This document shows, in pieces, positions 1-64,000 of a stretch of 64,000 nt of DNA. Source of the stretch: Haloplanus rubicundus (GTDB lineage: Archaea; Halobacteriota; Halobacteria; Halobacteriales; Haloferacaceae). Both the position numbers and the translations under genes were made by a program. The stretch is from the NCBI RefSeq assembly GCF_003342675.1, contig NZ_CP031148.1, positions 1,550,001 through 1,614,000 of the forward strand. Reading direction: 5' to 3'. The notes beneath the pieces are model-generated. The model was not told the DNA's origin, searched no databases, and worked only from the letters and a program-made list of their open reading frames with translations. Positions within the stretch are counted from its first letter, which is position 1; every line of letters starts with the position of its first letter.

Positions 1-651
1 AACACCGCGATGACCTACACCGTCCTCCAGCGCGCCGAGGAGGTCGGCGTCGACGGCGTCGCGTTCACCTCCTCCTCGACCGTCTACGGCGAAGCACCGC
101 GGCCGACGCCCGAGGACTACGCCCCCCTCGAACCGATCAGCGAGTACGGCGCGAGCAAACTCGCCGACGAGGGACTGGTCTCCACGTACGCCCACGCCCA
201 CGGCCTGCAGGCGTGGACGTTCCGCTTCGCCAACATCGTCGGGCCGGGGCAGCGCGGCAACGTGATCCCGGATTTCGTCGAGAAGCTCCGCGACGACCCC
301 GAACACCTGACGATCCTCGGCGACGGCCGGCAGGAGAAGTCGTATCTCCACGTCGAGGACTGCGTCGACGCCATCTGCCACGTCGTCGCGCACGCGGACG
401 CGCCGCTCAACACCTACAACCTCGGCTCGCGGACGACCACCTCGGTCAACCGCATCGCCGACATCGTGACCGAGGAGATGGGACTCGATCCGGACTACGC
501 GTACACGGGCGGGGACCGCGGATGGACCGGCGACGTGCCGAAGATGCGCCTCTCCGTCGAGAAGCTCTCCGCGCTGGGGTGGGAGCCGCCGGAGTCGAGC
601 GACGACGCCGTCCGCCGCGCCGCCCGGCAGTTGATCGACGAAATCGGATAG
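1..651 (+). CDS. NAD-dependent epimerase/dehydratase, 5' truncated by window edge
   Basis: The frame is open from base 1, so the N-terminal NAD-binding Rossmann part lies outside the window. What is left is the catalytic half of an extended short-chain dehydrogenase: a TSSSTVYGE stretch followed by SEYGASK, which is the Y-x-x-x-K catalytic pair, then RFANIVGPGQR and the substrate-binding C-terminal region. This is typical of UDP-glucose 4-epimerase and related sugar-nucleotide epimerases; the exact substrate cannot be told from this part. Such enzymes feed S-layer glycosylation or exopolysaccharide, and two glycosyltransferases lie 2 kb downstream. The first internal ATG (base 10) should not be taken as the start. 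Confidence 0.9.
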   Translation, partial: NTAMTYTVLQRAEEVGVDGVAFTSSSTVYGEAPRPTPEDYAPLEPISEYGASKLADEGLVSTYAHAHGLQAWTFRFANIVGPGQRGNVIPDFVEKLRDDPEHLTILGDGRQEKSYLHVEDCVDAICHVVAHADAPLNTYNLGSRTTTSVNRIADIVTEEMGLDPDYAYTGGDRGWTGDVPKMRLSVEKLSALGWEPPESSDDAVRRAARQLIDEIG

Positions 652-680
652 GCCTTTAGGCCGCAGGTCCAAGCCGACCC

Positions 681-1463
681 GTGCAGATCGTCGGCTACGA
701 GACGGGCGACGGCGGCCTCCTCGTGAGCGACGGGAGCGCCGACGTCGAGGCCGACGCCCGACACCCGACCGCGGCCGTCGAGTACGTCCCCCTCGACCCC
801 GGGACTGAGCTCTCCTATCGTCTCGGTGACCGTCACTGCGCGGGCGTCGTGACCGACGACGGCCACCGCCCCTGCGACGCCGACGGGGTGCCCCACTGCC
901 CCGACCACACTTCCACGTGGGTCTGTGCCCGGTGTACGGGCACCTGCCTCAAAGACGAGATGGACTGTTTCGACGATCACGCCATCTACCTCGCCGCCTT
1001 CGCCCCGGACACGTTCAAGGTGGGCGTCACGAAGGCGTATCGGCTGGAGACCCGCCTCCGCGAGCAGGGGGCGGACCGCGGCGCGCACCTCCGTACCGTC
1101 GACGACGGGCGGATCGCGCGCGAAATCGAGGCCGAACTGGCGACCGAGATCACCGACCGCGTCCGGGTGCCCACGAAGCGCGCGGGCCTCGGCCGCGCCG
1201 TCGACGGCGCCGCGTGGCGGGCGCTCCTCGACGACTTCGACCCCGTCGAGACGTTCGACTTCGACTACGGCCTGGACATATCGGAGCGGCCGGTCGCCGA
1301 GACGCTGGCGACGGGGCGGGTCCGGGGGACGAAGGGCCGACTGCTCGTGCTCGATCAGGGGGGCAGCACCTACGCGGTCGATCTGCGTGATCTGGTGGGC
1401 TACGAGGTCGAGGAGGGCGGCACCGACCGACGGCTGCAGTCGAGTCTGGGCGCGTTCGGCTGA
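681..1463 (+). CDS. DUF2797 family zinc-ribbon protein
   Basis: A 260-residue protein with a GTG start 29 bases after the epimerase stop. The N-terminal half holds clustered cysteines and histidines (CDADGVPHC, then CARCTGTC) expected to bind zinc. It is followed by HAIYLAAFAPDTFKVGVTK and an R...LREQGA stretch, a pattern resembling the GIY-YIG/T5orf172 nuclease core (tyrosine, glycine, then an arginine-glutamine helix). The family is DUF2797 from memory of its layout; its molecular function is not established. A role in nucleic-acid cleavage or binding is inference only. Confidence 0.8.
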   Translation: MQIVGYETGDGGLLVSDGSADVEADARHPTAAVEYVPLDPGTELSYRLGDRHCAGVVTDDGHRPCDADGVPHCPDHTSTWVCARCTGTCLKDEMDCFDDHAIYLAAFAPDTFKVGVTKAYRLETRLREQGADRGAHLRTVDDGRIAREIEAELATEITDRVRVPTKRAGLGRAVDGAAWRALLDDFDPVETFDFDYGLDISERPVAETLATGRVRGTKGRLLVLDQGGSTYAVDLRDLVGYEVEEGGTDRRLQSSLGAFG

Positions 1464-1480
1464 CGGGGCAGTCGGGGCGG

Positions 1481-1795
1481 TCAGGCGCCCCGCTCCCACG
1501 ACGGCGCCGCGTCGAGTTCCGGGACGTCGTCTTCGAGGTCCATCCACGCCGCCCCGTAGAAGCGTTGCCGTCCGATGGGTGTCCGGACGCGCACGACGAC
1601 CGTTTCGCTCGTCACCCGGAACACCGACAGCGACCACGACGACCCGACGCGCTCCCACCGGCCCACTCGGACGGACGCCTCGTCGTCGACGACGCGGGAG
1701 CCGAGCTCCCAGCTCAGTCGCGTCAGTGCGGGGGGATCGAACGGCACGATGTCGGGGAGGGTCGCGCCGGAAGCGTGCTGTCCACGTGTAGCCAT
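1481..1795 (-). CDS. Hypothetical protein, 104 aa
   Basis: No family recognised. The soluble 104-residue product has alternating hydrophobic segments (SWSLSVFRV, ETVVVRVRTPIG) suggesting a small beta-rich domain. The ATG at 1795 is preferred over an in-frame upstream start at 1816 because a T-run TATA-like box (minus strand, about 1819-1826) sits some 27 bases upstream, as expected for a leaderless haloarchaeal transcript. It ends 17 bases from the convergent DUF2797 gene. Confidence 0.6.
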   Translation of the reverse strand: MATRGQHASGATLPDIVPFDPPALTRLSWELGSRVVDDEASVRVGRWERVGSSWSLSVFRVTSETVVVRVRTPIGRQRFYGAAWMDLEDDVPELDAAPSWERGA

Positions 1796-1818
1796 ACCAT
1801 GCGACACTGGATCCATCA

Positions 1819-1826
1819 GTAAAAAA
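1819..1826 (-). promoter_or_regulatory. Probable TATA box of the 104-aa gene
   Basis: A T-run followed by AC on the minus strand, about 27 bases before the ATG at 1795. This spacing puts transcription start at or next to the start codon. Confidence 0.4.
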
Positions 1827-1924
1827 CGTACCCGTTCGCTCCGCCGCCGCCGGTCCGGCGCCGGTGTCGGGGTGCGTCTCGGGAGACGACAACCCTTTTC
1901 GGCGTGGCTCGCGAACCGGGTTCC

Positions 1925-2353
1925 ATGGCAGACGACGACACCGGCGACGACGCTCCGGCAGAGGGTAGCGAGGAGAGCGAGGGCGGCGAGGAGGAGAAGT
2001 CCTTCCGCGAGCGCGTCGAGGAGATTCGCGAGCGACGCGCCGAGGAGCGCGAGGAGGGCGAGCGTCCCGACCCCGAAGAGATGATGGGCGGCGGCGAGGG
2101 CGGCAACCCCTTCGCCCAGATGATGAGCGGCATGATGGGCGGTGGCGGCCCGGGTGGCATGGGCGGCGGTATGGGCGGCGGTCCGCCGGGCATGGGCGGC
2201 GGTGGCGGCCCACCGGGCATGGGTGGCGGCCGCGGCGAGGAGGAGTCCGTCGGCAACGAGGAACTCGTCCGCGAGGTCCGACAGCTCCGCGACGAAGTTC
2301 GTGACGTGACCCGGCAGCTCCAGCGCATCGCCCAGGCCATCGAGGACGACTGA
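1925..2353 (+). CDS. Acidic Gly/Met-rich protein with C-terminal coiled coil, 142 aa
   Basis: Residues 1-50 are highly acidic and charged (Glu/Arg), residues about 52-104 consist of GGM/GGP repeats, and residues about 105-142 form a predicted coiled coil (ELVREVRQLRDEVRDVTRQL). The Gly-Met region resembles the flexible C-terminal tail of thermosomes and GroEL, but no chaperonin domain is attached. The ATG at 1925 is used because it starts the acidic, haloarchaeal-type sequence. The family is not recognised; a multimeric scaffold or chaperone-like helper is speculation. Confidence 0.75.
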   Translation: MADDDTGDDAPAEGSEESEGGEEEKSFRERVEEIRERRAEEREEGERPDPEEMMGGGEGGNPFAQMMSGMMGGGGPGGMGGGMGGGPPGMGGGGGPPGMGGGRGEEESVGNEELVREVRQLRDEVRDVTRQLQRIAQAIEDD

Positions 2354-2383
2354 CGGCGCCGGCGGTCACGCCGATTCGCGACT

Positions 2384-3484
2384 CTAGCTCACCCGTTCGT
2401 ACACGTCAGCGAGGCGGTCGACCGCGTGGTCGACCCCGTGTCGCTCCCGCGTCTCGAGACACGTCTCCCGGAGCGCGTCGCGTTCGTCGAGCGTCCGCCG
2501 GATCGACGTTCGGAGGGAGTCGACGTCGCCCGTCTCGAAGTGATAGCCCGTGACGCCGTCCTCGACGGTGTCGGCGAGGGCGCCGTCGTTCGCGCCGACG
2601 ACCGGTGTCCCGCAGGCGTTGGCCTCCAGCGCGACCAGTCCCTGCGTCTCGATCGGACTCGGGAAGACGAAGGCGTCGAGCGCGCTGTAGAACGCGGGGA
2701 GTTCCTCCCGGTCGAGGAAGCCGAGAAAGCGGGCGTCGACGCCGCGGTCGGCCGCGCGCGCTTCGAGTTCGTCGCGGGCCGGGCCGTCGCCGCCGAAGAC
2801 GACCGTCGCGTCCAGCGCCGCCGCGGCGTCGACGACGTCGGCGAGGCGCTTCTCGTAGCCGTGGCGGCCGGTGTAGCCGATCAGCGTCTCGGCGTCGTCG
2901 AGGCCGTGTCGTGATCGGAACGCCGCGGCGTCGACGGGACGGAACCGGTCGGTGTCGATGCCGTTCGGGATGACGGTCACGGGCGTGTCGACGCCCACGT
3001 CGTCGAGGTGGTCGGCCGTCGCCTCGCTCGGCGCGAGCACCGCGTCCGCGTGGTCGAGGAACCACTTCTCGTAGCGCTCGCTCGCGCGTTCGACGAGTCG
3101 TTCGACGGCGTCGCTCGGCGCCACGTAGTCGGCGTACTCCGCCGTGGGAGTGTGATACGAGGCGACGAAGGGACGATCCGTCCGTCGCGCCAGCCGGAGC
3201 CCCGCGAGGCCGACGGCAAAGGGCGTGTGGGCGTGGACGATTTCGGCGTCCCGCACGCGCCGCGGGATCCAGGGCGTGCCGAGTCGGAAGCCCGGGTAGA
3301 AGGGAAAGGGGAGGCTCCGGACGGGGTACTCGCCGGCGCGCGCGGCGTAGCCGTCGGTGCGGGGGTAGACCACGTCCATCCGGCCGCCGCGGTCGGCCCA
3401 GCAGTCACGCCAGGCCTTGACGGTGTAGGTCACGCCGTTGACGGTGGGGAGATAGGTGTCGGTGAAGACGGCGACCGAACGCAT
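2384..3484 (-). CDS. GT4-family glycosyltransferase
   Basis: A 366-residue GT-B fold enzyme. The N-terminal domain opens with FTDTYLPTVNGV, the acceptor-side loop of GT4 enzymes. The middle holds PNGIDTDRF, and the C-terminal nucleotide-sugar domain carries the E-x7-E signature in PIETQGLVALEANACGTPVVG. It transfers a hexose from an NDP-sugar to a lipid or glycan acceptor; similarity in style is to glycolipid synthases of the MgdA/SqdX type, but the acceptor is unknown. It lies 24 bases downstream of a second glycosyltransferase on the same strand, so the two are probably co-transcribed. Confidence 0.9.
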   Translation of the reverse strand: MRSVAVFTDTYLPTVNGVTYTVKAWRDCWADRGGRMDVVYPRTDGYAARAGEYPVRSLPFPFYPGFRLGTPWIPRRVRDAEIVHAHTPFAVGLAGLRLARRTDRPFVASYHTPTAEYADYVAPSDAVERLVERASERYEKWFLDHADAVLAPSEATADHLDDVGVDTPVTVIPNGIDTDRFRPVDAAAFRSRHGLDDAETLIGYTGRHGYEKRLADVVDAAAALDATVVFGGDGPARDELEARAADRGVDARFLGFLDREELPAFYSALDAFVFPSPIETQGLVALEANACGTPVVGANDGALADTVEDGVTGYHFETGDVDSLRTSIRRTLDERDALRETCLETRERHGVDHAVDRLADVYERVS

Positions 3485-3508
3485 TGTCGGCGATTCGACG
3501 AGGAGGGG

Positions 3509-4561
3509 TTAATCGCTTGTGACTTCGGCGTAGGCGTCGACCAGTTTCTCGCCCACCCGCGAAAGCGAGTGCTCGCTCGCCGTCTCCCGCGCGTTCTCGC
3601 CGAGTCGCCGGCGTAGGTCGGGGTCGGCAGCCAGTGAATCCAGCGCGTCGCGGAACTCCTCGTGGGTCGAACACTTCAGGCAGTCGTGACCGTGAGTGTA
3701 GAACTCCTCGAAGACGGGGATGTCCCGCAGGACGACGGGCTTCCCGCAGGCCATCGCCTCCAGCACCGCGATGCCCTGATTCTCCGCCTTGGTGGGGAAA
3801 CAGTAGACGTCGCCGGCGGCGAAGGCGCCGCGCTTGTCGTCGACCCAGCCGGTGAAGGTGACGTTCGCCGGGGGATTCGTCGTCCAGCGACGCACCGTCT
3901 CGGAGGCCTGTGGTCCGGTGTCGTAGGGACCGAACCACGCGAATTCGTAGTCGGTGTCCTCGGCGAGCCGACAGAACGTGGTCAGGCCCTTGCGCTCGAA
4001 GACGTTGCCGACCGAGAAGACGACGAGTCCGTCGAGATCGAACCGCTCGCGGTACTCCTCACGGAGGTCCGCAAAGCCCGCGAGCGATTCGGTGTCGACG
4101 CCGTTGGTGATCGGTCGGATCGGCGCGTCGACGGGGTAGGATTCGAGGGTGCGCTTCGTGTACGCGCTCGGACAGAGCACGAGGTCGGCCTGCGAGTAGA
4201 ACCAGCGGAGGTAGCGACGGAGCGGGCCGGCGAGGTGGGTGGAGCCCCGGAAGCTCTCGGCGAAGTCCTCGGCGGTGACGTGGGCGTGAAGCACTAGCGG
4301 CCGCCCCGTCCGTTTGGCGTGGCGGGCGACGGCGACCGATCCCGGACCGATCACGTTGCAGTGGGCCACGTCGTAGTCGCGGACGGCGCCGCGGCCACGG
4401 AGGAGGCTCTCGAGTGCACTGGCCGGCGACCCGCCCGTCCACGGCGACGTGACGACGGAGACGTCCGTCGTCGCCAGCGCGGCGCGTTGCTGGGCGGCGG
4501 CGGTGCCGATGCCGCTTCGCTCCAGTTGGCCTTCCAGTTCGAGGTAGTTCAGCACCCGCAC
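3509..4561 (-). CDS. GT4-family glycosyltransferase
   Basis: A 350-residue GT-B enzyme starting at GTG 4561 (first residues MRVLNYLELEGQ). The open frame runs further upstream, but into sequence that overlaps the RNase P gene on the other strand and looks non-coding. Visible motifs are ERSGIGTAAAQQRAAL near the N-terminus, CPSAYTKRTL and ITNGVDTESL in the linker region, SVGNVFERKGL, and the E-x7-E motif ENQGIAVLEAMACGKPVVL near the C-terminus. The second of a glycosyltransferase pair; the sugar and acceptor are unknown. Confidence 0.88.
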   Translation of the reverse strand: MRVLNYLELEGQLERSGIGTAAAQQRAALATTDVSVVTSPWTGGSPASALESLLRGRGAVRDYDVAHCNVIGPGSVAVARHAKRTGRPLVLHAHVTAEDFAESFRGSTHLAGPLRRYLRWFYSQADLVLCPSAYTKRTLESYPVDAPIRPITNGVDTESLAGFADLREEYRERFDLDGLVVFSVGNVFERKGLTTFCRLAEDTDYEFAWFGPYDTGPQASETVRRWTTNPPANVTFTGWVDDKRGAFAAGDVYCFPTKAENQGIAVLEAMACGKPVVLRDIPVFEEFYTHGHDCLKCSTHEEFRDALDSLAADPDLRRRLGENARETASEHSLSRVGEKLVDAYAEVTSD

Positions 4562-4675
4562 GGGCGGCGATTCTCCCCTGGCTCCCTTGACGCTACCGAA
4601 ACTCTCCACACCGTCGCGGCGTCGGCCGCGACGCGGTGTCGCAAGGCCTTTGCCACCCCGCGGCCCGCTTCGACC

Positions 4676-4951
4676 ATGGGCATCCCCGCGGAGCGCGTCG
4701 ACCGCCTCGAAGCCCTCGCCCGCGCCGCCGTCAGGGAGGGCAACGAGGAGCGCGCCCGGGAGTACGTCCGCCTCGCCCGCCGCATCGCCGAGCGCAACCG
4801 GCTCACCCTCCCGCGGACCTTCCGGCGGTTCACCTGTGACGCCTGCGACGCCTACCTCGTGCCCGGCCGGAACGCCCGCGTCCGACTCCAGAGTGGGCAC
4901 GTCGTCGTCCGCTGTGACTGCGGCGCGACGGCGCGGTACCCCTACGACTGA
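4676..4951 (+). CDS. rnp4: Ribonuclease P protein component 4 (Rpr2/RPP21 family)
   Basis: A 91-residue product with the family layout: an N-terminal helical pair rich in Arg/Glu/Ala (residues 4-45), then a zinc ribbon with Cys54, Cys57, Cys80 and Cys82 (TCDACDAYLVPGRNARVRL). The archaeal protein binds RNase P RNA together with Rnp1 to mature tRNA 5' ends. The ATG at 4676 gives the usual family length. It is divergent from the glycosyltransferase gene and precedes a YhbY gene, another RNA-binding protein and a common neighbour in haloarchaea. Confidence 0.92.
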   Translation: MGIPAERVDRLEALARAAVREGNEERAREYVRLARRIAERNRLTLPRTFRRFTCDACDAYLVPGRNARVRLQSGHVVVRCDCGATARYPYD

Positions 4952-4994
4952 TCGGTCTGGTTGCGGCCCGCCGGCCGAGCGGCGCACGGTCGGC

Positions 4995-5005
4995 CTTATT
5001 ATAAA
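4995..5005 (+). promoter_or_regulatory. TATA box of the YhbY-MscS operon
   Basis: TTATTATAAAG in an otherwise GC-rich gap. It lies about 33-43 bases before the ATG at 5038, giving a 5' leader of roughly ten bases. Confidence 0.55.
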
Positions 5006-5037
5006 GTTTCAAACCGATTCGGGCACAGTACCGGGGT

Positions 5038-5286
5038 ATGGATACGCAAGCGCTGCGAAAGCGGGCCCACGACCTCGACGTGACGGTCTGGGTCGGCAAG
5101 AGCGGGGTCGGGGCCGTCGTCGACGAACTCGACGATCAGTTGGGGGATCGAGAGCTGGTGAAGGTGAAGTTCCTGCGAGCGGCCCGCGGGGGGACGGACG
5201 TGGAGACGCTGGCGGTCGACCTGTCCGACCGCGTCGACGCCGACGTCGTCGAGACGCGCGGCAACACCGCGGTGCTGTACCGATGA
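5038..5286 (+). CDS. YhbY/CRM-domain RNA-binding protein
   Basis: An 82-residue single CRM domain: basic N-terminal helix (LRKRAHDL), the WVGKSGVG loop that corresponds to the GxxG RNA-binding motif, and the C-terminal beta strand ending GNTAVLYR. Bacterial YhbY associates with pre-50S ribosomes; archaeal homologues are presumed to help ribosome assembly. Its stop codon overlaps the start of the MscS gene (ATGA), so the two are translationally coupled, an odd functional pairing. Confidence 0.88.
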   Translation: MDTQALRKRAHDLDVTVWVGKSGVGAVVDELDDQLGDRELVKVKFLRAARGGTDVETLAVDLSDRVDADVVETRGNTAVLYR

Positions 5287-6206
5287 CGCCGGTCGTCTTA
5301 CAGAACGGCGCCGGAGCCGAACCGGGTGCCGGGGGTGGCGGCGCCATCGCACGGTTCCTCGCGAACAACGGCGTCCCGTACGCCGAGTCGCTCGGCTCGG
5401 CCATCGCGTTCGCCGTCGCTCTGCTCGCCGTCTATCTGGTCGGCCGACTGGTGGTCATCCCGCTTCTCGACCGGGTGATGGACGCGCGTGGACTGGAGGT
5501 GCACGCCCGGAAGCCGCTCCGGAAACTCATGCTGGCGATCACCGTCTTCGTCGGCATCGCCGTCGCCTTCGGCTTCGCTGGCTACGGCGACTTCCTGCAG
5601 TCGCTCGCCACCGTCGCCGCGGCGGCGACGCTCGCCATCGGTTTCGCGATGCAGAACGTCATCGCCAACTTCGTCGCGGGCATCTTCATCTTCACCGACA
5701 AGCCGTTCCGCATCGGGGACTGGATCGAGTGGGACGGCAACTCGGGCATCGTCGAGGACATCAGCTTCCGCGTGACGCGGGTGCGCACCTTCGACAACGA
5801 ACTGTTGACGGTGCCGAACTCGCAGCTCACCGACGACGTGATCAAGAATCCCGTCGCGAAGAAACAGCTTCGCCTGCAGGTCCCCTTCGGCATCGGCTAC
5901 GACGACGACATCGAGCGGGCGAACGAGATCATCCTCGAGGAGGCCCACGCCCACCCGGACATCCTCGAGGACCCCGCACCGACGGTCCGACTGACCGAAC
6001 TCGGCGACTCCTCCGTCGTGCTCAAATCGCGGGTCTGGATCGACGATCCGAGTCGTTCGGACTTCGTCAAGACCCGCGGCGAGTACGTCACCGCGGTGAA
6101 AGAGCGCTTCGACGCGGAGGACATCAACATCCCCTACCCGAACCGCACGCTCGGTGGCTCGCTCGACGTCAGCGGCGTCACGGCCGAAACCGTCGTCGAC
6201 GACTAG
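5283..6206 (+). CDS. Small-conductance mechanosensitive channel (MscS family)
   Basis: A 307-residue membrane protein with three transmembrane segments (about 36-61, 79-100 and 105-138). The third is the pore helix (AAAATLAIGFAMQNVIANFVAG), followed by the MscS beta domain (FRIGDWIEWDGNSGIVEDI) and the alpha/beta cytoplasmic cage. It opens on membrane tension to release solutes during hypo-osmotic shock, relevant in a halophile. The start overlaps the YhbY stop, and the stop overlaps the convergent HD gene by four bases. Confidence 0.93.
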   Translation: MTPVVLQNGAGAEPGAGGGGAIARFLANNGVPYAESLGSAIAFAVALLAVYLVGRLVVIPLLDRVMDARGLEVHARKPLRKLMLAITVFVGIAVAFGFAGYGDFLQSLATVAAAATLAIGFAMQNVIANFVAGIFIFTDKPFRIGDWIEWDGNSGIVEDISFRVTRVRTFDNELLTVPNSQLTDDVIKNPVAKKQLRLQVPFGIGYDDDIERANEIILEEAHAHPDILEDPAPTVRLTELGDSSVVLKSRVWIDDPSRSDFVKTRGEYVTAVKERFDAEDINIPYPNRTLGGSLDVSGVTAETVVDD

Positions 6207-7006
6207 AGTTCGATCCGTTCGACCAGCCCGCTCTCCTCTTTCGTGTTGACGGCGACGATGCGGACGTACTCCTCCAGCATCGAGTCCCGCAGTTTCGCCT
6301 TCAGCAGGTTGTCGACCTGATAGACGCCGGCCGCGTTCACCATCTCGATTTCGACTAGCACCGGGGTGTCGTCGCCCGACTCCAGCGTCACGTCCCGGAT
6401 CGCCTGACTCGACAGCGTGTTGATCCCACGGCCGCCCTTCTCGTAGGGGATGCGCGAGCGCCCCCGCTCCATGTCGAGGGCGTCGGCGACGCGGATGACG
6501 CCCGCCTCGCGGGTCAGGGGGTCCTCCTCCGTGTGGTGACAGAGGATGGCGTGGAGCGTCTCGGCTTTCATCCGCACCGCTTCACCCGTGTCGTACCACT
6601 GCGGGAGGAGTCGGTCGAGGATGTCGGCGGCGAGCGGGATGGAGTAGTAGGCGTGTCCGTCGCGGTGGACGACGTGGCCTACATCGTGGAGGGTGGCCGC
6701 GAGCGCGACGACGACCGGTTCGTCGGCCTCGTCGAGGCCCTGGTCCGCGGCGCCGTTGAACGACACGCCGGCGCGTTTCAGGAGTTCGTACAGCCGGAGC
6801 GCCCGGTTCCGGACGATGCTGATGTGTTTCGGCCCGTGGTCGTTGTACCCTTTCCGCGTGACGGCGTTGACGTTCTGGGCCTCCAGATACGTCGTCACCT
6901 CGGGGTCGTCGAGGAGGGCCGACAGGACGTCGTTCAGTCTCTCGTCGGGGTACGGGTGGTCGGCGTCGGGGTCGTACTTGCGTCCGTCGGCATCGTCGCT
7001 GTTCAT
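6203..7006 (-). CDS. HD-domain phosphohydrolase
   Basis: A 267-residue metal-dependent phosphohydrolase of the HD superfamily. The metal-binding residues are visible as His57/His61 (HGPKH), the His107-Asp108 pair (LHDVGH) and Asp175 (VADALDMERGR). The sequence MERGRSRIPYEKGGRG after the final Asp is typical of archaeal HD proteins related to nucleotide or cyclic-nucleotide hydrolases. The substrate is unknown. The gene converges on mscS with overlapping stop codons. Confidence 0.85.
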   Translation of the reverse strand: MNSDDADGRKYDPDADHPYPDERLNDVLSALLDDPEVTTYLEAQNVNAVTRKGYNDHGPKHISIVRNRALRLYELLKRAGVSFNGAADQGLDEADEPVVVALAATLHDVGHVVHRDGHAYYSIPLAADILDRLLPQWYDTGEAVRMKAETLHAILCHHTEEDPLTREAGVIRVADALDMERGRSRIPYEKGGRGINTLSSQAIRDVTLESGDDTPVLVEIEMVNAAGVYQVDNLLKAKLRDSMLEEYVRIVAVNTKEESGLVERIEL

Positions 7007-7121
7007 GCGGACGTTTCGCCGGCCGGCGAAAAAAGCGCGCTGGCTCGTACGGGTCCTTGCCAGTCAGTACCGAGCGGGTCCGGCGACTCCCCGGTACACA
7101 GTTAAGTTACAACGATCCGTC

Positions 7122-7595
7122 TCAGGCCGCGTCGACCGTCGCCTCGTGGACTTCCTCGTAGTCCGGCTCCTGTTTCGGGTTGTCGCCGACCCACGCGTAC
7201 GTGACCGTCCCGTCGCCGTCGACGACGAAGACGGCTCGCTTGGCGACGCGGATGTCGCGTGGCTCCCACCGGTCGACCACGTCGTAGGCTTCGATCAGTT
7301 CGCGGCGCTCGTCGCTGAGGAGGCCGAAGTTCAGGTCGTGTTCGTCGCGGAACTCGTTGAGCGTGTACGGCAAGTCGACGCTGACGCCGTACACCGTTCC
7401 ACCGACGTCCTCGAAGTTCGCCAGTCGGTCGCGGAACGTACACATCTCGGTCGTGCAGGTGTTGGTGAACGCCGCCGGGAAGAAGGCGAGCACGATTGGC
7501 GCCTCGTCGAGGCGGTCCGAGAGGGTGAACGTCTCGACGCCGCCGTTCGCGAGCGGCACGGTGAAATCCGGAGCGTCGTCGCCGATGTCGACCAT
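7122..7595 (-). CDS. Peroxiredoxin (AhpE/BCP-like)
   Basis: A 157-residue thioredoxin-fold protein with the peroxiredoxin signature P-x3-T-x2-C (Pro40, Thr44, Cys47 in FPAAFTNTC) and a further cysteine five residues on (Cys52), which could act as resolving cysteine. It reduces hydrogen peroxide and organic hydroperoxides in the cytoplasm. The start at 7595 (MVDIGDDAPDF) is preferred because it begins exactly at the usual peroxiredoxin N-terminus; a longer frame from 7694 adds non-homologous sequence. It is divergent from tatA. Confidence 0.9.
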   Translation of the reverse strand: MVDIGDDAPDFTVPLANGGVETFTLSDRLDEAPIVLAFFPAAFTNTCTTEMCTFRDRLANFEDVGGTVYGVSVDLPYTLNEFRDEHDLNFGLLSDERRELIEAYDVVDRWEPRDIRVAKRAVFVVDGDGTVTYAWVGDNPKQEPDYEEVHEATVDAA

Positions 7596-7767
7596 GGGCG
7601 TCGTACGAGGGAGAACGGTCTTACGCCTGTTGATATCGGCGCGTTTGGCACCGTTTGCCCGCGAATCGCACGTGCGCCGTCCCACGACGGCCACTGTCCC
7701 GGCCGGTGCCAGCGACGTTCTGCGGCGTCGCGAACAGCAAAAAGCCTATAATTGCGAACAGGCTAGC

Positions 7768-7773
7768 AGGAGG
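7768..7773 (+). promoter_or_regulatory. Shine-Dalgarno site of tatA
   Basis: AGGAGG five bases before ATG 7779; it selects this ATG over the in-frame GTG at 7776. A TATA-like CTATAATT lies about 20 bases further upstream. Confidence 0.6.
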
Positions 7774-7778
7774 TAGTG

Positions 7779-8057
7779 ATGTACGACCCAATCGTTCCAC
7801 TGTTCCCCGGGTTGCCCGGCGGGCCGGAGTTGCTCATCGTCCTCTTCGTCCTCGTCTTGCTGTTCGGGGCGAACAAAATCCCGAAGCTGGCTCGCTCGAC
7901 CGGGCAGGCCATGGGTGAGTTCAAACGCGGGCGCGAAGAGATCGAGGAGGAGCTGCAGGAGGGCGCGGAGGAGTCCTCGTCCGAGACGTCGACCGCGGAG
8001 ACGACGGAGACGTCGACCGCCGACACCTCGACCGCCGAAACCGAGAAAACCAGCTAA
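7779..8057 (+). CDS. tatA: Twin-arginine translocase subunit TatA/TatE
   Basis: A 92-residue protein with one N-terminal membrane helix (about 16-30) ending in the invariant Phe-Gly (FGANKIPKL), an amphipathic helix (about 32-48), and a Glu/Ser/Thr-rich tail with TST/AET repeats. It forms the protein-conducting part of the Tat pathway, the main export route in haloarchaea. Several proteins in this window carry double-arginine signal peptides (cupredoxin, LamG protein, beta-helix protein, GMC small subunit). No tatC is present here. Confidence 0.92.
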   Translation: MYDPIVPLFPGLPGGPELLIVLFVLVLLFGANKIPKLARSTGQAMGEFKRGREEIEEELQEGAEESSSETSTAETTETSTADTSTAETEKTS

Positions 8058-8135
8058 GCGCCGGTCTCCCGGACGATTCCCTCTCCCTCTCGCTTTCACC
8101 GCCGAGACGCGTCGCCGGCGTGACCGACCGGGCCG

Positions 8136-9407
8136 CTACTCGAGCGGCCGGTCGGTGACGACGAGGTCACCGCGGTCCCTCGCGTTGCCGAGGCTCCCCG
8201 GCGAGATGTCGAACTCGAAGGCGCCGGTCGGGAGCGCGAGCGTCGAACAGGCGTTGGGCACGTCGACGACGCCGCTCTGTCGGCCCTCGATTGGCACCGT
8301 GCCGAGGATATGTAGCGCCTGCTGGCCCGTGTAGCCGAACTGCTTGAGGTAGTCGATAGCTTGGAGGCAGGCCCGCCGGTAGGCGGTGTGGGAGTCGATG
8401 TACTTCTGCTCGCCGTCCTCGGTGACGGAGTAGCCACAGAAGGTGACGTAGTCCTCGAAGTTGGGGCCGCGGTGGCCGGGTTCGAAGATGGGGTGGGTGA
8501 CGCCGTGGTCTTCCATCCCGTTTTTCACCACCTCGAATTTGAGGTCGATGTAGGCGGCCATCTCGATGGCGCCACAGAAGGTGACCTCGCCGTCGCCCTG
8601 CGAGGCGTGGAAGTCGCCGACGCCGAACTTGGCGCCGTCGACGTAGACGGGGAAGTAGACGGTCGAGCCGATGGAGAGGTCCTTGATGTCGTGGTTGCCG
8701 CCGTGTTCGCGGGGCGGGACGGTTCGGGCCGCTTCCTTCGCGGCTTCCTCGGCCTCGTCGGGGTCCATCTCACCCATCTGGGCGCCCTCGGTCGTCGGCG
8801 GGTTCGCGACGCCCGGTTCCTTCTCCGCGGTCGGGTGGTTGGGGATGGACGTGGGGTCGTCCTCGAACTTGTCGATGAGTTCCTGTTCGCGGGCGTTCCA
8901 CTCCTCGAGGAGTTCCTGACTGGGCGCACAGCCCGCGAGTCCGGGGTGAATCTTCCCCTCGTAGCGCACGTCCGGAATGTGGCGCGAGGAGACGGTGTAG
9001 CCGTCGAGGTCCCAGATGGACTTCGCGGCGTGCGGGAAGTGATCGGTGAGGAAGCCGCCGCCGTTTTTTTGCGAGAAGGTGCCGGTGAACCCGAACTCCG
9101 AGCGTTCGTTGAGCGGTCCCATGTCGAGGAACTCGACTTTCAGCAGGTCGCCGGGTTCGGCTCCTTCCACGTGTACCGGCCCCGCGAGGTAGTGGACCTG
9201 CGAGAGGTCGACGTCCCTGACCTCGTTCGGGTCGTCGTTGTCGGTGATCTGACCGCCGGTCCAGTCCAGCGCCTCGAGGCGGACGGACTCGCCTGGTTCC
9301 ACGTCGACGACGGCCGGGATATCCGGATGCCAGCGGTTGAACGGGTTCGCTCCCGGCTGTTCGTCCGGCGGGCTGTCGACGTCGACTTCGAATTTTACTT
9401 CGGGCAT
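8136..9407 (-). CDS. fmdA: Formamidase/acetamidase, copy 1 (FmdA family)
   Basis: A 423-residue amidohydrolase of the FmdA/AmdA family that converts formamide or short amides to the acid and ammonia. Family hallmarks are WTGGQI near residue 50, NGGGFLTDHFP, HPGLAGCAPS, the charged linker with PPREHGGNHDIK, and GDFHASQGDGEVTFCGAIEMA. A second copy lies at 11702-12958. An AmiS-type channel gene is directly upstream on the same strand, supplying the substrate. A strongly A/T-rich 115-base gap in front carries the promoter. Confidence 0.93.
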   Translation of the reverse strand: MPEVKFEVDVDSPPDEQPGANPFNRWHPDIPAVVDVEPGESVRLEALDWTGGQITDNDDPNEVRDVDLSQVHYLAGPVHVEGAEPGDLLKVEFLDMGPLNERSEFGFTGTFSQKNGGGFLTDHFPHAAKSIWDLDGYTVSSRHIPDVRYEGKIHPGLAGCAPSQELLEEWNAREQELIDKFEDDPTSIPNHPTAEKEPGVANPPTTEGAQMGEMDPDEAEEAAKEAARTVPPREHGGNHDIKDLSIGSTVYFPVYVDGAKFGVGDFHASQGDGEVTFCGAIEMAAYIDLKFEVVKNGMEDHGVTHPIFEPGHRGPNFEDYVTFCGYSVTEDGEQKYIDSHTAYRRACLQAIDYLKQFGYTGQQALHILGTVPIEGRQSGVVDVPNACSTLALPTGAFEFDISPGSLGNARDRGDLVVTDRPLE

Positions 9408-9437
9408 TGATACCAGTCCACGAGGATATGTTATTCA

Positions 9438-9450
9438 GATATACTTAATA
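9438..9450 (-). promoter_or_regulatory. A/T-rich promoter core of formamidase 1
   Basis: Minus-strand TATTAAGTATAT, preceded by ATAGT, about 31-43 bases before ATG 9407. The wider region (9420-9475) aligns with the formamidase 2 promoter. Confidence 0.5.
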
Positions 9451-9521
9451 CTATTGTAACAAATCAGACTGACATGTTACTGTATTCAGCCACGAGGAAG
9501 AGAACGAAACGGGCCGTCGGG

Positions 9522-10046
9522 TCAGGCCCACGGCCAGAAGCCGGCGGCCATCAGGTAACCGCCGATGGCGGTGACGGCGCCGGTGATGGCGGTAAAGGAG
9601 CCGACCGGGTTGGTGAGGTCGTCGCGTTCGAGCGCCAACAGGACGAAGAAGGCGGCCCAGAGCACCGCCCACAGGAGCCACAGTCCGGTCAATCCCACGT
9701 CGCCGCTGAGGAAGACGAGATACGCCGTCGGGAGGGCGGTGACGGCGACGAATCCGCAGTACCAGCCGAACGAGCGCTGATCGTCGACGCCGCGGATGGC
9801 GTTCGCTCCGATCCAGAGATAGGTGAACGAAAACAGCATGGTGCCGGCGGCGTTGAACGCGGTTCCCTCCGAGGCGTCGCCGCCGAACGCCCACCAGAGG
9901 ACGATGAGAAACGTGATCAGCCCCACGAGGAAGTTGAAGATGGCGACGTCCCTGTTCGATCCGTAGCCGAGGAGCCACATCCCGTTGACGAAGAGAACGC
10001 CACCGACGAACAGCAGTCCCATCCCGAGGACACCGTACAGCGTCAT
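9522..10046 (-). CDS. AmiS/UreI family amide or urea channel
   Basis: A 174-residue membrane protein with about six transmembrane helices, beginning LYGVLGMGLLFVGGVLFVNGMWLLG, which is the AmiS/UreI start pattern, with TYLWIGANAI in the middle. UreI of Helicobacter is a proton-gated urea channel, and AmiS accompanies aliphatic amidases. Here it precedes a formamidase gene, so uptake of formamide or short amides is the natural inference. It ends 115 bases before formamidase 1, which has its own promoter-like region. Confidence 0.85.
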   Translation of the reverse strand: MTLYGVLGMGLLFVGGVLFVNGMWLLGYGSNRDVAIFNFLVGLITFLIVLWWAFGGDASEGTAFNAAGTMLFSFTYLWIGANAIRGVDDQRSFGWYCGFVAVTALPTAYLVFLSGDVGLTGLWLLWAVLWAAFFVLLALERDDLTNPVGSFTAITGAVTAIGGYLMAAGFWPWA

Positions 10047-10125
10047 GATTCTCCCCGCGATGGACGATGGCTGTCGTAGTCTACGCTAGTTAGTACCATG
10101 ACACGTCTACAAACGACGAACCCCG

Positions 10126-10152
10126 ACTTATAATTTACTTATAATTAACTAT
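10126..10152. promoter_or_regulatory. A/T-rich double TATA region upstream of amiS
   Basis: Two direct copies of ACTTATAATT (10126-10135 and 10137-10146), then AACTAT. On the minus strand this reads ATAGTTAATTATAAGT, similar to the two formamidase promoters. It lies in the divergent gap between amiS and the fluoride-channel pair and could serve amiS with a leader of about 80 bases. Confidence 0.45.
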
Positions 10153-10237
10153 CCTGAATTTCATTATAAACCACATTTCTCTCGGCGACGATTCGACGGG
10201 GGTGATTAATACGGACCGTCCCGCAGTTCGGGTCGTC

Positions 10238-10627
10238 ATGGAGCGGACGACGGCGTCGCGACTGCGGACGTTCGAACTCGTCGCCCTCGTCGCAGTCGGT
10301 GGCTTCGCCGGGGCGAACCTCCGGCACGCCTTCTCGCTCGCACTTCCCGGCCTCGCCGGCACCTTCGCGGCGAACGTCCTCGGCTGTCTCGCGCTCGGCT
10401 TTCTGGTCTACGAGGCCGAACTCCACGGCGTGCTCAGCGAGGAGACGAGTGTCGTCCTCGGCACCGGCTTTCTCTCCTCGTTTACCACGTACAGCACGTT
10501 CGCACTGGAAGTCGTCCAGTCGGCACCGGCCGTCGGTCTCGGGTACGTGATCGCGAGTTACGCCGCCGGTTTCGCCGCCGTCCTCGCTGGCCGACGCGTC
10601 GCGAGGGCACTCGGGGGTGGTGAGTGA
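10238..10627 (+). CDS. crcB: Fluoride channel subunit CrcB/Fluc, first of pair
   Basis: A 129-residue protein with four membrane helices. Fluc motifs are visible: GGFAGANLRH at the start, FAANVLGCLALGF (pore Asn), and SSFTTYSTFALE (the Phe/Thr/Ser track). It exports fluoride as an antiparallel dimer. ATG 10238 is preferred over the in-frame GTG 10202 because it gives the usual Fluc length. The stop overlaps the ATG of a second Fluc gene (TGATG), so a heterodimer is likely. Confidence 0.9.
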   Translation: MERTTASRLRTFELVALVAVGGFAGANLRHAFSLALPGLAGTFAANVLGCLALGFLVYEAELHGVLSEETSVVLGTGFLSSFTTYSTFALEVVQSAPAVGLGYVIASYAAGFAAVLAGRRVARALGGGE

Positions 10628-10983
10628 TGGTCGACCCCGCGTATCTCGTCGGCGCCGGCGCCGCCATCGGCGCCGTGCTCCGGTTCGCGACCGGCCGCTA
10701 CGTCGGCGGCGTCGCGGGCGACCGGCCGTTCCCCTACGGAACCTTCACCGTCAACGTCGTCGGGTCGTTCGTCCTCGCGCTCGTAACCTTCCTCGGGGCC
10801 GGCGAGGACGTCCTCCTGTTCGTCGGGACCGGTGCCTGTGGGTCCTACACGACCTTCTCCTCCTTCTCGGTCGACACCGTTCGACTGTGGGAGACGGGCG
10901 AGCGCCGTCTCGCCGTCTGGTACGCCAGCGCGAACCTGCTCGGCGCGCTCGTCGGCATCGGTGCCGCCGCCCTCCTCGTTTAG
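10627..10983 (+). CDS. crcB: Fluoride channel subunit CrcB/Fluc, second of pair
   Basis: A 118-residue four-helix protein with GAAIGAVLRFATGRY, PYGTFTVNVVGSFVLAL and SYTTFSSFSVDT, all standard Fluc elements. It is coupled by a one-base overlap to the first copy; paired short Fluc proteins form heterodimers in many organisms. Its stop overlaps by four bases the stop of the convergent winged-helix-like gene. Confidence 0.9.
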   Translation: MVDPAYLVGAGAAIGAVLRFATGRYVGGVAGDRPFPYGTFTVNVVGSFVLALVTFLGAGEDVLLFVGTGACGSYTTFSSFSVDTVRLWETGERRLAVWYASANLLGALVGIGAAALLV

Positions 10984-11582
10984 TCGGTGTCGAGATACAG
11001 GTGAAAGACCAGCTCCGCGTCCTCGTGGTCGCCTTCCACGACGGTCGATCCGGCCTTCGACCACGAGCGGTCCGCGATCAAGCGGTCCGCGAGTCGCTGT
11101 GCCGCGGCGGCGTTCGTCCCGGGCGTCGTCACGGCGACGCCCTCGCCGTCCGCGGCGGCCTTGACGACCCGGTCGGCGGCCGCGTCCATCGACTCTCCGA
11201 CGCCCAGTTCGACGACGGTGTAGCCGTCGTCGTCGACGACGACCGTCTCGGACTCCTCGTCCGGTGCCGTGAGCGCCGCGAGCACCTGACGACGGACCGT
11301 CTCCACGTCCGCCGCAGCCGCGTCGGCTAACGCCCTCGCGGCGTCGTTCGGGAGGTCAGTCACCCGGTACGCCGACCCGTCGGCCGTGACGACGCCGGCG
11401 TCGACGAGCCACGCGAGCGACGCGTCCGGCTCCGCCGTCGTCGAGACGAGTTCGTGCTGCCCGCGTTCCACGAGCTGCCGAGCGAGTTCGTCCGATTCGA
11501 AGGGCCGGTCCCGAAAGACGGACCAGAGCGTCGTGTAAAGGTCGATTCGATCCTCCAGCGCCCCCGATTCTTCGGTGGTCAT
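10980..11582 (-). CDS. Winged-helix-like haloarchaeal protein, candidate regulator of the amide cluster
   Basis: A 200-residue acidic soluble protein. Residues about 10-70 (LYTTLWSVFRDRPFESDELARQL, then LAWLVDAGVVTADGSAYRVTDL) read like a winged helix-turn-helix. The remainder is an alpha/beta region of unknown type, with a TVVVDDDGYTVVELGVG strand pair. The ATG at 11582 is chosen because upstream in-frame sequence is low-quality and would run into the formamidase 2 promoter. The gene is divergent from formamidase 2 (120 bases apart), the classical place for a regulator, but regulation is inference. Confidence 0.6.
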   Translation of the reverse strand: MTTEESGALEDRIDLYTTLWSVFRDRPFESDELARQLVERGQHELVSTTAEPDASLAWLVDAGVVTADGSAYRVTDLPNDAARALADAAAADVETVRRQVLAALTAPDEESETVVVDDDGYTVVELGVGESMDAAADRVVKAAADGEGVAVTTPGTNAAAAQRLADRLIADRSWSKAGSTVVEGDHEDAELVFHLYLDTD

Positions 11583-11653
11583 GGCCGTCGCGACGCGCCT
11601 CCGCGACCGGTCCACGCGCGCTTCGTCCCTTCTCCCAACATGATCACCAGTTG

Positions 11654-11670
11654 AATACATAGTAATATTA
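11654..11670 (+). promoter_or_regulatory. A/T-rich promoter core of formamidase 2
   Basis: AATACATAGTAATATTA about 32-48 bases before ATG 11702, followed by TTTCTGAAACACAATATC. ATAGTA, TTAA, TCTGAA and ATATC occur in the same order in the formamidase 1 promoter. Confidence 0.5.
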
Positions 11671-11701
11671 ATGTTTCTGAAACACAATATCGTCACGGCC
11701 T

Positions 11702-12958
11702 ATGCCAGAGACAGTGTTCGAGGTAGACACCGACGCACCCCCCGACGAACAGCCCGACCCCATCGTCAACCGGTGGCATCCGGACACGCCGCCCGCCGCG
11801 AGCGTCGAACCCGGCGAGAAGTTCCGCGTGGAGTGTCTCGACTGGACCGGCGGGCAGGTGGTCAACGACGACAGCGCCAACGACATCCGGGACATGAAGC
11901 TGGCGCCGAACCACCACCTGAGTGGCCCCATCGAGGTGCAGGGAGCGGAGCCGGGCGACATCCTCGTCGTCGACATCCTCGACATCGGCGCCTTCCCGGA
12001 CCACGAGTGGGGTTTCACCGGCATCTTCGAGCTGGACAACGGCGGCGGCTTCCTCACCGACCACTTCCCCGAGGCGCGCAAGGCCATCTGGGAACTCGAC
12101 GGCGTCTACACCCGTTCGCGCCACGTCCCCGGCGTCGACTTCGCCGGACTGACCCACCCCGGCATCCTCGGGACGGCCCCGTCACACGAACTGCTGGAGG
12201 AGTGGAACCGTCGAGAGCAGAAGCTCATCGACGACGGGCCGGACGTCGAGACGGCCGTCAACCACGAGACTCGCGAGGAACAACCCCCGCTCGCGCTCCC
12301 GCCCGAACCCGAAGACGCCATGCTCGGATCGATGGAGGGCGAGGAACTGGAGGAGGCGAGCCAGAAGGCCGCCCGAACCATCCCGCCCCGGGAGAACGCA
12401 GGCAACTGCGACATCAAGAACCTCAGCCGCGGCTCCCGCGTCTACCTCCCCGTCTTCGTCGAGGGGGCGAACTTCATCACCGGCGACATTCACTTCTCGC
12501 AGGGTGACGGCGAGATTACCTTCTGTGGCGCCATCGAGATGGCGGGTTGGATCGACTTCCGGGTCGACCTGATCAAAGGGGGGCAGGAACGGTTCGGCCT
12601 CGACCACGCCATCTTCAAGCCGGGCAACGTCGAACCCCAGTTCACCGAGTACATCACTTTCGAGGGCTACTCCGTCGACGAGGACGGTACCCAGCACTAC
12701 AAGAACGCCAACGTCGGCATGCGCCGGGCGTGTCTCGACGCCATCCACTACTTGGAGAATTTCGGCTACACCGGCGAGCAGGCGTACTTCGCGCTCAGCA
12801 CCATCCCCGTCGAGAGCCGCATCGCCGGCATCGTCGACCTGCCGAACACCTGCGTCACGGTGTCGTTGCCACAGGAGGCCTTCGACTTCACCATCGACCC
12901 GGACGACCTGGGCGACGTGGAGAGCCAGTCCCGTGGCACGGCCGCCAAGCCGTCCTGA
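11702..12958 (+). CDS. fmdA: Formamidase/acetamidase, copy 2 (FmdA family)
   Basis: A 418-residue paralogue of the 8136-9407 gene. Shared blocks include TPPAASVEPGEKFRVECLDWTGGQ (compare VDVEPGESVRLEALDWTGGQ in copy 1), DNGGGFLTDHFP, PPRENAGNCDIKNLS and FSQGDGEITFCGAIEMA. It probably hydrolyses formamide or a related short amide. The two copies differ mainly in the Glu-rich central linker and the C-terminal tail. It is divergent from the winged-helix-like gene; a 78-base palindromic repeat follows its stop codon by 19 bases. Confidence 0.93.
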   Translation: MPETVFEVDTDAPPDEQPDPIVNRWHPDTPPAASVEPGEKFRVECLDWTGGQVVNDDSANDIRDMKLAPNHHLSGPIEVQGAEPGDILVVDILDIGAFPDHEWGFTGIFELDNGGGFLTDHFPEARKAIWELDGVYTRSRHVPGVDFAGLTHPGILGTAPSHELLEEWNRREQKLIDDGPDVETAVNHETREEQPPLALPPEPEDAMLGSMEGEELEEASQKAARTIPPRENAGNCDIKNLSRGSRVYLPVFVEGANFITGDIHFSQGDGEITFCGAIEMAGWIDFRVDLIKGGQERFGLDHAIFKPGNVEPQFTEYITFEGYSVDEDGTQHYKNANVGMRRACLDAIHYLENFGYTGEQAYFALSTIPVESRIAGIVDLPNTCVTVSLPQEAFDFTIDPDDLGDVESQSRGTAAKPS

Positions 12959-12977
12959 TCGCGACCGCTTCTTTTCG

Positions 12978-13055
12978 TACTGTCGGCTGTAACTGTTTCA
13001 AGATATTCGCCACCCCGGGGTGGCGAATATCTTGATTGACTTACAGCCGTCAGTA
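12978..13055. repeat. 78-base palindromic repeat, copy 1 (TA-flanked MITE-like)
   Basis: Outer arms TACTGTCGGCTGTAA and TTACAGCCGTCAGTA enclose CTGTTTC on the left and GATTGAC on the right, then a perfect inner palindrome centred at about 13017 (AAGATATTCGCCACCCC and its complement). It has the same length as copies at 37697 and 57185, with the internal CTGTTTC/GATTGAC boxes in the opposite orientation. Its right edge touches the stop codon (13056-13058) of the minus-strand chaperonin gene. The TA at each end suits a TA target duplication. Confidence 0.85.
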
Positions 13056-14720
13056 TCAGTGACCGATCGCCCACGGGTAGCCGCCCGGATCGCTCCGGAC
13101 GCCGCCGTGGCCGTGATCGTGATCGTGGTCGTGGTCGTGCTCTTCGCCGCCTCGCGTCCCTCGCGTCCGGATCACGTCGTCGACCCGGAGGACGAGCGTC
13201 GCCGCGTCCGTCGCGTTGGCGACGACGCGGTCCTTGAGTCGGACCGGCTCGACGACGCCGCGGGCCATCACGTCCGTGACGGTCCCAGTGTCGCCGTCGA
13301 CGCCGACCGACCGCTCGCCGTCGGCGTGGCGCCGTCGGAGTTCGAGCAGGCTGTCGACGGGGTCCATGCCCGCGTTCCGCGCCAGCGAGACGGGCACGGT
13401 TTCGAGCGCGTCGGCGAACGCGTCGACGGCGAGCGCCCGCCGGTCGTCGACGCCGCGGCCGAACGTCCGGACCGCCAGCGCGAGCTCCGTCTCCGTTGCG
13501 CCACCGCCCGGAACCAGCCCGGGACGGGCGTCGAGGGTCTCCAGCAGTGCGATGCCGTCGCTCACGATGCGTTCGGTCTCGTCCACGACGTGTTCGGGAC
13601 TCCCCCGGAGCAGTACCGACACCTGCCGCGACGACGCCTCCCGGACGACGACGAACGATCCCTTCCCGAGGCGCACCCGTTCCAGTTCGTCGGCGCGTCC
13701 GACCGCCGACGGGTCGAGCGCGTCGAGACGCATCACCGGCCTCGCGCCCGTCGCCCGGCTCAGCTTGTGCACCTCGTCCTGTCGAGTGCGCTCGAAGGCG
13801 AGGATACCCGCCTTGGCGAGGCGGGCACGGAGGCCATCGTCGATCGACTTCTGACAGAAGCACACGTCGACGCCGTGACTCCGAAGCGTCTCGACGTAGC
13901 GCCGGTACTCGTCGCGCTCGTGATCCCGGGCGCGCCGGAGGCCGTCGGGACTGTCGACGCTGTATCGTGACACCGAATCGGGCGACTGGATCGTGAGTTC
14001 GTCGTCGAGGAGGGCGATCCGTACGTCGGTCAGCCGGCGCGGCACGTCGGCGGCAATCGAGGAGAGGCTCGTCGAGGACGTGTCGGTGTCGATGACCAGT
14101 CCGTCGAGGAGCTCGGAATCCGTCGTCGCTTCCCCGGCGGCGCCGTGGACGGTGATGGCGGACAGGTCCGCATCGTCGCCGCCGGCGCGAGCGGCGCGGT
14201 ACGCCCGCGTCGACAGATCGGCGAGAAACGCCGTCCGGCGCTCGTCCCACCGTCCGGTGACCGCGGTCGAGACCACGGCACGGTGGTCCACCTCGCCGTC
14301 GGGCGCCGACGCCAGGTCGTCGAGGAGTGACCGGGCGTGGCCCGCCGCGTCGGCGTAGCCCGCGATCACCGTCGTCGGGTGGAGACCGTCGTCGAGGAGC
14401 GTCTCGGCCTCGGCCAGCAACGTCCCCGCGAGGACGATGGCGGCCGTCGAGCCGTCACCGAGTTCACCGCGCTGGGCCCGGGCGACACCCGCGAGGAGCC
14501 GCGCGGCCGGCGAGTCGAGGGAGAGCCGGTCGACGATGCTCGCCCCGTCGTTGGTCACGATCACCGTCCCATCGTCGACGAGCATCTTGTCGCGACCGTT
14601 CGGCCCGAGCGTCGTCCGCAGTAGCTCCGACAGTGCGGTTCCGGCAGCGATGTTTCGCTCCCGCGCGTCGTCCCCCGTCGTTCGTCCGTCGACAGCCGCG
14701 ACCCCGTGTATTCCATTCAT
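13056..14720 (-). CDS. Divergent thermosome-like (TCP-1/Cpn60 group II) protein with His-rich tail
   Basis: A 554-residue group II chaperonin relative. The ATP site is kept: TTLGPNGRDKMLVDDG (residues about 36-51), VTNDGAS, catalytic GDGST at 88-92, and VPGGGATETELAL plus AVDAFADALETVP in the C-terminal equatorial part. The apical region (about 200-370) is divergent. Instead of the usual GGM tail the protein ends with a run of alternating His-Asp and His-Gly (around residues 528-540), a likely metal-binding tail. It is probably a specialised or accessory thermosome subunit. A TATA-like box lies about 42 bases upstream. Confidence 0.85.
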   Translation of the reverse strand: MNGIHGVAAVDGRTTGDDARERNIAAGTALSELLRTTLGPNGRDKMLVDDGTVIVTNDGASIVDRLSLDSPAARLLAGVARAQRGELGDGSTAAIVLAGTLLAEAETLLDDGLHPTTVIAGYADAAGHARSLLDDLASAPDGEVDHRAVVSTAVTGRWDERRTAFLADLSTRAYRAARAGGDDADLSAITVHGAAGEATTDSELLDGLVIDTDTSSTSLSSIAADVPRRLTDVRIALLDDELTIQSPDSVSRYSVDSPDGLRRARDHERDEYRRYVETLRSHGVDVCFCQKSIDDGLRARLAKAGILAFERTRQDEVHKLSRATGARPVMRLDALDPSAVGRADELERVRLGKGSFVVVREASSRQVSVLLRGSPEHVVDETERIVSDGIALLETLDARPGLVPGGGATETELALAVRTFGRGVDDRRALAVDAFADALETVPVSLARNAGMDPVDSLLELRRRHADGERSVGVDGDTGTVTDVMARGVVEPVRLKDRVVANATDAATLVLRVDDVIRTRGTRGGEEHDHDHDHDHGHGGVRSDPGGYPWAIGH

Positions 14721-14831
14721 ACGACTGACACTCGTTGGTGAGGAACGTTCGGTTCGTTGATAAATGTACGCGTGGATCGTGCCGGATGGGGGTGGACCTG
14801 CCGACGCGACGGCGGAAAAGGAACTGGCCGG

Positions 14832-15374
<543 letters not shown>

Positions 15375-15477
15375 GGTTCGGTCGTGGCGTCCGGTATGGG
15401 ATACCCCTTCAAAAAACGTTCGAGATTGTCACAGCTACGTCGTTCCAATTATCATCCGTCTAGATCGGCCACCAGAG

Positions 15478-15484
15478 TTTATAT
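15478..15484 (+). promoter_or_regulatory. TATA box of the pilus-like operon
   Basis: TTTATAT centred about 27 bases before ATG 15508, in the divergent gap to the cupredoxin gene. It implies a nearly leaderless transcript for the ATPase gene. Confidence 0.55.
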
Positions 15485-15507
15485 CTGCGACAATCTTGAA
15501 TCGTGCA

Positions 15508-18453
15508 ATGGCTATCGACGACGCCGAGAACTCCGGTTCCGAGGGGTTCGACGGCGCGGCCGCCGTCGGTTGGGACGACGCGGTCGATCCGGCGGCACTC
15601 TCCGACTCGCTCGCCGCCGGGAAGGCGGCAGCGACCCGGCTCGACGCCGCCGTCTCGCGGGTGCAGGACGGCGCGCCGCCGGTCGTCAAGGGACTCTGGA
15701 CGTGGGAGGATTACAAGCGGGAGTTCCACTACGACGCGGACGGCACTCCACCGACGGACGGGCAGGGGGAGGCGGTTCCGTTCGATCCCAGCGACACCCT
15801 CGGGTTCGACCCCGAGAAGACCGAGAACGTCCTCTCGTTCGGCGAGAATCTCGCCGCGGAGCTCGACACCGTCGTCGACGAGCGGACGGTCGACGTGGAC
15901 GAGGCCCTCGACGAGGACGCCTTCTTCGAGACGGAGTTCGGCGCCACGACCGTCACCAACCGGTACGACCTGGAGAAGACGGTGCCGATGGAGAAGAAGC
16001 TCCACTTCCGGGAGATCGACCGCTACTGGGTGAACAAACCCTACGCCTACGTCGTCATCTTCCAGTCCCGCAAGGAAAACGAGAAGAAATACTACGTGGT
16101 CCAACCTCACACGACGCCCATCGAGGACGACCTGCTCGAATTTCTGCGGGCCAAACTCCAGAACGCGATCAAATACGCCGACGTCGAGGTTGCGGGCGGT
16201 CTCGACGAGCGCGAACGGGTGATCAAAGACGAGACGTACGCGCTGCTGGAACGGTACGACCTCTACTCGAAGACGTCGGGGAGCGGCTTGCTCGACACCA
16301 TCGCCACCCAACTCGGCGTCGAGAGCGCCGACGGGACGGCCGGACGGCTCCTCTCCCGTCTCGGCTGGCGGCCGGCGCCAGACGTCGACGAGGAGCTGTC
16401 GGGACTCAGCGTCCGCCCCGAACCCGCGCTGGTCGAGGAGGACGCCGATCACCTCTCGGAGTACCAGGTCGAGAAACTGCTCTACTTCCTCAAGCGGGAC
16501 TTCATCGGCTACGAGCGCATCGACGGCATCAAACACGACATCAACGTCGAGGACATCTCGTGTGACGGCTACCACTCCCCCGTCTTCGTCTACCACAGCG
16601 ACTACGAACAGATCATCTCGAACATCTACCACGGCGACGACGAACTCGACGATTTCGTCGTCAAACTCGCCCAGCGATCGGGCAAGGGGATCAGCAAGCG
16701 ACGGCCACAGGTCGACGCCACCCTCCCCGACGGCTCCCGCGCCCAGCTCACCCTCGGCAAGGAAGTCTCCGACCACGGCACCAACTACACCATCCGGCAG
16801 TTCAAGGACGTTCCCTTCACCCCCGTCGACCTCATCAACTGGAAGACGTTCTCGCTGGAGGAGATGGCCTACCTGTGGCTCGCCATCGAGAACAACAAGT
16901 CGCTCATCTTCGCCGGCGGGACCGCGTCCGGGAAGACGACCAGCCTGAACGCCGTCTCCCTGTTCATTCCCTCGAACTCCAAAATCGTCTCCATCGAGGA
17001 CACCCGCGAGGTGGAACTGCCCCAGCGCAACTGGGTCGCCTCCGTGACTCGACCCTCCTTCTCCGACGACGAACAGGGCGACGTGGACGAGTTCGACCTG
17101 CTGGAGGCCGCACTCCGCCAGCGGCCCGAGTACATCGTCATGGGCGAGATTCGAGGCGAGGAGGGCCGCACCCTCTTCCAGGTCATGTCCACCGGGCACA
17201 CCACGCTGACGACGTTCCACGCCGACAGCGTGGGCGAGGTGCTCAAGCGGTTCACCACGGAGCCGATCAACGTCTCGAAGACGATGTTCTCGGCGCTCGA
17301 CCTGGTGTCGATCCAGACCCAGACCAGGGTGGGCGGCCGGAAGGTTCGCCGGAACAAGAACCTCACCGAGATCAACTTCTACGACGCGGAAAACGACGAG
17401 ATAAACGTCCAAGACGTCTACCAATGGCAGGCCGAGACCGACGAGTTCCTCCGGATGAGCAACTCGAACACGTTGGACGAGATTCGGTTCGACCGCGGGT
17501 GGACTCGTGGGACCCTTGAAGAAGAGTTGTTCAAGCGCGAGGCCGTCCTCGCCTACCTCATCGAGAACGGTCTCAACACGTACACGCAGGTCGCCGCCAC
17601 CGTCCAGGCCTTTATCAACGACGAGGAGACCATCCTCGCGCTGATGGCGAACGACCAGCTCGAACGCAGCCTGGAAGACCTCCGCGAGATGGAGTCGGTC
17701 CTCATCGACATCGATCCGGAGAAGGAGGCGATGGTGCCCCGTCCCGATCCGAACGAGGCGGGACTGGAGCTGTGTGCGGACATCCTCGACCGGGCCGAGA
17801 CGGAACTGTTCGAGGAGTATCGCGGCGAGGCGGTGCCGGGCATCGACGCGGCGCTCACGGACGTGGACACCGCCGCGGACGTGACCGCCTCGCCCTCTAC
17901 GCCGCCCTCGTCGGCCGAGGCCGGCGGCGAGGGTGGACCGGAATTCGACGACGCGGGCGCCGACGCCGACGGGGGCGACGACGCCGCGGGAACGGTCGAC
18001 CTCGACGAGTCACCGTTCGACGCGGAGTCGGACACCGGAAACGACCCCACGGCCGGCGCGTCGTCCGGCGACGACGGGTTCGACATCTCCTTCGACGACG
18101 GGCCGACCGACGAGTCGGGCGCCGACGTCGACCTCGACTGGGGGTCGTCCACGTCCGGCGCCGACGCGGCCGAAGAGCCGGCGGACGAGCCGTTCGCCGA
18201 TGCGGCCGAGGAGCCGGCGGACGAGTCGTTCGCCGACGCGGCCGAAGAGCCGGCGGACGGGGACGGCTCGCCCGACGTGGACGAGGCGTCGACCGACGAG
18301 GCGAACGAAGCATCGCCCGACGACTCGCTCGACGACGGCGAGACGAACGAAGCGTCGACCGACGACTCGCTCGACGACGGCGACGACGAGTCGGCCGCCG
18401 ACATGGACGAGTGGGGCTTCGGCGACGTGACCGACGCGGACGAGGAGGAGTGA
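15508..18453 (+). CDS. Type IV pilus/secretion ATPase (PilB/GspE/TadA type) with long acidic tail
   Basis: A 981-residue ATPase. Walker A is GGTASGKTT (about residue 470) and Walker B with the Asp/His boxes is YIVMGEIRGEEGRTLFQVMSTGHTTLTTFHAD (about 541-572). The N-terminal domain is the KLHF..RYW type found in haloarchaeal PilB3 proteins. From about residue 790 the protein becomes an acidic, low-complexity tail with imperfect repeats of AEEPADE-x-FADA (about 889-916) and DDSLDDG. It powers pilus assembly from the cytoplasm. The next gene, PilC-like, starts one base after the stop codon. ATG 15508 fits the TATA box. Confidence 0.93.
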   Translation: MAIDDAENSGSEGFDGAAAVGWDDAVDPAALSDSLAAGKAAATRLDAAVSRVQDGAPPVVKGLWTWEDYKREFHYDADGTPPTDGQGEAVPFDPSDTLGFDPEKTENVLSFGENLAAELDTVVDERTVDVDEALDEDAFFETEFGATTVTNRYDLEKTVPMEKKLHFREIDRYWVNKPYAYVVIFQSRKENEKKYYVVQPHTTPIEDDLLEFLRAKLQNAIKYADVEVAGGLDERERVIKDETYALLERYDLYSKTSGSGLLDTIATQLGVESADGTAGRLLSRLGWRPAPDVDEELSGLSVRPEPALVEEDADHLSEYQVEKLLYFLKRDFIGYERIDGIKHDINVEDISCDGYHSPVFVYHSDYEQIISNIYHGDDELDDFVVKLAQRSGKGISKRRPQVDATLPDGSRAQLTLGKEVSDHGTNYTIRQFKDVPFTPVDLINWKTFSLEEMAYLWLAIENNKSLIFAGGTASGKTTSLNAVSLFIPSNSKIVSIEDTREVELPQRNWVASVTRPSFSDDEQGDVDEFDLLEAALRQRPEYIVMGEIRGEEGRTLFQVMSTGHTTLTTFHADSVGEVLKRFTTEPINVSKTMFSALDLVSIQTQTRVGGRKVRRNKNLTEINFYDAENDEINVQDVYQWQAETDEFLRMSNSNTLDEIRFDRGWTRGTLEEELFKREAVLAYLIENGLNTYTQVAATVQAFINDEETILALMANDQLERSLEDLREMESVLIDIDPEKEAMVPRPDPNEAGLELCADILDRAETELFEEYRGEAVPGIDAALTDVDTAADVTASPSTPPSSAEAGGEGGPEFDDAGADADGGDDAAGTVDLDESPFDAESDTGNDPTAGASSGDDGFDISFDDGPTDESGADVDLDWGSSTSGADAAEEPADEPFADAAEEPADESFADAAEEPADGDGSPDVDEASTDEANEASPDDSLDDGETNEASTDDSLDDGDDESAADMDEWGFGDVTDADEEE

Positions 18454-18454
18454 C

Positions 18455-20485
18455 GTGAGCCTCGACACCGGCCGTGGACTGAACGGCGGCGTCGACAGCC
18501 TCGGCGACCTGTTTTACCCCCTCTACCGACGGCTGTTCGACGGCGACGGCGACTTCGTCGGCGAGGTGGAGACGAAACTCGTCCAGGCTCGGATGGCGAC
18601 GACGGTCGAACTCTACCTCTCGCGGGCGCTCGCCGTCGGCGTGCTCCTCGGCGGCGTGTTGTGGGCGCTCGGCACGCTCGTCGGCTACAGCCTCTTCGCG
18701 TTCGGCCTCGTCTCCCCCGAACTGTTCTCGACGGGGGCGCGCATTCCCAACGAGGCGGTCGTCGCGTTCATCGACCTGATCAAGGTGCCCGCCGCTATCG
18801 CCATCATCGGCCTCGTCATGGGTTCGTTCGGCTTCGTCACGGGCTTCGGCACGTTGATCGCCATCCCCTACTCGCGGGCGTCGTCGCGGGAACGCGAGAT
18901 CAACATGCTCCTCTCCGACTCCATCTCCTTCATGTACGCCCTGTCGGTCGGGGGGCTCAACCAGTTGGAGATTCTGGAGGCGATGGCGAAAGCCGACGAC
19001 ACGTACGGCGAGGTGGCCTACGAGTTCCAGAGCATCGTCCAGGAGACGGAGTATTTCGGCACCGACTACCGCAACGCCATCCAGCAACAGGCCATCGAGA
19101 CGCCGAGCGACGACCTCTCGCAGTTCCTGACGGATATGCTCTCTATCGTCAACTCCGGCGGGAACATGCAGGCGTTTCTCTCCGACAAGAAGGACAAACA
19201 CATGCGGACCGCCAAACAGCAACAGGAAGTCACGCTCGACACCCTCGAACTGTTCGGCGAGATGTACATGACGCTCTCGCTGTTCCCGCTCCTCTTGATC
19301 ATCATCCTCGTCATCATGAGTATGCTGGGGGAGGCCCAGTCGTTCATGCTGTACGCGACGGTGTACGGTCTCATCCCGATCACCGGCGCGATGTTTCTGG
19401 TGCTCGTTTCGACGGTGAAACAGGACGAACCGGGCGACGGCTACCTCGACCCGTCGGACGATGGCGGCCGCGGCGCCGAGACGACCCGTGGCGGCCTCTT
19501 TCACCTCGGGCTGATCGAGAGCTACGTCGGCGAGTTCGGCATCTTCGACCGCATCAAATCCCGCGAAGGGGCGTTCCGGACGAAACAGCTCCTGCGGCAG
19601 CCACACGTCTTCTTCCGCGACAACCCACTGTTCACGCTGGTGTTGACCGTTCCGGCAGCGCTGGTGCTGGTCGCGTTCACCGCCGTCAGCGGTGCGGCGC
19701 CGACGACGTGGGCCGGCATGGTGCAGGCACCCGTCTGGGGGACGTTCGTGTGGATCTACGTCCCGCTCTACCTGACGCTCGTCCCCCTCGGCGTCTTCCA
19801 CGAGTGGAACGTCCGGTCGCGGGCGGCCATCACGGGGAAGCTGTCCGACAACCTCCGCAAACTGTCGAGCGCGAACGACACGGGACAGACGCTGCTGGAG
19901 TCGGTGAACACCGTCGCCGAGACGTCGTCCGGGAAGCTGGCCGACGAGTTCGACGTGCTCTACGCGAAGGTGAACTACGGCATGAGTCTGCGGACGGCGC
20001 TGGTCGAGTTCAACAACAAGTACCACATCCCGCGGCTGGCCCGGACGGTCAAGCTCATCAGCAAGGCCCAGGAGGCGTCGAGTCAGATCACGCAAGTCCT
20101 GACCACGGCCGCCCAGGCCAGCGAGAACCAGGACGACATCGAACGCGAGCGACGGTCGCGCACCCGGATGCAGGTGGCGATCATCCTGATGACCTACCTC
20201 ACGCTGCTGGGCGTGATGGCGATTCTGAAGACGCAGTTCCTCGACGTGATGGCGGGGCTGACCGAGCAGGCGGGCAGCAGCGGCGGGGGCGGCGGGTCCT
20301 CGCAGTTCGGCGGCGGCATCGACACCCAGCTGCTCTCTTTGCTCTTCTTCCACGCCGTCACCCTACAGGCCATCCTCTCGGGGGTCATCAGCGGCTACAT
20401 CCGGACCGCGAAGCTGATGGCCGGCGTCAAGTTCGTGGTGATCCTGCAGACCATCGCGTTGGCCGTGTGGCTGGTGGTTGGATGA
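18455..20485 (+). CDS. Type IV pilus platform protein (PilC/TadC/FlaJ type)
   Basis: A 676-residue polytopic membrane protein with two GspF/TadC-type halves, each a cytoplasmic helical bundle (AKADDTYGEVAYEFQ in the first, SSGKLADEFDVLYAKVNYG in the second) followed by membrane helices. It anchors the PilB-type ATPase and the growing pilus. It uses a GTG start one base after the ATPase stop, and its stop overlaps the start of the first pilin-like gene by four bases. Confidence 0.92.
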   Translation: MSLDTGRGLNGGVDSLGDLFYPLYRRLFDGDGDFVGEVETKLVQARMATTVELYLSRALAVGVLLGGVLWALGTLVGYSLFAFGLVSPELFSTGARIPNEAVVAFIDLIKVPAAIAIIGLVMGSFGFVTGFGTLIAIPYSRASSREREINMLLSDSISFMYALSVGGLNQLEILEAMAKADDTYGEVAYEFQSIVQETEYFGTDYRNAIQQQAIETPSDDLSQFLTDMLSIVNSGGNMQAFLSDKKDKHMRTAKQQQEVTLDTLELFGEMYMTLSLFPLLLIIILVIMSMLGEAQSFMLYATVYGLIPITGAMFLVLVSTVKQDEPGDGYLDPSDDGGRGAETTRGGLFHLGLIESYVGEFGIFDRIKSREGAFRTKQLLRQPHVFFRDNPLFTLVLTVPAALVLVAFTAVSGAAPTTWAGMVQAPVWGTFVWIYVPLYLTLVPLGVFHEWNVRSRAAITGKLSDNLRKLSSANDTGQTLLESVNTVAETSSGKLADEFDVLYAKVNYGMSLRTALVEFNNKYHIPRLARTVKLISKAQEASSQITQVLTTAAQASENQDDIERERRSRTRMQVAIILMTYLTLLGVMAILKTQFLDVMAGLTEQAGSSGGGGGSSQFGGGIDTQLLSLLFFHAVTLQAILSGVISGYIRTAKLMAGVKFVVILQTIALAVWLVVG

Positions 20486-21033
20486 TCGAGGGTGGCCGTC
20501 ACCGCAACCGCGCCCAGACCACGATCGACTTCGCCATCGGGACGAGCGTCTTCCTCGTCACCGTCGCCTTCGTCGTCGCGTTCGTCCCCGGCATCTTCCA
20601 GCCGTTCGCGGACGGTCCTCAGGAGGAGCTCGCGGGTATCGACCGCGTCGCGGACACGGTGGTCTACGACCTCCTCGACGACGGCGACGGCGACGGCGGC
20701 GCGACCCTCGACCGCCGCTGTACGATTGCCTTTTTCGACGCCGACGACACCGACACCGGCTGTGCCTTCGACGACGCCGCTCCCTTCGCCGAGCAGGTGG
20801 GCCTCTCCGCGGGCCACCACGCCAACGTGACCGTCGTCGGCGCCGACGACGGCACCGCGAACCCCGTCTGCTCCGACGGCACGCGGGTGTACGTGAGCGA
20901 CACCGACGACTGTTCGAGTGGGTTCACGCTCGATGCGGGCGACTCCCTTCCCCCCGACGGCGCGTCGGTGATCGGGCGACGGGTCGTCTACGTCGACGGA
21001 ACCACCGCCACCGTCGTCGTCAGGATGTGGTAA
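20482..21033 (+). CDS. Pilin-like protein with class III signal peptide (1)
   Basis: A 183-residue protein. A short basic leader (HRNRA) is followed by QTTIDFAIG and a hydrophobic helix, fitting prepilin-peptidase cleavage before the Gln with an acidic residue at +5. The ectodomain has paired cysteines (RRCTIAFF, TGCAF, VCSDG, DDCSSG) that may form disulphides. Its position in the ATPase/platform operon makes it a structural or minor pilin. The start overlaps the upstream stop (ATGA). Confidence 0.82.
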   Translation: MIEGGRHRNRAQTTIDFAIGTSVFLVTVAFVVAFVPGIFQPFADGPQEELAGIDRVADTVVYDLLDDGDGDGGATLDRRCTIAFFDADDTDTGCAFDDAAPFAEQVGLSAGHHANVTVVGADDGTANPVCSDGTRVYVSDTDDCSSGFTLDAGDSLPPDGASVIGRRVVYVDGTTATVVVRMW

Positions 21034-21035
21034 CC

Positions 21036-21629
21036 GTGCGCGCACAGGCTCACACGCTGGAGGCAATCGCCGCGGGCATCGTCGTCCTCGCGAGCGTCGT
21101 CTTCGCCCTGCAGGTGACGGCCGTCACCCCGCTGTCGGCGAGTACGGCCAGCCAGCACATCGAGAACCAACAGCAGGCGTCGGCCGCGGGCGTCCTCGAC
21201 GCGGCCCGGGAGAACGGGGCGCTCGACGCCGCCGTCACCTACTGGGACGAGACGAACGGGACGCTCCACGGCACCTCAGGCGGCGGGTACACGACCGACG
21301 CCGAAGTCGAACGGACGACGCTCGGCCGGATGCTCCTCGACACCTTCGAGGCGCGCGGCGTCGCCTTCAACGTCTACTTCACGTACACCGCGGACACGGG
21401 GTCGTTCGCACGCCAGCGGTTCATCTACCGCGGCGAGCCGAGCGACAACGCGGCCACGGCGGCGACGACGGTGATGCTCTACGACGACGACCCGCTCTAC
21501 GACGCGAACGAGACGCCGACCGACACGACGGTCAACGAGTCGACCACCTACGACGCCCTGATCCCGCCGGAGTCGTCGACGGGGCTGTACAACGTCGTCC
21601 GCGTGGAGGTGGTGGTGTGGCGGATGTGA
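21036..21629 (+). CDS. Pilin-like protein with class III signal peptide (2)
   Basis: A 197-residue protein starting at GTG two bases after the previous stop. The leader is only MRA before QAHTLEAIAAG and a hydrophobic helix, with Glu at the +5-type position. The ectodomain is rich in Asn-x-Ser/Thr sequons (NGT, NES), so it is a candidate for N-glycosylation. It overlaps the next gene by 13 bases. A minor pilin or pseudopilin role is inferred from context. Confidence 0.78.
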   Translation: MRAQAHTLEAIAAGIVVLASVVFALQVTAVTPLSASTASQHIENQQQASAAGVLDAARENGALDAAVTYWDETNGTLHGTSGGGYTTDAEVERTTLGRMLLDTFEARGVAFNVYFTYTADTGSFARQRFIYRGEPSDNAATAATTVMLYDDDPLYDANETPTDTTVNESTTYDALIPPESSTGLYNVVRVEVVVWRM

Positions 21630-22858
21630 CCGGGGAGCGGAGCCGCGCACAGCTGCTCCTCGTGGGCGCGCTCGCGCTCGCCGTCATCTTCCTCTCGCTG
21701 AGCCTCCTGCTCAACTCGGTCATCTACACGGAGAACCTGGCGACGCGCCAGACCCACGCCGACGTCGAGAAAGCCGAGACGTTCCGGGCGTCCGTCGTCG
21801 ACGGCCTCGGCGGCGCCGTCGAATACGCCAACCGGCGGAACGTGACTGGCTTCGCCGACCGTCGCGACGCGTATCGCGCGGCGACCGACGACTGGATCCC
21901 GACGCTCGCGAACTACTCCGCGACCGACGGGCTGGCGGGGGACGTGGACCGCGCGGGCGTCCAGCAGGGGACCCGTATCGTCGACGCGAACGCGAGCACC
22001 GGCATCGTCGACCGGAACGGCGACGGCGACTGGACGATGGCCACCGACTCGTCGGTTCGGCGCTTCCGGCTGAACGTCACGCTCTCGTCCGTCGACTCGC
22101 CCGACGACACGACCATCACTATCGACGACGGCACCGCACAGGACGTGGTCGTCGAGGACGACGGGAGCGGGCCGCAGGTCCGCGTCGTGGGCCGGGGCAC
22201 CTGTGAACTGACGCGCGGGCACGTCGATATCGGCGCCGGCCGGGTCGACGGCGACTACTGCCCGCCGCTGGCCGACGCCCGCCCGACGGGGACCGTCGAC
22301 GTGTCGGTGTCGAACGGCGATGGCATCGACGCCACCTACTCGTTCGTCGTCGACCGCCACTCGGAGGGGTTCCGGACCGCCGTCGACACGGCCAACTTCC
22401 CGGGGCAGTGTACGCCCCCGTCGCCGCCGACGTACGCGACGACGGTCGGCGACGACCCGTACACGACGCCGGCCATCTACGCCGCGACGGCGCGAATCGG
22501 GGTCGCGACACAGGACCTCGACTACCGGCGGACGGTCCGGGCGGCGCCCGACGAGGCGGGCGAGCCGGCCACCGGACCCACCTTCACGACGTTCAACGTC
22601 ACGCAGTCGGGGAACGATTTCGACGTCGGCTGGCAAACCAGCGATCCGAACGCCGACGTCGACTCCGTCGACCTTCGGGTCACCTACGTGACCAACGGGA
22701 CGGTCTACGCCGACTCGTCCGGCCTGTCGCCGAACGGGTCGGCGTCGTTCAAGGACGTGCCGAGTGGGCTGGCGTACTACGTCAACGGCACGGTGACCGA
22801 CGGGACGTCGGACCGCCGCGTCAGCGAGATTCACGACACGGGGGCGTGTCCGCCGTGA
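21617..22858 (+). CDS. Large pilin-like surface protein (3)
   Basis: A 413-residue protein with a GTG start. Leader GERSRA precedes QLLLVGALALAV and a membrane helix, then a long ectodomain with several Asn-x-Ser/Thr sites (NVT, NYS, NGT) and a fibronectin-like stretch near the C-terminus (SGNDFDVGWQTSDPNADV). Its size suggests a tip or adhesin-like subunit; that is inference from size and operon position. Confidence 0.78.
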   Translation: MADVTGERSRAQLLLVGALALAVIFLSLSLLLNSVIYTENLATRQTHADVEKAETFRASVVDGLGGAVEYANRRNVTGFADRRDAYRAATDDWIPTLANYSATDGLAGDVDRAGVQQGTRIVDANASTGIVDRNGDGDWTMATDSSVRRFRLNVTLSSVDSPDDTTITIDDGTAQDVVVEDDGSGPQVRVVGRGTCELTRGHVDIGAGRVDGDYCPPLADARPTGTVDVSVSNGDGIDATYSFVVDRHSEGFRTAVDTANFPGQCTPPSPPTYATTVGDDPYTTPAIYAATARIGVATQDLDYRRTVRAAPDEAGEPATGPTFTTFNVTQSGNDFDVGWQTSDPNADVDSVDLRVTYVTNGTVYADSSGLSPNGSASFKDVPSGLAYYVNGTVTDGTSDRRVSEIHDTGACPP

Positions 22859-23319
22859 TGCGCCGCGACCGCCGCGCCACGTCGACGGCGCTCGGCTACG
22901 TCCTGTCGCTCGGCATCGCCGCCGTCCTCGTCTCCGGCCTGCTCGTCGCCGGCGGCGGCCTGATGGAGGATCAGCGCGACCAGTCCGCGCGGATCGAACT
23001 GCAGGTGATCGGACAGACCGTCGCCGACGACCTGGCGAGCGCCGGCCGCCTCTCGGACTGTGATTCCTGTGACGTCCGGCTCCGGATCGACGTACCCTCG
23101 CGCGTCGCCAGCGAATCGTATCTGATCGACGTGGTCGAGGTGGACGGCACCGCCCCTTCGTACCGGTACCGCCTCGCGCTGACGACCGGGCGGTCGAACG
23201 TGGCGATCAACGTCACGGTTCGGACGAGCGTCCCGGTCGTGGAGACGTCCGTCACTGGCGGGACGATGATCGCCGAGTACGACCCCGCGGCGGGTACCCT
23301 GGAGGTGCGGAATGACTGA
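22858..23319 (+). CDS. Pilin-like protein (4)
   Basis: A 153-residue protein whose ATG overlaps the preceding stop (TGATG). Leader MRRDRRA is followed by TSTALGYVLSLGIAAVLVSGLL, similar to haloarchaeal pilin N-termini. The ectodomain has a CDSCDVRLR cysteine pair. The last eight bases overlap the next gene. Probably a minor pilin. Confidence 0.78.
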   Translation: MRRDRRATSTALGYVLSLGIAAVLVSGLLVAGGGLMEDQRDQSARIELQVIGQTVADDLASAGRLSDCDSCDVRLRIDVPSRVASESYLIDVVEVDGTAPSYRYRLALTTGRSNVAINVTVRTSVPVVETSVTGGTMIAEYDPAAGTLEVRND

Positions 23320-24079
23320 CGAACGCGCCGTCAGCGACGTGTTGAGTTTCGTCCTCGTGTTCTCGCTGATCACGGCGTCGGTCGGGCTAGTCACGGTCGT
23401 CGGCCTCGGGAGCCTGCAGGACGCCCGCAACGCGGAACGGATCGACAACGGCGAGCGGGCGTTCGAGGTGCTCGCGGACAACCAGCGAGACATCGCCCAC
23501 GGCGGCGCACCGTCGCGGGCGACGGAGATCAAACTCGCGGAGACCACGCTGACGCTCGGGGAGTCCTCCGACACCAACGTCTCGCTGTCGGACGGGACGA
23601 CCGTTGGAACCACGGAGTCCCGGTCGATCACGCTAGGTACGTCGGGCGACGGCAACGACCTCTCGCGGGGTGTCGTCTACGAACTCGGTGCCGTCTTCCG
23701 CGTCGACCGCGGTGGCGCCGCGATGCGTCGCGCGCCCCCGTTCCAGTTCGGCGAGAACCGGACGGTGATCCACTACGTGACCCTCGAATCCGTGACTGGG
23801 GCCGTCCAGCGTCGCTCCGGGTCGACGACCGTGCTCGTCCGGAGCGTCCGGGGCAGTACCGCCGTAGTTTCACACACCCAGCCGTCGAACGCGGTGACCG
23901 TCGTCGTCGAAACTACGCCGCGCCGCGCGGAAGCCTGGAAACGCTACTTCGAGGCGCAACTGGAGGGGATGCCCGGCGCGACCTGTGACTCGCTCGACGG
24001 CTCCGGAACCGTCTCCTGTTCGTTCGAGACCGACAACCTCCACGTCGCACAGACGACGATCAGGGTTCGGATCAATTGA
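23312..24079 (+). CDS. Pilin-like protein (5), DUF7289-type
   Basis: A 255-residue protein. Leader MTDERA precedes VSDVLSFVLVFSLITASVGLV, a class III type signal and membrane helix. The rest is a beta-rich ectodomain with RRAEAWKRYFEAQL near the C-terminus, a block that also appears in related form (YADAWGSYFSTR) in the convergent protein at 24072. It is the last gene of the operon and overlaps that convergent gene by eight bases. Confidence 0.78.
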   Translation: MTDERAVSDVLSFVLVFSLITASVGLVTVVGLGSLQDARNAERIDNGERAFEVLADNQRDIAHGGAPSRATEIKLAETTLTLGESSDTNVSLSDGTTVGTTESRSITLGTSGDGNDLSRGVVYELGAVFRVDRGGAAMRRAPPFQFGENRTVIHYVTLESVTGAVQRRSGSTTVLVRSVRGSTAVVSHTQPSNAVTVVVETTPRRAEAWKRYFEAQLEGMPGATCDSLDGSGTVSCSFETDNLHVAQTTIRVRIN

Positions 24080-25544
24080 CCTGTGCGGTCACGTTGTGTT
24101 TCGTGATGTGGAGATAGGTGACGACCTTGCCGCTCCCGTCGTAGTAGATGTAGCCCGAGGAGCCGGATTCGCCGATTCCAGCGTTGTTACCGTCGGCGAC
24201 GATCAGGTCGAAGCCGGGCCCTATCTTCGCGAAGTAATGTCGGGTGAGCAAGGTCAGGTCCTCGTCGTCCCCGCTGGTGTAGGTGACGCCCGGGTCGGGC
24301 GGGTGATCGTCGAATTTCGCGTCGCTCGCGAGCGTCTTCGATCCCGACTTGAAGTGGACGTTGTCGTTTTTCACCTTCTCGTAGTTCAGATCGGCCGTCC
24401 CGTTCGGCGGGGTGAGGTCGACGTCGACCCATATCTCGTCGCCGTCGGCCGGCTTGCCGTTCACCTCGCCACACTCGGTCTCGAGGTAGTCGTCGCTGTA
24501 CCAGCCGTGGTGGGTGTCGCCGCCGTCGTCGCTGTAGTACAAGGAGAGCGCCACGTCCTCGTTACAGTCGTTGACGCCGTTGCCGCCGACGTGAATCTCG
24601 AACTGCCGTTGGCCCTGCTGGGCGTAGAGCGACCAGTCGAGGTTCGCGAAAGAGGACTCTTCGGTGTCCTGCGGACGGACGGTAAACGAGAAGTCCTGTA
24701 GCGAGTGGCCGCTGTCCATCCCGCGGACGGTGATACCCTGCGTCTCCGGCGGCATCTGGAAGTCGCCGAGCGTCCCGATGCTGATGAGTTCGACCGCGAC
24801 GGTGTTCGAACTCGGATAAGAGACGTTGCCGTCGGTCCGCGTGCTGAAGTACGACCCCCACGCATCCGCGTACTCGCTGTCGATGATGACTTCGACCGTC
24901 CCGTTCTCGACCGGGTTCGAGTAGTTGGCGCCGTTGGGGTAGGTCGCCTCGTCGGGATACACCGGCGTCCCCTGACCGGGCGACCGCGCGCTCACCGTCG
25001 CCTTCCCGGTCGCGCTCCCCGAGCCCTCGATGCGGACGAGCGGGAAGGTGAGCGTCCCGCGGCGGTAGTGGAACTCGGGTGGCGAGACCATCTGCGCCGA
25101 CCCGTCTTCGTACGACCGCCAGACACCGCCGCCCTGATACGCGATGGACGCTCCGTCGCTCCGGTAGACGATGGCGCCGAGCGACGTGTTCGGAACCAGC
25201 GTCGCGTCGTTGGAGCCGTCGTAGTTCCGGTGGACGATGCGGATGGTCCCCGCGTCCGGATCGACGGTGTACCCGCCGCTCGTCGTGGGGAGGTCGACAC
25301 TCTGGGTCTCGGAATCGCCGAGCGCCACGGTCGAGAGTCGGGAGTCGAGCAGCGTCATCCCGTTCTCCGCCCGGTCGAGTTCGGACCGAGACTGCACGTC
25401 GCCGATGGCGGCCGATCCGAACGCGACGACGACCGTCGTCGAAGCGAGGACGAGGCCGAGGACGAGCACCACGCCGATCGGTTCGGCCTGCGCAGTTCGG
25501 TCGCGCACGAACCGGTACAGCCGGGGGACGCGTGACCGAGCCAT
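24072..25544 (-). CDS. Large pilin-like protein (6), DUF7289-type, opposite strand
   Basis: A 490-residue protein. An N-terminal basic leader (LYRFVRDRTAQ) is followed by AEPIGVVLVLGLVLASTTVVV, then a long exported region with many Asn-x-Ser/Thr sites. The YADAWGSYFSTR block resembles the C-terminal block of pilin-like protein 5. The C-terminal half, with short Asp/Gly-rich segments (CNEDVALSLYYSDDGGDTHHG), looks like an added surface domain. It converges on the pilus operon rather than belonging to it, so separate regulation is likely. Confidence 0.78.
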   Translation of the reverse strand: MARSRVPRLYRFVRDRTAQAEPIGVVLVLGLVLASTTVVVAFGSAAIGDVQSRSELDRAENGMTLLDSRLSTVALGDSETQSVDLPTTSGGYTVDPDAGTIRIVHRNYDGSNDATLVPNTSLGAIVYRSDGASIAYQGGGVWRSYEDGSAQMVSPPEFHYRRGTLTFPLVRIEGSGSATGKATVSARSPGQGTPVYPDEATYPNGANYSNPVENGTVEVIIDSEYADAWGSYFSTRTDGNVSYPSSNTVAVELISIGTLGDFQMPPETQGITVRGMDSGHSLQDFSFTVRPQDTEESSFANLDWSLYAQQGQRQFEIHVGGNGVNDCNEDVALSLYYSDDGGDTHHGWYSDDYLETECGEVNGKPADGDEIWVDVDLTPPNGTADLNYEKVKNDNVHFKSGSKTLASDAKFDDHPPDPGVTYTSGDDEDLTLLTRHYFAKIGPGFDLIVADGNNAGIGESGSSGYIYYDGSGKVVTYLHITKHNVTAQVN

Positions 25545-25727
25545 TGAGGTTGGGAGGGCATCGATGCATAAAAGCGAACTGGCCGATTATCGGCGATGAG
25601 ATTCGAACTATCGACTTTCGGGCGCGTTCGTGGCCGTATCGGCCGAGCGATTTCACGGGCGATATCGTCGTCCCGTGGTCGCCCGTCGAGCAACAAGTCT
25701 ATACTCGCGCCCACGCTGGGTCGAAGC

Positions 25728-27122
25728 ATGCACCACGATACCACGTTCGTCGACGACCTGGGACTCGACCCGGACCAGATTTCGGTGGCCGACGCCGACC
25801 GCGAGCAGCGCTCCCACGACTGGGGGACGGCGCGCGAGGACGGCGTCCGCCCCGACGTGGTCGTCTGGCCGGAGTCAACGGCGGACGTGGCGTCGATCAT
25901 GCGGGCGGCGACCGAACACGGCGTCCCCGTCACGCCCTACGCCGCGGGCACGAGCCTGGAGGGCAACGCCGTCCCGATCCACGGCGGGATCACGCTCGAC
26001 ATGACGCGGATGGACGCCGTGTTGGACGTCCGCCCGGACGACCTGCAGGTGGACGTCCAGCCGGGCATCCTCGGCGACGACGTGAACGAGGCGGTGGCGA
26101 AACACGGGCTCTTCCTCCCCGCGCTCCCCTCTTCCGGCGCCATCTCGACCATCGGCGGCATGCTCGCCAACGACGCCAGCGGGATGAAGACCGTAAAATA
26201 CGGCGAGGTGAGCGACTGGGTGCTGGGGATGGAGGTCGTCCTCCCGACGGGCGAGGTGATCACGACCGGAAGCCGCGCGGTCAAGACGTCGAGTGGCTAC
26301 GACCTCGGCGACATCATCGTCGGCAGCGAGGGCACCCTCGGGGTCATCACCCGGGTGACGATCAAGTTGGCCGGGCGACCCGCGCAGGTTCGGGGCGGGC
26401 GCGCCCACTTCGAGACGCTCGACGACGCCGCCAACGCCGTCTTCGACGCCGTCCGCTCGGGCGTCGACGTGGCGAAAATCGAACTCATCGACCGCCTGAG
26501 CGCCGCGATGTCGAACGCGCATCTCGACACCGACCTCCCCGACGTGCCGATGGTGTTCGTCGAGTTCCACGCCAACCACGGCATCGAGGAGGAGATCGAC
26601 TTCTGCCGGTCGGTGTTCGAAGCCCACAACGTGACGAGTTTCGAGGTGGCCGAGAACGACCGCGGGATGGACGAACTGTGGGCGGCGCGCCGGGAACTCG
26701 CCGAGGCCCTCGAACCGTACGAGAAGCACCTCTCGCCGCTCACACCCGGCGACGTGACCGTCCCCATCAGCGAGTATCCGGGCATCATCCGCTACGCGAA
26801 GGAACTGGCCGAAGCGGAGGACTTCCTAATCCCCTGCTTCGGCCACGCCGGCGACGGTAACCTCCACTACGCGGTGATGGTGGACAAAGACGACCCGGAC
26901 CACGTCGCCCGTGGGAAGGAGGTGTCCCGCAAAATCGTCGAGCGCGCCATCGAACTCGGCGGCACGTCGACCGGCGAGCACGGCATCGGCCTCGGCAAGC
27001 AGGACTACCTCGTCGCCGAACACGGCGAGGCCGCGGTGGACGCCATGCGCTCGATCAAGAAGGCGCTCGATCCGGCGGGGATCATGAACCCCGGCAAGGT
27101 GTTCGACGGCCCGGACACCTAG
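25728..27122 (+). CDS. FAD-linked oxidase, glycolate oxidase/D-lactate dehydrogenase type (GlcD)
   Basis: A 464-residue flavoprotein of the PCMH/VAO family. FAD-binding signatures are PYAAGTSLEGNAVP and GSEGTLGVITRVT, and the C-terminal cap has CFGHAGDGNLHYAV and GEHGIGLGKQDYL. It oxidises a 2-hydroxy acid such as glycolate or D-lactate, passing electrons to an acceptor. ATG 25728 begins the recognisable protein, and a TATA-like CTATAC lies about 30 bases upstream. No GlcE/GlcF partner is adjacent. Confidence 0.88.
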   Translation: MHHDTTFVDDLGLDPDQISVADADREQRSHDWGTAREDGVRPDVVVWPESTADVASIMRAATEHGVPVTPYAAGTSLEGNAVPIHGGITLDMTRMDAVLDVRPDDLQVDVQPGILGDDVNEAVAKHGLFLPALPSSGAISTIGGMLANDASGMKTVKYGEVSDWVLGMEVVLPTGEVITTGSRAVKTSSGYDLGDIIVGSEGTLGVITRVTIKLAGRPAQVRGGRAHFETLDDAANAVFDAVRSGVDVAKIELIDRLSAAMSNAHLDTDLPDVPMVFVEFHANHGIEEEIDFCRSVFEAHNVTSFEVAENDRGMDELWAARRELAEALEPYEKHLSPLTPGDVTVPISEYPGIIRYAKELAEAEDFLIPCFGHAGDGNLHYAVMVDKDDPDHVARGKEVSRKIVERAIELGGTSTGEHGIGLGKQDYLVAEHGEAAVDAMRSIKKALDPAGIMNPGKVFDGPDT

Positions 27123-27526
27123 GCGTCGGTGCTCGTGTAGAGATACGCGGCGACGACGGCGAACAGGCCCTCTACGGCTTTGGAGACGACGGCCATCGTG
27201 TTCAGACTCCCCTGTCGGTAGAAGGCGTCGACGCCGAAGCCCTGGAACGCGAAGAAGGCGAGCACCGTCACGAGGGCGTAGCCGGCGGCGACGAGGTAGA
27301 GTTCACGGCGCCAGTACCGGGTCAGGTAGACGAGGATGCCACCGACGAACCCGGCCCCGTTGAGGCCAAAGAGGATGGCGAGGGTCTGACTGAAGCCGAT
27401 CACCTGCGGCGCCAGGAAGAGGTGGATCACCCCCGTCACCGCCGCGAGTAGGATCGCCACGTAGCCCATCGGGTTCTCCGGGAGGCTCAGCAGGGTATCG
27501 CTCGCTTGCGTGTTGCTCACGCTCAT
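27119..27526 (-). CDS. Small four-helix membrane protein, haloarchaeal
   Basis: A 135-residue protein with about four transmembrane helices (GYVAILLAAVTGVIHLFLAP; FGLNGAGFVGGILVYLT; LYLVAAGYALVTVLAFFAF; a C-terminal helix). No catalytic motif was seen and the function is unknown. It overlaps the convergent FAD-oxidase gene by four bases at the stop codons. Confidence 0.75.
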   Translation of the reverse strand: MSVSNTQASDTLLSLPENPMGYVAILLAAVTGVIHLFLAPQVIGFSQTLAILFGLNGAGFVGGILVYLTRYWRRELYLVAAGYALVTVLAFFAFQGFGVDAFYRQGSLNTMAVVSKAVEGLFAVVAAYLYTSTDA

Positions 27527-27720
27527 CGCCCATCATCTCCCGGTTCGGGCGGCCAGTGAGTCGACTGTCGAGTCGCGGGTCGGTCGAGGACGGGTGACGG
27601 CGGGAGGGTCGTACACGGGTCGGTTCGTACCATACAGTGGGTTGTCAACGTCCCGAAACAAATGCCGATTGGTACGTCTCTCGAAACGCGGTGGCGGATC
27701 GGCCGATAGCAGCACCGTCG

Positions 27721-28296
27721 TCACAGGTCGATCCGGTCGAAGTCGTAGAAGACGGCCTCGAAGTCCTCCTCGTTCATGTCCGCCTCGAGCTGTTCGACCC
27801 GCTCGCGAGTTCGCTCTAGCTCCGCTTTGAGTTGCTGGTACTCATCGCTGTCGGCCAGTTCGTCCGGCTCCTTGTGGGATTCGAGCGCAGCAAGTTTCGA
27901 AACCGCCGAGAACAGCTCCGAGAGCTGTCGGTCGTACGCGTCGCGTTCGAGCAGTCCCCGGACGAGTCGCTGGATGTCCGCCCGGAACAGTGGTTTGACG
28001 ACGTAGTCGTCGAAGCCCATACTGAGAACGTCGAAGTCGGGTTCGACTGCGGTCACCATCGCCACCCGGCAGTCGAGGCCGCGCTCCCGGATCGATTCCA
28101 GCACCTCGTCGCCCGAGAGCCCGGGCATCAGTCGGTCGAGCAACACCACGTCGGTGTCGTCGTCGACCAGCTCCAGCGCCGTCTCCCCATCCGTCGCCAC
28201 CTCGACGTCGTACTCCTCCGAAAGCCACTCGGCGAACAGTTCGGCCAGTTCGGTTTCGTCCTCGACGACGAGGATGTGGGGTGGTGACGAGGTCAT
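27721..28296 (-). CDS. Response regulator with HalX domain
   Basis: A 191-residue protein: receiver domain residues about 7-120 with acidic pocket VEDE, phospho-acceptor Asp54 (VVLLDRLMPG) and Lys101 (VVKPL), then a C-terminal helical HalX domain (about 125-191) with a long coiled coil (YQQLKAELERTRERVEQLEAD). HalX is a haloarchaeal output domain of unknown action. No histidine kinase is adjacent; one is at 59874. Confidence 0.92.
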   Translation of the reverse strand: MTSSPPHILVVEDETELAELFAEWLSEEYDVEVATDGETALELVDDDTDVVLLDRLMPGLSGDEVLESIRERGLDCRVAMVTAVEPDFDVLSMGFDDYVVKPLFRADIQRLVRGLLERDAYDRQLSELFSAVSKLAALESHKEPDELADSDEYQQLKAELERTRERVEQLEADMNEEDFEAVFYDFDRIDL

Positions 28297-28370
28297 GACT
28301 GCGCCGAGTCGATCCGGCTATCGACATCCCACGAGTGGCAGAAAAATAGTTCTGCCGACTCCCCCGGCCG

Positions 28371-28532
28371 TCAGGACTCCGTCACTGATCGACGTTCGAG
28401 TGTAAGCGTTCCACAGACCGGACAGAGATAGTGGTCGTCGTCGAACGTCGACTCACACCGCGAACAGACGTACTCGGAGCCCCGTTCCGGTCCCAGCGGC
28501 AACATCCCGTCGTAGCTGTACGGCGCAGTCAC
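28371..28532 (-). CDS. Small zinc-finger protein, 53 aa
   Basis: A GTG-started minus-strand frame found by translating the gap. The product has YVCSRCESTFDDDHYLCPVCGTL, two CxxC knuckles 14 residues apart that would bind one zinc ion. An in-frame stop lies five codons upstream and a GGAG stands just before the GTG, supporting this start. It belongs to the class of haloarchaeal zinc-finger micro-proteins; the specific function is unknown. Confidence 0.65.
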   Translation of the reverse strand: MTAPYSYDGMLPLGPERGSEYVCSRCESTFDDDHYLCPVCGTLTLERRSVTES

Positions 28533-28696
28533 CGGTTCTCCACCCCATCACCGTGTCGGCCGCGTACGCCACCGTGCATGGTTATCTATCCGTACCGGTC
28601 CATACCGTTCCATAGTATCAAAATCTACCGGTCGTCACCCCCGACGGAGCGGCGTCGTACACAGAGCTTACTTGTCTCCACACCCACCGTCACATC

Positions 28697-28918
28697 ATGA
28701 CGAACCGCGTCGTGCAGGGTCGGATGGTGACCGCCGAACGCCTGGCCGAACTGATCGAGGGCGACCCGCCCATGGAGGCCGACGCCATCGAGGACGCCGA
28801 CCGCCAGTGTCCGGACTGCGACGGCGACGTCCTCGCCGTCGCGTATATGCCCTCCGTCACGGAACTGATCACGGGCTACAAATGCCAGGAGTGCGACTGG
28901 TCGGCCACCGACCGATAA
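28697..28918 (+). CDS. Small zinc-binding protein, DUF5795-like
   Basis: A 73-residue protein with a helical first half (MVTAERLAELIEGDPP) and a zinc ribbon with QCPDCDGD and YKCQECDWSA. It starts with ATG and ends 40 bases before tRNA-Trp on the same strand. The family assignment rests on memory of short haloarchaeal proteins of this layout. The function is unknown; nucleic-acid or protein binding is possible. Confidence 0.75.
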   Translation: MTNRVVQGRMVTAERLAELIEGDPPMEADAIEDADRQCPDCDGDVLAVAYMPSVTELITGYKCQECDWSATDR

Positions 28919-28958
28919 CCGAAATCCCTTTACCGCCCTTCGGATAAGGAGTTGTCGA

Positions 28959-29135
28959 GGGGTCGTGGCCAAGCCCGGCATGGCGACTGACTCCAGAGGC
29001 AACGCCCGGTGACGACACTCCAGACTGATATACCGAGCGCGCGACTGATCATCGCCGCGCGACGACGACCCTCTGGAGTACCGAGGCGTAACCGGAGATA
29101 TCAGTCGATCGGGGGTTCAAATCCCTCCGACCCCA
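28959..29135 (+). tRNA. tRNA-Trp (CCA) with intron
   Basis: Exon 1 is 28959-28996 and exon 2 is 29100-29135. Acceptor stem GGGGTCG pairs with CGACCCC. D-stem GCCA pairs with TGGC. Anticodon stem ACTGA pairs with TCAGT around the loop CTCCAGA (anticodon CCA). T-arm is GGGGG-TTCAAAT-CCCTC, discriminator A. CCA is not encoded. The splice site forms a bulge-helix-bulge: CTCC pairs with GGAG, with 3-base bulges AGA (28995-28997) and ATA (29098-29100). Cutting after the second base of each bulge gives a correct 7-base loop. Confidence 0.95.
28997..29099 (+). ncRNA. Box C/D guide RNA inside the tRNA-Trp intron
   Basis: The 103-base intron contains a box C (GTGACGA, near 29009-29015), a D' box CCGA after GACTGATATA, and a D box CCGA after TCTGGAGTA. 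The D guide pairs with ACTCCAGA, and the fifth base before the box faces C34. The D' guide pairs with ATATCAGTC, and the fifth base before that box faces U39. This matches the known haloarchaeal pre-tRNA-Trp system that directs 2'-O-methylation of C34 and U39. A C'-like TGATCAT lies between the guides. Confidence 0.88.
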
Positions 29136-29139
29136 TTTC

Positions 29140-29167
29140 CTGCCGCGAACGACTCCGTGAGCGGCAG
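29140..29167 (+). terminator. Hairpin just after tRNA-Trp
   Basis: CTGCCGC and GCGGCAG form a perfect 7-base stem around a 14-base loop, four bases after the tRNA end. Role in termination or processing is inferred only; there is no strong T-run after it. Confidence 0.35.
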
Positions 29168-29186
29168 AAGCAGCTTGCTGCGACCG

Positions 29187-29216
29187 TGGTTCAGAATCCC
29201 TTCGACACCATTTCCT
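29187..29216 (+). repeat. Degenerate partial copy of the tRNA-Trp 3' end (copy B)
   Basis: TTCAGAATCCCTTCGACACC followed by ATTTCCT aligns with the tRNA T-loop-to-acceptor end plus its flank (29111-29141) with a few substitutions and one insertion. Probably an old attachment-site scar or a tandem duplication. Confidence 0.6.
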
Positions 29217-29257
29217 CACGGCGAACCACCGGTGGGCAGCAGTCCCGTACCGAGCCA

Positions 29258-29273
29258 GATTCGACCCCATTTC
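29258..29273 (+). repeat. Short partial copy of the tRNA-Trp 3' end (copy C)
   Basis: GATTCGACCCCATTTC matches the acceptor-stem end and 3' flank of tRNA-Trp (CGACCCCATTTC exactly). It runs into the stop codon (29272-29274) of the minus-strand pilin gene. Confidence 0.55.
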
Positions 29274-29799
29274 AGACCCTGAACTCCGCGATCAGGTAGG
29301 CGTCGTCGCCCGTCACCGTCCCGGGATCGTCACCCTGCACCGGCTCGGTGTTCCAGTAAATCTCGATCGTCACGCCGTCGGCCGACCCCTTGGGGTCGAG
29401 ATACACCGTCTCGCTGGCTTCCCACTGCGCACCGATACTGACCTGTGGGTCGCCGGCCGCGGTTTCGGCGAAGTTCTCCCGGGCGCTGGCGTCCCCGTCG
29501 TCCGCGGCCATGGCGCTCCCGGGCGGCCCTCCGATATCCAATGGTTTCGAGCCGGCCACGTAGAGTTGGTCGGTGGCCACGGCGTCGCCGGCGTCGAGGG
29601 TGACCGCCACCGTCCGCTCGTCCCCGTCGGGGACCGTCGTGTGTGAGACGCTGATCTGTGGGGCGGGCGGGGGCACGTCCGTCTCGTTCGTGAGGACGAA
29701 CCCGGACACCGTCGTGGCGAGTACGACGACGAGTGCGACGAGCAACGTCACCGCGATGACCGGTGCGACGCTCCGGTCCTCGGCGGAACACCGAAACAC
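29272..29799 (-). CDS. Archaeal type IV pilin (DUF1628-type N-terminus)
   Basis: A 175-residue protein starting at GTG 29799. The N-terminal motif SAEDRSVAPVIAVTLLVALVVVLATTVSG is the standard haloarchaeal pilin signal: charged leader, then a hydrophobic helix starting at the V-x-P-V-I box. A mature beta-rich domain of about 130 residues follows. An upstream frame without a start near the signal is rejected as too long. A T-rich stretch (CAATTTTG, about 29826-29833) roughly 28 bases upstream suits a leaderless transcript. The gene ends at the tRNA-Trp scar copy C. Confidence 0.85.
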   Translation of the reverse strand: MFRCSAEDRSVAPVIAVTLLVALVVVLATTVSGFVLTNETDVPPPAPQISVSHTTVPDGDERTVAVTLDAGDAVATDQLYVAGSKPLDIGGPPGSAMAADDGDASARENFAETAAGDPQVSIGAQWEASETVYLDPKGSADGVTIEIYWNTEPVQGDDPGTVTGDDAYLIAEFRV

Positions 29800-29893
29800 A
29801 CCGTCGATTGTGTATGTGCGAAGACAAAATTGTACCGACCGAACGGCTTCGACCGGTCGCACCGCTTTTGCGTCCGGGTGCCGGATACGCCGT

Positions 29894-30139
29894 ATGGCGT
29901 CACCCGACACGGCTGGCCCCGCCGACCGGCCGTCCACGACGGACCGAGGGTCGTCCCCGTTTCTGAGCTGGTACCACCACGCCCTCGCGCTCGCTTACAG
30001 CGTCAGCGCCGCTGTCTCCGCGGAATCGATGCCGCTCGGACAGTTGGGTCTCTACTTCGTCGGCTCCCTCGTCGGCGCCTACGTCGTCGTCGTCGTCCTG
30101 ACCGTTGGCTGGCGACGGCTCGTCCCACGACTGTTGTGA
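29894..30139 (+). CDS. Small membrane protein, 81 aa
   Basis: An ATG-started frame with two predicted membrane helices (YHHALALAYSVSAAVSA; LGLYFVGSLVGAYVVVVVLTVGW) and a hydrophilic N-terminus. Divergent from the pilin gene. No family or function recognised. Confidence 0.6.
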   Translation: MASPDTAGPADRPSTTDRGSSPFLSWYHHALALAYSVSAAVSAESMPLGQLGLYFVGSLVGAYVVVVVLTVGWRRLVPRLL

Positions 30140-30211
30140 ACACGGGTATTGGTCACACACCACAATCGTCGAACTACCCCTTCGACAATATATTGCCACG
30201 AACACGCAGAT

Positions 30212-30219
30212 TTTTATCC
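30212..30219 (+). promoter_or_regulatory. TATA box of the class V aminotransferase gene
   Basis: A TTTTTATC stretch about 22-29 bases before ATG 30241, consistent with a leaderless transcript. Confidence 0.5.
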
Positions 30220-30240
30220 CGCTCGGCCTTGACCAAACAC

Positions 30241-31404
30241 ATGAGAAGTCCACCGGAGACGAGCGAACTCGATACACCGTCACGTATTCTGATGGGTCCC
30301 GGCCCGAGTATGATTCACCCGCGCGTCCTTCGCGCGATGTCGACACAGGCACTTGGCTACATGGACCCCTCGTTCCTGGAGATCATGGACGACATCCAGG
30401 AGCTCCTGCGGTACGCGTTCCAGACGGACAACGAGTGGACCCTCGCGACCAGCGGGACGGGCACCGCGGCGATGGAGACGGCCATCGGTAACATCGTCGA
30501 ACCCGGCGACACGATGCTCGTTCCCACCAACGGCTACTTCGGCGACCGGATGGGGAAGATCGCCCGCCGCGCCGGCGGTGACGTGGTGACCGTCGATGCG
30601 CCGTGGGGCGAACCCCTCCACCCCGCCGACGTGGCCGACGCCTTCGACGAACACCAGCCCGACGTGTTCGGCTTCATCCACGCCGAGACGAGCACGGGCG
30701 TCCGCCAGCCGAACGTCTCCGACCTGACCGACATCGCCCACGACCACGACGCCATCACCATCGCCGACTGCGTCACCTCCCTCTCGGGCGTCGAACTCCA
30801 CGTCGACGACTGGGGCATCGACGCCGCCTACGGCAGTCCCCAGAAGTGTCTCTCCTGTACCCCCGGTGCGACGCCGCTCACCATCGGCGAACGCGCCCGC
30901 GAGAAGATTCAGAACCGTGACGACGACACCGGCTCCTGGTATCTCGACCTCGACCTCGTCATGGAGTACTGGGGCGACGAGCGTAACTACCACCACACCG
31001 CGCCGACGACGAACTTCTACGGTCTCCGCGAGGCGCTCCGCCTCGTCGCCAAGGAGGGTCTGGAGAACCGCTGGGAGCGCCACCGCGCCGTCGCGGGTGA
31101 ACTCCGCGAGGGCCTCCAGAACCTCGGCCTCGAACCCGCCGCCGAGAAGGAGTACTGGCTCCCCAGCCTCAACTCCATCGAGGTGCCCGACGGCGTCGAC
31201 GACGCGGCCGTCATCGAGTTCCTGATGGACGAGTACGACATCGAAATCGCGAGCGGCCTCGGCGCCCTCGAAGGTGACATCTGGCGGATCGGCTGCATGG
31301 GCTACTCCGCCCGCCGGCAGAACGTCGCGTGTCTCCTGACCGCGATGGAGGACGCCCTCGAAGCGCAGAACTTCGACGTGGACGAACCGGCTATCGAGGC
31401 GTAG
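30241..31404 (+). CDS. Class V aminotransferase (alanine-glyoxylate / serine-pyruvate type)
   Basis: A 387-residue PLP enzyme of the AGT/SPT group. The N-terminal LMGPGPSMIHPRVLRAM is characteristic, TSGTGTAAMETAI forms the phosphate-binding loop, ADCVTSLSGVE holds the cofactor Asp, and GSPQKCLSC holds the PLP lysine (Lys202). The C-terminal part ends with WRIGCMGYSARRQNV. It transfers an amino group from Ala or Ser to glyoxylate or pyruvate. A glycolate-oxidase-type enzyme at 25728 would produce glyoxylate, a possible metabolic link. Confidence 0.93.
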   Translation: MRSPPETSELDTPSRILMGPGPSMIHPRVLRAMSTQALGYMDPSFLEIMDDIQELLRYAFQTDNEWTLATSGTGTAAMETAIGNIVEPGDTMLVPTNGYFGDRMGKIARRAGGDVVTVDAPWGEPLHPADVADAFDEHQPDVFGFIHAETSTGVRQPNVSDLTDIAHDHDAITIADCVTSLSGVELHVDDWGIDAAYGSPQKCLSCTPGATPLTIGERAREKIQNRDDDTGSWYLDLDLVMEYWGDERNYHHTAPTTNFYGLREALRLVAKEGLENRWERHRAVAGELREGLQNLGLEPAAEKEYWLPSLNSIEVPDGVDDAAVIEFLMDEYDIEIASGLGALEGDIWRIGCMGYSARRQNVACLLTAMEDALEAQNFDVDEPAIEA

Positions 31405-31419
31405 ACCGGATCGAGACGG

Positions 31420-32199
31420 CTACTCGCTCTCGACTTCTCCCGCCGCCCCGCCCAGTTCGACCGCGGTGCCGTGGTGTCGACACTCCTCCAGGGCGTGCTT
31501 CGCCGCCATCCCCGCCGCGTGGGCGTGTTCGCCCTGCCCGACGCCGACCTTCAGGTCGACGCCGACGGTCTCTTCCACGTGGTCGATGGCCGCCCGGTAG
31601 TCGGCGACGGCCATGTCGGGCGTGACGGCGATGATGTTGTCGCCGCCGACGAAAAAGGAGAGGCCGCCGTGCTCCTCGCGGAGGTACCGCATCAGCGCCG
31701 CGTAGCCCTGTTCGATCTGGATGAACGAGTCGAACTCGTTGAGCTGGTCGGTGTACTTCTCGGTCGCGTCGTTCACGTCGAAGTGGGCGATGGAGACGTC
31801 GTCGCCGGAGGGCTCCGTCACCGGCGTTCCGCTCAACACCTCGCGCCGGTCGCCGTCCTGTGCGCTCCCGGCGCCTTGCAACCCCTCCGTCGCCCGCTCC
31901 AGCGCGACGGCGGGGTTCGGGTCGACGCCGATTCCGAGGCTGACGGTGACGGGGTAGCGGTTGCCCGTCGACTCCTGGAGGAGTCGGTGGTCGTCGAGGT
32001 CGAGGCCGTTGGTCACGGCGACCATGTTGTCGAAGCGGGTGAAGAAGGCGTAGCCGCCCCGGTGGCCGACGAACTGTGCGAGGTCCGCGAACAGTCGCGA
32101 CTGGAGCGTCTGGAGGTCCATCTCGCGGCGCGGTTCCGGCGTCACCGTCCACGGCCCGTAGTTGTCGATCTGAACGAGCGTCAACTGCGTGTTCGTCAC
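31420..32199 (-). CDS. arfA: GTP cyclohydrolase III (GTP to FAPy-type product)
   Basis: A 259-residue enzyme starting at GTG 32199 with TNTQLTLVQIDNYGPWTVTP, the strongly conserved N-terminus of archaeal GCH III. It has two ferredoxin-like halves: GGYAFFTRFDNMVAVTNG and GGLSFFVGGDNIIAVTPD show an internal duplication, each with a metal-site Asp-Asn. It opens the GTP ring to a formamidopyrimidine, the first step to archaeal riboflavin and F420. It ends 16 bases from the convergent aminotransferase. Confidence 0.95.
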   Translation of the reverse strand: MTNTQLTLVQIDNYGPWTVTPEPRREMDLQTLQSRLFADLAQFVGHRGGYAFFTRFDNMVAVTNGLDLDDHRLLQESTGNRYPVTVSLGIGVDPNPAVALERATEGLQGAGSAQDGDRREVLSGTPVTEPSGDDVSIAHFDVNDATEKYTDQLNEFDSFIQIEQGYAALMRYLREEHGGLSFFVGGDNIIAVTPDMAVADYRAAIDHVEETVGVDLKVGVGQGEHAHAAGMAAKHALEECRHHGTAVELGGAAGEVESE

Positions 32200-32252
32200 G
32201 GTATCGGACCGTAGGGCGGCGTCCAAATGGCTCTTTGGTTTGGTGATGGCCC

Positions 32253-33758
32253 TCAGGCCGAGTCGTAGAGCGACTGCACCTCGGCCGCCGAGAGCGCGCG
32301 CGAGTAGATGCGCACGTCGTCGATCTGGCCGGCTAACTTGTCTCCGCTCGGCGAAGGGTTCGCGCCGATCCTGATCGGTGCGGTCGAGCTTGAACTGCCG
32401 GCGGTGCCAAGCTGGAAGGCCTGTCCGTTCTTGTATCCGATCAGATTCGTCCCGTCCCACACGACGCCGACGTGTTGCCACTCACCGCTCGGCGCCGTGG
32501 CGAACGTGAACCAGTCGTTCCCGTTGTAGACACCCCATTCGTTGCTGCCCTGCTTCCATCCGAGTTCGAAGGCGTTGTTCTGGTGGAACACGCGGGGATA
32601 GGCACCGTCGATTCCGTCGAGCGGTTTCACCCACGCGAATCGGCTCTGAACGGCGCTCGCGTCGATGAATCCCGGAACCTCAACGTAGTCCGTGGCATCG
32701 AACGATGCCGCCTGCCCCGCTTGCCCGCTCGCGTACGATACCTCCCCGACGACGCTGCCGTCGTATCCGTTCCCACTCGCGTCGTTCGCGTTCCCGTCCA
32801 GCGGGTAGTACGCTTCGAGGTCCGTCGCCAACCCCACGCCGTCGTTGTGCCGGCACTGCTCGGTGTAGAAGCCGAGGTCGAACGTGGCCGAGTCGGACTG
32901 AATCTCGTTGGCGTGATCGACCGGCAGTTCCCACAGGAAGCCGATATAGTGGATCGTCGGCGAGTTCGTGTAGCAGTCACGGCCGTCGGAGGTCGGATTC
33001 GCGTCCAGCGGGATTCCGTTCCCGATCGAGAGCTGCGTGAGGACCTCCCGGAGCGTGCCCTGCGTGACGATGCGGTCGTCGCCGGAGACGGCGATGGACG
33101 CCGAGATGGGGTTCGGTTCGAACTCCCGATCCGTGACGATGGTCTCGGGGTCCTCCAGTACGTTGTCGCCGTCGTCGTACCAGACCGTGACCCGAATCTC
33201 GTCTAAGAGTTCGACGACGCCGTCCTGTTCGTCGGGGTCGTCGGCCTCGGGTTCGGTCAGTCCGTTCTCGTTCGCGTCGCGGAGCGAGCCGTTCAACCAG
33301 ACGTAGCCGGGGTTGTCACAGAGCGCGAAGTCGAAGGTGACCTCGCCGAAGTCGCCGGGTTTCACGTCCTCGATGTTGATCACCGGCCCGTCGAGGTCGT
33401 CCGGCACGTCCGCCAGCACCTCGCAGGGATCGGCGTCGCCGGTCTCGATGGCCTGCCGGGTCTCGTCGTCCGGGAACTGTTCCTCGAGCGTGGCGTTCAT
33501 GAACCCCTCGCGGTCGTCGACGACCAGTTCCCCGTCCTCCATGCGGGCGAACTCGGCCTCGTCCGCGCTCCAGTCGCTGTAGTGTTCCGCCCAGCTCACC
33601 TTCATGTCGAGTTCGCCGGCGGTCAACTGGTTGTTCTGGAACGTCTCTTGGTCGCTGAAGTACGCGCTCGTTCCGAGTCCCGCGCCGGCCGACGCCACGC
33701 CGATGGTGCCGAGGGCGGCGAGGGCCTTCCGCCTCGTGAGTTCGAAGTCGTCTGTCAT
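32253..33758 (-). CDS. Exported camelysin/TasA-like protein with C-terminal LamG domain
   Basis: A 501-residue protein. The N-terminal LTRRKALAALGTIGVASAGAG is a Tat-like signal, followed by TSAYFSDQETFQNNQLTAGELDMKV, the SipW-dependent/camelysin pattern. Residues about 60-300 form an acidic beta-rich region with cysteines. Residues about 315-500 are a LamG/concanavalin fold (LEAYYPLDGNANDASGNGYDG ... GEWQHVGVVWDGTNL ... GQIDDVRIYSRALSAAEV). It is probably a cell-surface or matrix protein binding glycans. ATG 33758 is preferred over GTG 33764. A related protein lies at 41883. Confidence 0.85.
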   Translation of the reverse strand: MTDDFELTRRKALAALGTIGVASAGAGLGTSAYFSDQETFQNNQLTAGELDMKVSWAEHYSDWSADEAEFARMEDGELVVDDREGFMNATLEEQFPDDETRQAIETGDADPCEVLADVPDDLDGPVINIEDVKPGDFGEVTFDFALCDNPGYVWLNGSLRDANENGLTEPEADDPDEQDGVVELLDEIRVTVWYDDGDNVLEDPETIVTDREFEPNPISASIAVSGDDRIVTQGTLREVLTQLSIGNGIPLDANPTSDGRDCYTNSPTIHYIGFLWELPVDHANEIQSDSATFDLGFYTEQCRHNDGVGLATDLEAYYPLDGNANDASGNGYDGSVVGEVSYASGQAGQAASFDATDYVEVPGFIDASAVQSRFAWVKPLDGIDGAYPRVFHQNNAFELGWKQGSNEWGVYNGNDWFTFATAPSGEWQHVGVVWDGTNLIGYKNGQAFQLGTAGSSSSTAPIRIGANPSPSGDKLAGQIDDVRIYSRALSAAEVQSLYDSA

Positions 33759-33914
33759 GGTCACGCTCCCGGATCGGGACGATGTCCCCTCTGGGTCGTC
33801 CGGATACTCTCGACGTACCGGGTTAGCTAATGACGCCTTGCGCTGGCTAATCGGCCGTTAATCGGGTTCAGGCCGAGCGCGAAGTTCAACTGTCCCCCGT
33901 CCCTATCGCCCTCG

Positions 33915-34694
33915 ATGACCTACCGCGGAGTCGTCCTCGACGTGGACGGAACGGTCGTGCGTGGTGACGAACCGATCCCGGGTGCCGCCGAGGGCCTCGA
34001 CCGACTGGGGCGGGCCGGCCTCCGTCGCCTGTTCGTCTCGAACAACCCGACCAAGCGCCCGCCCGCGTACGCCGAGCGGCTCCGCCGGGCCGGCTTCGAC
34101 GCCCACCCCGACGAAATCGTCACCGCGGGAACGATCACGACCGACTATCTCGCCGACAACCACGCCGACGACGTCCTCTTCGTCGTCGGCGAGGACGCTC
34201 TCGTCGACCAGTTGACCGACGCCGGCCTGTCCGTAGTCGCCGACGAAGCGCGTGCCGACACCGTCGTCGTCTCCATCGACCGCACCTTCGACTACGACCG
34301 GCTCTGTGCGGCGCTCCGCGCCTGCGACGACGAGGCCGTGACGCTCGTCGGCACCGATCCCGACATGGTGATCCCCGCCGCCGAGGGCGACCTGCCCGGA
34401 TCGGGGGCGATCATCAACGCCGTCGCGGGCGTGGTCGGGCGCGATCCGGACGTGATGCTCGGGAAGCCCTCCGAACCGGCCCAGCGGGTCGTCCGCGAGC
34501 GCCTCGGCCTCCCGCCCGCCGACTGCCTGGTCGTCGGCGACCGCCTCGACACCGACATCGCCCTCGGCGAACGCGCGGGCATGACGACGGCCCTCGTCCG
34601 CACCGGCGTCACCGACGACCGCGATCTGGAGCGGAGCGACGTCCAGCCCGACTACGTCCTCGACTCGTTGGCCGACGTGGCGACGATTCTCTAG
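33915..34694 (+). CDS. HAD-superfamily hydrolase, NagD/phosphoglycolate phosphatase type
   Basis: A 259-residue HAD IIA phosphatase: motif I LDVDGTVVRGDEPIPGA (nucleophile Asp), motif II VSNNPTKRP, and C-terminal GKPSEPA plus VVGDRLDTDIALGERAGM (motifs III and IV). The likely substrate class is small phosphate esters such as phosphoglycolate, p-nitrophenylphosphate-type or nucleotides; archaeal homologues are often called glycerol-1/3-phosphate or phosphoglycolate phosphatases. Its stop overlaps the convergent TrkA-like gene by four bases. Confidence 0.92.
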   Translation: MTYRGVVLDVDGTVVRGDEPIPGAAEGLDRLGRAGLRRLFVSNNPTKRPPAYAERLRRAGFDAHPDEIVTAGTITTDYLADNHADDVLFVVGEDALVDQLTDAGLSVVADEARADTVVVSIDRTFDYDRLCAALRACDDEAVTLVGTDPDMVIPAAEGDLPGSGAIINAVAGVVGRDPDVMLGKPSEPAQRVVRERLGLPPADCLVVGDRLDTDIALGERAGMTTALVRTGVTDDRDLERSDVQPDYVLDSLADVATIL

Positions 34695-35338
34695 CCCCGC
34701 AGGAGGTTCATCACTTCGTCGGCCACGTCAGGTTCGACCGCGATGACGTAGCGTTTCCCCGGCGCGAGCGTCGTCTCCGGGCGCGCGACACGCTCCCCGT
34801 CGTCGTCCGAGATAACGAGCGTTCCGGCGGGGAAGCGAACATCGCGAAGCGCCTTCCCCGCGGCCGGCGCGCCCTCCTCGACCCGAATCTCCATGATGTC
34901 GAGCGTGCCCGTCACGTCCGCGAGCGTCCGCACGTCGCTTCCCTCGATTTCGTTCGCCGCCACCCGGGCGCCGGCGCCCTCGGGAAAGACCGTCTCGCCG
35001 ACGAAGCGTTCGTACCCCTCCTGATCGCGCTCGGTGATGCGCGCGACCGTCCGAATCTCGGGGTTCAGCTCCGCCGCCTCCATGCAGATGGCGAGGTTCA
35101 GCCCCGGCAGGCCGGTGAGGCCGGCGATCACGTCGCTTCCCGCCACGTCGGCCTGCCGGAGGATGTCGGGGTTGGAGGCGTCCCCGCGGATGATCGTCGC
35201 CACGTACTCGTCGGCCATCGCGTCACAGCGGTCGCCGTCCGATTCGACGACCGTCACGTCGTGGCCGCGGGTATCGAGGAGGGCCGCCGTTTCGAAGCCG
35301 ACACGTCCACCGCCAGCGATGATGATGTCGAGGGTCAT
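34691..35338 (-). CDS. TrkA-like potassium-uptake regulatory protein (RCK_N and RCK_C)
   Basis: A 215-residue protein. RCK_N (1-120) has the dinucleotide-binding GGGRVGFETAALL and the acidic VVESDGDRC end of strand 2. RCK_C (about 135-215) ends DEVMNLLRG. Such subunits gate Trk/Ktr transporters in response to NAD(H) or ATP. Here it starts six bases after the stop of an APC-family permease rather than a TrkH, so it may regulate that permease. Confidence 0.92.
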   Translation of the reverse strand: MTLDIIIAGGGRVGFETAALLDTRGHDVTVVESDGDRCDAMADEYVATIIRGDASNPDILRQADVAGSDVIAGLTGLPGLNLAICMEAAELNPEIRTVARITERDQEGYERFVGETVFPEGAGARVAANEIEGSDVRTLADVTGTLDIMEIRVEEGAPAAGKALRDVRFPAGTLVISDDDGERVARPETTLAPGKRYVIAVEPDVADEVMNLLRG

Positions 35339-35343
35339 GGTGA

Positions 35344-36798
35344 TCAGTCGTCCGTCTGTGGTGCCGTCTCGTCGGCACCCGTCGGTTTGCTCGCGCTTTC
35401 GTCCGCTCCCAGCCGGGTGTAGACGGCGTAGGCCACGACGCCGAGTGCGATCCAACCGGCGCTGAGCCCGAGCGCCAGCACGTCCGTCCGGAGCAGATAC
35501 TCCACCAGCACGCCAGTCAGGATCAGGTTGAGCACGATGCCGAGGACCGGTGGAATCGGGTAGTACGGCATCTTGTACGGCCGGTTCATGTCGGGACGCT
35601 CCCGTCGCAGTTTGATGACCGAGCCGTTCACGACGATAAAGGAGAGGAGGAAGAAGAGACTGGACATGTTGCCGGCGCTCTGGGTCGGGAGGGCGACGGA
35701 GCCGAGCATCACCACTCCGCTCGCGAGGATGGCGACGAAGGGCGTCCCGTAGCGGTGGTGGAGTTGGCCGAAGGAGGGGAGCAGTTGGTCCTCCCGACCC
35801 ATCGAGAACGCCACCCGCGAGGAGGCGATGACGACGGCGTTCAGCGCCGTCAGCGTCGAGAAGACGGCACCGAAGACGATGATCGCGCCCCCGTTCCGAA
35901 TGACCGGCAGGCCCGTCGGCATGAACTCCGTCGCCGCCTGTGCGATACCGGCTTCCCCCGCCGCCGCGAGGCCGTCGGCGCCGAGGGTCCCCACCGCGAC
36001 GCTCACCACCGCGAGGTAGACGACGACGGTCACCGCGAGGCTCACGAAGATGGCCTTCGGGATGTTCTCGCGAGGGTTTTTCACCTCCTCCGTCACCGTC
36101 GTGATGAGGTCGTACCCCTCGAAGGCGATGAAGGTCAACCCCATCGCGGGGAGGATGCTGAGTGGGCCGCCGCCGTCCGCGAACAGCGGCTGGAACTCGG
36201 CGCTCGTGAACATCGGCGACGTGGCACCGAAGGCGACGAAGACGACGAGGATGCTCACCTTGATCAGCGTGAAAATCGTCTCGACGCTCCCGCTCGCCGC
36301 CGTCGAGATGGCGTTCAGCACGACCAACCCGAGGACGGCGACGAACGCGAGGCCGACGGCCGCGGGGACGGCGGCGTCGACGACCGGGAGCGCCACTGCA
36401 CCCACCTGATCCGGCGCCGGCGTCAGGTCGTAGACGTGCAGGAGTTCGAGGAAGTTGGGAGCGAAGCCCAGCGCGTACAGGCCGCCGGCGATCATGTACG
36501 CGAACCACAGCATCCACCCCATCACGAACGAGGGGAGGTCGGCGAACACCTCCCGGACGAAGGCGTATCCGCCGCCACTCTTGGGGATGGAGGCGGCGAG
36601 TTCGGCGTAGGAGAGGCCGGTGAAGGCGGTGACGACGCCGTTGAGGGCGAACACGAGGATGGCCGCCGGTCCCGCGATTTCGGCCGCCAGTCCCGTCAGG
36701 ACGAAAATCCCCGCGCCGATCATCGCCCCCATGCCGATCATCGTCGCGTCGAGGAGGCCCAGGTTGGCCTCGGGCGCCCGCTCCCCGTGTCCGCTCAC
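35344..36798 (-). CDS. APC-superfamily amino acid permease
   Basis: A 484-residue transporter with about 12 membrane helices. The first begins GLLDATMIGMGAMIGAGIFVLTG, the conserved substrate-binding bend of APC carriers. FIAFEGYDLITTVTEEVKNPRENIPKAI and ASSRVAFSMGREDQLLP are further family signatures. The start is uncertain: GTG 36798 (MSGHGERAPEANLG) looks best because haloarchaeal homologues begin near this point, but the frame stays open to 36915. It is co-transcribed with the TrkA-like gene. Confidence 0.9.
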   Translation of the reverse strand: MSGHGERAPEANLGLLDATMIGMGAMIGAGIFVLTGLAAEIAGPAAILVFALNGVVTAFTGLSYAELAASIPKSGGGYAFVREVFADLPSFVMGWMLWFAYMIAGGLYALGFAPNFLELLHVYDLTPAPDQVGAVALPVVDAAVPAAVGLAFVAVLGLVVLNAISTAASGSVETIFTLIKVSILVVFVAFGATSPMFTSAEFQPLFADGGGPLSILPAMGLTFIAFEGYDLITTVTEEVKNPRENIPKAIFVSLAVTVVVYLAVVSVAVGTLGADGLAAAGEAGIAQAATEFMPTGLPVIRNGGAIIVFGAVFSTLTALNAVVIASSRVAFSMGREDQLLPSFGQLHHRYGTPFVAILASGVVMLGSVALPTQSAGNMSSLFFLLSFIVVNGSVIKLRRERPDMNRPYKMPYYPIPPVLGIVLNLILTGVLVEYLLRTDVLALGLSAGWIALGVVAYAVYTRLGADESASKPTGADETAPQTDD

Positions 36799-37000
36799 GG
36801 CGCTCCCCGTCCACGCGTCCGCGGCAGTCGTTCCGTCCCGATCCACCCGCGGTCGCCGTCGGTCGTGTGTCTCCGAACCATTCCCGCTACTGCACACGAT
36901 GGCGATTTCCCACAAGAAAGCACGGTGTCGTTCTCACTAGAGGACAATTACGTCCCACGGATCGTCCCAGACAGCCGCGCTGACGCGTCTGACGTAACTT

Positions 37001-37006
37001 TATTTA
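37001..37006 (+). promoter_or_regulatory. TATA box of the 46-aa gene
   Basis: TATTTA, preceded by more T, about 24-29 bases before ATG 37030; suits a leaderless transcript. Confidence 0.5.
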
Positions 37007-37029
37007 TGTGTGGGCGCCTACCGTGGTGT

Positions 37030-37170
37030 ATGTCATCGAGTGACAGCCCGTACGTCTTTCGCGACGAGATGGAAGACGTCGACGACGGCGCCGACGAGCC
37101 GACGACCGAAGGACAAGAGGTCGTCATCGTCGACGGCCGTGCGATGAGTTACCGCTGGTACCGCCGCTGA
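37030..37170 (+). CDS. Small acidic protein, 46 aa
   Basis: An ATG-started frame with a well-placed TATA box. The product is acidic in the first half (DEMEDVDDGADEPTTEGQE), with a short beta stretch VVIVDGRAMSYRWYRR at the end. No family recognised. The codon pattern and acidity match neighbouring genes, which supports it being real. Confidence 0.6.
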   Translation: MSSSDSPYVFRDEMEDVDDGADEPTTEGQEVVIVDGRAMSYRWYRR

Positions 37171-37231
37171 ACCTCCTTCGACGACGCCGCTCGTCGCCCG
37201 GGAGCGGCGGCGCTGGCGACCCACTCGCCGC

Positions 37232-37630
37232 TCAGAACGCGTCGCCGTACACGTCGATGTCCGCGTGCAGCCCCTCACGGAGCGCGGTGTGTACGTGACA
37301 GATCCCCTCCGCCCGCTCGACGATCTCGTCGAGCGTCTCGTCGTCGACGTCGGCCTCGACGTGGATCGCGAAGTGGATGGACGCGAGGTCGTCGTTCTCG
37401 TCGAGGTCGGCGCTCGCGTCGATCTGTACCTTGCCGAGGTCGTCGTGGTCGCGCTGCTGACCGCCGACACGGAACGCCGGAAGGAAACAGGAGGCGTACG
37501 TCGCCACGAGCGCCGCGTTCGGGTTCGGTCCCTCCTCGTCGGTGGCGTCGACCGTGAACTCGAAGTCGCCGACTTGGTTGACACACGCGAAGCCCTCGTC
37601 GCTGACGGTGATAGTTTCGATATCGCTCAT
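37232..37630 (-). CDS. OsmC/Ohr family protein
   Basis: A 132-residue protein with the two OsmC cysteines: ATYASCFLPAFRVGG on the central helix and ERAEGICHVHTAL near the end. These form the thiol peroxidase site that reduces organic hydroperoxides in bacterial relatives. A 78-base palindromic repeat starts 67 bases upstream of its start codon, next to the stop of the preceding gene. Confidence 0.9.
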   Translation of the reverse strand: MSDIETITVSDEGFACVNQVGDFEFTVDATDEEGPNPNAALVATYASCFLPAFRVGGQQRDHDDLGKVQIDASADLDENDDLASIHFAIHVEADVDDETLDEIVERAEGICHVHTALREGLHADIDVYGDAF

Positions 37631-37696
37631 TGCGTCCGTTCGGTCGGCGCGCGTCGCCTAAATAGTGCGGATTCCGGTCGTCCGCGACGCTCGCCT

Positions 37697-37774
37697 TACT
37701 GCCGGCTGTAAGTCAATCGAGATATCCGCCCTTCCGGGGTGACGCATATCTCGAAACAGTTACAGCCGACAGTA
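37697..37774. repeat. 78-base palindromic repeat, copy 2 (TA-flanked MITE-like)
   Basis: Arms TACTGCCGGCTGTAA and TTACAGCCGACAGTA, with GTCAATC on the left and GAAACAG on the right, so the interior is inverted relative to copy 1. The inner stem GAGATATCCGCC.../...GACGCATATCTC pairs imperfectly and differs in sequence from copies 1 and 3. Its right edge touches the stop codon TAA (37775-37777) of the minus-strand UPF0173 gene. Confidence 0.85.
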
Positions 37775-38506
37775 TTACTCCTCGGCGTACGGCCGCTCGA
37801 ACGCGAAGCTCCCGTCACCGTCGAGGACGTGCACCTCGGCGTCGGAGCCGGTCGCCGCCACCTCGCGCTCGACGTCTCCGACGTCGATCTCGATGGGTGG
37901 GAAGGTGTCGTAATGCATCGGGAAGACGTGATCCACGTCCAGCCAGTCGGCCGCGATGGCGGCCTGTGCCGGCCCCATCGTGAAGTGGTCGCCGACCGGG
38001 AGCGCCGCGGCGTCGGGTTCGAGGAACGGCCCGATCACGTCGCGCATCTCGCTCATCAGGCCGGTGTCGCCGGCGTGGTAGAACGCGAAGGCGTCCTCGT
38101 CGCCTTCCTGAGTGGGAACCGTATCGCCGATGACGTAGCCCGCGGGCATCCCCGCGCTGTACTCGTAGTCGGTGCCGATGCCGTTGGTGTGGTCCGCACG
38201 GTGCATCGTCACGTACGCCGACCCACACTCGACGGTGCCACCGAGGTTCATGCCGACGGTGTCGTCGCCCCCGTGTTCGTCGGCCACCCAGCCGACCAGT
38301 TCCGGTGTGCCCACGATCGTCGCGTCCGTGAACGCGCCCACGTCGCCGACGTGGTCGGCGTGCCCGTGGGTCAGGAGGACGTAATCGGGGGAAAGGTCGG
38401 CCGGATCGACCGACGTGAACGGGTTGTCGAAGAACGGATCGATCAACAGGGAGGTGTCGTCGACCGAAACGTGCCACGTGGAGTGGCCGTGCCAGGTGAG
38501 TTCCAT
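37775..38506 (-). CDS. Metal-dependent hydrolase, UPF0173 (metallo-beta-lactamase fold)
   Basis: A 243-residue protein. The metal ligands are visible: [10 protein letters not shown] (H-x-H-x-D-H), [19 protein letters not shown] and [11 protein letters not shown]. The N-terminus [11 protein letters not shown] is the UPF0173 start. It is a zinc or manganese hydrolase of unknown substrate, cytoplasmic. Its stop codon is immediately followed by the palindromic repeat copy 2. Confidence 0.92.
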
Positions 38507-38617
38507 GGTTCGTTCTGGAGTTGTCCGCATGCCAACATCAATCTTTAGGGATCGTCGCCGGGCGGGCACCCGCTCCAACGAGGAAGGCTTATTTCGCCCG
38601 CGGATAACGCAACCCGC

Positions 38618-39349
38618 ATGCGACGCGTCAGATTCCGCGATCCCGCAGGCATGGTTCGGACCGGCGAGTGGCACGGCGACGCCGTCAGCTTCGCCGATTC
38701 CACCTACGACCTCGACGAGGTGGACGTCCTCGCTCCGTGCGACCCGTCGAAAATCGTCTGCATCGGCCTCAACTACGCCGACCACGCCGATGAGACGGGT
38801 ATGGACATCCCCGACCGCCCCATGCTCTTCCTCAAGCCCCCCAACACCGTGGCCGCCCACGGCGACACGATCACCCTCCCCGCGGGGAAAGAGCAGGTCG
38901 ACTGGGAGGCCGAACTCGGCGTCGTCGTCGGCGAGCAGTGCCGGAACGTCGACGCCGCCGACGCCGAGGACGTGATCGCCGGCTACACCGTCGTCTGTGA
39001 CCTCTCGAACCGCGACGACCAGCGACAGGAACAGAACTGGGTCCGCGGCAAGGCCTTCGACGGCGGCGCCCCGATGGGGCCGGTCGTCGCCGACCCCGAC
39101 CACCTCCCCGACGACGCCGCGATCAGCCTCCGCGTCAACGGCGAAGAGAAGCAGTCCTCAGACATCACACAGCTCATTTTCTCCGTCCCCGAACTGATCG
39201 AGGAAATCTCCACGTACATGACCCTCGAACCCGGCGACGTCATCTCGACGGGCACCCCCTCCGGCGTCGGCGGCCTCGAAGACGGCGACGAGGTCGAGGT
39301 GGACGTCGAGGGCGTCGAGACCCTCGCGTTCACCGTCGAACAGGACTGA
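38618..39349 (+). CDS. Fumarylacetoacetate hydrolase (FAH) family protein
   Basis: A 243-residue enzyme with the FAH core: [41 protein letters not shown] (metal-binding Glu residues), and [16 protein letters not shown] (metal Asp), ending with [13 protein letters not shown]. It cleaves or decarboxylates diketo acids such as acylpyruvate or oxaloacetate; the precise substrate is unknown. A TATA-like GGCTTATTTC lies about 30 bases upstream. Confidence 0.92.
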
Positions 39350-39463
39350 TCGGCACTCGTCGTCGATTCTCGTCGTGGCTGTTCGACGGGTACCGATAGA
39401 GGTGCGAGATTACCCCTGGGCCGACCGCCCGCTCACCGCGACCCGAGAGGACAAGCCATAAAT

Positions 39464-39477
39464 TTAGGCCCACCTAA
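39464..39477. promoter_or_regulatory. Inverted repeat TTAGG-CCCA-CCTAA over a TATA box (possible metal-repressor operator)
   Basis: TTAGGCCCACCTAA has perfect 5-base arms. It overlaps the end of the TATA sequence ATAAATTTA (about 39459-39466) and lies 11-24 bases before ATG 39488, so a bound protein would block transcription. The arms resemble DtxR/IdeR-type iron boxes, but the spacing is shorter than the classical site. Confidence 0.4.
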
Positions 39478-39487
39478 TCCGTGGCTG

Positions 39488-40045
39488 ATGGACCTGAGCC
39501 GACGGGATGCGCTGGCGGCGCTGGCCGCGACGGGAGTCGCCGGCGTCGCCGGGACGGCGTTCCTCGACGACGGGGACGAGGCCACGGGTACCGACCCCGC
39601 GGCACCCGACGCCACTCCCGTCCCCGACGACGGTCTCGCGACCCTCGTCGCCGTCGCGGAGACGGTCTACCCCTCCGCCGCCGAGGGCGTCGACACCTTC
39701 GTCGAGACGTACGTCGCCGGCCTCCCCGACGACCGCCGGGACGAGGTTCTCGCCGTCGCCGCCGACCTCGACGCGACGGCCCGGGACTGGTTCGACGCCC
39801 CCCCCGCCGACCTCGACCGCTCGACCCGCGACGACCTTCTCCGTGACCTCGGGGTCGACGTGGCCGACCCCGACGCCGACGGCTACCTCTCCGAGCGGAT
39901 TCGGTTCCACCTCGTGAACGAACTCCTCTATGCCTTCTACGCCTCGCCGACCGGCGGCCGACTGGTCGGCATCGAGAACCCCATCGCCTACCCCGGCGGC
40001 ACCGAGAGCTACCAGCGCGCCTCCATGGAGGAAGAGGATGGCTGA
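39488..40045 (+). CDS. Gluconate 2-dehydrogenase subunit 3 family protein, Tat-exported
   Basis: A 185-residue protein. N-terminal Tat signal LSRRDALAALAATGVAGVAG, then a helical domain with TLVAVAETVYPSAAEGVDTFVETYV, the start pattern of the small subunit that accompanies GMC-type membrane dehydrogenases. The C-terminal FYASPTGGRLVGIENPIAYPGG is also typical. It probably carries the large subunit across the membrane as a complex. It overlaps the GMC gene by eight bases. Confidence 0.87.
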   Translation: MDLSRRDALAALAATGVAGVAGTAFLDDGDEATGTDPAAPDATPVPDDGLATLVAVAETVYPSAAEGVDTFVETYVAGLPDDRRDEVLAVAADLDATARDWFDAPPADLDRSTRDDLLRDLGVDVADPDADGYLSERIRFHLVNELLYAFYASPTGGRLVGIENPIAYPGGTESYQRASMEEEDG

Positions 40046-41624
40046 GGATCGCTCGCCCGACCCCGACGCCGACGTCTGTATCGTCGGCGCCGGCCCCGCG
40101 GGCGCCATCGTCGCCGCCCGCCTCGCCGAAGCAGGTTACGACGTAGTCGTCCTCGACGCCGGCCCGCGGTTCGACCTGGACGACCGGACCGACCAACTCG
40201 ACGCGCACATCCGCCCCGGTCTGGAGGGGCTGTGGGGCATGGGCGGCGAGCGCGACGCCTACACATCCAGCGGGCCGAGGGGCTACCCCCTGAACGCCGC
40301 GCGCGTGAAAGGCGTCGGCGGGTCGACGCTCCACTGGCAGGGCATGGTGATGCGTCTCCACGAACGCGACTTCGAACTCCACAGTCGCCACGGCGTCGGC
40401 GTCGACTGGCCGGTCGACTACGCCGACCTACGTCCGTACTACGCCGAGGCCGAACGGGAGTTGAGCGTCGCCGGCGCCGACGACAACCCCTTCGCCCCGC
40501 CCCGCGAGGAGCCGTTCCCCCTCCCCGCCTTCCCGCCCTCTCACAGCGACGCCATCTTCGCCGAGGCCTGCGAATCGCTCGGCCTCCCAACCCACTCCGT
40601 GCCGAACGCCCGCAACTCCGAACCGGCGGACGGCGCCTCGGCCTGTGTCGGCTACGGCACCTGCAAACCCGTCTGTCCGTCCGGCGCGAAATACACCGCG
40701 GAGCGTCACGTCGCCCGGGCGGAGGCGGCGGGTGCCCGCGTCGTCGACCGGGCGCCCGTCCAGCGACTCGTCCACGACGATACCGGGAAACGGATCGACG
40801 CCGCCGTCTACGCGACGCCCGACGGTGAGGAACACCGGCAGGACGCCGACGCCGTCGTGCTCGCCTGTGGCGGCGTCGAGAACGTTCGCCTCCTCTTGCT
40901 CTCCGCGTCCGGGGCTCACCCCGACGGCCTCGCCAACTCCTCCGGGGCGGTCGGCCGCTACTTCATGGATCACTGCTTCGCCGGCGTCGGCGGCCGGATC
41001 GACCGCCCGACCCGACAGAACCACGTCGGCTTCAACACCACCGAGTGTCACGCCCTCTACGACGGAGTGGACCCCTTACCTGGGGTGAAACTGGAGTTTC
41101 TCAACTACGCCGGTCCCTCCCCCGTCATCGACGCGCTCCACGCCGACGACTGGGGTGACTCCCTGCTCGACTCCCTGCGGGAGTCCTACGGTACCCACCT
41201 CGCCGTCGGCGGCCTCGTCGAGCAGTTCCCTCGCGCCGAGAACCGCATCACCCTCGACCGCTCGACCACGGACGACCACGGTAATCCCGTGCCCGACGTG
41301 CAGTGGTCGATCGGTTCGGAGACGCGCCGCGCCATCGAGCGCGCCAACGAGGTCCAGCGGTCGATCCTGACGGAACTCGGCGCCGAGATAGACTGGGTCG
41401 TCGGCCCCGACGCGACCGGCCCTGCGTACCACCACATGGGCACGACCCGGATGGGCACCGACTCCGAATCGAGCGTCGTCGACCCCGACTGCCGCGCCCA
41501 CGACTGCGAGAACCTCTGGATCGCCGGCAGCAGCGTCTTCCCCACCGGCGGCGCGATGAACCCGACGCTCACCATCGCCGCCCTGAGCTGTCGGCTGGCC
41601 GACCGCCTCGACGAGTGGCTGTAA
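40038..41624 (+). CDS. GMC-family oxidoreductase (gluconate/choline dehydrogenase-like large subunit)
   Basis: A 528-residue flavoprotein. The FAD-binding CIVGAGPAGAIVAARLAEAG is near the N-terminus, and VGGSTLHWQGMVMR and CGGVENVRLLL follow. C-terminal GPAYHHMGTTRMG and FPTGGAMNPTLTIAALSCRLADRL contain the catalytic His and closing FAD contact. It resembles the large subunit of membrane-bound sugar/polyol dehydrogenases. It has no signal of its own and would be exported by hitch-hiking on the subunit-3 partner. The CVGYGTCKPVCPSG block has cysteines unusual for simple GMC enzymes. Confidence 0.9.
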   Translation: MAEDRSPDPDADVCIVGAGPAGAIVAARLAEAGYDVVVLDAGPRFDLDDRTDQLDAHIRPGLEGLWGMGGERDAYTSSGPRGYPLNAARVKGVGGSTLHWQGMVMRLHERDFELHSRHGVGVDWPVDYADLRPYYAEAERELSVAGADDNPFAPPREEPFPLPAFPPSHSDAIFAEACESLGLPTHSVPNARNSEPADGASACVGYGTCKPVCPSGAKYTAERHVARAEAAGARVVDRAPVQRLVHDDTGKRIDAAVYATPDGEEHRQDADAVVLACGGVENVRLLLLSASGAHPDGLANSSGAVGRYFMDHCFAGVGGRIDRPTRQNHVGFNTTECHALYDGVDPLPGVKLEFLNYAGPSPVIDALHADDWGDSLLDSLRESYGTHLAVGGLVEQFPRAENRITLDRSTTDDHGNPVPDVQWSIGSETRRAIERANEVQRSILTELGAEIDWVVGPDATGPAYHHMGTTRMGTDSESSVVDPDCRAHDCENLWIAGSSVFPTGGAMNPTLTIAALSCRLADRLDEWL

Positions 41625-41882
41625 CTCGCCTCCGCGCCCTCCCTTCCCTCGTACCGGGCGTTAATAACTAGTTAAGAATCTAACAATTACGGCCCCCCAC
41701 CGGGATGATCGAGGGGCGCCTCGAAGAGCGACGCCGCTTCTCTCAAACACCTTGGATTTCTAATAATAAATGGTTATCTAATAGGTTGTAGCGCGTCGCT
41801 CCCACCGCATTTCGATAGAGGGCAACCACATCTCGGCGCGTGGGGGAGCGTCAACCAATCGATTCGGATCGAGACTGCTACG
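41625..41882 (+). promoter_or_regulatory. Low-GC 258-base intergenic region before the beta-helix protein
   Basis: It contains A/T-rich islands, GTTAATAACTAGTTAAGAAT (41669-41688) and TTTCTAATAATAAATGG followed by TTATCTAATAGG (41756-41785). The second is the most probable promoter for the gene at 41883, giving a leader of about 80-90 bases. No small gene or other structure was seen. Confidence 0.45.
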
Positions 41883-43457
41883 ATGACAGACGACAACATT
41901 TTGAACGTCACACGACGGCGCGCGCTCGCCGGCGCGGCGCTCGTCGGTGCTATCGGGGCATCGGCAGGTGCCGGCACGGCAGCGTACTTCAGCGACGACG
42001 TACAGACCGAAGACAACACGATTCAGACGGGGGACATCGACCTCAGAACAAATGGCAACGACTCGCCGACCACGACGATCAACGTCGGCCCCGTCGGCCC
42101 CGGGCAGAGCGGTAGCCAGTCGCTCAGCCTCAACAACGTCGGGTCGTTGAACGGGTACCTCAGCTTGGTGTTCGGGACGCCCGACAACCGGAACGACCTG
42201 ACCGAGATTCTCGAAGTCACCGTCTCCATCGGCGGGACCGAGATTCGGCGCGGGACCTTCGACACCGTCTTCGACGGGGAGGGCGAGTGGTCCAACGCCG
42301 ACGTCCCGCTCGACGGCGGTCAGACGAAGAATCTCACCATCGACTGGTCGCTGCCGGGAGGCGCCGGCAACGATGTCCAGAACCTCGAGGCGATAGGGGA
42401 CATCACGATCCAGTTGAACCAGCAACAGGAGGCCTTCGCCGACCTCGTCGTCGGCAGCAGCGGCGCCAACGTCTCGACGATTCAGGAAGCGGTCGACGAC
42501 GTGCCCGACGGGGGCGTGATCCTCGTCAGGGACGGGACGTACAACGAAGGGGTATCCATCGACAAGGCGAATCTGACACTCGCCTCGAAGAATCCGCTCG
42601 GTGCCCAGATCAGGACGTCGGCTCCGGCGACCAATCGTGCCATCGAAGTCGCGGGCGTTTCCGGTGTCACTGTGGACGGATTCGACATCTCGTTCGACGG
42701 CAACAATTCTCCGAACAGCGAGAAGTACGCCGTCCGGGCACAGGCCGTCTCTGACGGGCTCACGGTCCGCAACTGTGACATCGGACGGTTCAGTACGTCC
42801 GACAACGCCGACGGCGCCGTCCGGGCGACGGGCGTCGTCGTCACCAGCGTACAGGGGCCGAATGCGGGCGGCGAAGTCAACGACGTGATCGTCGAGAACA
42901 ACGTGTTCGACGACATCAAGACCACCGGCGGGACCGACCTCTCGGACTCGGACAACGACTCCAAGGCGAAAGGCGTCGCGCTGAACGGGAACGTCCTGAA
43001 CGCCAGCGTCGTCCACAACGAGTTCACCAATATCGGCGCCGCTGGTGGTAGTAACGAGAGTCCGACCAGTGCCGAACCGGTCACCGACTCGGGGGTCAAC
43101 GGGACCGAGAAACCCCGTGGCGTCACCCTCGTCGAGGACAGCAACGGAACCGGTCCGCGGAACTTCACTATCCTGAACAACCTCTTCCAGAACATCGTCG
43201 GTACCTGGGGCCAGCCGGCCATCTTCGTCGGCGGATCGAACACCCCGGGGAACGACCACGAGGTGTACGACAACGAGTTCCACCACCCGGTCGACAACCT
43301 CAGCGGCGGCGCGCTCAAACTCCGGAACAACACCTGGGTGAACGACGACGACGACGACGGCGTGCCCGAACTCGTCGATCCCAACGCGGACAACGACGGT
43401 GGCAACCTGATCGACCGCAACGGCGGGAGTTCCTACGACACCACCTACACCATCTGA
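41883..43457 (+). CDS. Exported camelysin/TasA-like protein with parallel beta-helix domain
   Basis: A 524-residue protein. VTRRRALAGAALVGAIGASAGAG is a Tat-like signal and GTAAYFSDDVQTEDNTIQTGDIDL matches the SipW-dependent/camelysin pattern also seen at 32253. Residues about 55-180 form a beta sandwich. Residues about 185-490 are a right-handed beta-helix (TIQEAVDDVPDGGVILVRDGTYNEG, then repeated Asn-rich turns such as IVENNVFDDI and HDVYDNEF-type rungs). It ends in Asp/Asn-rich calcium-like loops (NDDDDDGVPELVDPNADNDGG). Likely an extracellular fibre- or polysaccharide-associated protein. Confidence 0.85.
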   Translation: MTDDNILNVTRRRALAGAALVGAIGASAGAGTAAYFSDDVQTEDNTIQTGDIDLRTNGNDSPTTTINVGPVGPGQSGSQSLSLNNVGSLNGYLSLVFGTPDNRNDLTEILEVTVSIGGTEIRRGTFDTVFDGEGEWSNADVPLDGGQTKNLTIDWSLPGGAGNDVQNLEAIGDITIQLNQQQEAFADLVVGSSGANVSTIQEAVDDVPDGGVILVRDGTYNEGVSIDKANLTLASKNPLGAQIRTSAPATNRAIEVAGVSGVTVDGFDISFDGNNSPNSEKYAVRAQAVSDGLTVRNCDIGRFSTSDNADGAVRATGVVVTSVQGPNAGGEVNDVIVENNVFDDIKTTGGTDLSDSDNDSKAKGVALNGNVLNASVVHNEFTNIGAAGGSNESPTSAEPVTDSGVNGTEKPRGVTLVEDSNGTGPRNFTILNNLFQNIVGTWGQPAIFVGGSNTPGNDHEVYDNEFHHPVDNLSGGALKLRNNTWVNDDDDDGVPELVDPNADNDGGNLIDRNGGSSYDTTYTI

Positions 43458-43502
43458 CGGCCGAGACGCGTCTGCGGGTCCCTCCTCTGCTTTTCGCTAC
43501 CA

Positions 43503-43516
43503 CGACCACGTGGTCG
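43503..43516. repeat. Perfect 14-base palindrome CGACCACGTGGTCG
   Basis: A perfect inverted repeat without loop, 46 bases after the beta-helix gene stop. It could be a protein-binding site or part of a 3' structure. Confidence 0.35.
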
Positions 43517-43622
43517 CCGACGAGTGCGACGACCACGTCATCGGTAGCCGATTCTCCCACCGTCGTGAGCGACGACCACCGGCCCCGCATAGCTTCAAGG
43601 GCCCCGGAGACGTTCGTCCGTG

Positions 43623-43645
43623 GTGTATGGTAACAACGCATACAC
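43623..43645. promoter_or_regulatory. Operator-like inverted repeat GTGTATG-N9-CATACAC
   Basis: Perfect 7-base arms around a 9-base spacer, ending 27 bases before ATG 43673 of the tail-tube pair. The position suits a repressor or activator site at the transcription start. Confidence 0.4.
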
Positions 43646-43672
43646 ACGTGGCGCTCCCCTCGCGAGGCGACG

Positions 43673-44260
43673 ATGCCTGACCGACACGGCCCGTTCCGGG
43701 TGGCTCGCTTCCTCCTCGAAATCGACGGGGTGGCGAAGGCGGGGTTCACCCGGTGTCGGATTCCCGACTCCTCGACGGCTGTCGTCGAGTACCGCGAGGG
43801 CAACGATCCGCCGACGCCGCGGAAACTCGCCGGCCTGAACGAGTACGGCTCGCTCGAACTGCGCTACGGCGTCACGACCGATGCCATCGAACTGTACGAG
43901 TGGCGACGGCTCGTCGAGCAGGGAAAGGTCGACGAGGCGCGCCGCTCCATCGCCGTCGTCCTCCTCGACGAGGAAGGGGCCCCGGCCGCGCGGTGGGAAC
44001 TCCGAAATGCGTGGCCCCGGCGATACGCGGCGCCGACGCTCGACGCCGGGCGCTCCGCCGTCGCCATCGAGACGCTCGAAATCGTCTGCGAGGGGCTCCG
44101 CCGCGTCGACACGGGATCGGAAACCGACGGTGCGGGCGAGCGTGCCGAACACGGCCCCCCGACGCCGCGGAAGCCGAGCGAGGGGCTGACGGACCTCACC
44201 CGCCGGTACCGGCCCGACGAGCGGCCGAACCTGACCCGGAAAAGTCCCGATGAGGGATGA
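43673..44260 (+). CDS. Phage/contractile-injection tail tube protein (gp19/TIGR02241 type), first of pair
   Basis: A 195-residue protein with the family order clear: FRVARFLLEIDGVAKAGFTRC, then VVEYREGNDPPTPRKLAG, YGSLELRYGVTTDAIELYEW, IAVVLLDEEGAPAARWELRNAWPRRYAAP, and AIETLEIVCEGL. These proteins form hexameric rings that stack into the inner tube of phage tails, tailocins and eCIS particles. The extra C-terminal 40 residues (charged, with RRYRPDERPNL) are not part of the tube fold. Overlaps the next tube gene by four bases. No sheath, baseplate or AAA gene is nearby. Confidence 0.88.
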   Translation: MPDRHGPFRVARFLLEIDGVAKAGFTRCRIPDSSTAVVEYREGNDPPTPRKLAGLNEYGSLELRYGVTTDAIELYEWRRLVEQGKVDEARRSIAVVLLDEEGAPAARWELRNAWPRRYAAPTLDAGRSAVAIETLEIVCEGLRRVDTGSETDGAGERAEHGPPTPRKPSEGLTDLTRRYRPDERPNLTRKSPDEG

Positions 44261-44745
44261 GCGACGACCCCTACCGCCGCCACCGGTTCGACGTCGACAT
44301 CGGGGACGACCGCCCGCCGCTCGGTTTCACCGAGGTGCGCGGGCTGTCGATTCGGGTCCAGGCGCGGCCGGGCGAGGAGGCCGGGGACGACGCGAGAGAC
44401 GCGGACTGGCTGGACTGGCGCGACCGATTCGGCGCCATCGGCCGCGTGCCGTCCGTTCCTCGCCGCCGACCCGCCTCGCCACCGCTCACGCTCCGGCGGG
44501 GGATCACCGACGACCGACGGCTCTGGGACTGGCTCCGCGACTGGGTGGACGGGCGGGTCGAGAAACGCGACGTGCGGGTGTACCTGCTCGACGCCGCGGG
44601 CGAGCGAGCGCGTGGCTGGCGCTGTCGCGACGCGACGCCCGCCCGGTGGACGGGGCCGGAACTCGCCGCCGACCGTCCCGCCGCGGCGACGGAGACGCTC
44701 GAACTGGTTCACGAGGGCCTCGACGCCATCACCGGCGGTGACTGA
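44257..44745 (+). CDS. Phage/contractile-injection tail tube protein (gp19 type), second of pair
   Basis: A 162-residue protein with the same architecture in more diverged form: YRRHRFDVDIGDDRPPLGFTEVRGL, LTLRRGITDDRRLWDWLRDWVDGRVEKRD, VYLLDAAGERARGWRCRDATPARWTGP and ETLELVHEGLDAI. Two tube types in one operon is the arrangement seen at the start of eCIS loci, where different tube proteins join tube to baseplate. Here nothing else of such a locus is present; hisC follows after 39 bases with its own promoter. Confidence 0.87.
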   Translation: MSDDPYRRHRFDVDIGDDRPPLGFTEVRGLSIRVQARPGEEAGDDARDADWLDWRDRFGAIGRVPSVPRRRPASPPLTLRRGITDDRRLWDWLRDWVDGRVEKRDVRVYLLDAAGERARGWRCRDATPARWTGPELAADRPAAATETLELVHEGLDAITGGD

Positions 44746-44784
44746 TCGAACACGCTTAAGCGTCGGCGTCCGCATCCTCCGACC

Positions 44785-45867
44785 ATGCAACCACGGGACC
44801 TTTCGGATCTCTCGCCGTACGTCCCCGGCCGCGGCGCCGAGGAGGTGGCCCGCGAACTCGGGATGGACCCCGACGACCTCACGAAACTCTCGTCGAACGA
44901 GAACCCTCACGGCCCGAGTCCGGCGGCCGTCGAGGCCATCCGCGAGACGGCGCCGCGGGTCGGCGTCTACCCCAAGGCCTCCCACACCGACCTCGGCGAC
45001 AAACTCGCCGACCGCTGGGACTGCGCGCCCGAACAGGTGTGGGTGACCCCCGGCGCCGACGGCGCCATCGACTACCTCTCGCGGGCCTTCCTCGACCCCG
45101 GCGACCGGATTCTCGTCCCCGAACCCGGCTTCTCGTACTACCGGATGAGCGCCCGCTACCACCACGGCGAGGTGGCGACCTACGAGTTGGCAAAAGCCGA
45201 CGACTTCGCCCAGACGCCCGCGACGGTGCTCGACGCCTACGACGGCGAGCGGATGGTGTATCTCACGTCGCCGCACAACCCGACCGGCGCCGAGTTCTCC
45301 CGCGAGGCGGTCGTCGAGTTGGCCGAGTCCGTCGACGAGGACACCCTCCTCGTCGTCGACGAGGCGTACGCGGAGTACACCGACGCGCCCTCCGCCATCG
45401 ACCTCCTCGATTCCTACGACAACCTCGCGGTCCTGCGGACGTTCTCGAAGGCGTACGGTCTCGCGGGCCTGCGCGTCGGCTACGGCGTCGTCCCCGCGTC
45501 GTGGGCGGACGCCTACGCCCGCGTCAACACGCCCTTCGCCGCCAGCGAAGTCGGGTGTCGGGCCGCCCTCGCCGCCCTCGACGACGACGACCACCTCGAA
45601 CGCACCGTCGAGACGGCGCGCTGGGCGCGTGCCTACCTCCGCGAGCACCTCGACGCACCGACGTGGGAGAGCGGCGGCAACTTCGTCCTCGCCGAAGTCG
45701 GCGACGCCGCCGCCGTCGCCGAGGCCACGAAGCGTCGGGGCGTCATCGTCCGCGACTGCTCCAGTTTCGGCCTCCCCGAGTGTATCCGCGTCTCCTGTGG
45801 CACCCGCGAGAGTACGCCCCGTGCCGTCGAGACGATCAACGACGCCCTCGCGGAGGTGCGGGTGTGA
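44785..45867 (+). CDS. hisC: Histidinol-phosphate aminotransferase
   Basis: A 360-residue class I/II aminotransferase. N-terminal LSPYVPGRGAEEVARELG and KLSSNENPHGPSP are the HisC start motifs, DEAYAEY holds the cofactor Asp, and FSKAYGLAGLRVGYG holds the PLP lysine (Lys222). It makes histidinol phosphate in histidine synthesis. A TATA-like CGCTTAAGCG lies about 25-34 bases before the ATG. Its stop overlaps the GTG start of the AK6 gene. Confidence 0.93.
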   Translation: MQPRDLSDLSPYVPGRGAEEVARELGMDPDDLTKLSSNENPHGPSPAAVEAIRETAPRVGVYPKASHTDLGDKLADRWDCAPEQVWVTPGADGAIDYLSRAFLDPGDRILVPEPGFSYYRMSARYHHGEVATYELAKADDFAQTPATVLDAYDGERMVYLTSPHNPTGAEFSREAVVELAESVDEDTLLVVDEAYAEYTDAPSAIDLLDSYDNLAVLRTFSKAYGLAGLRVGYGVVPASWADAYARVNTPFAASEVGCRAALAALDDDDHLERTVETARWARAYLREHLDAPTWESGGNFVLAEVGDAAAVAEATKRRGVIVRDCSSFGLPECIRVSCGTRESTPRAVETINDALAEVRV

Positions 45868-46373
45868 GCGACGACCGTCGGGTCGCCGTCACCGGGACGC
45901 CCGGCACCGGCAAGACGACGGTCACCACCCTGCTCGACGGCCCGGTGATCCACCTCAACGATCTGATCCGCGAGGCCGGCCTCTGGTCCGAACGCGACGA
46001 GGGCCGTGACTCCCTCGTCGCCGATCTCGACGCCGTCCGGGAGGCGCTCGGCGACTGGTCGGGCGTCGTCGAGTCCCACCTCGCCCACCACCTCGACGCC
46101 GACCGAGTTGTCGTCCTCCGGTGCCGGCCGGACGTACTCGAATCCCGCCTCCGGGAGCGCGGTGCCGACGAGGCCAAGGCGGCCGAGAACGCCGAGAGCG
46201 AGGCGCTCGACGTGATCCTCTCCGAGGCCGTCGACCGTCACGGCCTCGACAACGTCTACGAAATCGACACCACCGACCGGCCGCCGGCCGACGTGGCCGC
46301 CGACATCGAGGCCGTGATCGCCGGCGACCGCGACCCGAGCGCCGGCGACGTGGATTTCACGGACCATCTGTGA
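45864..46373 (+). CDS. Adenylate kinase AK6/Fap7 type
   Basis: A 169-residue P-loop kinase. Walker A GTPGTGKTT (11-19) opens the protein; NDLIREAGL is the NMP-binding part, and RCRPDVLESRLRERG the LID region. The small size and sequence fit the archaeal AK6/Fap7 group, which acts as adenylate kinase and in small-subunit ribosome maturation in eukaryotes and archaea. GTG start, four bases overlapping hisC, so the two are coupled. Confidence 0.9.
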   Translation: MSDDRRVAVTGTPGTGKTTVTTLLDGPVIHLNDLIREAGLWSERDEGRDSLVADLDAVREALGDWSGVVESHLAHHLDADRVVVLRCRPDVLESRLRERGADEAKAAENAESEALDVILSEAVDRHGLDNVYEIDTTDRPPADVAADIEAVIAGDRDPSAGDVDFTDHL

Positions 46374-46452
46374 TAATGTTCGTCGAAAGTCATCACCAAT
46401 TGTTCGCCGTACCGTGCCGGCGAACCACCAGCAAACGGTCACAACGATCATC

Positions 46453-47061
46453 ATGACCCTGGATCGTCTCCGTCCGCTGGCCGAACTCGTCCTCGATCCG
46501 ATGGTCGCGGCGGCCGACCGGATCGGCCTCACCCCCGACGGGATCAGCGTCCTCGCGTTCGGGTTCGCCGTCGCCGCCGCCGTCGGCTTCTCCCTCGCCA
46601 CGCCCGTCGGCTACGTCGTCGGCGCGCTCTGTGTCCTCGCGAACGGGTGGCTAGACCTGCTGGACGGCGCCCTCGCGCGCACCCAGAACGTCGACTCCCG
46701 CGGCGGCGACCTGCTGGATCACGTGCTGGATCGGTACGCCGACATCGTCCTCGTCGTCGGCCTCGCGGCCGGCGTCGCGCGCTACGACCTCGGTCTCCTC
46801 GCGGTCACCGGCGTCCTGATGACCTCCTATCTGGGCACGCAGATTCAGGCCGTCGGCCTCGGCCGGGAGTACGGCGGCCTCGTCGGCCGCGCGGACCGCC
46901 TCGCCCTCATCGGCCTCGGCGCCGTCGTCGCCGCCGTCGTGGGGGGACCGATCGGCCCGCTCTCCCTCTCGGTCGTCGGCTACCTGCTCGCATTCTTCGC
47001 CGTCATCGGCCACTTCACCGCGCTCCAGCGGTTCTGGGGCGCGTGGTCCGATCTGTCCTGA
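46453..47061 (+). CDS. CDP-alcohol phosphatidyltransferase
   Basis: A 202-residue membrane enzyme with the family motif D-x2-D-G-x2-A-R...G-x3-D-x3-D visible as DLLDGALARTQNVDSRGGDLLDHVLDRYAD, plus about five to six membrane helices. It transfers a phosphatidyl-type group (in archaea archaetidyl) from a CDP-lipid to an alcohol such as inositol phosphate, glycerol phosphate or serine. The alcohol is not known here. ATG 46453 begins the homologous sequence. Confidence 0.9.
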   Translation: MTLDRLRPLAELVLDPMVAAADRIGLTPDGISVLAFGFAVAAAVGFSLATPVGYVVGALCVLANGWLDLLDGALARTQNVDSRGGDLLDHVLDRYADIVLVVGLAAGVARYDLGLLAVTGVLMTSYLGTQIQAVGLGREYGGLVGRADRLALIGLGAVVAAVVGGPIGPLSLSVVGYLLAFFAVIGHFTALQRFWGAWSDLS

Positions 47062-47107
47062 CCCCCCGGGCGCACCTTTTATCCCCCGGCGTCCGCTACG
47101 GAGGAGT

Positions 47108-47635
47108 ATGCCCCAGTGTGAAATGTGCGGTGCGGAGAGTTCGTCGCTCACGACGACGAAAGTCGAGGGGGCCGAACTCGAACTCTGTGACAGCTGTACC
47201 GACTTCGGCACCGAGGTCCGGACGGAGTCGAGCAGTTCGTCCTCGACGAAGTACTCCACTTCGTCCTCGTCCTCGTCGTCCTCGTCGTCCTCGTCGTCCA
47301 CGTCGGGCGGCTCGTCGTCCGGTGGCTCCCGCCGCCGCCGCGACATGTTCGACGACATGGAGGAGGTCGCCACCGACTACGACGACCGCATCCGCTCGGC
47401 CCGCGAGGATCGCGGCCTGAGTCAGGAGGAACTCGCGAACGAACTCAACGAGAAGGCGAGCCTCATCCGCAAACTCGAACGTGGCGACGTGCTCCCGAGC
47501 GACGAGGTCCAGACGAAACTGGAGCGCAAACTCGACATCTCCCTCTCCGAGGGCGCCGGCGACGAGGACGCCGAGTGGTCCGGCGGGTCGTCGACGACGA
47601 CCACCCTCGGTGACGTGGTGAAGCGCAAGGACTAG
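47108..47635 (+). CDS. Archaeal multiprotein bridging factor aMBF1
   Basis: A 175-residue protein. N-terminal zinc ribbon CEMCGAES...LCDSC (residues 4-30), a long poly-serine linker (about residues 40-72), then a helix-turn-helix (RIRSAREDRGLSQEELANELNEKASLIRKLERGDVLP) and a C-terminal tail. This is the aMBF1 order. Bacterial-like HTH plus zinc ribbon suggests transcription or ribosome-linked action. The serine linker is unusually pure. Confidence 0.93.
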   Translation: MPQCEMCGAESSSLTTTKVEGAELELCDSCTDFGTEVRTESSSSSSTKYSTSSSSSSSSSSSSSTSGGSSSGGSRRRRDMFDDMEEVATDYDDRIRSAREDRGLSQEELANELNEKASLIRKLERGDVLPSDEVQTKLERKLDISLSEGAGDEDAEWSGGSSTTTTLGDVVKRKD

Positions 47636-47675
47636 CAGGCGTACGATTATAGCGGTCGCCCGTCAACCCGTGGCC

Positions 47676-48782
47676 ATGTCACGCGACCGCGACGCCGCCG
47701 AGTCGTTCACGCTCGGTGCCGCACAGATCGAACCGGTCTATCACGACGCCGAGGCCACCCTCGACAAGACCTGCCGGTGGATCGAACGCGCCGGCGACCG
47801 GGGCGTCGACGTCCTCGTCTTCCCCGAGACGTACTTCCCCGGCTACCCCTACTGGCGACGGAGCACCTCCATCGCCCGCTGGACCGATCTGATGGTCGAC
47901 CTCGCGGACAACAGCCTCCACGTCGACGACGACGCCGTCTCGACCATCGGCGAGGCCGTCGCCGACGCCGACCTGCATCTCGTCCTCGGCACCAACGAGG
48001 TGGACGACCGACCGGGCAGCGGGACGCTCTACAACTCGCTGTTCTTTTTCGACCGCTCCGGCGACCTGGTGCGTCGCCACCGGAAACTCATGCCCACCCA
48101 CGACGAACGCGCCATCTGGGGTCGGGGCGACCCCGAACACCTCGCCGTCCACGACACCGACGTGGGCCGTCTCGGCGGCCTCGTCTGCTACGAGAACCAC
48201 ATGACGCTCTCGAAGGCAGCGCTCTGTGCGCAGGGCGAGGAGATTCACGCCGCCGTCTGGCCGGGCTTCTGGGAGCAACACGGCCACCCCGGCGACAAGA
48301 CCCGCGCCACCTCCGCCGAGGCCCGCGACACCTGCGACATCTACCCCGCCGTCCGCGAGTACGCCTTCGAGACGCAGTCCTTCGTCGTCTCCTGTTCGGC
48401 CTACATGAGCGAGGGCGTCCCCGACGGCTTCGAGGAGGGCGAAATCGGCTTCGGGGTCGGCAACGGGGGCAGCATGCTCGTCAACCCCGCCGGCATCGTG
48501 AAAGCCGGGCCGGCGATAGGCGAAGAGACGCTTCTGACCGCCGAGTTCGACCGCTCCGAGCGTCGCGCCACCAAGGCGTACTTCGACGCGATGGGCCACT
48601 ACGCCCGCTGGGACGCGGTGAATCTGGAGGTGAGCGACGGGCGTCTCGACCCGATCCACGACCACCACGGCGGGGGTGACCGGCCGCCCCTCTCGCCCGC
48701 CGCCGCCCAGTCGCTCGCCGAGGAGTACGACGTGGACGTGGAGACGGTCGAAGCCGTCGCGGAGGCCATCGAGGAGGGATAG
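47676..48782 (+). CDS. Nitrilase-type carbon-nitrogen hydrolase
   Basis: A 368-residue enzyme of the nitrilase superfamily with the catalytic triad Glu51 (FPETYFPGYPYW), Lys137 (HRKLMPTHDER) and Cys171 (GLVCYENHM). These surroundings are those of true nitrilases that turn nitriles into acid plus ammonia, rather than of amidases. Start chosen at ATG 47676; an in-frame GTG lies two codons upstream. Nitrogen release would fit with the formamidases of this genome, though the loci are 35 kb apart. Confidence 0.88.
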   Translation: MSRDRDAAESFTLGAAQIEPVYHDAEATLDKTCRWIERAGDRGVDVLVFPETYFPGYPYWRRSTSIARWTDLMVDLADNSLHVDDDAVSTIGEAVADADLHLVLGTNEVDDRPGSGTLYNSLFFFDRSGDLVRRHRKLMPTHDERAIWGRGDPEHLAVHDTDVGRLGGLVCYENHMTLSKAALCAQGEEIHAAVWPGFWEQHGHPGDKTRATSAEARDTCDIYPAVREYAFETQSFVVSCSAYMSEGVPDGFEEGEIGFGVGNGGSMLVNPAGIVKAGPAIGEETLLTAEFDRSERRATKAYFDAMGHYARWDAVNLEVSDGRLDPIHDHHGGGDRPPLSPAAAQSLAEEYDVDVETVEAVAEAIEEG

Positions 48783-48818
48783 CCACGTTTTTTCACCTCA
48801 CCCCACGCGTTCCACAGC

Positions 48819-49463
48819 ATGTTCGTTCTCGTCAACCTGAAGGCGTACCCCTGTGATCCGGTCGCCGTCGCCACGGCGGCCCGCGACGTGGCCGAGGCGA
48901 GCGGCGTCCGAATCGCCGTCGCGCCGCAGGCCGCCCACCTCGACGCCGTCGCCGAGACGGGCGTCGAGACGTGGGCCCAACACGTCGATCCGATCGCTCA
49001 CGGCAGCCACACCGGCCACACCCTCGCCGAGGCCGTCGCCGACGCGGGCGCGACGGGCACGCTTTGCAACCACTCCGAGCATCGCCTGACACTCGCGGAC
49101 GTCGACGGCGCCCTCGACGCCGCGGAGCGCACCGACCTGGAGACGGTCGTCTGTGCCAACAACCCCGATCAGGTCGCGGCGGCGGCCGCGCTCGGTCCCG
49201 ACGCCGTCGCGGTCGAACCCCCGGCGCTCATCGGCGGCGACGTGTCGGTCAGCACCGCCGACCCCGATATCGTGGAGGGTGCCGTCGCCGCTGCGGGCGC
49301 CGTCGACCCCGAGGTGGACGTCTACTGTGGCGCCGGCGTCTCGACCGGCGACGACCTCGCCGCGGCCGCCGACCTCGGCGCCGCGGGCGTCCTCCTCGCG
49401 AGCGGCGTCGCCAAGGCGGACGATCCGCGGGCGGCACTGGAAGACCTCGTCTCCGGGGTGTAG
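48819..49463 (+). CDS. tpiA: Triosephosphate isomerase, archaeal type
   Basis: A 214-residue TIM barrel, the short archaeal form. Catalytic Lys8 (NLKAY), His85 (CNHSEHR) and Glu133 (VEPPALIG) are in order, and the phosphate loop [11 protein letters not shown] is near residue 170. It interconverts glyceraldehyde 3-phosphate and dihydroxyacetone phosphate. Confidence 0.95.
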
Positions 49464-49487
49464 GATAGCGACGCCCCTCTCGGGCGT

Positions 49488-51473
49488 CTAGAGGATTTCC
49501 GCGTCGGTCCGCGAGGTCGGATCGTCGCTCCCGCTCCCGCTCTCGCTCCCCGACGACATCTGCTGGCGCGTCGCGTCGTCCGCCGACGCCGGCGCGCCGC
49601 CGCTCTCCTCGACCAGCACCGCGTCCTCGTCGACGAAGCCGTCGTCGCCGACCACGTCGTCGTCGACGACTTCCACCTCGTCGCGTTCGTCGGCCGCGCG
49701 CACGTCCGTCGCTTCGGCCGCAAGCGTCTCCCCGTCGACGAACGCCCGCTCCACGTCCCGGACCGCCTCGTCGAGTGCGTCGCCGTCGAGGTGGCCGTCG
49801 AACGCCTCGGCCACCCGATCCGGCAGCGCGTACCGATACTGGTCCTCCTCGACGTGTTCGACGAAGCCGGCCGTTCGGAGCGGTCGATTTCGCCCGTACG
49901 CCATCGGCCCCTCCGGCGTCCCGCCCGCGGCGACGTGGGCGTCGACCGGGTCGGCCGGTCCCTCCGTGCGGTAGTGCGCGAGCATCCGCCGCGAGAGGTC
50001 GGGCAGGCCGTCGATTTCGGCCCGAAGCCGGGCGACGACCGCCTCGCGCGTGCCGGGTTCGGGGCCGTCGGGCGTGGACGCCGTTCCGTCCGGCTTCTCC
50101 TCCGACTCGACCGACGTCGACGGCTCCTCGTCCGCGGCCTCGCCGCCGAACGTCACTTCAGTCTGCGCGTTCGAGGCGTCGGGGGTGGCGTCCCCGTCCT
50201 TCTCCTCGGCGCCGTCGCCTCCCCCCACCGCCCCGGGCGTCGGCCACTCGTTCGGCTCGATGGCCGGGTGGTCGTCGGCGTCGTCCGTCGTCGCCTCGGC
50301 CGGATCCGCCTCGCTCGTCTCGTCGTCGGGTTCGTACTCGTGTAGTTCGGCCTGATCGTCCACCACCGTCCCCGCGCGGGCGAGGTTGCGACCCTCGCCG
50401 CCGCGGTACGGCGCCTCCGCCTTCTGCAGCATCGCCTGCGCGAACCGGTCGGCCATCCGCGAGAGGTCGCGGGCCTCCTCCAGTTCCGCCTCCAGTTCCC
50501 GGATGCGCTGTTCTTTCTTCTCCACCTCCTGTCGGAGGTCCGCGAGTTCGCTCTCACGGCGCTCCTGTTCGTCGCTGATCTCGCGGAGATCCGAGACCAG
50601 GTCGTCGCTGATCGATTTGAGCTCCGGGCGCTCGAAGTCGTCGAGGCCGGGCGTCGCCCCCGCGTCGAAGGTGCGCTTGCGGTGGAACTGCACCCGGCGC
50701 ACCGACTCGCTCCAGTCGGTCATCAGGAACGCCTCGCCGTCGCCGAGGTCCTCGACGGCGCTCGCGTGTTCGGCGTCGATGATCCGACTCACGACGTTCG
50801 TGTCGTTGTTCCACGTCAGACGGTGCCACACCAGCCAGTCACACTGCGTGATGAAGTCCTTCTTCACGTCGGCGGGACGCTGGCTGATGCCGACGATGCC
50901 GAGGCCGTGTTTCCGGCCCCGTTTGCCGATCTTGATCAGCATCTTCCCCGTCTCGTCGAGGCCGCCGCCCTCCGGAATGTACTCGTGGACCTCCTCGACG
51001 AGCATCAGGAAGGGCTTTTTCAGCTTCTTCTCTTTCGCGAACAGGTGGCGGGCGACCGACAGCAGGAGCTCCTTCGCTTCGTCGTCGTCGAGGTAGCCCG
51101 ACACGTCGAGGATGATGGGGACGTTCCCCTCCAGCGCCAGCGACGCGATTTTCTCCGCGTGCTCCGGGCTGACCTGGATGTCACACTCGTCGTCGGCGCC
51201 GGCGTGTAGGAGTTCGAACTCCTCCTTGAGGCCGTAGTACTCGCCGTCCGTGTCGACCACGAGGACCGGGAAGTTGTTCGCCAGCAGGTTCTCCACGAGC
51301 ACCGACGCGGTGTTGGACTTCCCCGACCCCGACTTCCCCGTGACGAACCCCCGGCCGGTGAGCAGTTCCACGACCGGGAGCGAGACCGGCGTCCCCGGGT
51401 CGGCGCCGGCGTCGCCGCCGGGACCGTCGCTCACGTCCGCGACCGTGATGGTTTCCGTCTCCGTGTCCGTCAT
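49488..51473 (-). CDS. HerA/DUF87-type P-loop ATPase with long acidic tail
   Basis: A 661-residue protein. The N-terminal ATPase has Walker A GKSGSGKS (46-53), VVDTDGEYYGL, Walker B LMLVEEVHEYIPEGGG, and QRPADVKKDF (sensor region), as in HerA-like DNA-translocating ATPases. A coiled coil (about 300-345) follows, then a long acidic low-complexity part and a winged-helix-like block (LSRRMLAHYRTEG ... YGRNRPLRTAGFVEHV). No NurA nuclease is adjacent. Likely a DNA-processing or conjugation-type ATPase; partner unknown. Confidence 0.87.
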   Translation of the reverse strand: MTDTETETITVADVSDGPGGDAGADPGTPVSLPVVELLTGRGFVTGKSGSGKSNTASVLVENLLANNFPVLVVDTDGEYYGLKEEFELLHAGADDECDIQVSPEHAEKIASLALEGNVPIILDVSGYLDDDEAKELLLSVARHLFAKEKKLKKPFLMLVEEVHEYIPEGGGLDETGKMLIKIGKRGRKHGLGIVGISQRPADVKKDFITQCDWLVWHRLTWNNDTNVVSRIIDAEHASAVEDLGDGEAFLMTDWSESVRRVQFHRKRTFDAGATPGLDDFERPELKSISDDLVSDLREISDEQERRESELADLRQEVEKKEQRIRELEAELEEARDLSRMADRFAQAMLQKAEAPYRGGEGRNLARAGTVVDDQAELHEYEPDDETSEADPAEATTDDADDHPAIEPNEWPTPGAVGGGDGAEEKDGDATPDASNAQTEVTFGGEAADEEPSTSVESEEKPDGTASTPDGPEPGTREAVVARLRAEIDGLPDLSRRMLAHYRTEGPADPVDAHVAAGGTPEGPMAYGRNRPLRTAGFVEHVEEDQYRYALPDRVAEAFDGHLDGDALDEAVRDVERAFVDGETLAAEATDVRAADERDEVEVVDDDVVGDDGFVDEDAVLVEESGGAPASADDATRQQMSSGSESGSGSDDPTSRTDAEIL

Positions 51474-51523
51474 CGGTCTCCGAGAGACGCCCGTTCCCCA
51501 TAGTTCCGCGTCAGACGGGCGTC

Positions 51524-52780
51524 CTACTCCAGCCCGTCGAAGTCCGTCAGCGACGACTGGCCGTCCGTCGTCGACCGGTCGGGCGTCGGCTCCACCGCCT
51601 CGTCGTCGTCCCACCCGTCCAGTCGCGCCTGTTCGGCCGCCCCGAACTGCAGGTTCGACACCCGGACGCCGAGTTTTCTGATCTCGTCGCCCGCGAACTC
51701 CGCGAGGAGGTCGCCGGCCACCTCCCGGACCAGATCGGCGTCGGCCACGGGGCCGGGGAGCGAGCGCTCGCGCGTGTACACGTCGTACGGCGGGGTCACC
51801 GCCTTGATGCCGATGGTGCGATACAGCGCGCCCTTCCCCTCGGCCCGTTCGGCCACGTCAGCCGCCAGTCCCGCGACCGTCTCGCGCTGTCTCCCCGCGT
51901 CGGCCGTCGCTTCCGTGAACGCCGACTCCCGGGAGAGGCTCTTGGGGCGGCCCGTCGGCGTCACCGCCCGGTCGTCGTTTCCGCGCGCCCGGTCGTAGAG
52001 CGTCCGCCCGCGCTCGCCGAACCGTTCGCGGATCGCCGTGGGGTCCGCGGCCGCGAGGTCACCCGCCGTCTCGACGCCCATCTCGCCGAGTTTCCGCGCC
52101 GTCACCGGGCCGACGCCGTGGACCGCCTCGACCGGCAGGGGGTCGAAGAAGTCGCGCACCCCGCCCGGCTCCACGACCACGAGGCCGTCCGGCTTGTCGT
52201 GGTCGCTCGCCACCTTCGCGGCGCTCATCGTGGGTGCGACGCCGACGCTCGCCGGCACGCCCACCTCGCGGGCGATGCGCTCCTTGACGTGGCGGGCGTA
52301 CCCTTCAGCGAGCGGTCGGCCGTCCACCACCTCCCACGCCGTCCGCTCGGTCACGTCGAGGTACGCCTCGTCGACGCTCACCTCGCGCACGCGGTCCGCA
52401 CACTCGTGGAGGATCGCCTTGATCTCCCCCGCCACCTCGCGGTAGTACTCCAGGTCGACCGGCCGGTAGTGCCCCGCATCCGCGGGGTCGAGGGTGGGGT
52501 CCTCGCGGGCGACCGCCTTTCGGGGCAGCAACTCCAGCGCCTGCGAGACGGGCTGGGCGCTCTCCACTCCGTAGGCGCGTGCCTCGTAGCTCGCGGTGGC
52601 GACGGCGCCGTGGGGCTCGCCGGATTCGTAGCCCATGCCGACGACGACCGGCTCGCCCCGCAGTTCGGACTCCCGAAGCCGCTCGCAACTGGCGTAGAAA
52701 CAGTCCATATCGACGTGACAGACGATGCGGGGGTCGTCGCCGTCGTCCGCGCCGGGGAGCGTCCCGCCCTCGTCGACCAT
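51524..52780 (-). CDS. dinB: DNA polymerase IV (Y-family, DinB)
   Basis: A 418-residue translesion polymerase. The catalytic metals bind HVDMDCFYASCE (Asp24/Asp26) and SVDEAYLD. GVAPTMSAAKVASDHDKPDG and HGVGPVTARKLGEMG follow in the palm and thumb. The little-finger domain is at about 250-370. The C-terminus ends QSSLTDF (408-414), a PCNA-interacting PIP box. Confidence 0.95.
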   Translation of the reverse strand: MVDEGGTLPGADDGDDPRIVCHVDMDCFYASCERLRESELRGEPVVVGMGYESGEPHGAVATASYEARAYGVESAQPVSQALELLPRKAVAREDPTLDPADAGHYRPVDLEYYREVAGEIKAILHECADRVREVSVDEAYLDVTERTAWEVVDGRPLAEGYARHVKERIAREVGVPASVGVAPTMSAAKVASDHDKPDGLVVVEPGGVRDFFDPLPVEAVHGVGPVTARKLGEMGVETAGDLAAADPTAIRERFGERGRTLYDRARGNDDRAVTPTGRPKSLSRESAFTEATADAGRQRETVAGLAADVAERAEGKGALYRTIGIKAVTPPYDVYTRERSLPGPVADADLVREVAGDLLAEFAGDEIRKLGVRVSNLQFGAAEQARLDGWDDDEAVEPTPDRSTTDGQSSLTDFDGLE

Positions 52781-52816
52781 AGGATGGGTAGCGCGCCGAC
52801 GGCCCTCAAGATTCCG

Positions 52817-53245
52817 TTATTTGAGGCGCTCCTGCAGGAAGGAGGGGTGCGTGGCGGTCACGCCGTCGATGTCGAGGATGTCGTCGTTGATCACGTTGCC
52901 GAGGGCGTCGCCGTCGGGTGCCCGGACTTCCGCCATCAGCATGTGGTCGCCGGAGGAGGTGTAGAGGGTTTCGACGGCGTCCATCCCCTTCAGCGCGCGG
53001 GTGACCTCGACGTAGCGCTCGCTCTCGACTTCGATGCCGACGATGGCGATGGACTGCCCCGAGAGTTTCTTCGGGTCCACCTCCGCGGTGTAGCCGACGA
53101 TGACACCCTCCTCCTCCATCTGCTGAATGTACTTTCGGACCGTCGGCTTCGAGACGCCGGCCCGGTCGGCGATCTCCCCGTAGGACGCCTGTGCGTCCTC
53201 CTCGAGGACGGAGAGAATCCGACGTTCCGTATCGAGCGTACTCAT
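52817..53245 (-). CDS. Lrp/AsnC family transcription regulator
   Basis: A 142-residue protein. N-terminal winged HTH (LDTERRILSVLEEDAQASYGEIADRAGVSKPTVRKYIQQM) and C-terminal RAM/AsnC domain (SIAIVGIEVESERYVEVTRAL ... GDHMLMAEVRAPD). It senses amino acids or related ligands as an oligomer. It lies 50 bases downstream of korB on the same strand and may regulate that operon, which links amino-acid and 2-oxoacid metabolism. Confidence 0.93.
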   Translation of the reverse strand: MSTLDTERRILSVLEEDAQASYGEIADRAGVSKPTVRKYIQQMEEEGVIVGYTAEVDPKKLSGQSIAIVGIEVESERYVEVTRALKGMDAVETLYTSSGDHMLMAEVRAPDGDALGNVINDDILDIDGVTATHPSFLQERLK

Positions 53246-53295
53246 ACCTACCCGTTTCGGTCCACGGAAAAAATATGTTGCGAAGAAGAAAACCG

Positions 53296-54234
53296 CTACT
53301 TGTGCCGGTCGAGCAGCATGTCGTGGGTCCGCTCCCACTCGTAGTCGTCGTCGAAGTACCGCTCCGCGAGCGGTTCCTCGGGCATCTCGCCGATGGCCTG
53401 TTTCTCCTCGGAGTAGGAGGGCCGGTCGCTGTCGACGTAGAACCGACCGGTCAGGACCTCGCCCTCGTAGAGGCCCCGCTCGGCCTCGCTGGCCATCTCC
53501 TGGGCCGCCGCCTTGTCCGTCGGATCGTGCTCGTAGTCCTCCGAGTCGTTGATGTCGATGTAGGGGACGTACTGGCGGGCGTCCTTGTTCCAGGTCGGAC
53601 ACTGGGTCAGGAAGTCGACGTGAGCGAAGCCGTCGTGTTGCATCGCCTCGACGAGGATCTCCTTCGCCTGGTTGGGGTTGACCGCCGCCGTCCGGGCGAC
53701 GTAGGAGGCGCCGGACGTGAGCGCGAGCGAGAGCGGCCGGATGGGGTCCTTGGCGCTCCCGTGGGGCTGGGTCTTCGACTTGTGACCCTTCGGCGACGTG
53801 GGCGAGGTCTGCCCCTTCGTCAGGCCGAAGATTTCGTTGTCGAAGACGATGTAGGTCATGTCGTGGTTCTCGCGGGCGGTGTGCATGAAGTGGTTCCCGC
53901 CGATGCCGTAGCCGTCGCCGTCGCCGCCGGCCGCGATGACCTCGAGTTCGGGGTTGGCGAGTTTGGCCGCGCGGGCGATGGGGAGCGACCGACCGTGGAT
54001 CGAGTGGTAGCCGTAACACTCGAAGTAGCTGTTCAGCTTGCCCGAACAGCCGATGCCGGTGACCAGCAACACCTCGTCGGGGTTGCGGCCGATCTCCGGC
54101 ATCGCCTGTTTCAGCGCCTTCAGGACGCCGAAGTCGCCACAGCCCGGACACCACGTCGCCTGCGGTTCCAGGGTGGGCGTGAACTCTTCGCGGTCGATCT
54201 CCCGTTCCTCACCGATGGCTGAGAATGCACTCAT
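53296..54234 (-). CDS. korB: 2-oxoacid:ferredoxin oxidoreductase, beta subunit
   Basis: A 312-residue thiamine-diphosphate subunit. TWCPGCGDFGVLKAL and TGIGCSGKLNSY carry cluster-type cysteines; GDGDGYGIGGNHFMHTARENHDMTYIVFDNEIFGLTKGQ holds the ThDP/Mg motif. This is the KorB/PorB of the haloarchaeal two-subunit enzyme, most likely 2-oxoglutarate:ferredoxin oxidoreductase of the TCA cycle. ATG 54234 lies one base after the korA stop; an in-frame GTG 54243 overlapping korA is the alternative. Confidence 0.93.
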   Translation of the reverse strand: MSAFSAIGEEREIDREEFTPTLEPQATWCPGCGDFGVLKALKQAMPEIGRNPDEVLLVTGIGCSGKLNSYFECYGYHSIHGRSLPIARAAKLANPELEVIAAGGDGDGYGIGGNHFMHTARENHDMTYIVFDNEIFGLTKGQTSPTSPKGHKSKTQPHGSAKDPIRPLSLALTSGASYVARTAAVNPNQAKEILVEAMQHDGFAHVDFLTQCPTWNKDARQYVPYIDINDSEDYEHDPTDKAAAQEMASEAERGLYEGEVLTGRFYVDSDRPSYSEEKQAIGEMPEEPLAERYFDDDYEWERTHDMLLDRHK

Positions 54235-54235
54235 G

Positions 54236-56122
54236 TTAGTCACCTGCCGCTGGGACGTAGGTCGTCTGCTGTTCGGGCACGTCCTGGCCCTCGATGCTGG
54301 CCTCGAACCCCGCGACGATTTCGGCGGGTTCGAACGGTTCGCCGTTGTATTTCAGGAGGCTCGACAGCTTCTCGCCGAACCGGCCGAGCTCCTTCTGCGT
54401 GAGGCCGCGGAACTGTCCCGAGGAGTTCATCTCGACCACCAGCGCCTCGTCGACGCTCTCTAAGAACTCGGTCATCTCCTCGACCGGGTACGGCATCATG
54501 TCGCTGACGCCGATGCCTTTCACCGAGTGGCCGGCGTCGTTGAGGCGGTCGACCGCCTCCGCGACGGTCCCCTGCTGGCTCCCGAAGGTGATCAGGCCGT
54601 AGTCGGCCTCCTCGGGACCCATGTGGGTCTGGGTGCCCTGGTCGTCGAGGAACTCGCGGATGGCGTCGAGCTTCGACGCCCGACGCTCGACCTGCGTGAC
54701 GCGGTTGGTCGGGTCCTCGTCGATGTGGCCGGCCTGGTTGTGTTCGTTGCCGGTCACGAGGAAGTGCCCGCCCTTCTGACCCGGGATGGATCGCGGGCTG
54801 ACGCCGTCCTCGGCGTCGTAGCGGTAGCGGTAGAACTTCCCGCCGGGACCGTGAGGGGCCTCTTCCAGTTCAGCCTCGGTCGTGACGGCGCCGAGTTCGG
54901 GGTTGGGCTCGCGGTCGAAGTGGCTCGCGGGCACGTTCATCAGTTCACCGCCGATCTTCTGGTCGTACAGCAGGATGGCGGGGATGTTGTAGCCGTAGGC
55001 GAGCTGGAAGGCGAGTCGGGACTGCTCGTACGCCTCGGCGACCGTCCCCGGCGCCAGCACGACGCGGTTCGAGTCGCCCTGACTCGTATAGAGGACGTGT
55101 TCGAGGTCGGCCTGTTCGGGCTTGGTCGGCAGGCCCGTGGAGGGGCCGGCACGCATCGCCTCGACGAGGACGACGGGCGTCTCGGACATCTCCGCGAGAC
55201 CGAGCGGCTCGGACATGAGCGCGAACCCGCCACCTGAGGAGCCGGACATCGCCTTGACGCCGGCGTGGGAGGCGCCGAGCGCGAGCGCCGCGGCGGCGAT
55301 TTCGTCCTCCACCTGCTCGGAGATGCCGCCCACCTCGGGCAGCGCCTGGGACATGATGGTGAACACCTCGGTCCACGGCGTCATCGGGTAGCCGGCGATG
55401 AACCGACAGCCCTCGTCGATGGCGCCGTAGGCGATGGTGTCGCTGCCCGACAGGAGCACCTGTTCCTCGTCGTGGGTGCCCTCGGGCACCCGGAGGTCGT
55501 GGGTGAACTCGAACTCCTCGGTCACCATGTCGTGGGTGTAGTGGAGGATCTCCTTGTTGGGTTCGAGGATGTCCTCGGGCATCGACTCGGCCATCAGTTC
55601 CTCGAAGTACTGGAGGTCGATCCCCAGCAACGCGGCCGTCGCGCCGACGCCCGCCGTATTTCGCATGACCTCACGCCCGTGGTCGCGGGCGATTTCGCGG
55701 AGGTTGAGCGGGTAGACGTGCCAGTCGTTCTCCTCGACTCGCTCCTCGAAGTCCGGGATGTCGTCGGCGTCCAGCAGGCCGGTGTCGTAGACGATGACGC
55801 CGCCCTCGTTGAGTTCGTCGAGGTTCTCCGCCAGCGGTTTCACTTCCTCGTCGCCGTAGTAGGCGCCCTCCTTCGGGTTCCGGGCGAAGGAGTCGCCGAG
55901 CGCGAGCAGGCAGTTGTAGCCGTCGCCGCGGGATCGGACCGGCTCCGAGTCGGCCCGTACCTCGGTGTAGGTGTGACCGCCGCGAATCCGCGACGGATAG
56001 TGTCGATGCGTAAAGACGTGAAGGCCCGCGCGCATCAGGGCCTTGGCGAAGTTCTGGCTGGTCGACGCGATACCGTCGCCGGAGCCACCAGCAATTCGCC
56101 ACATGAGCTCGTGGTCAGTCAT
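54236..56122 (-). CDS. korA: 2-oxoacid:ferredoxin oxidoreductase, fused gamma-alpha subunit
   Basis: A 628-residue protein. The gamma domain (1-190) starts MWRIAGGSGDGIASTSQNFAKAL; then comes the pyrimidine-binding alpha part (about 215-430) with GSDTIAYGAIDEGCRFIAGYPMTPWTE, and domain II/III from about 520 (LITFGSQQGTVAEAVDRL). It pairs with korB downstream. It decarboxylates 2-oxoglutarate (or pyruvate) with ferredoxin reduction. A TATA-like GTATAGC lies upstream in the 230-base gap. Confidence 0.93.
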   Translation of the reverse strand: MTDHELMWRIAGGSGDGIASTSQNFAKALMRAGLHVFTHRHYPSRIRGGHTYTEVRADSEPVRSRGDGYNCLLALGDSFARNPKEGAYYGDEEVKPLAENLDELNEGGVIVYDTGLLDADDIPDFEERVEENDWHVYPLNLREIARDHGREVMRNTAGVGATAALLGIDLQYFEELMAESMPEDILEPNKEILHYTHDMVTEEFEFTHDLRVPEGTHDEEQVLLSGSDTIAYGAIDEGCRFIAGYPMTPWTEVFTIMSQALPEVGGISEQVEDEIAAAALALGASHAGVKAMSGSSGGGFALMSEPLGLAEMSETPVVLVEAMRAGPSTGLPTKPEQADLEHVLYTSQGDSNRVVLAPGTVAEAYEQSRLAFQLAYGYNIPAILLYDQKIGGELMNVPASHFDREPNPELGAVTTEAELEEAPHGPGGKFYRYRYDAEDGVSPRSIPGQKGGHFLVTGNEHNQAGHIDEDPTNRVTQVERRASKLDAIREFLDDQGTQTHMGPEEADYGLITFGSQQGTVAEAVDRLNDAGHSVKGIGVSDMMPYPVEEMTEFLESVDEALVVEMNSSGQFRGLTQKELGRFGEKLSSLLKYNGEPFEPAEIVAGFEASIEGQDVPEQQTTYVPAAGD

Positions 56123-56221
56123 ATTTACTTCACGGCCCTCGGGGGGCCACTATCGACACGATTGACCACGGTTCGACTAAAGCCTTTGCTATACGTTACC
56201 AAGCAAAAATGATGTAAGACT

Positions 56222-56233
56222 CCCGATTTCGGG
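56222..56233. repeat. Small hairpin CCCGA-TT-TCGGG
   Basis: Perfect 5-base stem with TT loop, in the 231-base gap between the DICT gene and korA. Confidence 0.3.
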
Positions 56234-56262
56234 GGTCTGGGTCCCTGAACGCGTGGGCGGTT

Positions 56263-56280
56263 CCCGTCGATTTCGACGGG
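56263..56280. terminator. Hairpin CCCGTCGA-TT-TCGACGGG
   Basis: Perfect 8-base stem with TT loop, in the same gap and with the same loop as the smaller hairpin at 56222. It lies after the stop of the minus-strand DICT gene. Possible 3'-end structure; the role is not proved. Confidence 0.35.
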
Positions 56281-56352
56281 GACGACGATCCGTCTCAGAG
56301 GAATTGTCGGGCGTCTGTAGCGATTCTCGCCGGACAGTTACGATACCCCCTC

Positions 56353-57117
56353 TCAGAACGACCGGTCGAGGTAACGATTCGCCCGCGCCACCGTCTCCCG
56401 GTCGTACGTCCAGAACCCCCGCCAGCGGTTCGGCTCCTGCTGGTGGGCGATCAGCGCCGCCCCCGATCCATCCGGCGGTTTGAACACCACACACCACGAG
56501 TTCCGGTACTCGTCGCTAGTGCCGGTGTGGACCGTCGCGTCGAGGCCCCGTGGCACCCCGTCCGGCACGCCGTAGACGTGCACGTCGACCGTCCGTCCCG
56601 CGAGCCGTTCGTACACCTTCTTCGTCCCGAGTTCGTCTTCGAGTCGCGAGAGCCGCTGGAACGTCGAGCGGAGCGTCCCCGCTCCCGCCTCGTACGCTCG
56701 TCGTTCGATGTGCCGCGAGACGAGAATGAGCAGGAGCTTCTCCTTGTTGGACGCCGGATACCCCCGCAGGTCGAACAGCGTCTCGTCCATCCCTTTGAGC
56801 ACGTCGGGCACGTCGCTGTCGAAGCCCTTGGTCCCCGTCTTGAACCGGTCGGCGTTCACGAGCAGGAACGACCGCATCAGTTCGCGGAGCGACGAGACGG
56901 CCGTCACCTGACCGTCCTTACGGAGGGCGACGATGTCGTCGTCGTTCTGCGGGAGCGACCGCTCGACCAGGTCGACCGACTGCATACTGAACGCGTCCGC
57001 GAGCAACTCCTGTACCGGCTCCGGATGTGTCCGATTGATCGTGACGAGCGACACGTCGTGGCGACTCGCCGCCTGAAAGAACTCCGTGATATCCGAGGGG
57101 CTGGCGTCGGCGGCCAT
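56353..57117 (-). CDS. DICT sensory-domain protein
   Basis: A 254-residue soluble protein. The core with LVTINRTHPEPVQELLADAF near the start, and GTKKVYERLAGRTVDVHVYGVPD, GTSDEYRNSWCVVFKPPDGSGAALIAHQQEPNRWRGFWTYDRETV in the second half, match the DICT domain, thought to be a light/ligand sensor in signalling. Here it stands without kinase or cyclase domains. A 78-base palindromic repeat lies upstream, next to the aroC stop. Confidence 0.8.
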   Translation of the reverse strand: MAADASPSDITEFFQAASRHDVSLVTINRTHPEPVQELLADAFSMQSVDLVERSLPQNDDDIVALRKDGQVTAVSSLRELMRSFLLVNADRFKTGTKGFDSDVPDVLKGMDETLFDLRGYPASNKEKLLLILVSRHIERRAYEAGAGTLRSTFQRLSRLEDELGTKKVYERLAGRTVDVHVYGVPDGVPRGLDATVHTGTSDEYRNSWCVVFKPPDGSGAALIAHQQEPNRWRGFWTYDRETVARANRYLDRSF

Positions 57118-57184
57118 CTATCCGAACGGCGGACTGTGGCGATATATACCTCAGGGACCGGTTATCAGCGCTGAAAGCGCCCTA

Positions 57185-57262
57185 TACTGTCGGCTGTAAG
57201 GCAATCAAGAGATCGGTCACCTCGGTGTGACTGGTCTCTTGAAACAGCTACAGCCGACAGTA
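57185..57262. repeat. 78-base palindromic repeat, copy 3 (TA-flanked MITE-like)
   Basis: Arms TACTGTCGGCTGTAA and CTACAGCCGACAGTA with GGCAATC on the left and GAAACAG on the right, in the same interior orientation as copy 2. The inner stem CAAGAGATCGGTCAC/GTGTGACTGGTCTCTTG pairs with two mismatches and is unlike the stems of copies 1 and 2. Its right edge touches the stop codon TAA (57263-57265) of aroC. Confidence 0.85.
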
Positions 57263-58420
57263 TTACTCGTCGACGTTCTCCGGACTGCGGGGGTGGTAGT
57301 CGGTGTCGTACTCGCCCGGCTTCCCGTCCATCCGGTCGGGGTTGGCTCGTCCCGACAGCAACAGGAAGTCGACGATGGTCAGGGCGAGCATCGACTCGAC
57401 GACCGGGACACCCCGCGGCGGGAGCACCGGATCGTGGCGCCCGACGACCTGAATCTCCTTTTCCTCGCGCGTCTCCCAGTCGACGGTCGTCTGGGTCTTC
57501 GGGATGGAGGTGGGGGCGTGGATCGTCACTTCGCCACGGATCGGCTGGCCGGTCGTGATGCCGCCCTGAATCCCCCCGTGGTCGTTGCCGACGGGCACCG
57601 GGTCGCCGTCCTCGTCGAACTCCCAGTCCTCGTTGCGCTCCGACCCCCTGTACCGGCGCGCCTCGCGCCCGAGGCCGAACTCGAAGGCCGTCGCCGCCGG
57701 CACCGACATCATCGCCTGTCCGAGGCGAGCGGAGACGGAGTCGAACCGCGGTGCCCCGAGCCCCCGGGGGACGCCACGTGCCTCGAACTCGACGGAACCG
57801 CCGATGGAGTCGCCCTCCTTCTGGTACTGCTCGATCCGCTCGCGCATCCGTTCGGCCGTCTCGGGGTGACCACACCGCACCTCGTTGTCCTCGCTGTGTT
57901 CCAGCATCTCCTCGAAGCTCACCGCGGGCGCTTCGATGTCACCGATCTGGTTGACGTGGGCCTTGAGTTCGATTCCGTGGTCGCCCAGAATCTTCTTCGC
58001 CACCGCGCCCGCGGCCACCCAGTTCACCGTCTCGCGAGCCGAGGAGCGCCCGCCGCCGCCCCAGTTGCGCGTCCCGAACTTCGCGGAGTACGTGAAGTCG
58101 CCGTGGGAGGGGCGGGGCGCGGTGATGAACGGTTCGTACTTGCCCGAGCGGGCGTCCTTGTTCTGGATGACCATGCCAATCGGCGTGCCGGTCGTGTAGC
58201 CGTCCTGCACGCCGCTGTGGATGCGCACCTCGTCGGGTTCGCCCCGACTGGTGGTGATCATCGACTGCCCCGGCTTGCGCCGGTCGAGGTCGCCCTGGAT
58301 GTCTTCCTCGGACAGCTCCAGTCCGGCCGGACAGCCCGAGACGACGACGCCCATCGCGTCGCCGTGGCTCTCGCCGTAGGTCGTCACCTGAAACAGACGA
58401 CCGAATCGGTTACCGTTCAT
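57263..58420 (-). CDS. aroC: Chorismate synthase
   Basis: A 385-residue enzyme. [17 protein letters not shown] at the start, then [46 protein letters not shown] and [13 protein letters not shown] are the conserved family blocks for FMN and EPSP binding. It makes chorismate in the shikimate pathway. The ATG at 58420 overlaps the aroA 3' end by 11 bases, so the pair is one operon. Confidence 0.96.
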
Positions 58421-59702
58421 GTTCGTCCAGTTCGGCCCCGAGGTCATAAAGCACGTCGAAGAACCCCGGGAAGGAGACGTCGACGTGATCCGCGCCAGCG
58501 ACGGCAGTCGTTCCCTCGGCGACGAGGCCAGCGATGGCGAGCGACATGACGATCCGGTGGTCGTCGTGGCCCGCCACCGTCGCCCCTCGCAGGTCGCTCT
58601 CTCCCCCGTGGATCGTCAGGGTGTCTTCCTCCTCGGTCACCGCGGCGCCCAGTGTCTCCAGTTCCGTCGCCATCGCGCGCACCCGGTCGGTCTCCTTCAG
58701 CCGGACGTGCTCGCAGTTGACGATCCGGGTGTCGCCGTCCGCGACGGCGCCGAGGACCGCGATGGTGGGCAGGAGGTCCGGCGTGTCGCCCACGTCAACC
58801 TCGACGCCCGTGAGGTCGCTCCGGCGGACCGTGATCTCGCCCGCCTCGCGGTCCCACGAGATATCGGCACCCATGCGTTCCAGCACGTCGACGATGGCGC
58901 TGTCGCCCTGCGCGCTGGGGTAGGCACCCTCGACGACGACGCCCCCCTCCGCCCCCGCGACGGCGCCCGCCGCGAGCAGGTACGACATCGACGAGAAGTC
59001 GCCGGGCACGGGGTAGGGATCGACCCGTTCGTATCGCTGCCCGCCCGGCACCCGGTAGCCCGTCGTCGTCTCCGCCGCCTCGATCCCGAAGGCGTCCAGC
59101 ACTTCGAGCGTGATGTCGACGTAGGGCGCCGACTTCAGTTCGGTTTCGAGGTCGATGTCGATCCCGTCGTCGGTCACCGCGCCCACCATCAGGAGCGCGG
59201 TGATGTACTGCGAGGACACGTCGCCGGGGATGGAGACGGTGCCGCCCGCAATCGGTCCGCCAACGACCAGCGGCGCCTGTCCGTTGCCCCGCGTGCTCTC
59301 CGCGCGCCCGCCGAGTTGCTCGACGGCGTCGAGCAAGGGTCCCTGCGGCCGCGAGCGTAGCGAGTCGTCGCCCGTCAGTACCGTCAGGCCGTCCCCGAGC
59401 GCCGCACACGCCGTGACGAGTCGGGTGGTCGTCCCGCTGTTCGCACAGTCGATGACGTCGTCGGGGACGCCCGGCCGGCCGGCGAAGCCAGTCACGTCCA
59501 GGTCGCCGTCCGTGCGGTCGACGGTTCCTCCGAAGGCCTCGACAGCACGCATCGTCGCCCGCGTGTCCGCGCTCACGAGCGGATCGGCGACGACGGCGCC
59601 GTCGCTGTACCCCGCCGCGAGGATCGCCCGGTGCGTGTAGCTCTTCGACGGCGGCGCGCGCGCCCGTCCCCCGACCCGTGATCTGGTGATGTCCACGTCC
59701 AT
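58410..59702 (-). CDS. aroA: 3-phosphoshikimate 1-carboxyvinyltransferase (EPSP synthase)
   Basis: A 430-residue two-domain enzyme. [19 protein letters not shown] near residue 17 binds shikimate phosphate/[11 protein letters not shown] and [12 protein letters not shown] follow, and [20 protein letters not shown] with [15 protein letters not shown] are in the second half. It produces EPSP for aroC. Confidence 0.96.
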
Positions 59703-59873
59703 ATCTGGCGGTCGGGCGGCCGCGGTATCAGGCTACCGAACGCGGCACCCGAGTGTCGCGGCCGTCCCCGACGCGGACCGGTCGACTGCGCCCCGCTGGC
59801 GTGTCGCTTTCGACGCTCGGAACGCCGGCCCCCAAGGCGTTAGGTGCGTGGAACGCGTTGTCACGATGTCGCC

Positions 59874-61643
59874 ATGCCCGAGGAGACACCGCGAATCGCC
59901 CTCGTCGCCGTCCCGGATCGACTCGCGGGGAGGTTAACCGAGACGCTCCGAGACGGGGACTTCGACGTGACGATCGTCGATTCGGCCGGCGAGTGTCTCC
60001 GCCTCGTGGCGCGGGGCGAGGTGGACGGCGTCGTCGGCGGCTACGCCCTTCCCGATCTGGACGGCGTCCGTCTGTTGCGGTCGATCCGGGTCTCCCATCC
60101 GGGCCTTCCCTTCATCTTGATCCTCGAATCGGCGTCGCCGACGATCACCGACGAGGCGGTCGCCGCCGGGGTGAGCGGTTACGTGCCGGCGGACGCCGAT
60201 CCGTCGACGATCCTCGCTCGACTGCAGGCTGCCCTCGACCGGGACGCTCCGTGGTTCTCCGACGAACACCAGCACCGGTATCGCCACCTCATCGAGATGG
60301 CGCCGATTCCGATCAACCTGTTCGACGACACCGGCGAGTCCATCTGGTGTAACGACGCCACCCTCGACCTCCTCGGACTGGACGGCCGGGACGAACTCGT
60401 CGGGCGATCCATCTTCGAGTTCGTCCACCCCGACGACCACGCCCTCGCTCGACGGGAACTGGCCGACGTCATCGAGCGCAAGGAGTCGACCGGGCCGACC
60501 CAGATGAAACTCGAACGGCCCGACGGCGAGGTGCGATACGTACAGGTCTCGACCGCAGTCGGTCGGTTCCTGGGCAAGGACATCGGTCAGGCCGTCGTCG
60601 TCGACATCACGCCGCTTCGCGAGGTGCAGCGTGCCCTCCAGGACGAACGGCGGTTCATCGAGAAGGCCCTCGATACGCTACAGGACGTGTTCTACGTCGT
60701 CGACGCCGACGGCGAACTCCTGCGGTGGAACCAGGCTGTGACCGACATCACCGGCTACGACGACGAGCTGGCGTCGATGAACGTCACGACCCTGTTCGCC
60801 GAGTCGGACCGGCCGCGGGTTCTCGACTCCATCGGGACGGTCGTCGAGGAGGGCTCCGACACTATCGAAGCCACGCTCGTCACCAAACACGGCCACACCT
60901 GCCCGTACGAGTTCCGCGGCCGACGGCTGGACGGCAGCGACGACGGGCCACAGGTGGTCGGGATCGGGCGCGACATCTCGCATCGAAAGGAACGGAAACG
61001 GCAGTTGAAGGCGCTCGAACAGTGGCTCCGCCACAACATTCGCAACGACGTGAACGTCATCCACGGCACCGCCGAGAACGTCCGTGAGGGTCGAATCGGG
61101 AACGTCGACGAGGGCATCCGCCGGATCGAGCGCTACGCCGACCACCTCCTCGAACAGGCCGACCGCGAGCGTCGGATCGTCGAGATACTGACCGAGCCGG
61201 TCGATCCGGTGTCGATAGATCTCGCCGAACTCGCCCGACGGCGCATTGACGCGCTCCGGGAGCGCTACCCCGACGCCGACATCGATCTCACGCACGCCGA
61301 TCCGGTCGTCGTGGCCGCGATTCCGGACCTCTCTGCCGCCCTCGACGAACTGATCGAGAACGCCATAGAGTACGCCGACCACGAGGCGCCGACGGTTCGG
61401 GTCGCCGTCGACGACGAGGGTGTTCGGGGAGTCGTCCACGTCGTCGACGACGGCCCGGGAATCCCCGACATCGAGCGGGACACCTTGGACTTCGACCGCG
61501 ACATCGACCAGCTCCACCACGGCTCCGGGCTCGGACTGCTCTTCGTCTACTGGGTGACCCGGCTCTCCGGCGGCGACATGACCGTCGACGGATCCGACGA
61601 CGGGAGCACCGTCACGCTCGCGTTTCCGGCCCGGCGGGAGTGA
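59874..61643 (+). CDS. Histidine kinase with receiver-like and two PAS domains
   Basis: A 589-residue protein. Residues about 5-115 are a receiver-like fold; the phospho-Asp position reads GGYALPDLDGVRLL, without the usual D-x-x-M-P, so it may be degenerate. PAS domain 1 is at about 130-245 and PAS domain 2 at about 255-375. Then the haloarchaeal H-box LRHNIRNDVNVI (His about 387) and a HATPase_c domain (440-589) with DELIENAIEYADH and DDGPGIP. A soluble sensor kinase; no regulator is adjacent. Confidence 0.9.
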   Translation: MPEETPRIALVAVPDRLAGRLTETLRDGDFDVTIVDSAGECLRLVARGEVDGVVGGYALPDLDGVRLLRSIRVSHPGLPFILILESASPTITDEAVAAGVSGYVPADADPSTILARLQAALDRDAPWFSDEHQHRYRHLIEMAPIPINLFDDTGESIWCNDATLDLLGLDGRDELVGRSIFEFVHPDDHALARRELADVIERKESTGPTQMKLERPDGEVRYVQVSTAVGRFLGKDIGQAVVVDITPLREVQRALQDERRFIEKALDTLQDVFYVVDADGELLRWNQAVTDITGYDDELASMNVTTLFAESDRPRVLDSIGTVVEEGSDTIEATLVTKHGHTCPYEFRGRRLDGSDDGPQVVGIGRDISHRKERKRQLKALEQWLRHNIRNDVNVIHGTAENVREGRIGNVDEGIRRIERYADHLLEQADRERRIVEILTEPVDPVSIDLAELARRRIDALRERYPDADIDLTHADPVVVAAIPDLSAALDELIENAIEYADHEAPTVRVAVDDEGVRGVVHVVDDGPGIPDIERDTLDFDRDIDQLHHGSGLGLLFVYWVTRLSGGDMTVDGSDDGSTVTLAFPARRE

Positions 61644-61715
61644 TCGCCCCCGCCGGGTCGCGACGCCGACCCCGTGACCCTCAGTTACTAAAGGATCACG
61701 TCGAGTAGGTGGCGT

Positions 61716-62765
61716 ATGTTCGAGAAGTCGACGTGGATCAAACTCCCGCGGAACGTGGTCGTGGGCCACGGCGTGCTCGACGACCTCGGCGACGTCGTCG
61801 ACGACCTCTCGGTGGTCGGTCGGCCGCTGGTCGTGACGAGTCCGTCGCCCGAGCGACTGGTCGGCGAGCGGGTCCGTGCCCAGCTCGGCAACGATCCCGC
61901 GACGATCACCGTCGAGCACGCGGGGTTCGACGCCGTCGAGCGCGTCGTCGAAGCCGCCGAGAGCGAGGGCGCAACCTATCTCGTCGGCCTCGGCGGCGGC
62001 AAACCCATCGACACGGCGAAGATGGCGGCCGACCACCTCGGCTTCGGCTTCGTCTCCGTCCCCACCGCGGCCAGTCACGACGGCATCGTCAGCGGCCGCT
62101 CCTCCATCCCCGAGGGCGACACCCGCCACAGCGTGGCTGCCGATCCGCCGCTGGCCGTCGTCGCCGACACCGAAGTCGTCGCGGCCGCGCCGTGGGAGCT
62201 CACCACCGCCGGCTGTGCCGACATCGTCTCCAACTACACCGCCGTCGAGGACTGGCAACTCGCCCACCGCCTGCAGAACGTCGAGTACTCCGAGTACGCG
62301 GGCGCGCTCTCCCGGATGACCGCCGAGATGCTCGTCGAGAACGCCGAGTCGATCAAACAGGGGCTAGAGGAGTCGGCGTGGGTCGTGGTGAAGGCGCTCG
62401 TCTCCTCCGGCGTCGCCATGTCCATCGCGGGCTCCTCGCGGCCCGCGAGCGGCGCCGAACACCTCTTTTCGCATCGGCTGGACCGCATCGAACCCGGCCG
62501 CGCCCTCCACGGCCACCAGGTCGGCGTCGGCTCCATCCTCGTCGCCTACCTCCACGAGGGCGAGAAGGGGATGTGGCGAAACATCCGCGACGCCCTCGCG
62601 GTCATCGGCGCGCCGACGACGGCCGCGGAACTCGGCTTCGACGACGAGACGGTCATCGAGGCGCTGACGACCGCCCACCGCATCCGCGACCGGTACACCA
62701 TCCTCGGCAACGGCATCAGCGAGGCGGCCGCGCGCGAAGCCGCGACGGTGACGGGCGTGATCTAG
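61716..62765 (+). CDS. egsA: sn-Glycerol-1-phosphate dehydrogenase
   Basis: A 349-residue NAD(P)-dependent enzyme. FEKSTWIKLPRNVVVGHGV is the start; LGGGKPIDTAKMAADHLG binds the cofactor; FVSVPTAASHDGIVSGRSSI, CADIVSNYTAVEDW, SSRPASGAEHLFSHRLD and ALHGHQVGVG carry zinc ligands. It makes glycerol-1-phosphate from DHAP, the archaeal membrane lipid backbone, and tpiA in this window provides DHAP. Confidence 0.96.
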   Translation: MFEKSTWIKLPRNVVVGHGVLDDLGDVVDDLSVVGRPLVVTSPSPERLVGERVRAQLGNDPATITVEHAGFDAVERVVEAAESEGATYLVGLGGGKPIDTAKMAADHLGFGFVSVPTAASHDGIVSGRSSIPEGDTRHSVAADPPLAVVADTEVVAAAPWELTTAGCADIVSNYTAVEDWQLAHRLQNVEYSEYAGALSRMTAEMLVENAESIKQGLEESAWVVVKALVSSGVAMSIAGSSRPASGAEHLFSHRLDRIEPGRALHGHQVGVGSILVAYLHEGEKGMWRNIRDALAVIGAPTTAAELGFDDETVIEALTTAHRIRDRYTILGNGISEAAAREAATVTGVI

Positions 62766-62835
62766 ACCCTCACCGCGTCGCGTGGCGACGCTCACAGAAC
62801 GGAAGAGGCAAGCCGGTGCGGTCCAACCCCCCGCT

Positions 62836-63444
62836 ATGGCAACGGCCAGCGCCAGCGGCCCGGTCAAGGACCACCCCGCCGCCGTCACCGCCGTCCTCTC
62901 CGTCGTCGGCTACACCCTCGTCGTCGGCACCTTCCTCGGAGTGGTTCCCGGGTCGATCTTCCCCGACCTCTCGCTCGAACAGGTAAACCGCCTCTCCGAC
63001 GCCATCGCCGTCGTCAACACCGTCGCCACCCTCTCGCTGATCGCCGGCTGGCGGTGGATCCGCCGCGACGAGGTCAAAAAACACGCGACCGCCATGGCCT
63101 CCGCCTTCGGTCTCATCCTCGTCTTTCTCGTCCTCTATCTGACCAAAATCGGCGGCGGCGGCACCAAGGAGTTCGTCGGCCCCCAACTCGTCTACTACGC
63201 CTACCTGGCGATGCTCGCCATCCACATTATCCTCTCTATCGTCTCCGTCCCCGTCGTCCTCTACGCCATCGTTCTCGGCGTGACCCACACCCCGGCCGAA
63301 CTCCGCGACACCGCCCACGCCCGCGTCGGACGGGTCGCAGCCGGCGCGTGGATCCTCTCGCTCTCGCTCGGCGTCGTCACCTACCTCCTCCTCAACCACG
63401 TCTACAGCTGGGAGTTCGTCGAGGCGGCGATTGTTTTCGTTTAA
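62836..63444 (+). CDS. DUF420 family membrane protein
   Basis: A 202-residue protein with five membrane helices. The DUF420 blocks are FPDLSLEQVNRLSDAIAVVNT, GWRWIRRDEVKKHATAMASAF and LVYYAYLAMLAIHIILSIVSVPVVLYAIVLG with conserved histidines. It is related to cytochrome-oxidase accessory proteins, but the function is unproven. ATG 62836 is preferred over GTG 62782. Confidence 0.85.
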   Translation: MATASASGPVKDHPAAVTAVLSVVGYTLVVGTFLGVVPGSIFPDLSLEQVNRLSDAIAVVNTVATLSLIAGWRWIRRDEVKKHATAMASAFGLILVFLVLYLTKIGGGGTKEFVGPQLVYYAYLAMLAIHIILSIVSVPVVLYAIVLGVTHTPAELRDTAHARVGRVAAGAWILSLSLGVVTYLLLNHVYSWEFVEAAIVFV

Positions 63445-63878
63445 TCCCACTTCCCCCGAACCACCAGCGTCGGCACGTCCGTCGCCCGAACGACCCGCTC
63501 CGTGACGCTCCCGACCACGTACCGCTCCACCCCACGTCGGCCGTGGGTCCCCATCACGATCAGATCGATGCTGTTCCCCTCGGCGTAGTCGACGATGGCG
63601 TCCTCGGCGAGACCCTCGATCACCGCCTCGGTCACGTCGACGCCGCGGTCGGCCGCCCGCTCCGACACGGCCGCCGTCGCCGCCTCGCCCTCCTCGTGGA
63701 GCGCGTCGCGGAGGGCGTCGAGACCGAGCCCCGGCGCCTCGTGGGCGATACCGTCGACGTCGACGACGTACAGGGCGTGGACCGTCGCGTCGAACCGTTC
63801 GGCGATGGCCAGTGCGTGTTCGGTGGCCGCCATCGCCGGGTCGCTCCCGTCGGTCGGCACCAGAACGTGATCGTACAT
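63441..63878 (-). CDS. Universal stress protein UspA family
   Basis: A 145-residue ATP-binding-type USP. The start MYDHVLVPTDGSDPAMAATEHAL and the ATP motif G-x2-G-x9-G (MGTHGRRGVERYVVGSVTERV) are visible. It overlaps the DUF420 gene by four bases at the stops. Confidence 0.95.
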   Translation of the reverse strand: MYDHVLVPTDGSDPAMAATEHALAIAERFDATVHALYVVDVDGIAHEAPGLGLDALRDALHEEGEAATAAVSERAADRGVDVTEAVIEGLAEDAIVDYAEGNSIDLIVMGTHGRRGVERYVVGSVTERVVRATDVPTLVVRGKWD

Positions 63879-63961
63879 GGCCGCCGATTCGGTCGCCCAG
63901 CCCTCATATCCCCCGGCGGTTCTCGGCCGGCGGGAACCGCCCCATCGTTCGCCGACGGCGG

Positions 63962-64000
63962 GGATTTTTGGTCACCCGCTTCGTGGGCGGCCGTGTGCGA
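63962..64000 (+). promoter_or_regulatory. Possible promoter and start of a gene beyond the window
   Basis: GGATTTTTGG about 30 bases before GTG 63995 looks like a TATA box for a gene that leaves the window. Only two codons are visible, so this is a weak call. Confidence 0.25.

Follow-up and report, generated by a model that had tools for sequence, protein, structure and literature searches.

A mobile hairpin element of haloarchaea, probably mobilized in trans, that inserts with a 3-bp duplication and mostly at TGA stop codons

The window analysed here, a 64-kb stretch of haloarchaeal DNA, contains six copies of a family of short repeats that we regard, with considerable confidence, as non-autonomous hairpin elements of 76 to 81 bp, mobilized in trans, inserting with a 3-bp duplication, and mostly found at TGA stop codons. 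Insertion with a 3-bp duplication, preference for TGA, random orientation, recent movement, and neutral decay were all observed. We know of few mobile elements that have a stop codon as their usual site and a duplication that restores it, and since the stop codon is restored, the cost of insertion to the host is almost nil. This large family reaches up to roughly 100 copies in a genome, has been active recently, and is spread across the haloarchaeal order, and it raises the question of which enzyme moves the element and whether the hairpin is needed.

The preliminary description of the window reported three 78-bp palindromic copies beginning at 12978, 37697, and 57185, and their coordinates, arms, boxes, and central stem were all confirmed. 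These three copies, members of subfamily A, have arms of the type TACTGTCGGCTGTAA/TTACAGCCGACAGTA with 0 or 1 mismatch, CTGTTTC/GATTGAC boxes, and a central stem. Allowing up to 3 mismatches, the arm motif occurs 7 times in the window against 0.5 expected, a number never reached in shuffles, and the fold z-scores against shuffled sequence are -12, -6.5, and -9.4 for copies 1, 2, and 3, respectively. Copy 1 (12978 to 13055, plus strand; flanks TCG/TCA) directly adjoins the TGA stop codon (13056 to 13058) of a thermosome (Cpn60_TCP1) gene on the minus strand (13056 to 14720), this stop codon being the proximal copy of the target. Copy 2 (37697 to 37774, minus strand; flanks CCT/TTA) adjoins the TAA stop codon (37775 to 37777) of a minus-strand gene for a protein with a metallo-beta-lactamase fold (37775 to 39103), and copy 3 (57185 to 57262, minus strand; flanks CTA/TTA) adjoins the TAA stop codon (57263 to 57265) of a minus-strand chorismate synthase gene (57263 to 58447). 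Beyond these three, a covariance model search identified a diverged fourth copy of 80 bp (46374 to 46453, minus strand; flanks TGA/TGA; 58 bits, E = 1.8e-14), adjoining the TGA stop codon of the plus-strand gene at 45864 to 46373, and two decayed copies, both on the minus strand. One of these (7048 to 7121; flanks TCG/TCA; 22 bits, E = 9e-4) adjoins the TGA stop codon of the minus-strand gene at 7122 to 7595, and the other, which is also truncated (56298 to 56352; flanks TCA/TCA; 19 bits, E = 0.0065), adjoins that of the minus-strand gene at 56353 to 57117. The scores of the two decayed copies are weak on their own, and the calls are backed by flanks and position. All six copies therefore abut the stop codon of a predicted gene with a spacing of zero. 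Elsewhere in the window, Rfam gave a 177-bp tRNA match on the plus strand (28959 to 29135, 45.7 bits) at which ARAGORN made no call, and its length suggests an intron-containing tRNA gene.

That these repeats insert as mobile units is seen in their flanks. Across the 84 copies listed in the window's genome, the flanking 3-mers were identical on both sides in 40, against a mean of 16 and a maximum of 28 in shuffles, and identical flanks were nearly always TGA/TGA or TCA/TCA, in either orientation of the element. In another 18 copies one flank had been altered by a T-to-C transition (TGA/CGA or TCG/TCA), and there the flank serving as stop codon was the one retained, the distal flank having decayed. 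Copies drawn from distant genomes had identical flanking 3-mers in 18 of 20 cases. Empty sites in relatives, which the preliminary description had proposed looking for, were found at up to 97% identity. The clearest is site 2168960 of the window's genome, empty in relatives G005 (97% over 400 bp) and G008 (95%), both of which read GCGTGA followed directly by ATCACTGG, where the window's genome reads GCGTGA, the 80-bp element, and then TGAATCACTGG; the empty site thus holds a single TGA. The same site is occupied in G009 (C3, 216497 to 216576), a presence/absence polymorphism within the genus. Sites 1536561 and 2116154 and the sites of three G008 copies were likewise empty in relatives, and so were those of window copies 1 (in G003), 2 (in G009 at 88% identity, in G001, and in others), and 3 (in G011), these last being matched at 74 to 88% identity with looser alignment beside the junction.

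Nested insertions give the same picture. On chromosome C2 of the window's genome, a subfamily B copy at 577800 lies inside an A copy (locus 577768 to 577894), and an A copy at 2207212 to 2207289 lies inside an older copy; in both, the interrupted element carries a single TGA or TCA. A subfamily C copy at 805854 to 805931, which sits within one end of an A copy, is flanked by a duplication of ACT rather than TGA, which indicates that the length of the duplication is 3 bp and that TGA is preferred rather than required. Eight identical copies are present in G008, every one with perfect TGA/TGA or TCA/TCA flanks, implying that the family moved recently there. The empty sites, the 3-bp duplication, the nested insertions, and the eight identical G008 copies together bear out the earlier view of a mobile, transposase-free, MITE-like repeat.

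The same evidence overturns the rest of that view, which took the TA at each edge for a duplicated target and assigned the repeat to the MITEs of the IS630/Tc1-mariner type. The element is indeed short, palindromic, present in high copy number, and bounded by TA on both sides. However, the empty sites that the preliminary description named as the arbiter hold a single TGA or TCA, and what is duplicated is TGA, not TA. The arms begin TACTG, TACGG, or TAGGG with the TGA lying outside, so that the TA at each edge is the element's own sequence, and the few copies that start GA or CA nevertheless retain TGA flanks. We therefore consider an IS630/Tc1-mariner origin extremely improbable.

The association with stop codons extends well beyond the window. 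In its genome 59 of the 76 usable sites (78%) are stop codons of called genes, as are 69 of 96 when the G008 sites are added, and a separate codon-usage test placed 60 of 84 copies at genuine stops. By comparison, the stop share of bare intergenic TGA is 13% in the window and 15% in 225 kb of loci (p = 1e-33). The elements show no preferred orientation with respect to the stop (35:41). TAG stops are never used by copies, although 19 of the 64 stops of genes called in the window are TAG, a codon unusually common as a stop in this genome. The consensus of the occupied sites is (C/G)GAC-TGA-G, and it is also seen at 27 sites away from called stops, arguing that the preference is read from DNA and not from translation. 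Haloarchaeal genes often end GAC/GNC-TGA and so carry the motif, with the result that weighting by motif lifts the expected stop share to 30 to 38%. If motif and absence from coding DNA are both taken into account, 38% of sites should be stops, against the 72 to 78% observed (p of about 1e-11 to 1e-12). A DNA-level target that coincides with gene ends, combined with selection against insertions elsewhere, thus explains much of the bias but not all of it, and the remaining excess needs purging of insertions in promoters and genes, a finer sequence preference, or both. Some sites scored as lying away from stops may belong to short genes missed by the gene caller, which would raise the observed share. 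At 5 of the 8 identical young copies in G008, a frame of more than 100 codons ends at the copy's edge; the counts are small, but they suggest that the bias exists from the time of insertion or shortly afterwards. The duplication restores both the stop codon and the full C terminus, making insertion at a stop nearly harmless to the gene.

Such a bias above the motif-based expectation, with about 75% of copies exactly at stops and a strong hairpin, might also be expected of a host function at gene 3' ends, as a terminator or a stabilizer of mRNA 3' ends, with only stop-abutting copies surviving. Against this, sites are empty in close relatives, decayed copies remain in place without their fold, no U-tract requirement is seen, and the bias is already there in the young G008 copies, small as their number is; we judge a host function improbable. 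Integron attC sites also sit after stop codons; the copies studied here have no RYYYAAC/GTTRRRY cores and are scattered rather than arrayed, and that identity was rejected.

Most copies are 76 to 81 bp long and are bounded by outer arms of 15 bp, which define subfamily A by the arm given above, subfamily B by TACGGATTATTGTAA, and subfamily C by TAGGGATTATCGTAA, with other arms in other genera. Inward from the arms lie a conserved, asymmetric pair of boxes (CTGT.../...TGAC), then another paired segment, and finally a short loop. The bases of the internal loop do not fit a kink-turn or a bulge-helix-bulge RNA motif. Covariation is seen in both stems (doubly changed cells number 294, against 103 in shuffles; covariation of 0.366 against 0.154), and pairing of the second stem extends to every subfamily despite its differing sequence. 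The decayed copies in the window no longer fold, which indicates that pairing is not kept after insertion, and pairing of the core must be kept either in the moving lineage or by quasi-palindrome correction during replication. Quasi-palindrome template switching is a known mutational mechanism, and it would account for compensatory changes in the core without any need for a hairpin in transposition. In line with this suggestion, the core stays paired while its sequence varies between copies, and pairing is lost in decayed copies. Across genera, however, core length departs from 80 by no more than a few bases, and such near constancy points to functional constraint on the active lineage; we hold template switching to be a real possibility, though not the probable one.

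A covariance model built from 18 copies detected at least 84 in the window's genome, every one on the 3.4-Mb chromosome (C2); contigs C1 and C3, which total about 372 kb, have none of those listed, and the copy density of the chromosome predicts about 9 there. In two relatives, G004 and G009, copies are carried on smaller contigs. A second model, built from 76 copies and used for the genus, family, and order searches, recovered copies from each of 12 genomes in the genus, from 41 of 170 in the family, and, in the sample of the order, from 176 of 392 genomes belonging to 52 of 95 genera, with copy numbers per genome being lower bounds throughout. Named records that bear copies come from Haloplanus, Halobellus, Halomicrobium, and Natronomonas. 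Exact-pattern scans of genome contigs matched 0 and 1 record, and a search of viral contigs with one exact 25-mer pattern gave no carrier. A copy with A-type arms lies between orthologous genes in two species of one genus (loci L208 and L209; genomes G089 and G087), indicating that some copies go back far enough to be shared between species. No recurrent neighbouring gene was seen across genera. On plasmid pHmuk01 of Halomicrobium mukohataei, HMUK_RS17945 (L213, 2846 to 3046), annotated as a hypothetical protein, runs into a copy of the element, and small annotated open reading frames beside the repeats may therefore be spurious or extended. The copies gave no Rfam match, and we found no description of the family in the literature searched, which covered few subscription journals and included no comparison with ISfinder. 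A family that has no Rfam entry and places a stable hairpin right after many stop codons bears on studies of haloarchaeal 3' untranslated regions and terminators.

The full element with the same ends that the preliminary description suggested seeking was found neither in G000, the window's genome, searched with subfamily A arms, nor in G008, searched with subfamily B arms, and the unpaired arms inspected in these searches were all decayed 80-mers. IS5-type transposons of the IS1031 group make 3-bp TNA duplications, and both the length and the T-N-A type of the duplication would fit the element; among the 17 DDE_Tnp_1 matches in G008, none combines matching ends with a 3-bp TGA duplication, and just one locus (L238) has a copy in its surroundings, a single one 1.3 kb away. 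No copies lie beside Y1_Tnp genes in G000 or G008, and the one Y1_Tnp gene of G008, a 126-residue frame resembling the IS200 type, has none near it. These results bear on a REPIN-like reading, under which a tyrosine (Y1/RAYT) or other HUH-type enzyme, encoded in single copy, would move the element as structured single-stranded DNA. The conserved arms with a variable, compensated core are as described for REPINs (PMC3116915), and the failure to find a full-length parent in G000 and G008 accords with this reading. The sole G008 Y1_Tnp gene, being IS200-like and distant from copies, speaks against it, as do the 3-bp duplication and the random orientation, neither of which is expected from a strand-specific Y1 reaction, and the absence of a GTAG/CGTC tag at the foot; we consider this reading rather unlikely.

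We favour instead the trans-mobilized element proposed at the outset. A transposase supplied in trans and acting on double-stranded DNA would recognize the arms and boxes, make 3-bp staggered cuts in the target, and insert the element mostly into TGA in a (C/G)GAC-TGA-G context, on either strand and in either orientation, leaving the 3-bp duplication. Stops would be over-represented both through the many gene ends that carry the DNA target (GAC/GNC-TGA) and through purging of insertions in genes and promoters, and copies would decay neutrally once inserted. Several points weigh against this explanation: the share of stops expected from the motif and from absence in coding DNA falls short of that observed, so that some additional specificity or selection is needed; a core that keeps its pairing while changing its sequence is not required of an ordinary element with terminal inverted repeats; the arm searches of G000 and G008 gave no autonomous element; and no mobilizing enzyme was found by the Y1_Tnp search in G000 and G008 or by the DDE_Tnp_1 search in G008.

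Set beside known systems, the element counts as a MITE if the term is taken broadly, though not as an IS630/mariner MITE. Like MITEs in general, it is short and geneless, has inverted ends and a target duplication, is present in many copies, and is polymorphic for presence and absence; unlike them, it has no parent transposon in the two genomes searched, forms a hairpin over its whole length, and has arms that diverge widely while the architecture stays. The SMR-A and SMR-B elements of Haloquadratum walsbyi are 80 to 110 bp long, with terminal inverted repeats and no known transposase, and SMR-A makes no target duplication and is inserted into PATE/IS605 palindromes (PMC3119063). Our element resembles the SMRs in its haloarchaeal hosts, size, terminal inverted repeats, and strong target preference, and differs from SMR-A in its 3-bp duplication, its TGA target, and its location mostly at gene stops. 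REPINs are REP doublets that form hairpins and are short, non-autonomous, and mobile; their inverted arms are conserved, and their spacer keeps only its length and its pairing, through compensatory changes (Bertels & Rainey 2011, PMC3116915). Conserved arms, a variable but paired spacer, and the lack of a full-length autonomous parent are common to both, whereas our element is set apart by its 3-bp duplication of TGA, by its stop-codon insertion sites, by the absence of a GTAG/CGTC-type foot tag, and by the absence of a RAYT/Y1 gene beside copies in the two genomes tested. It therefore works most like a REPIN, yet fails the RAYT and tag tests. We tentatively raise the possibility of an order-wide class of hairpins moved by a recombinase not yet described, encoded by the host and probably single-copy, that acts on the folded arm and box structure and has a built-in specificity for TGA at gene ends; the element would then be the equivalent in archaea of the REPIN/RAYT system, with a different chemistry, that of a 3-bp staggered cut.
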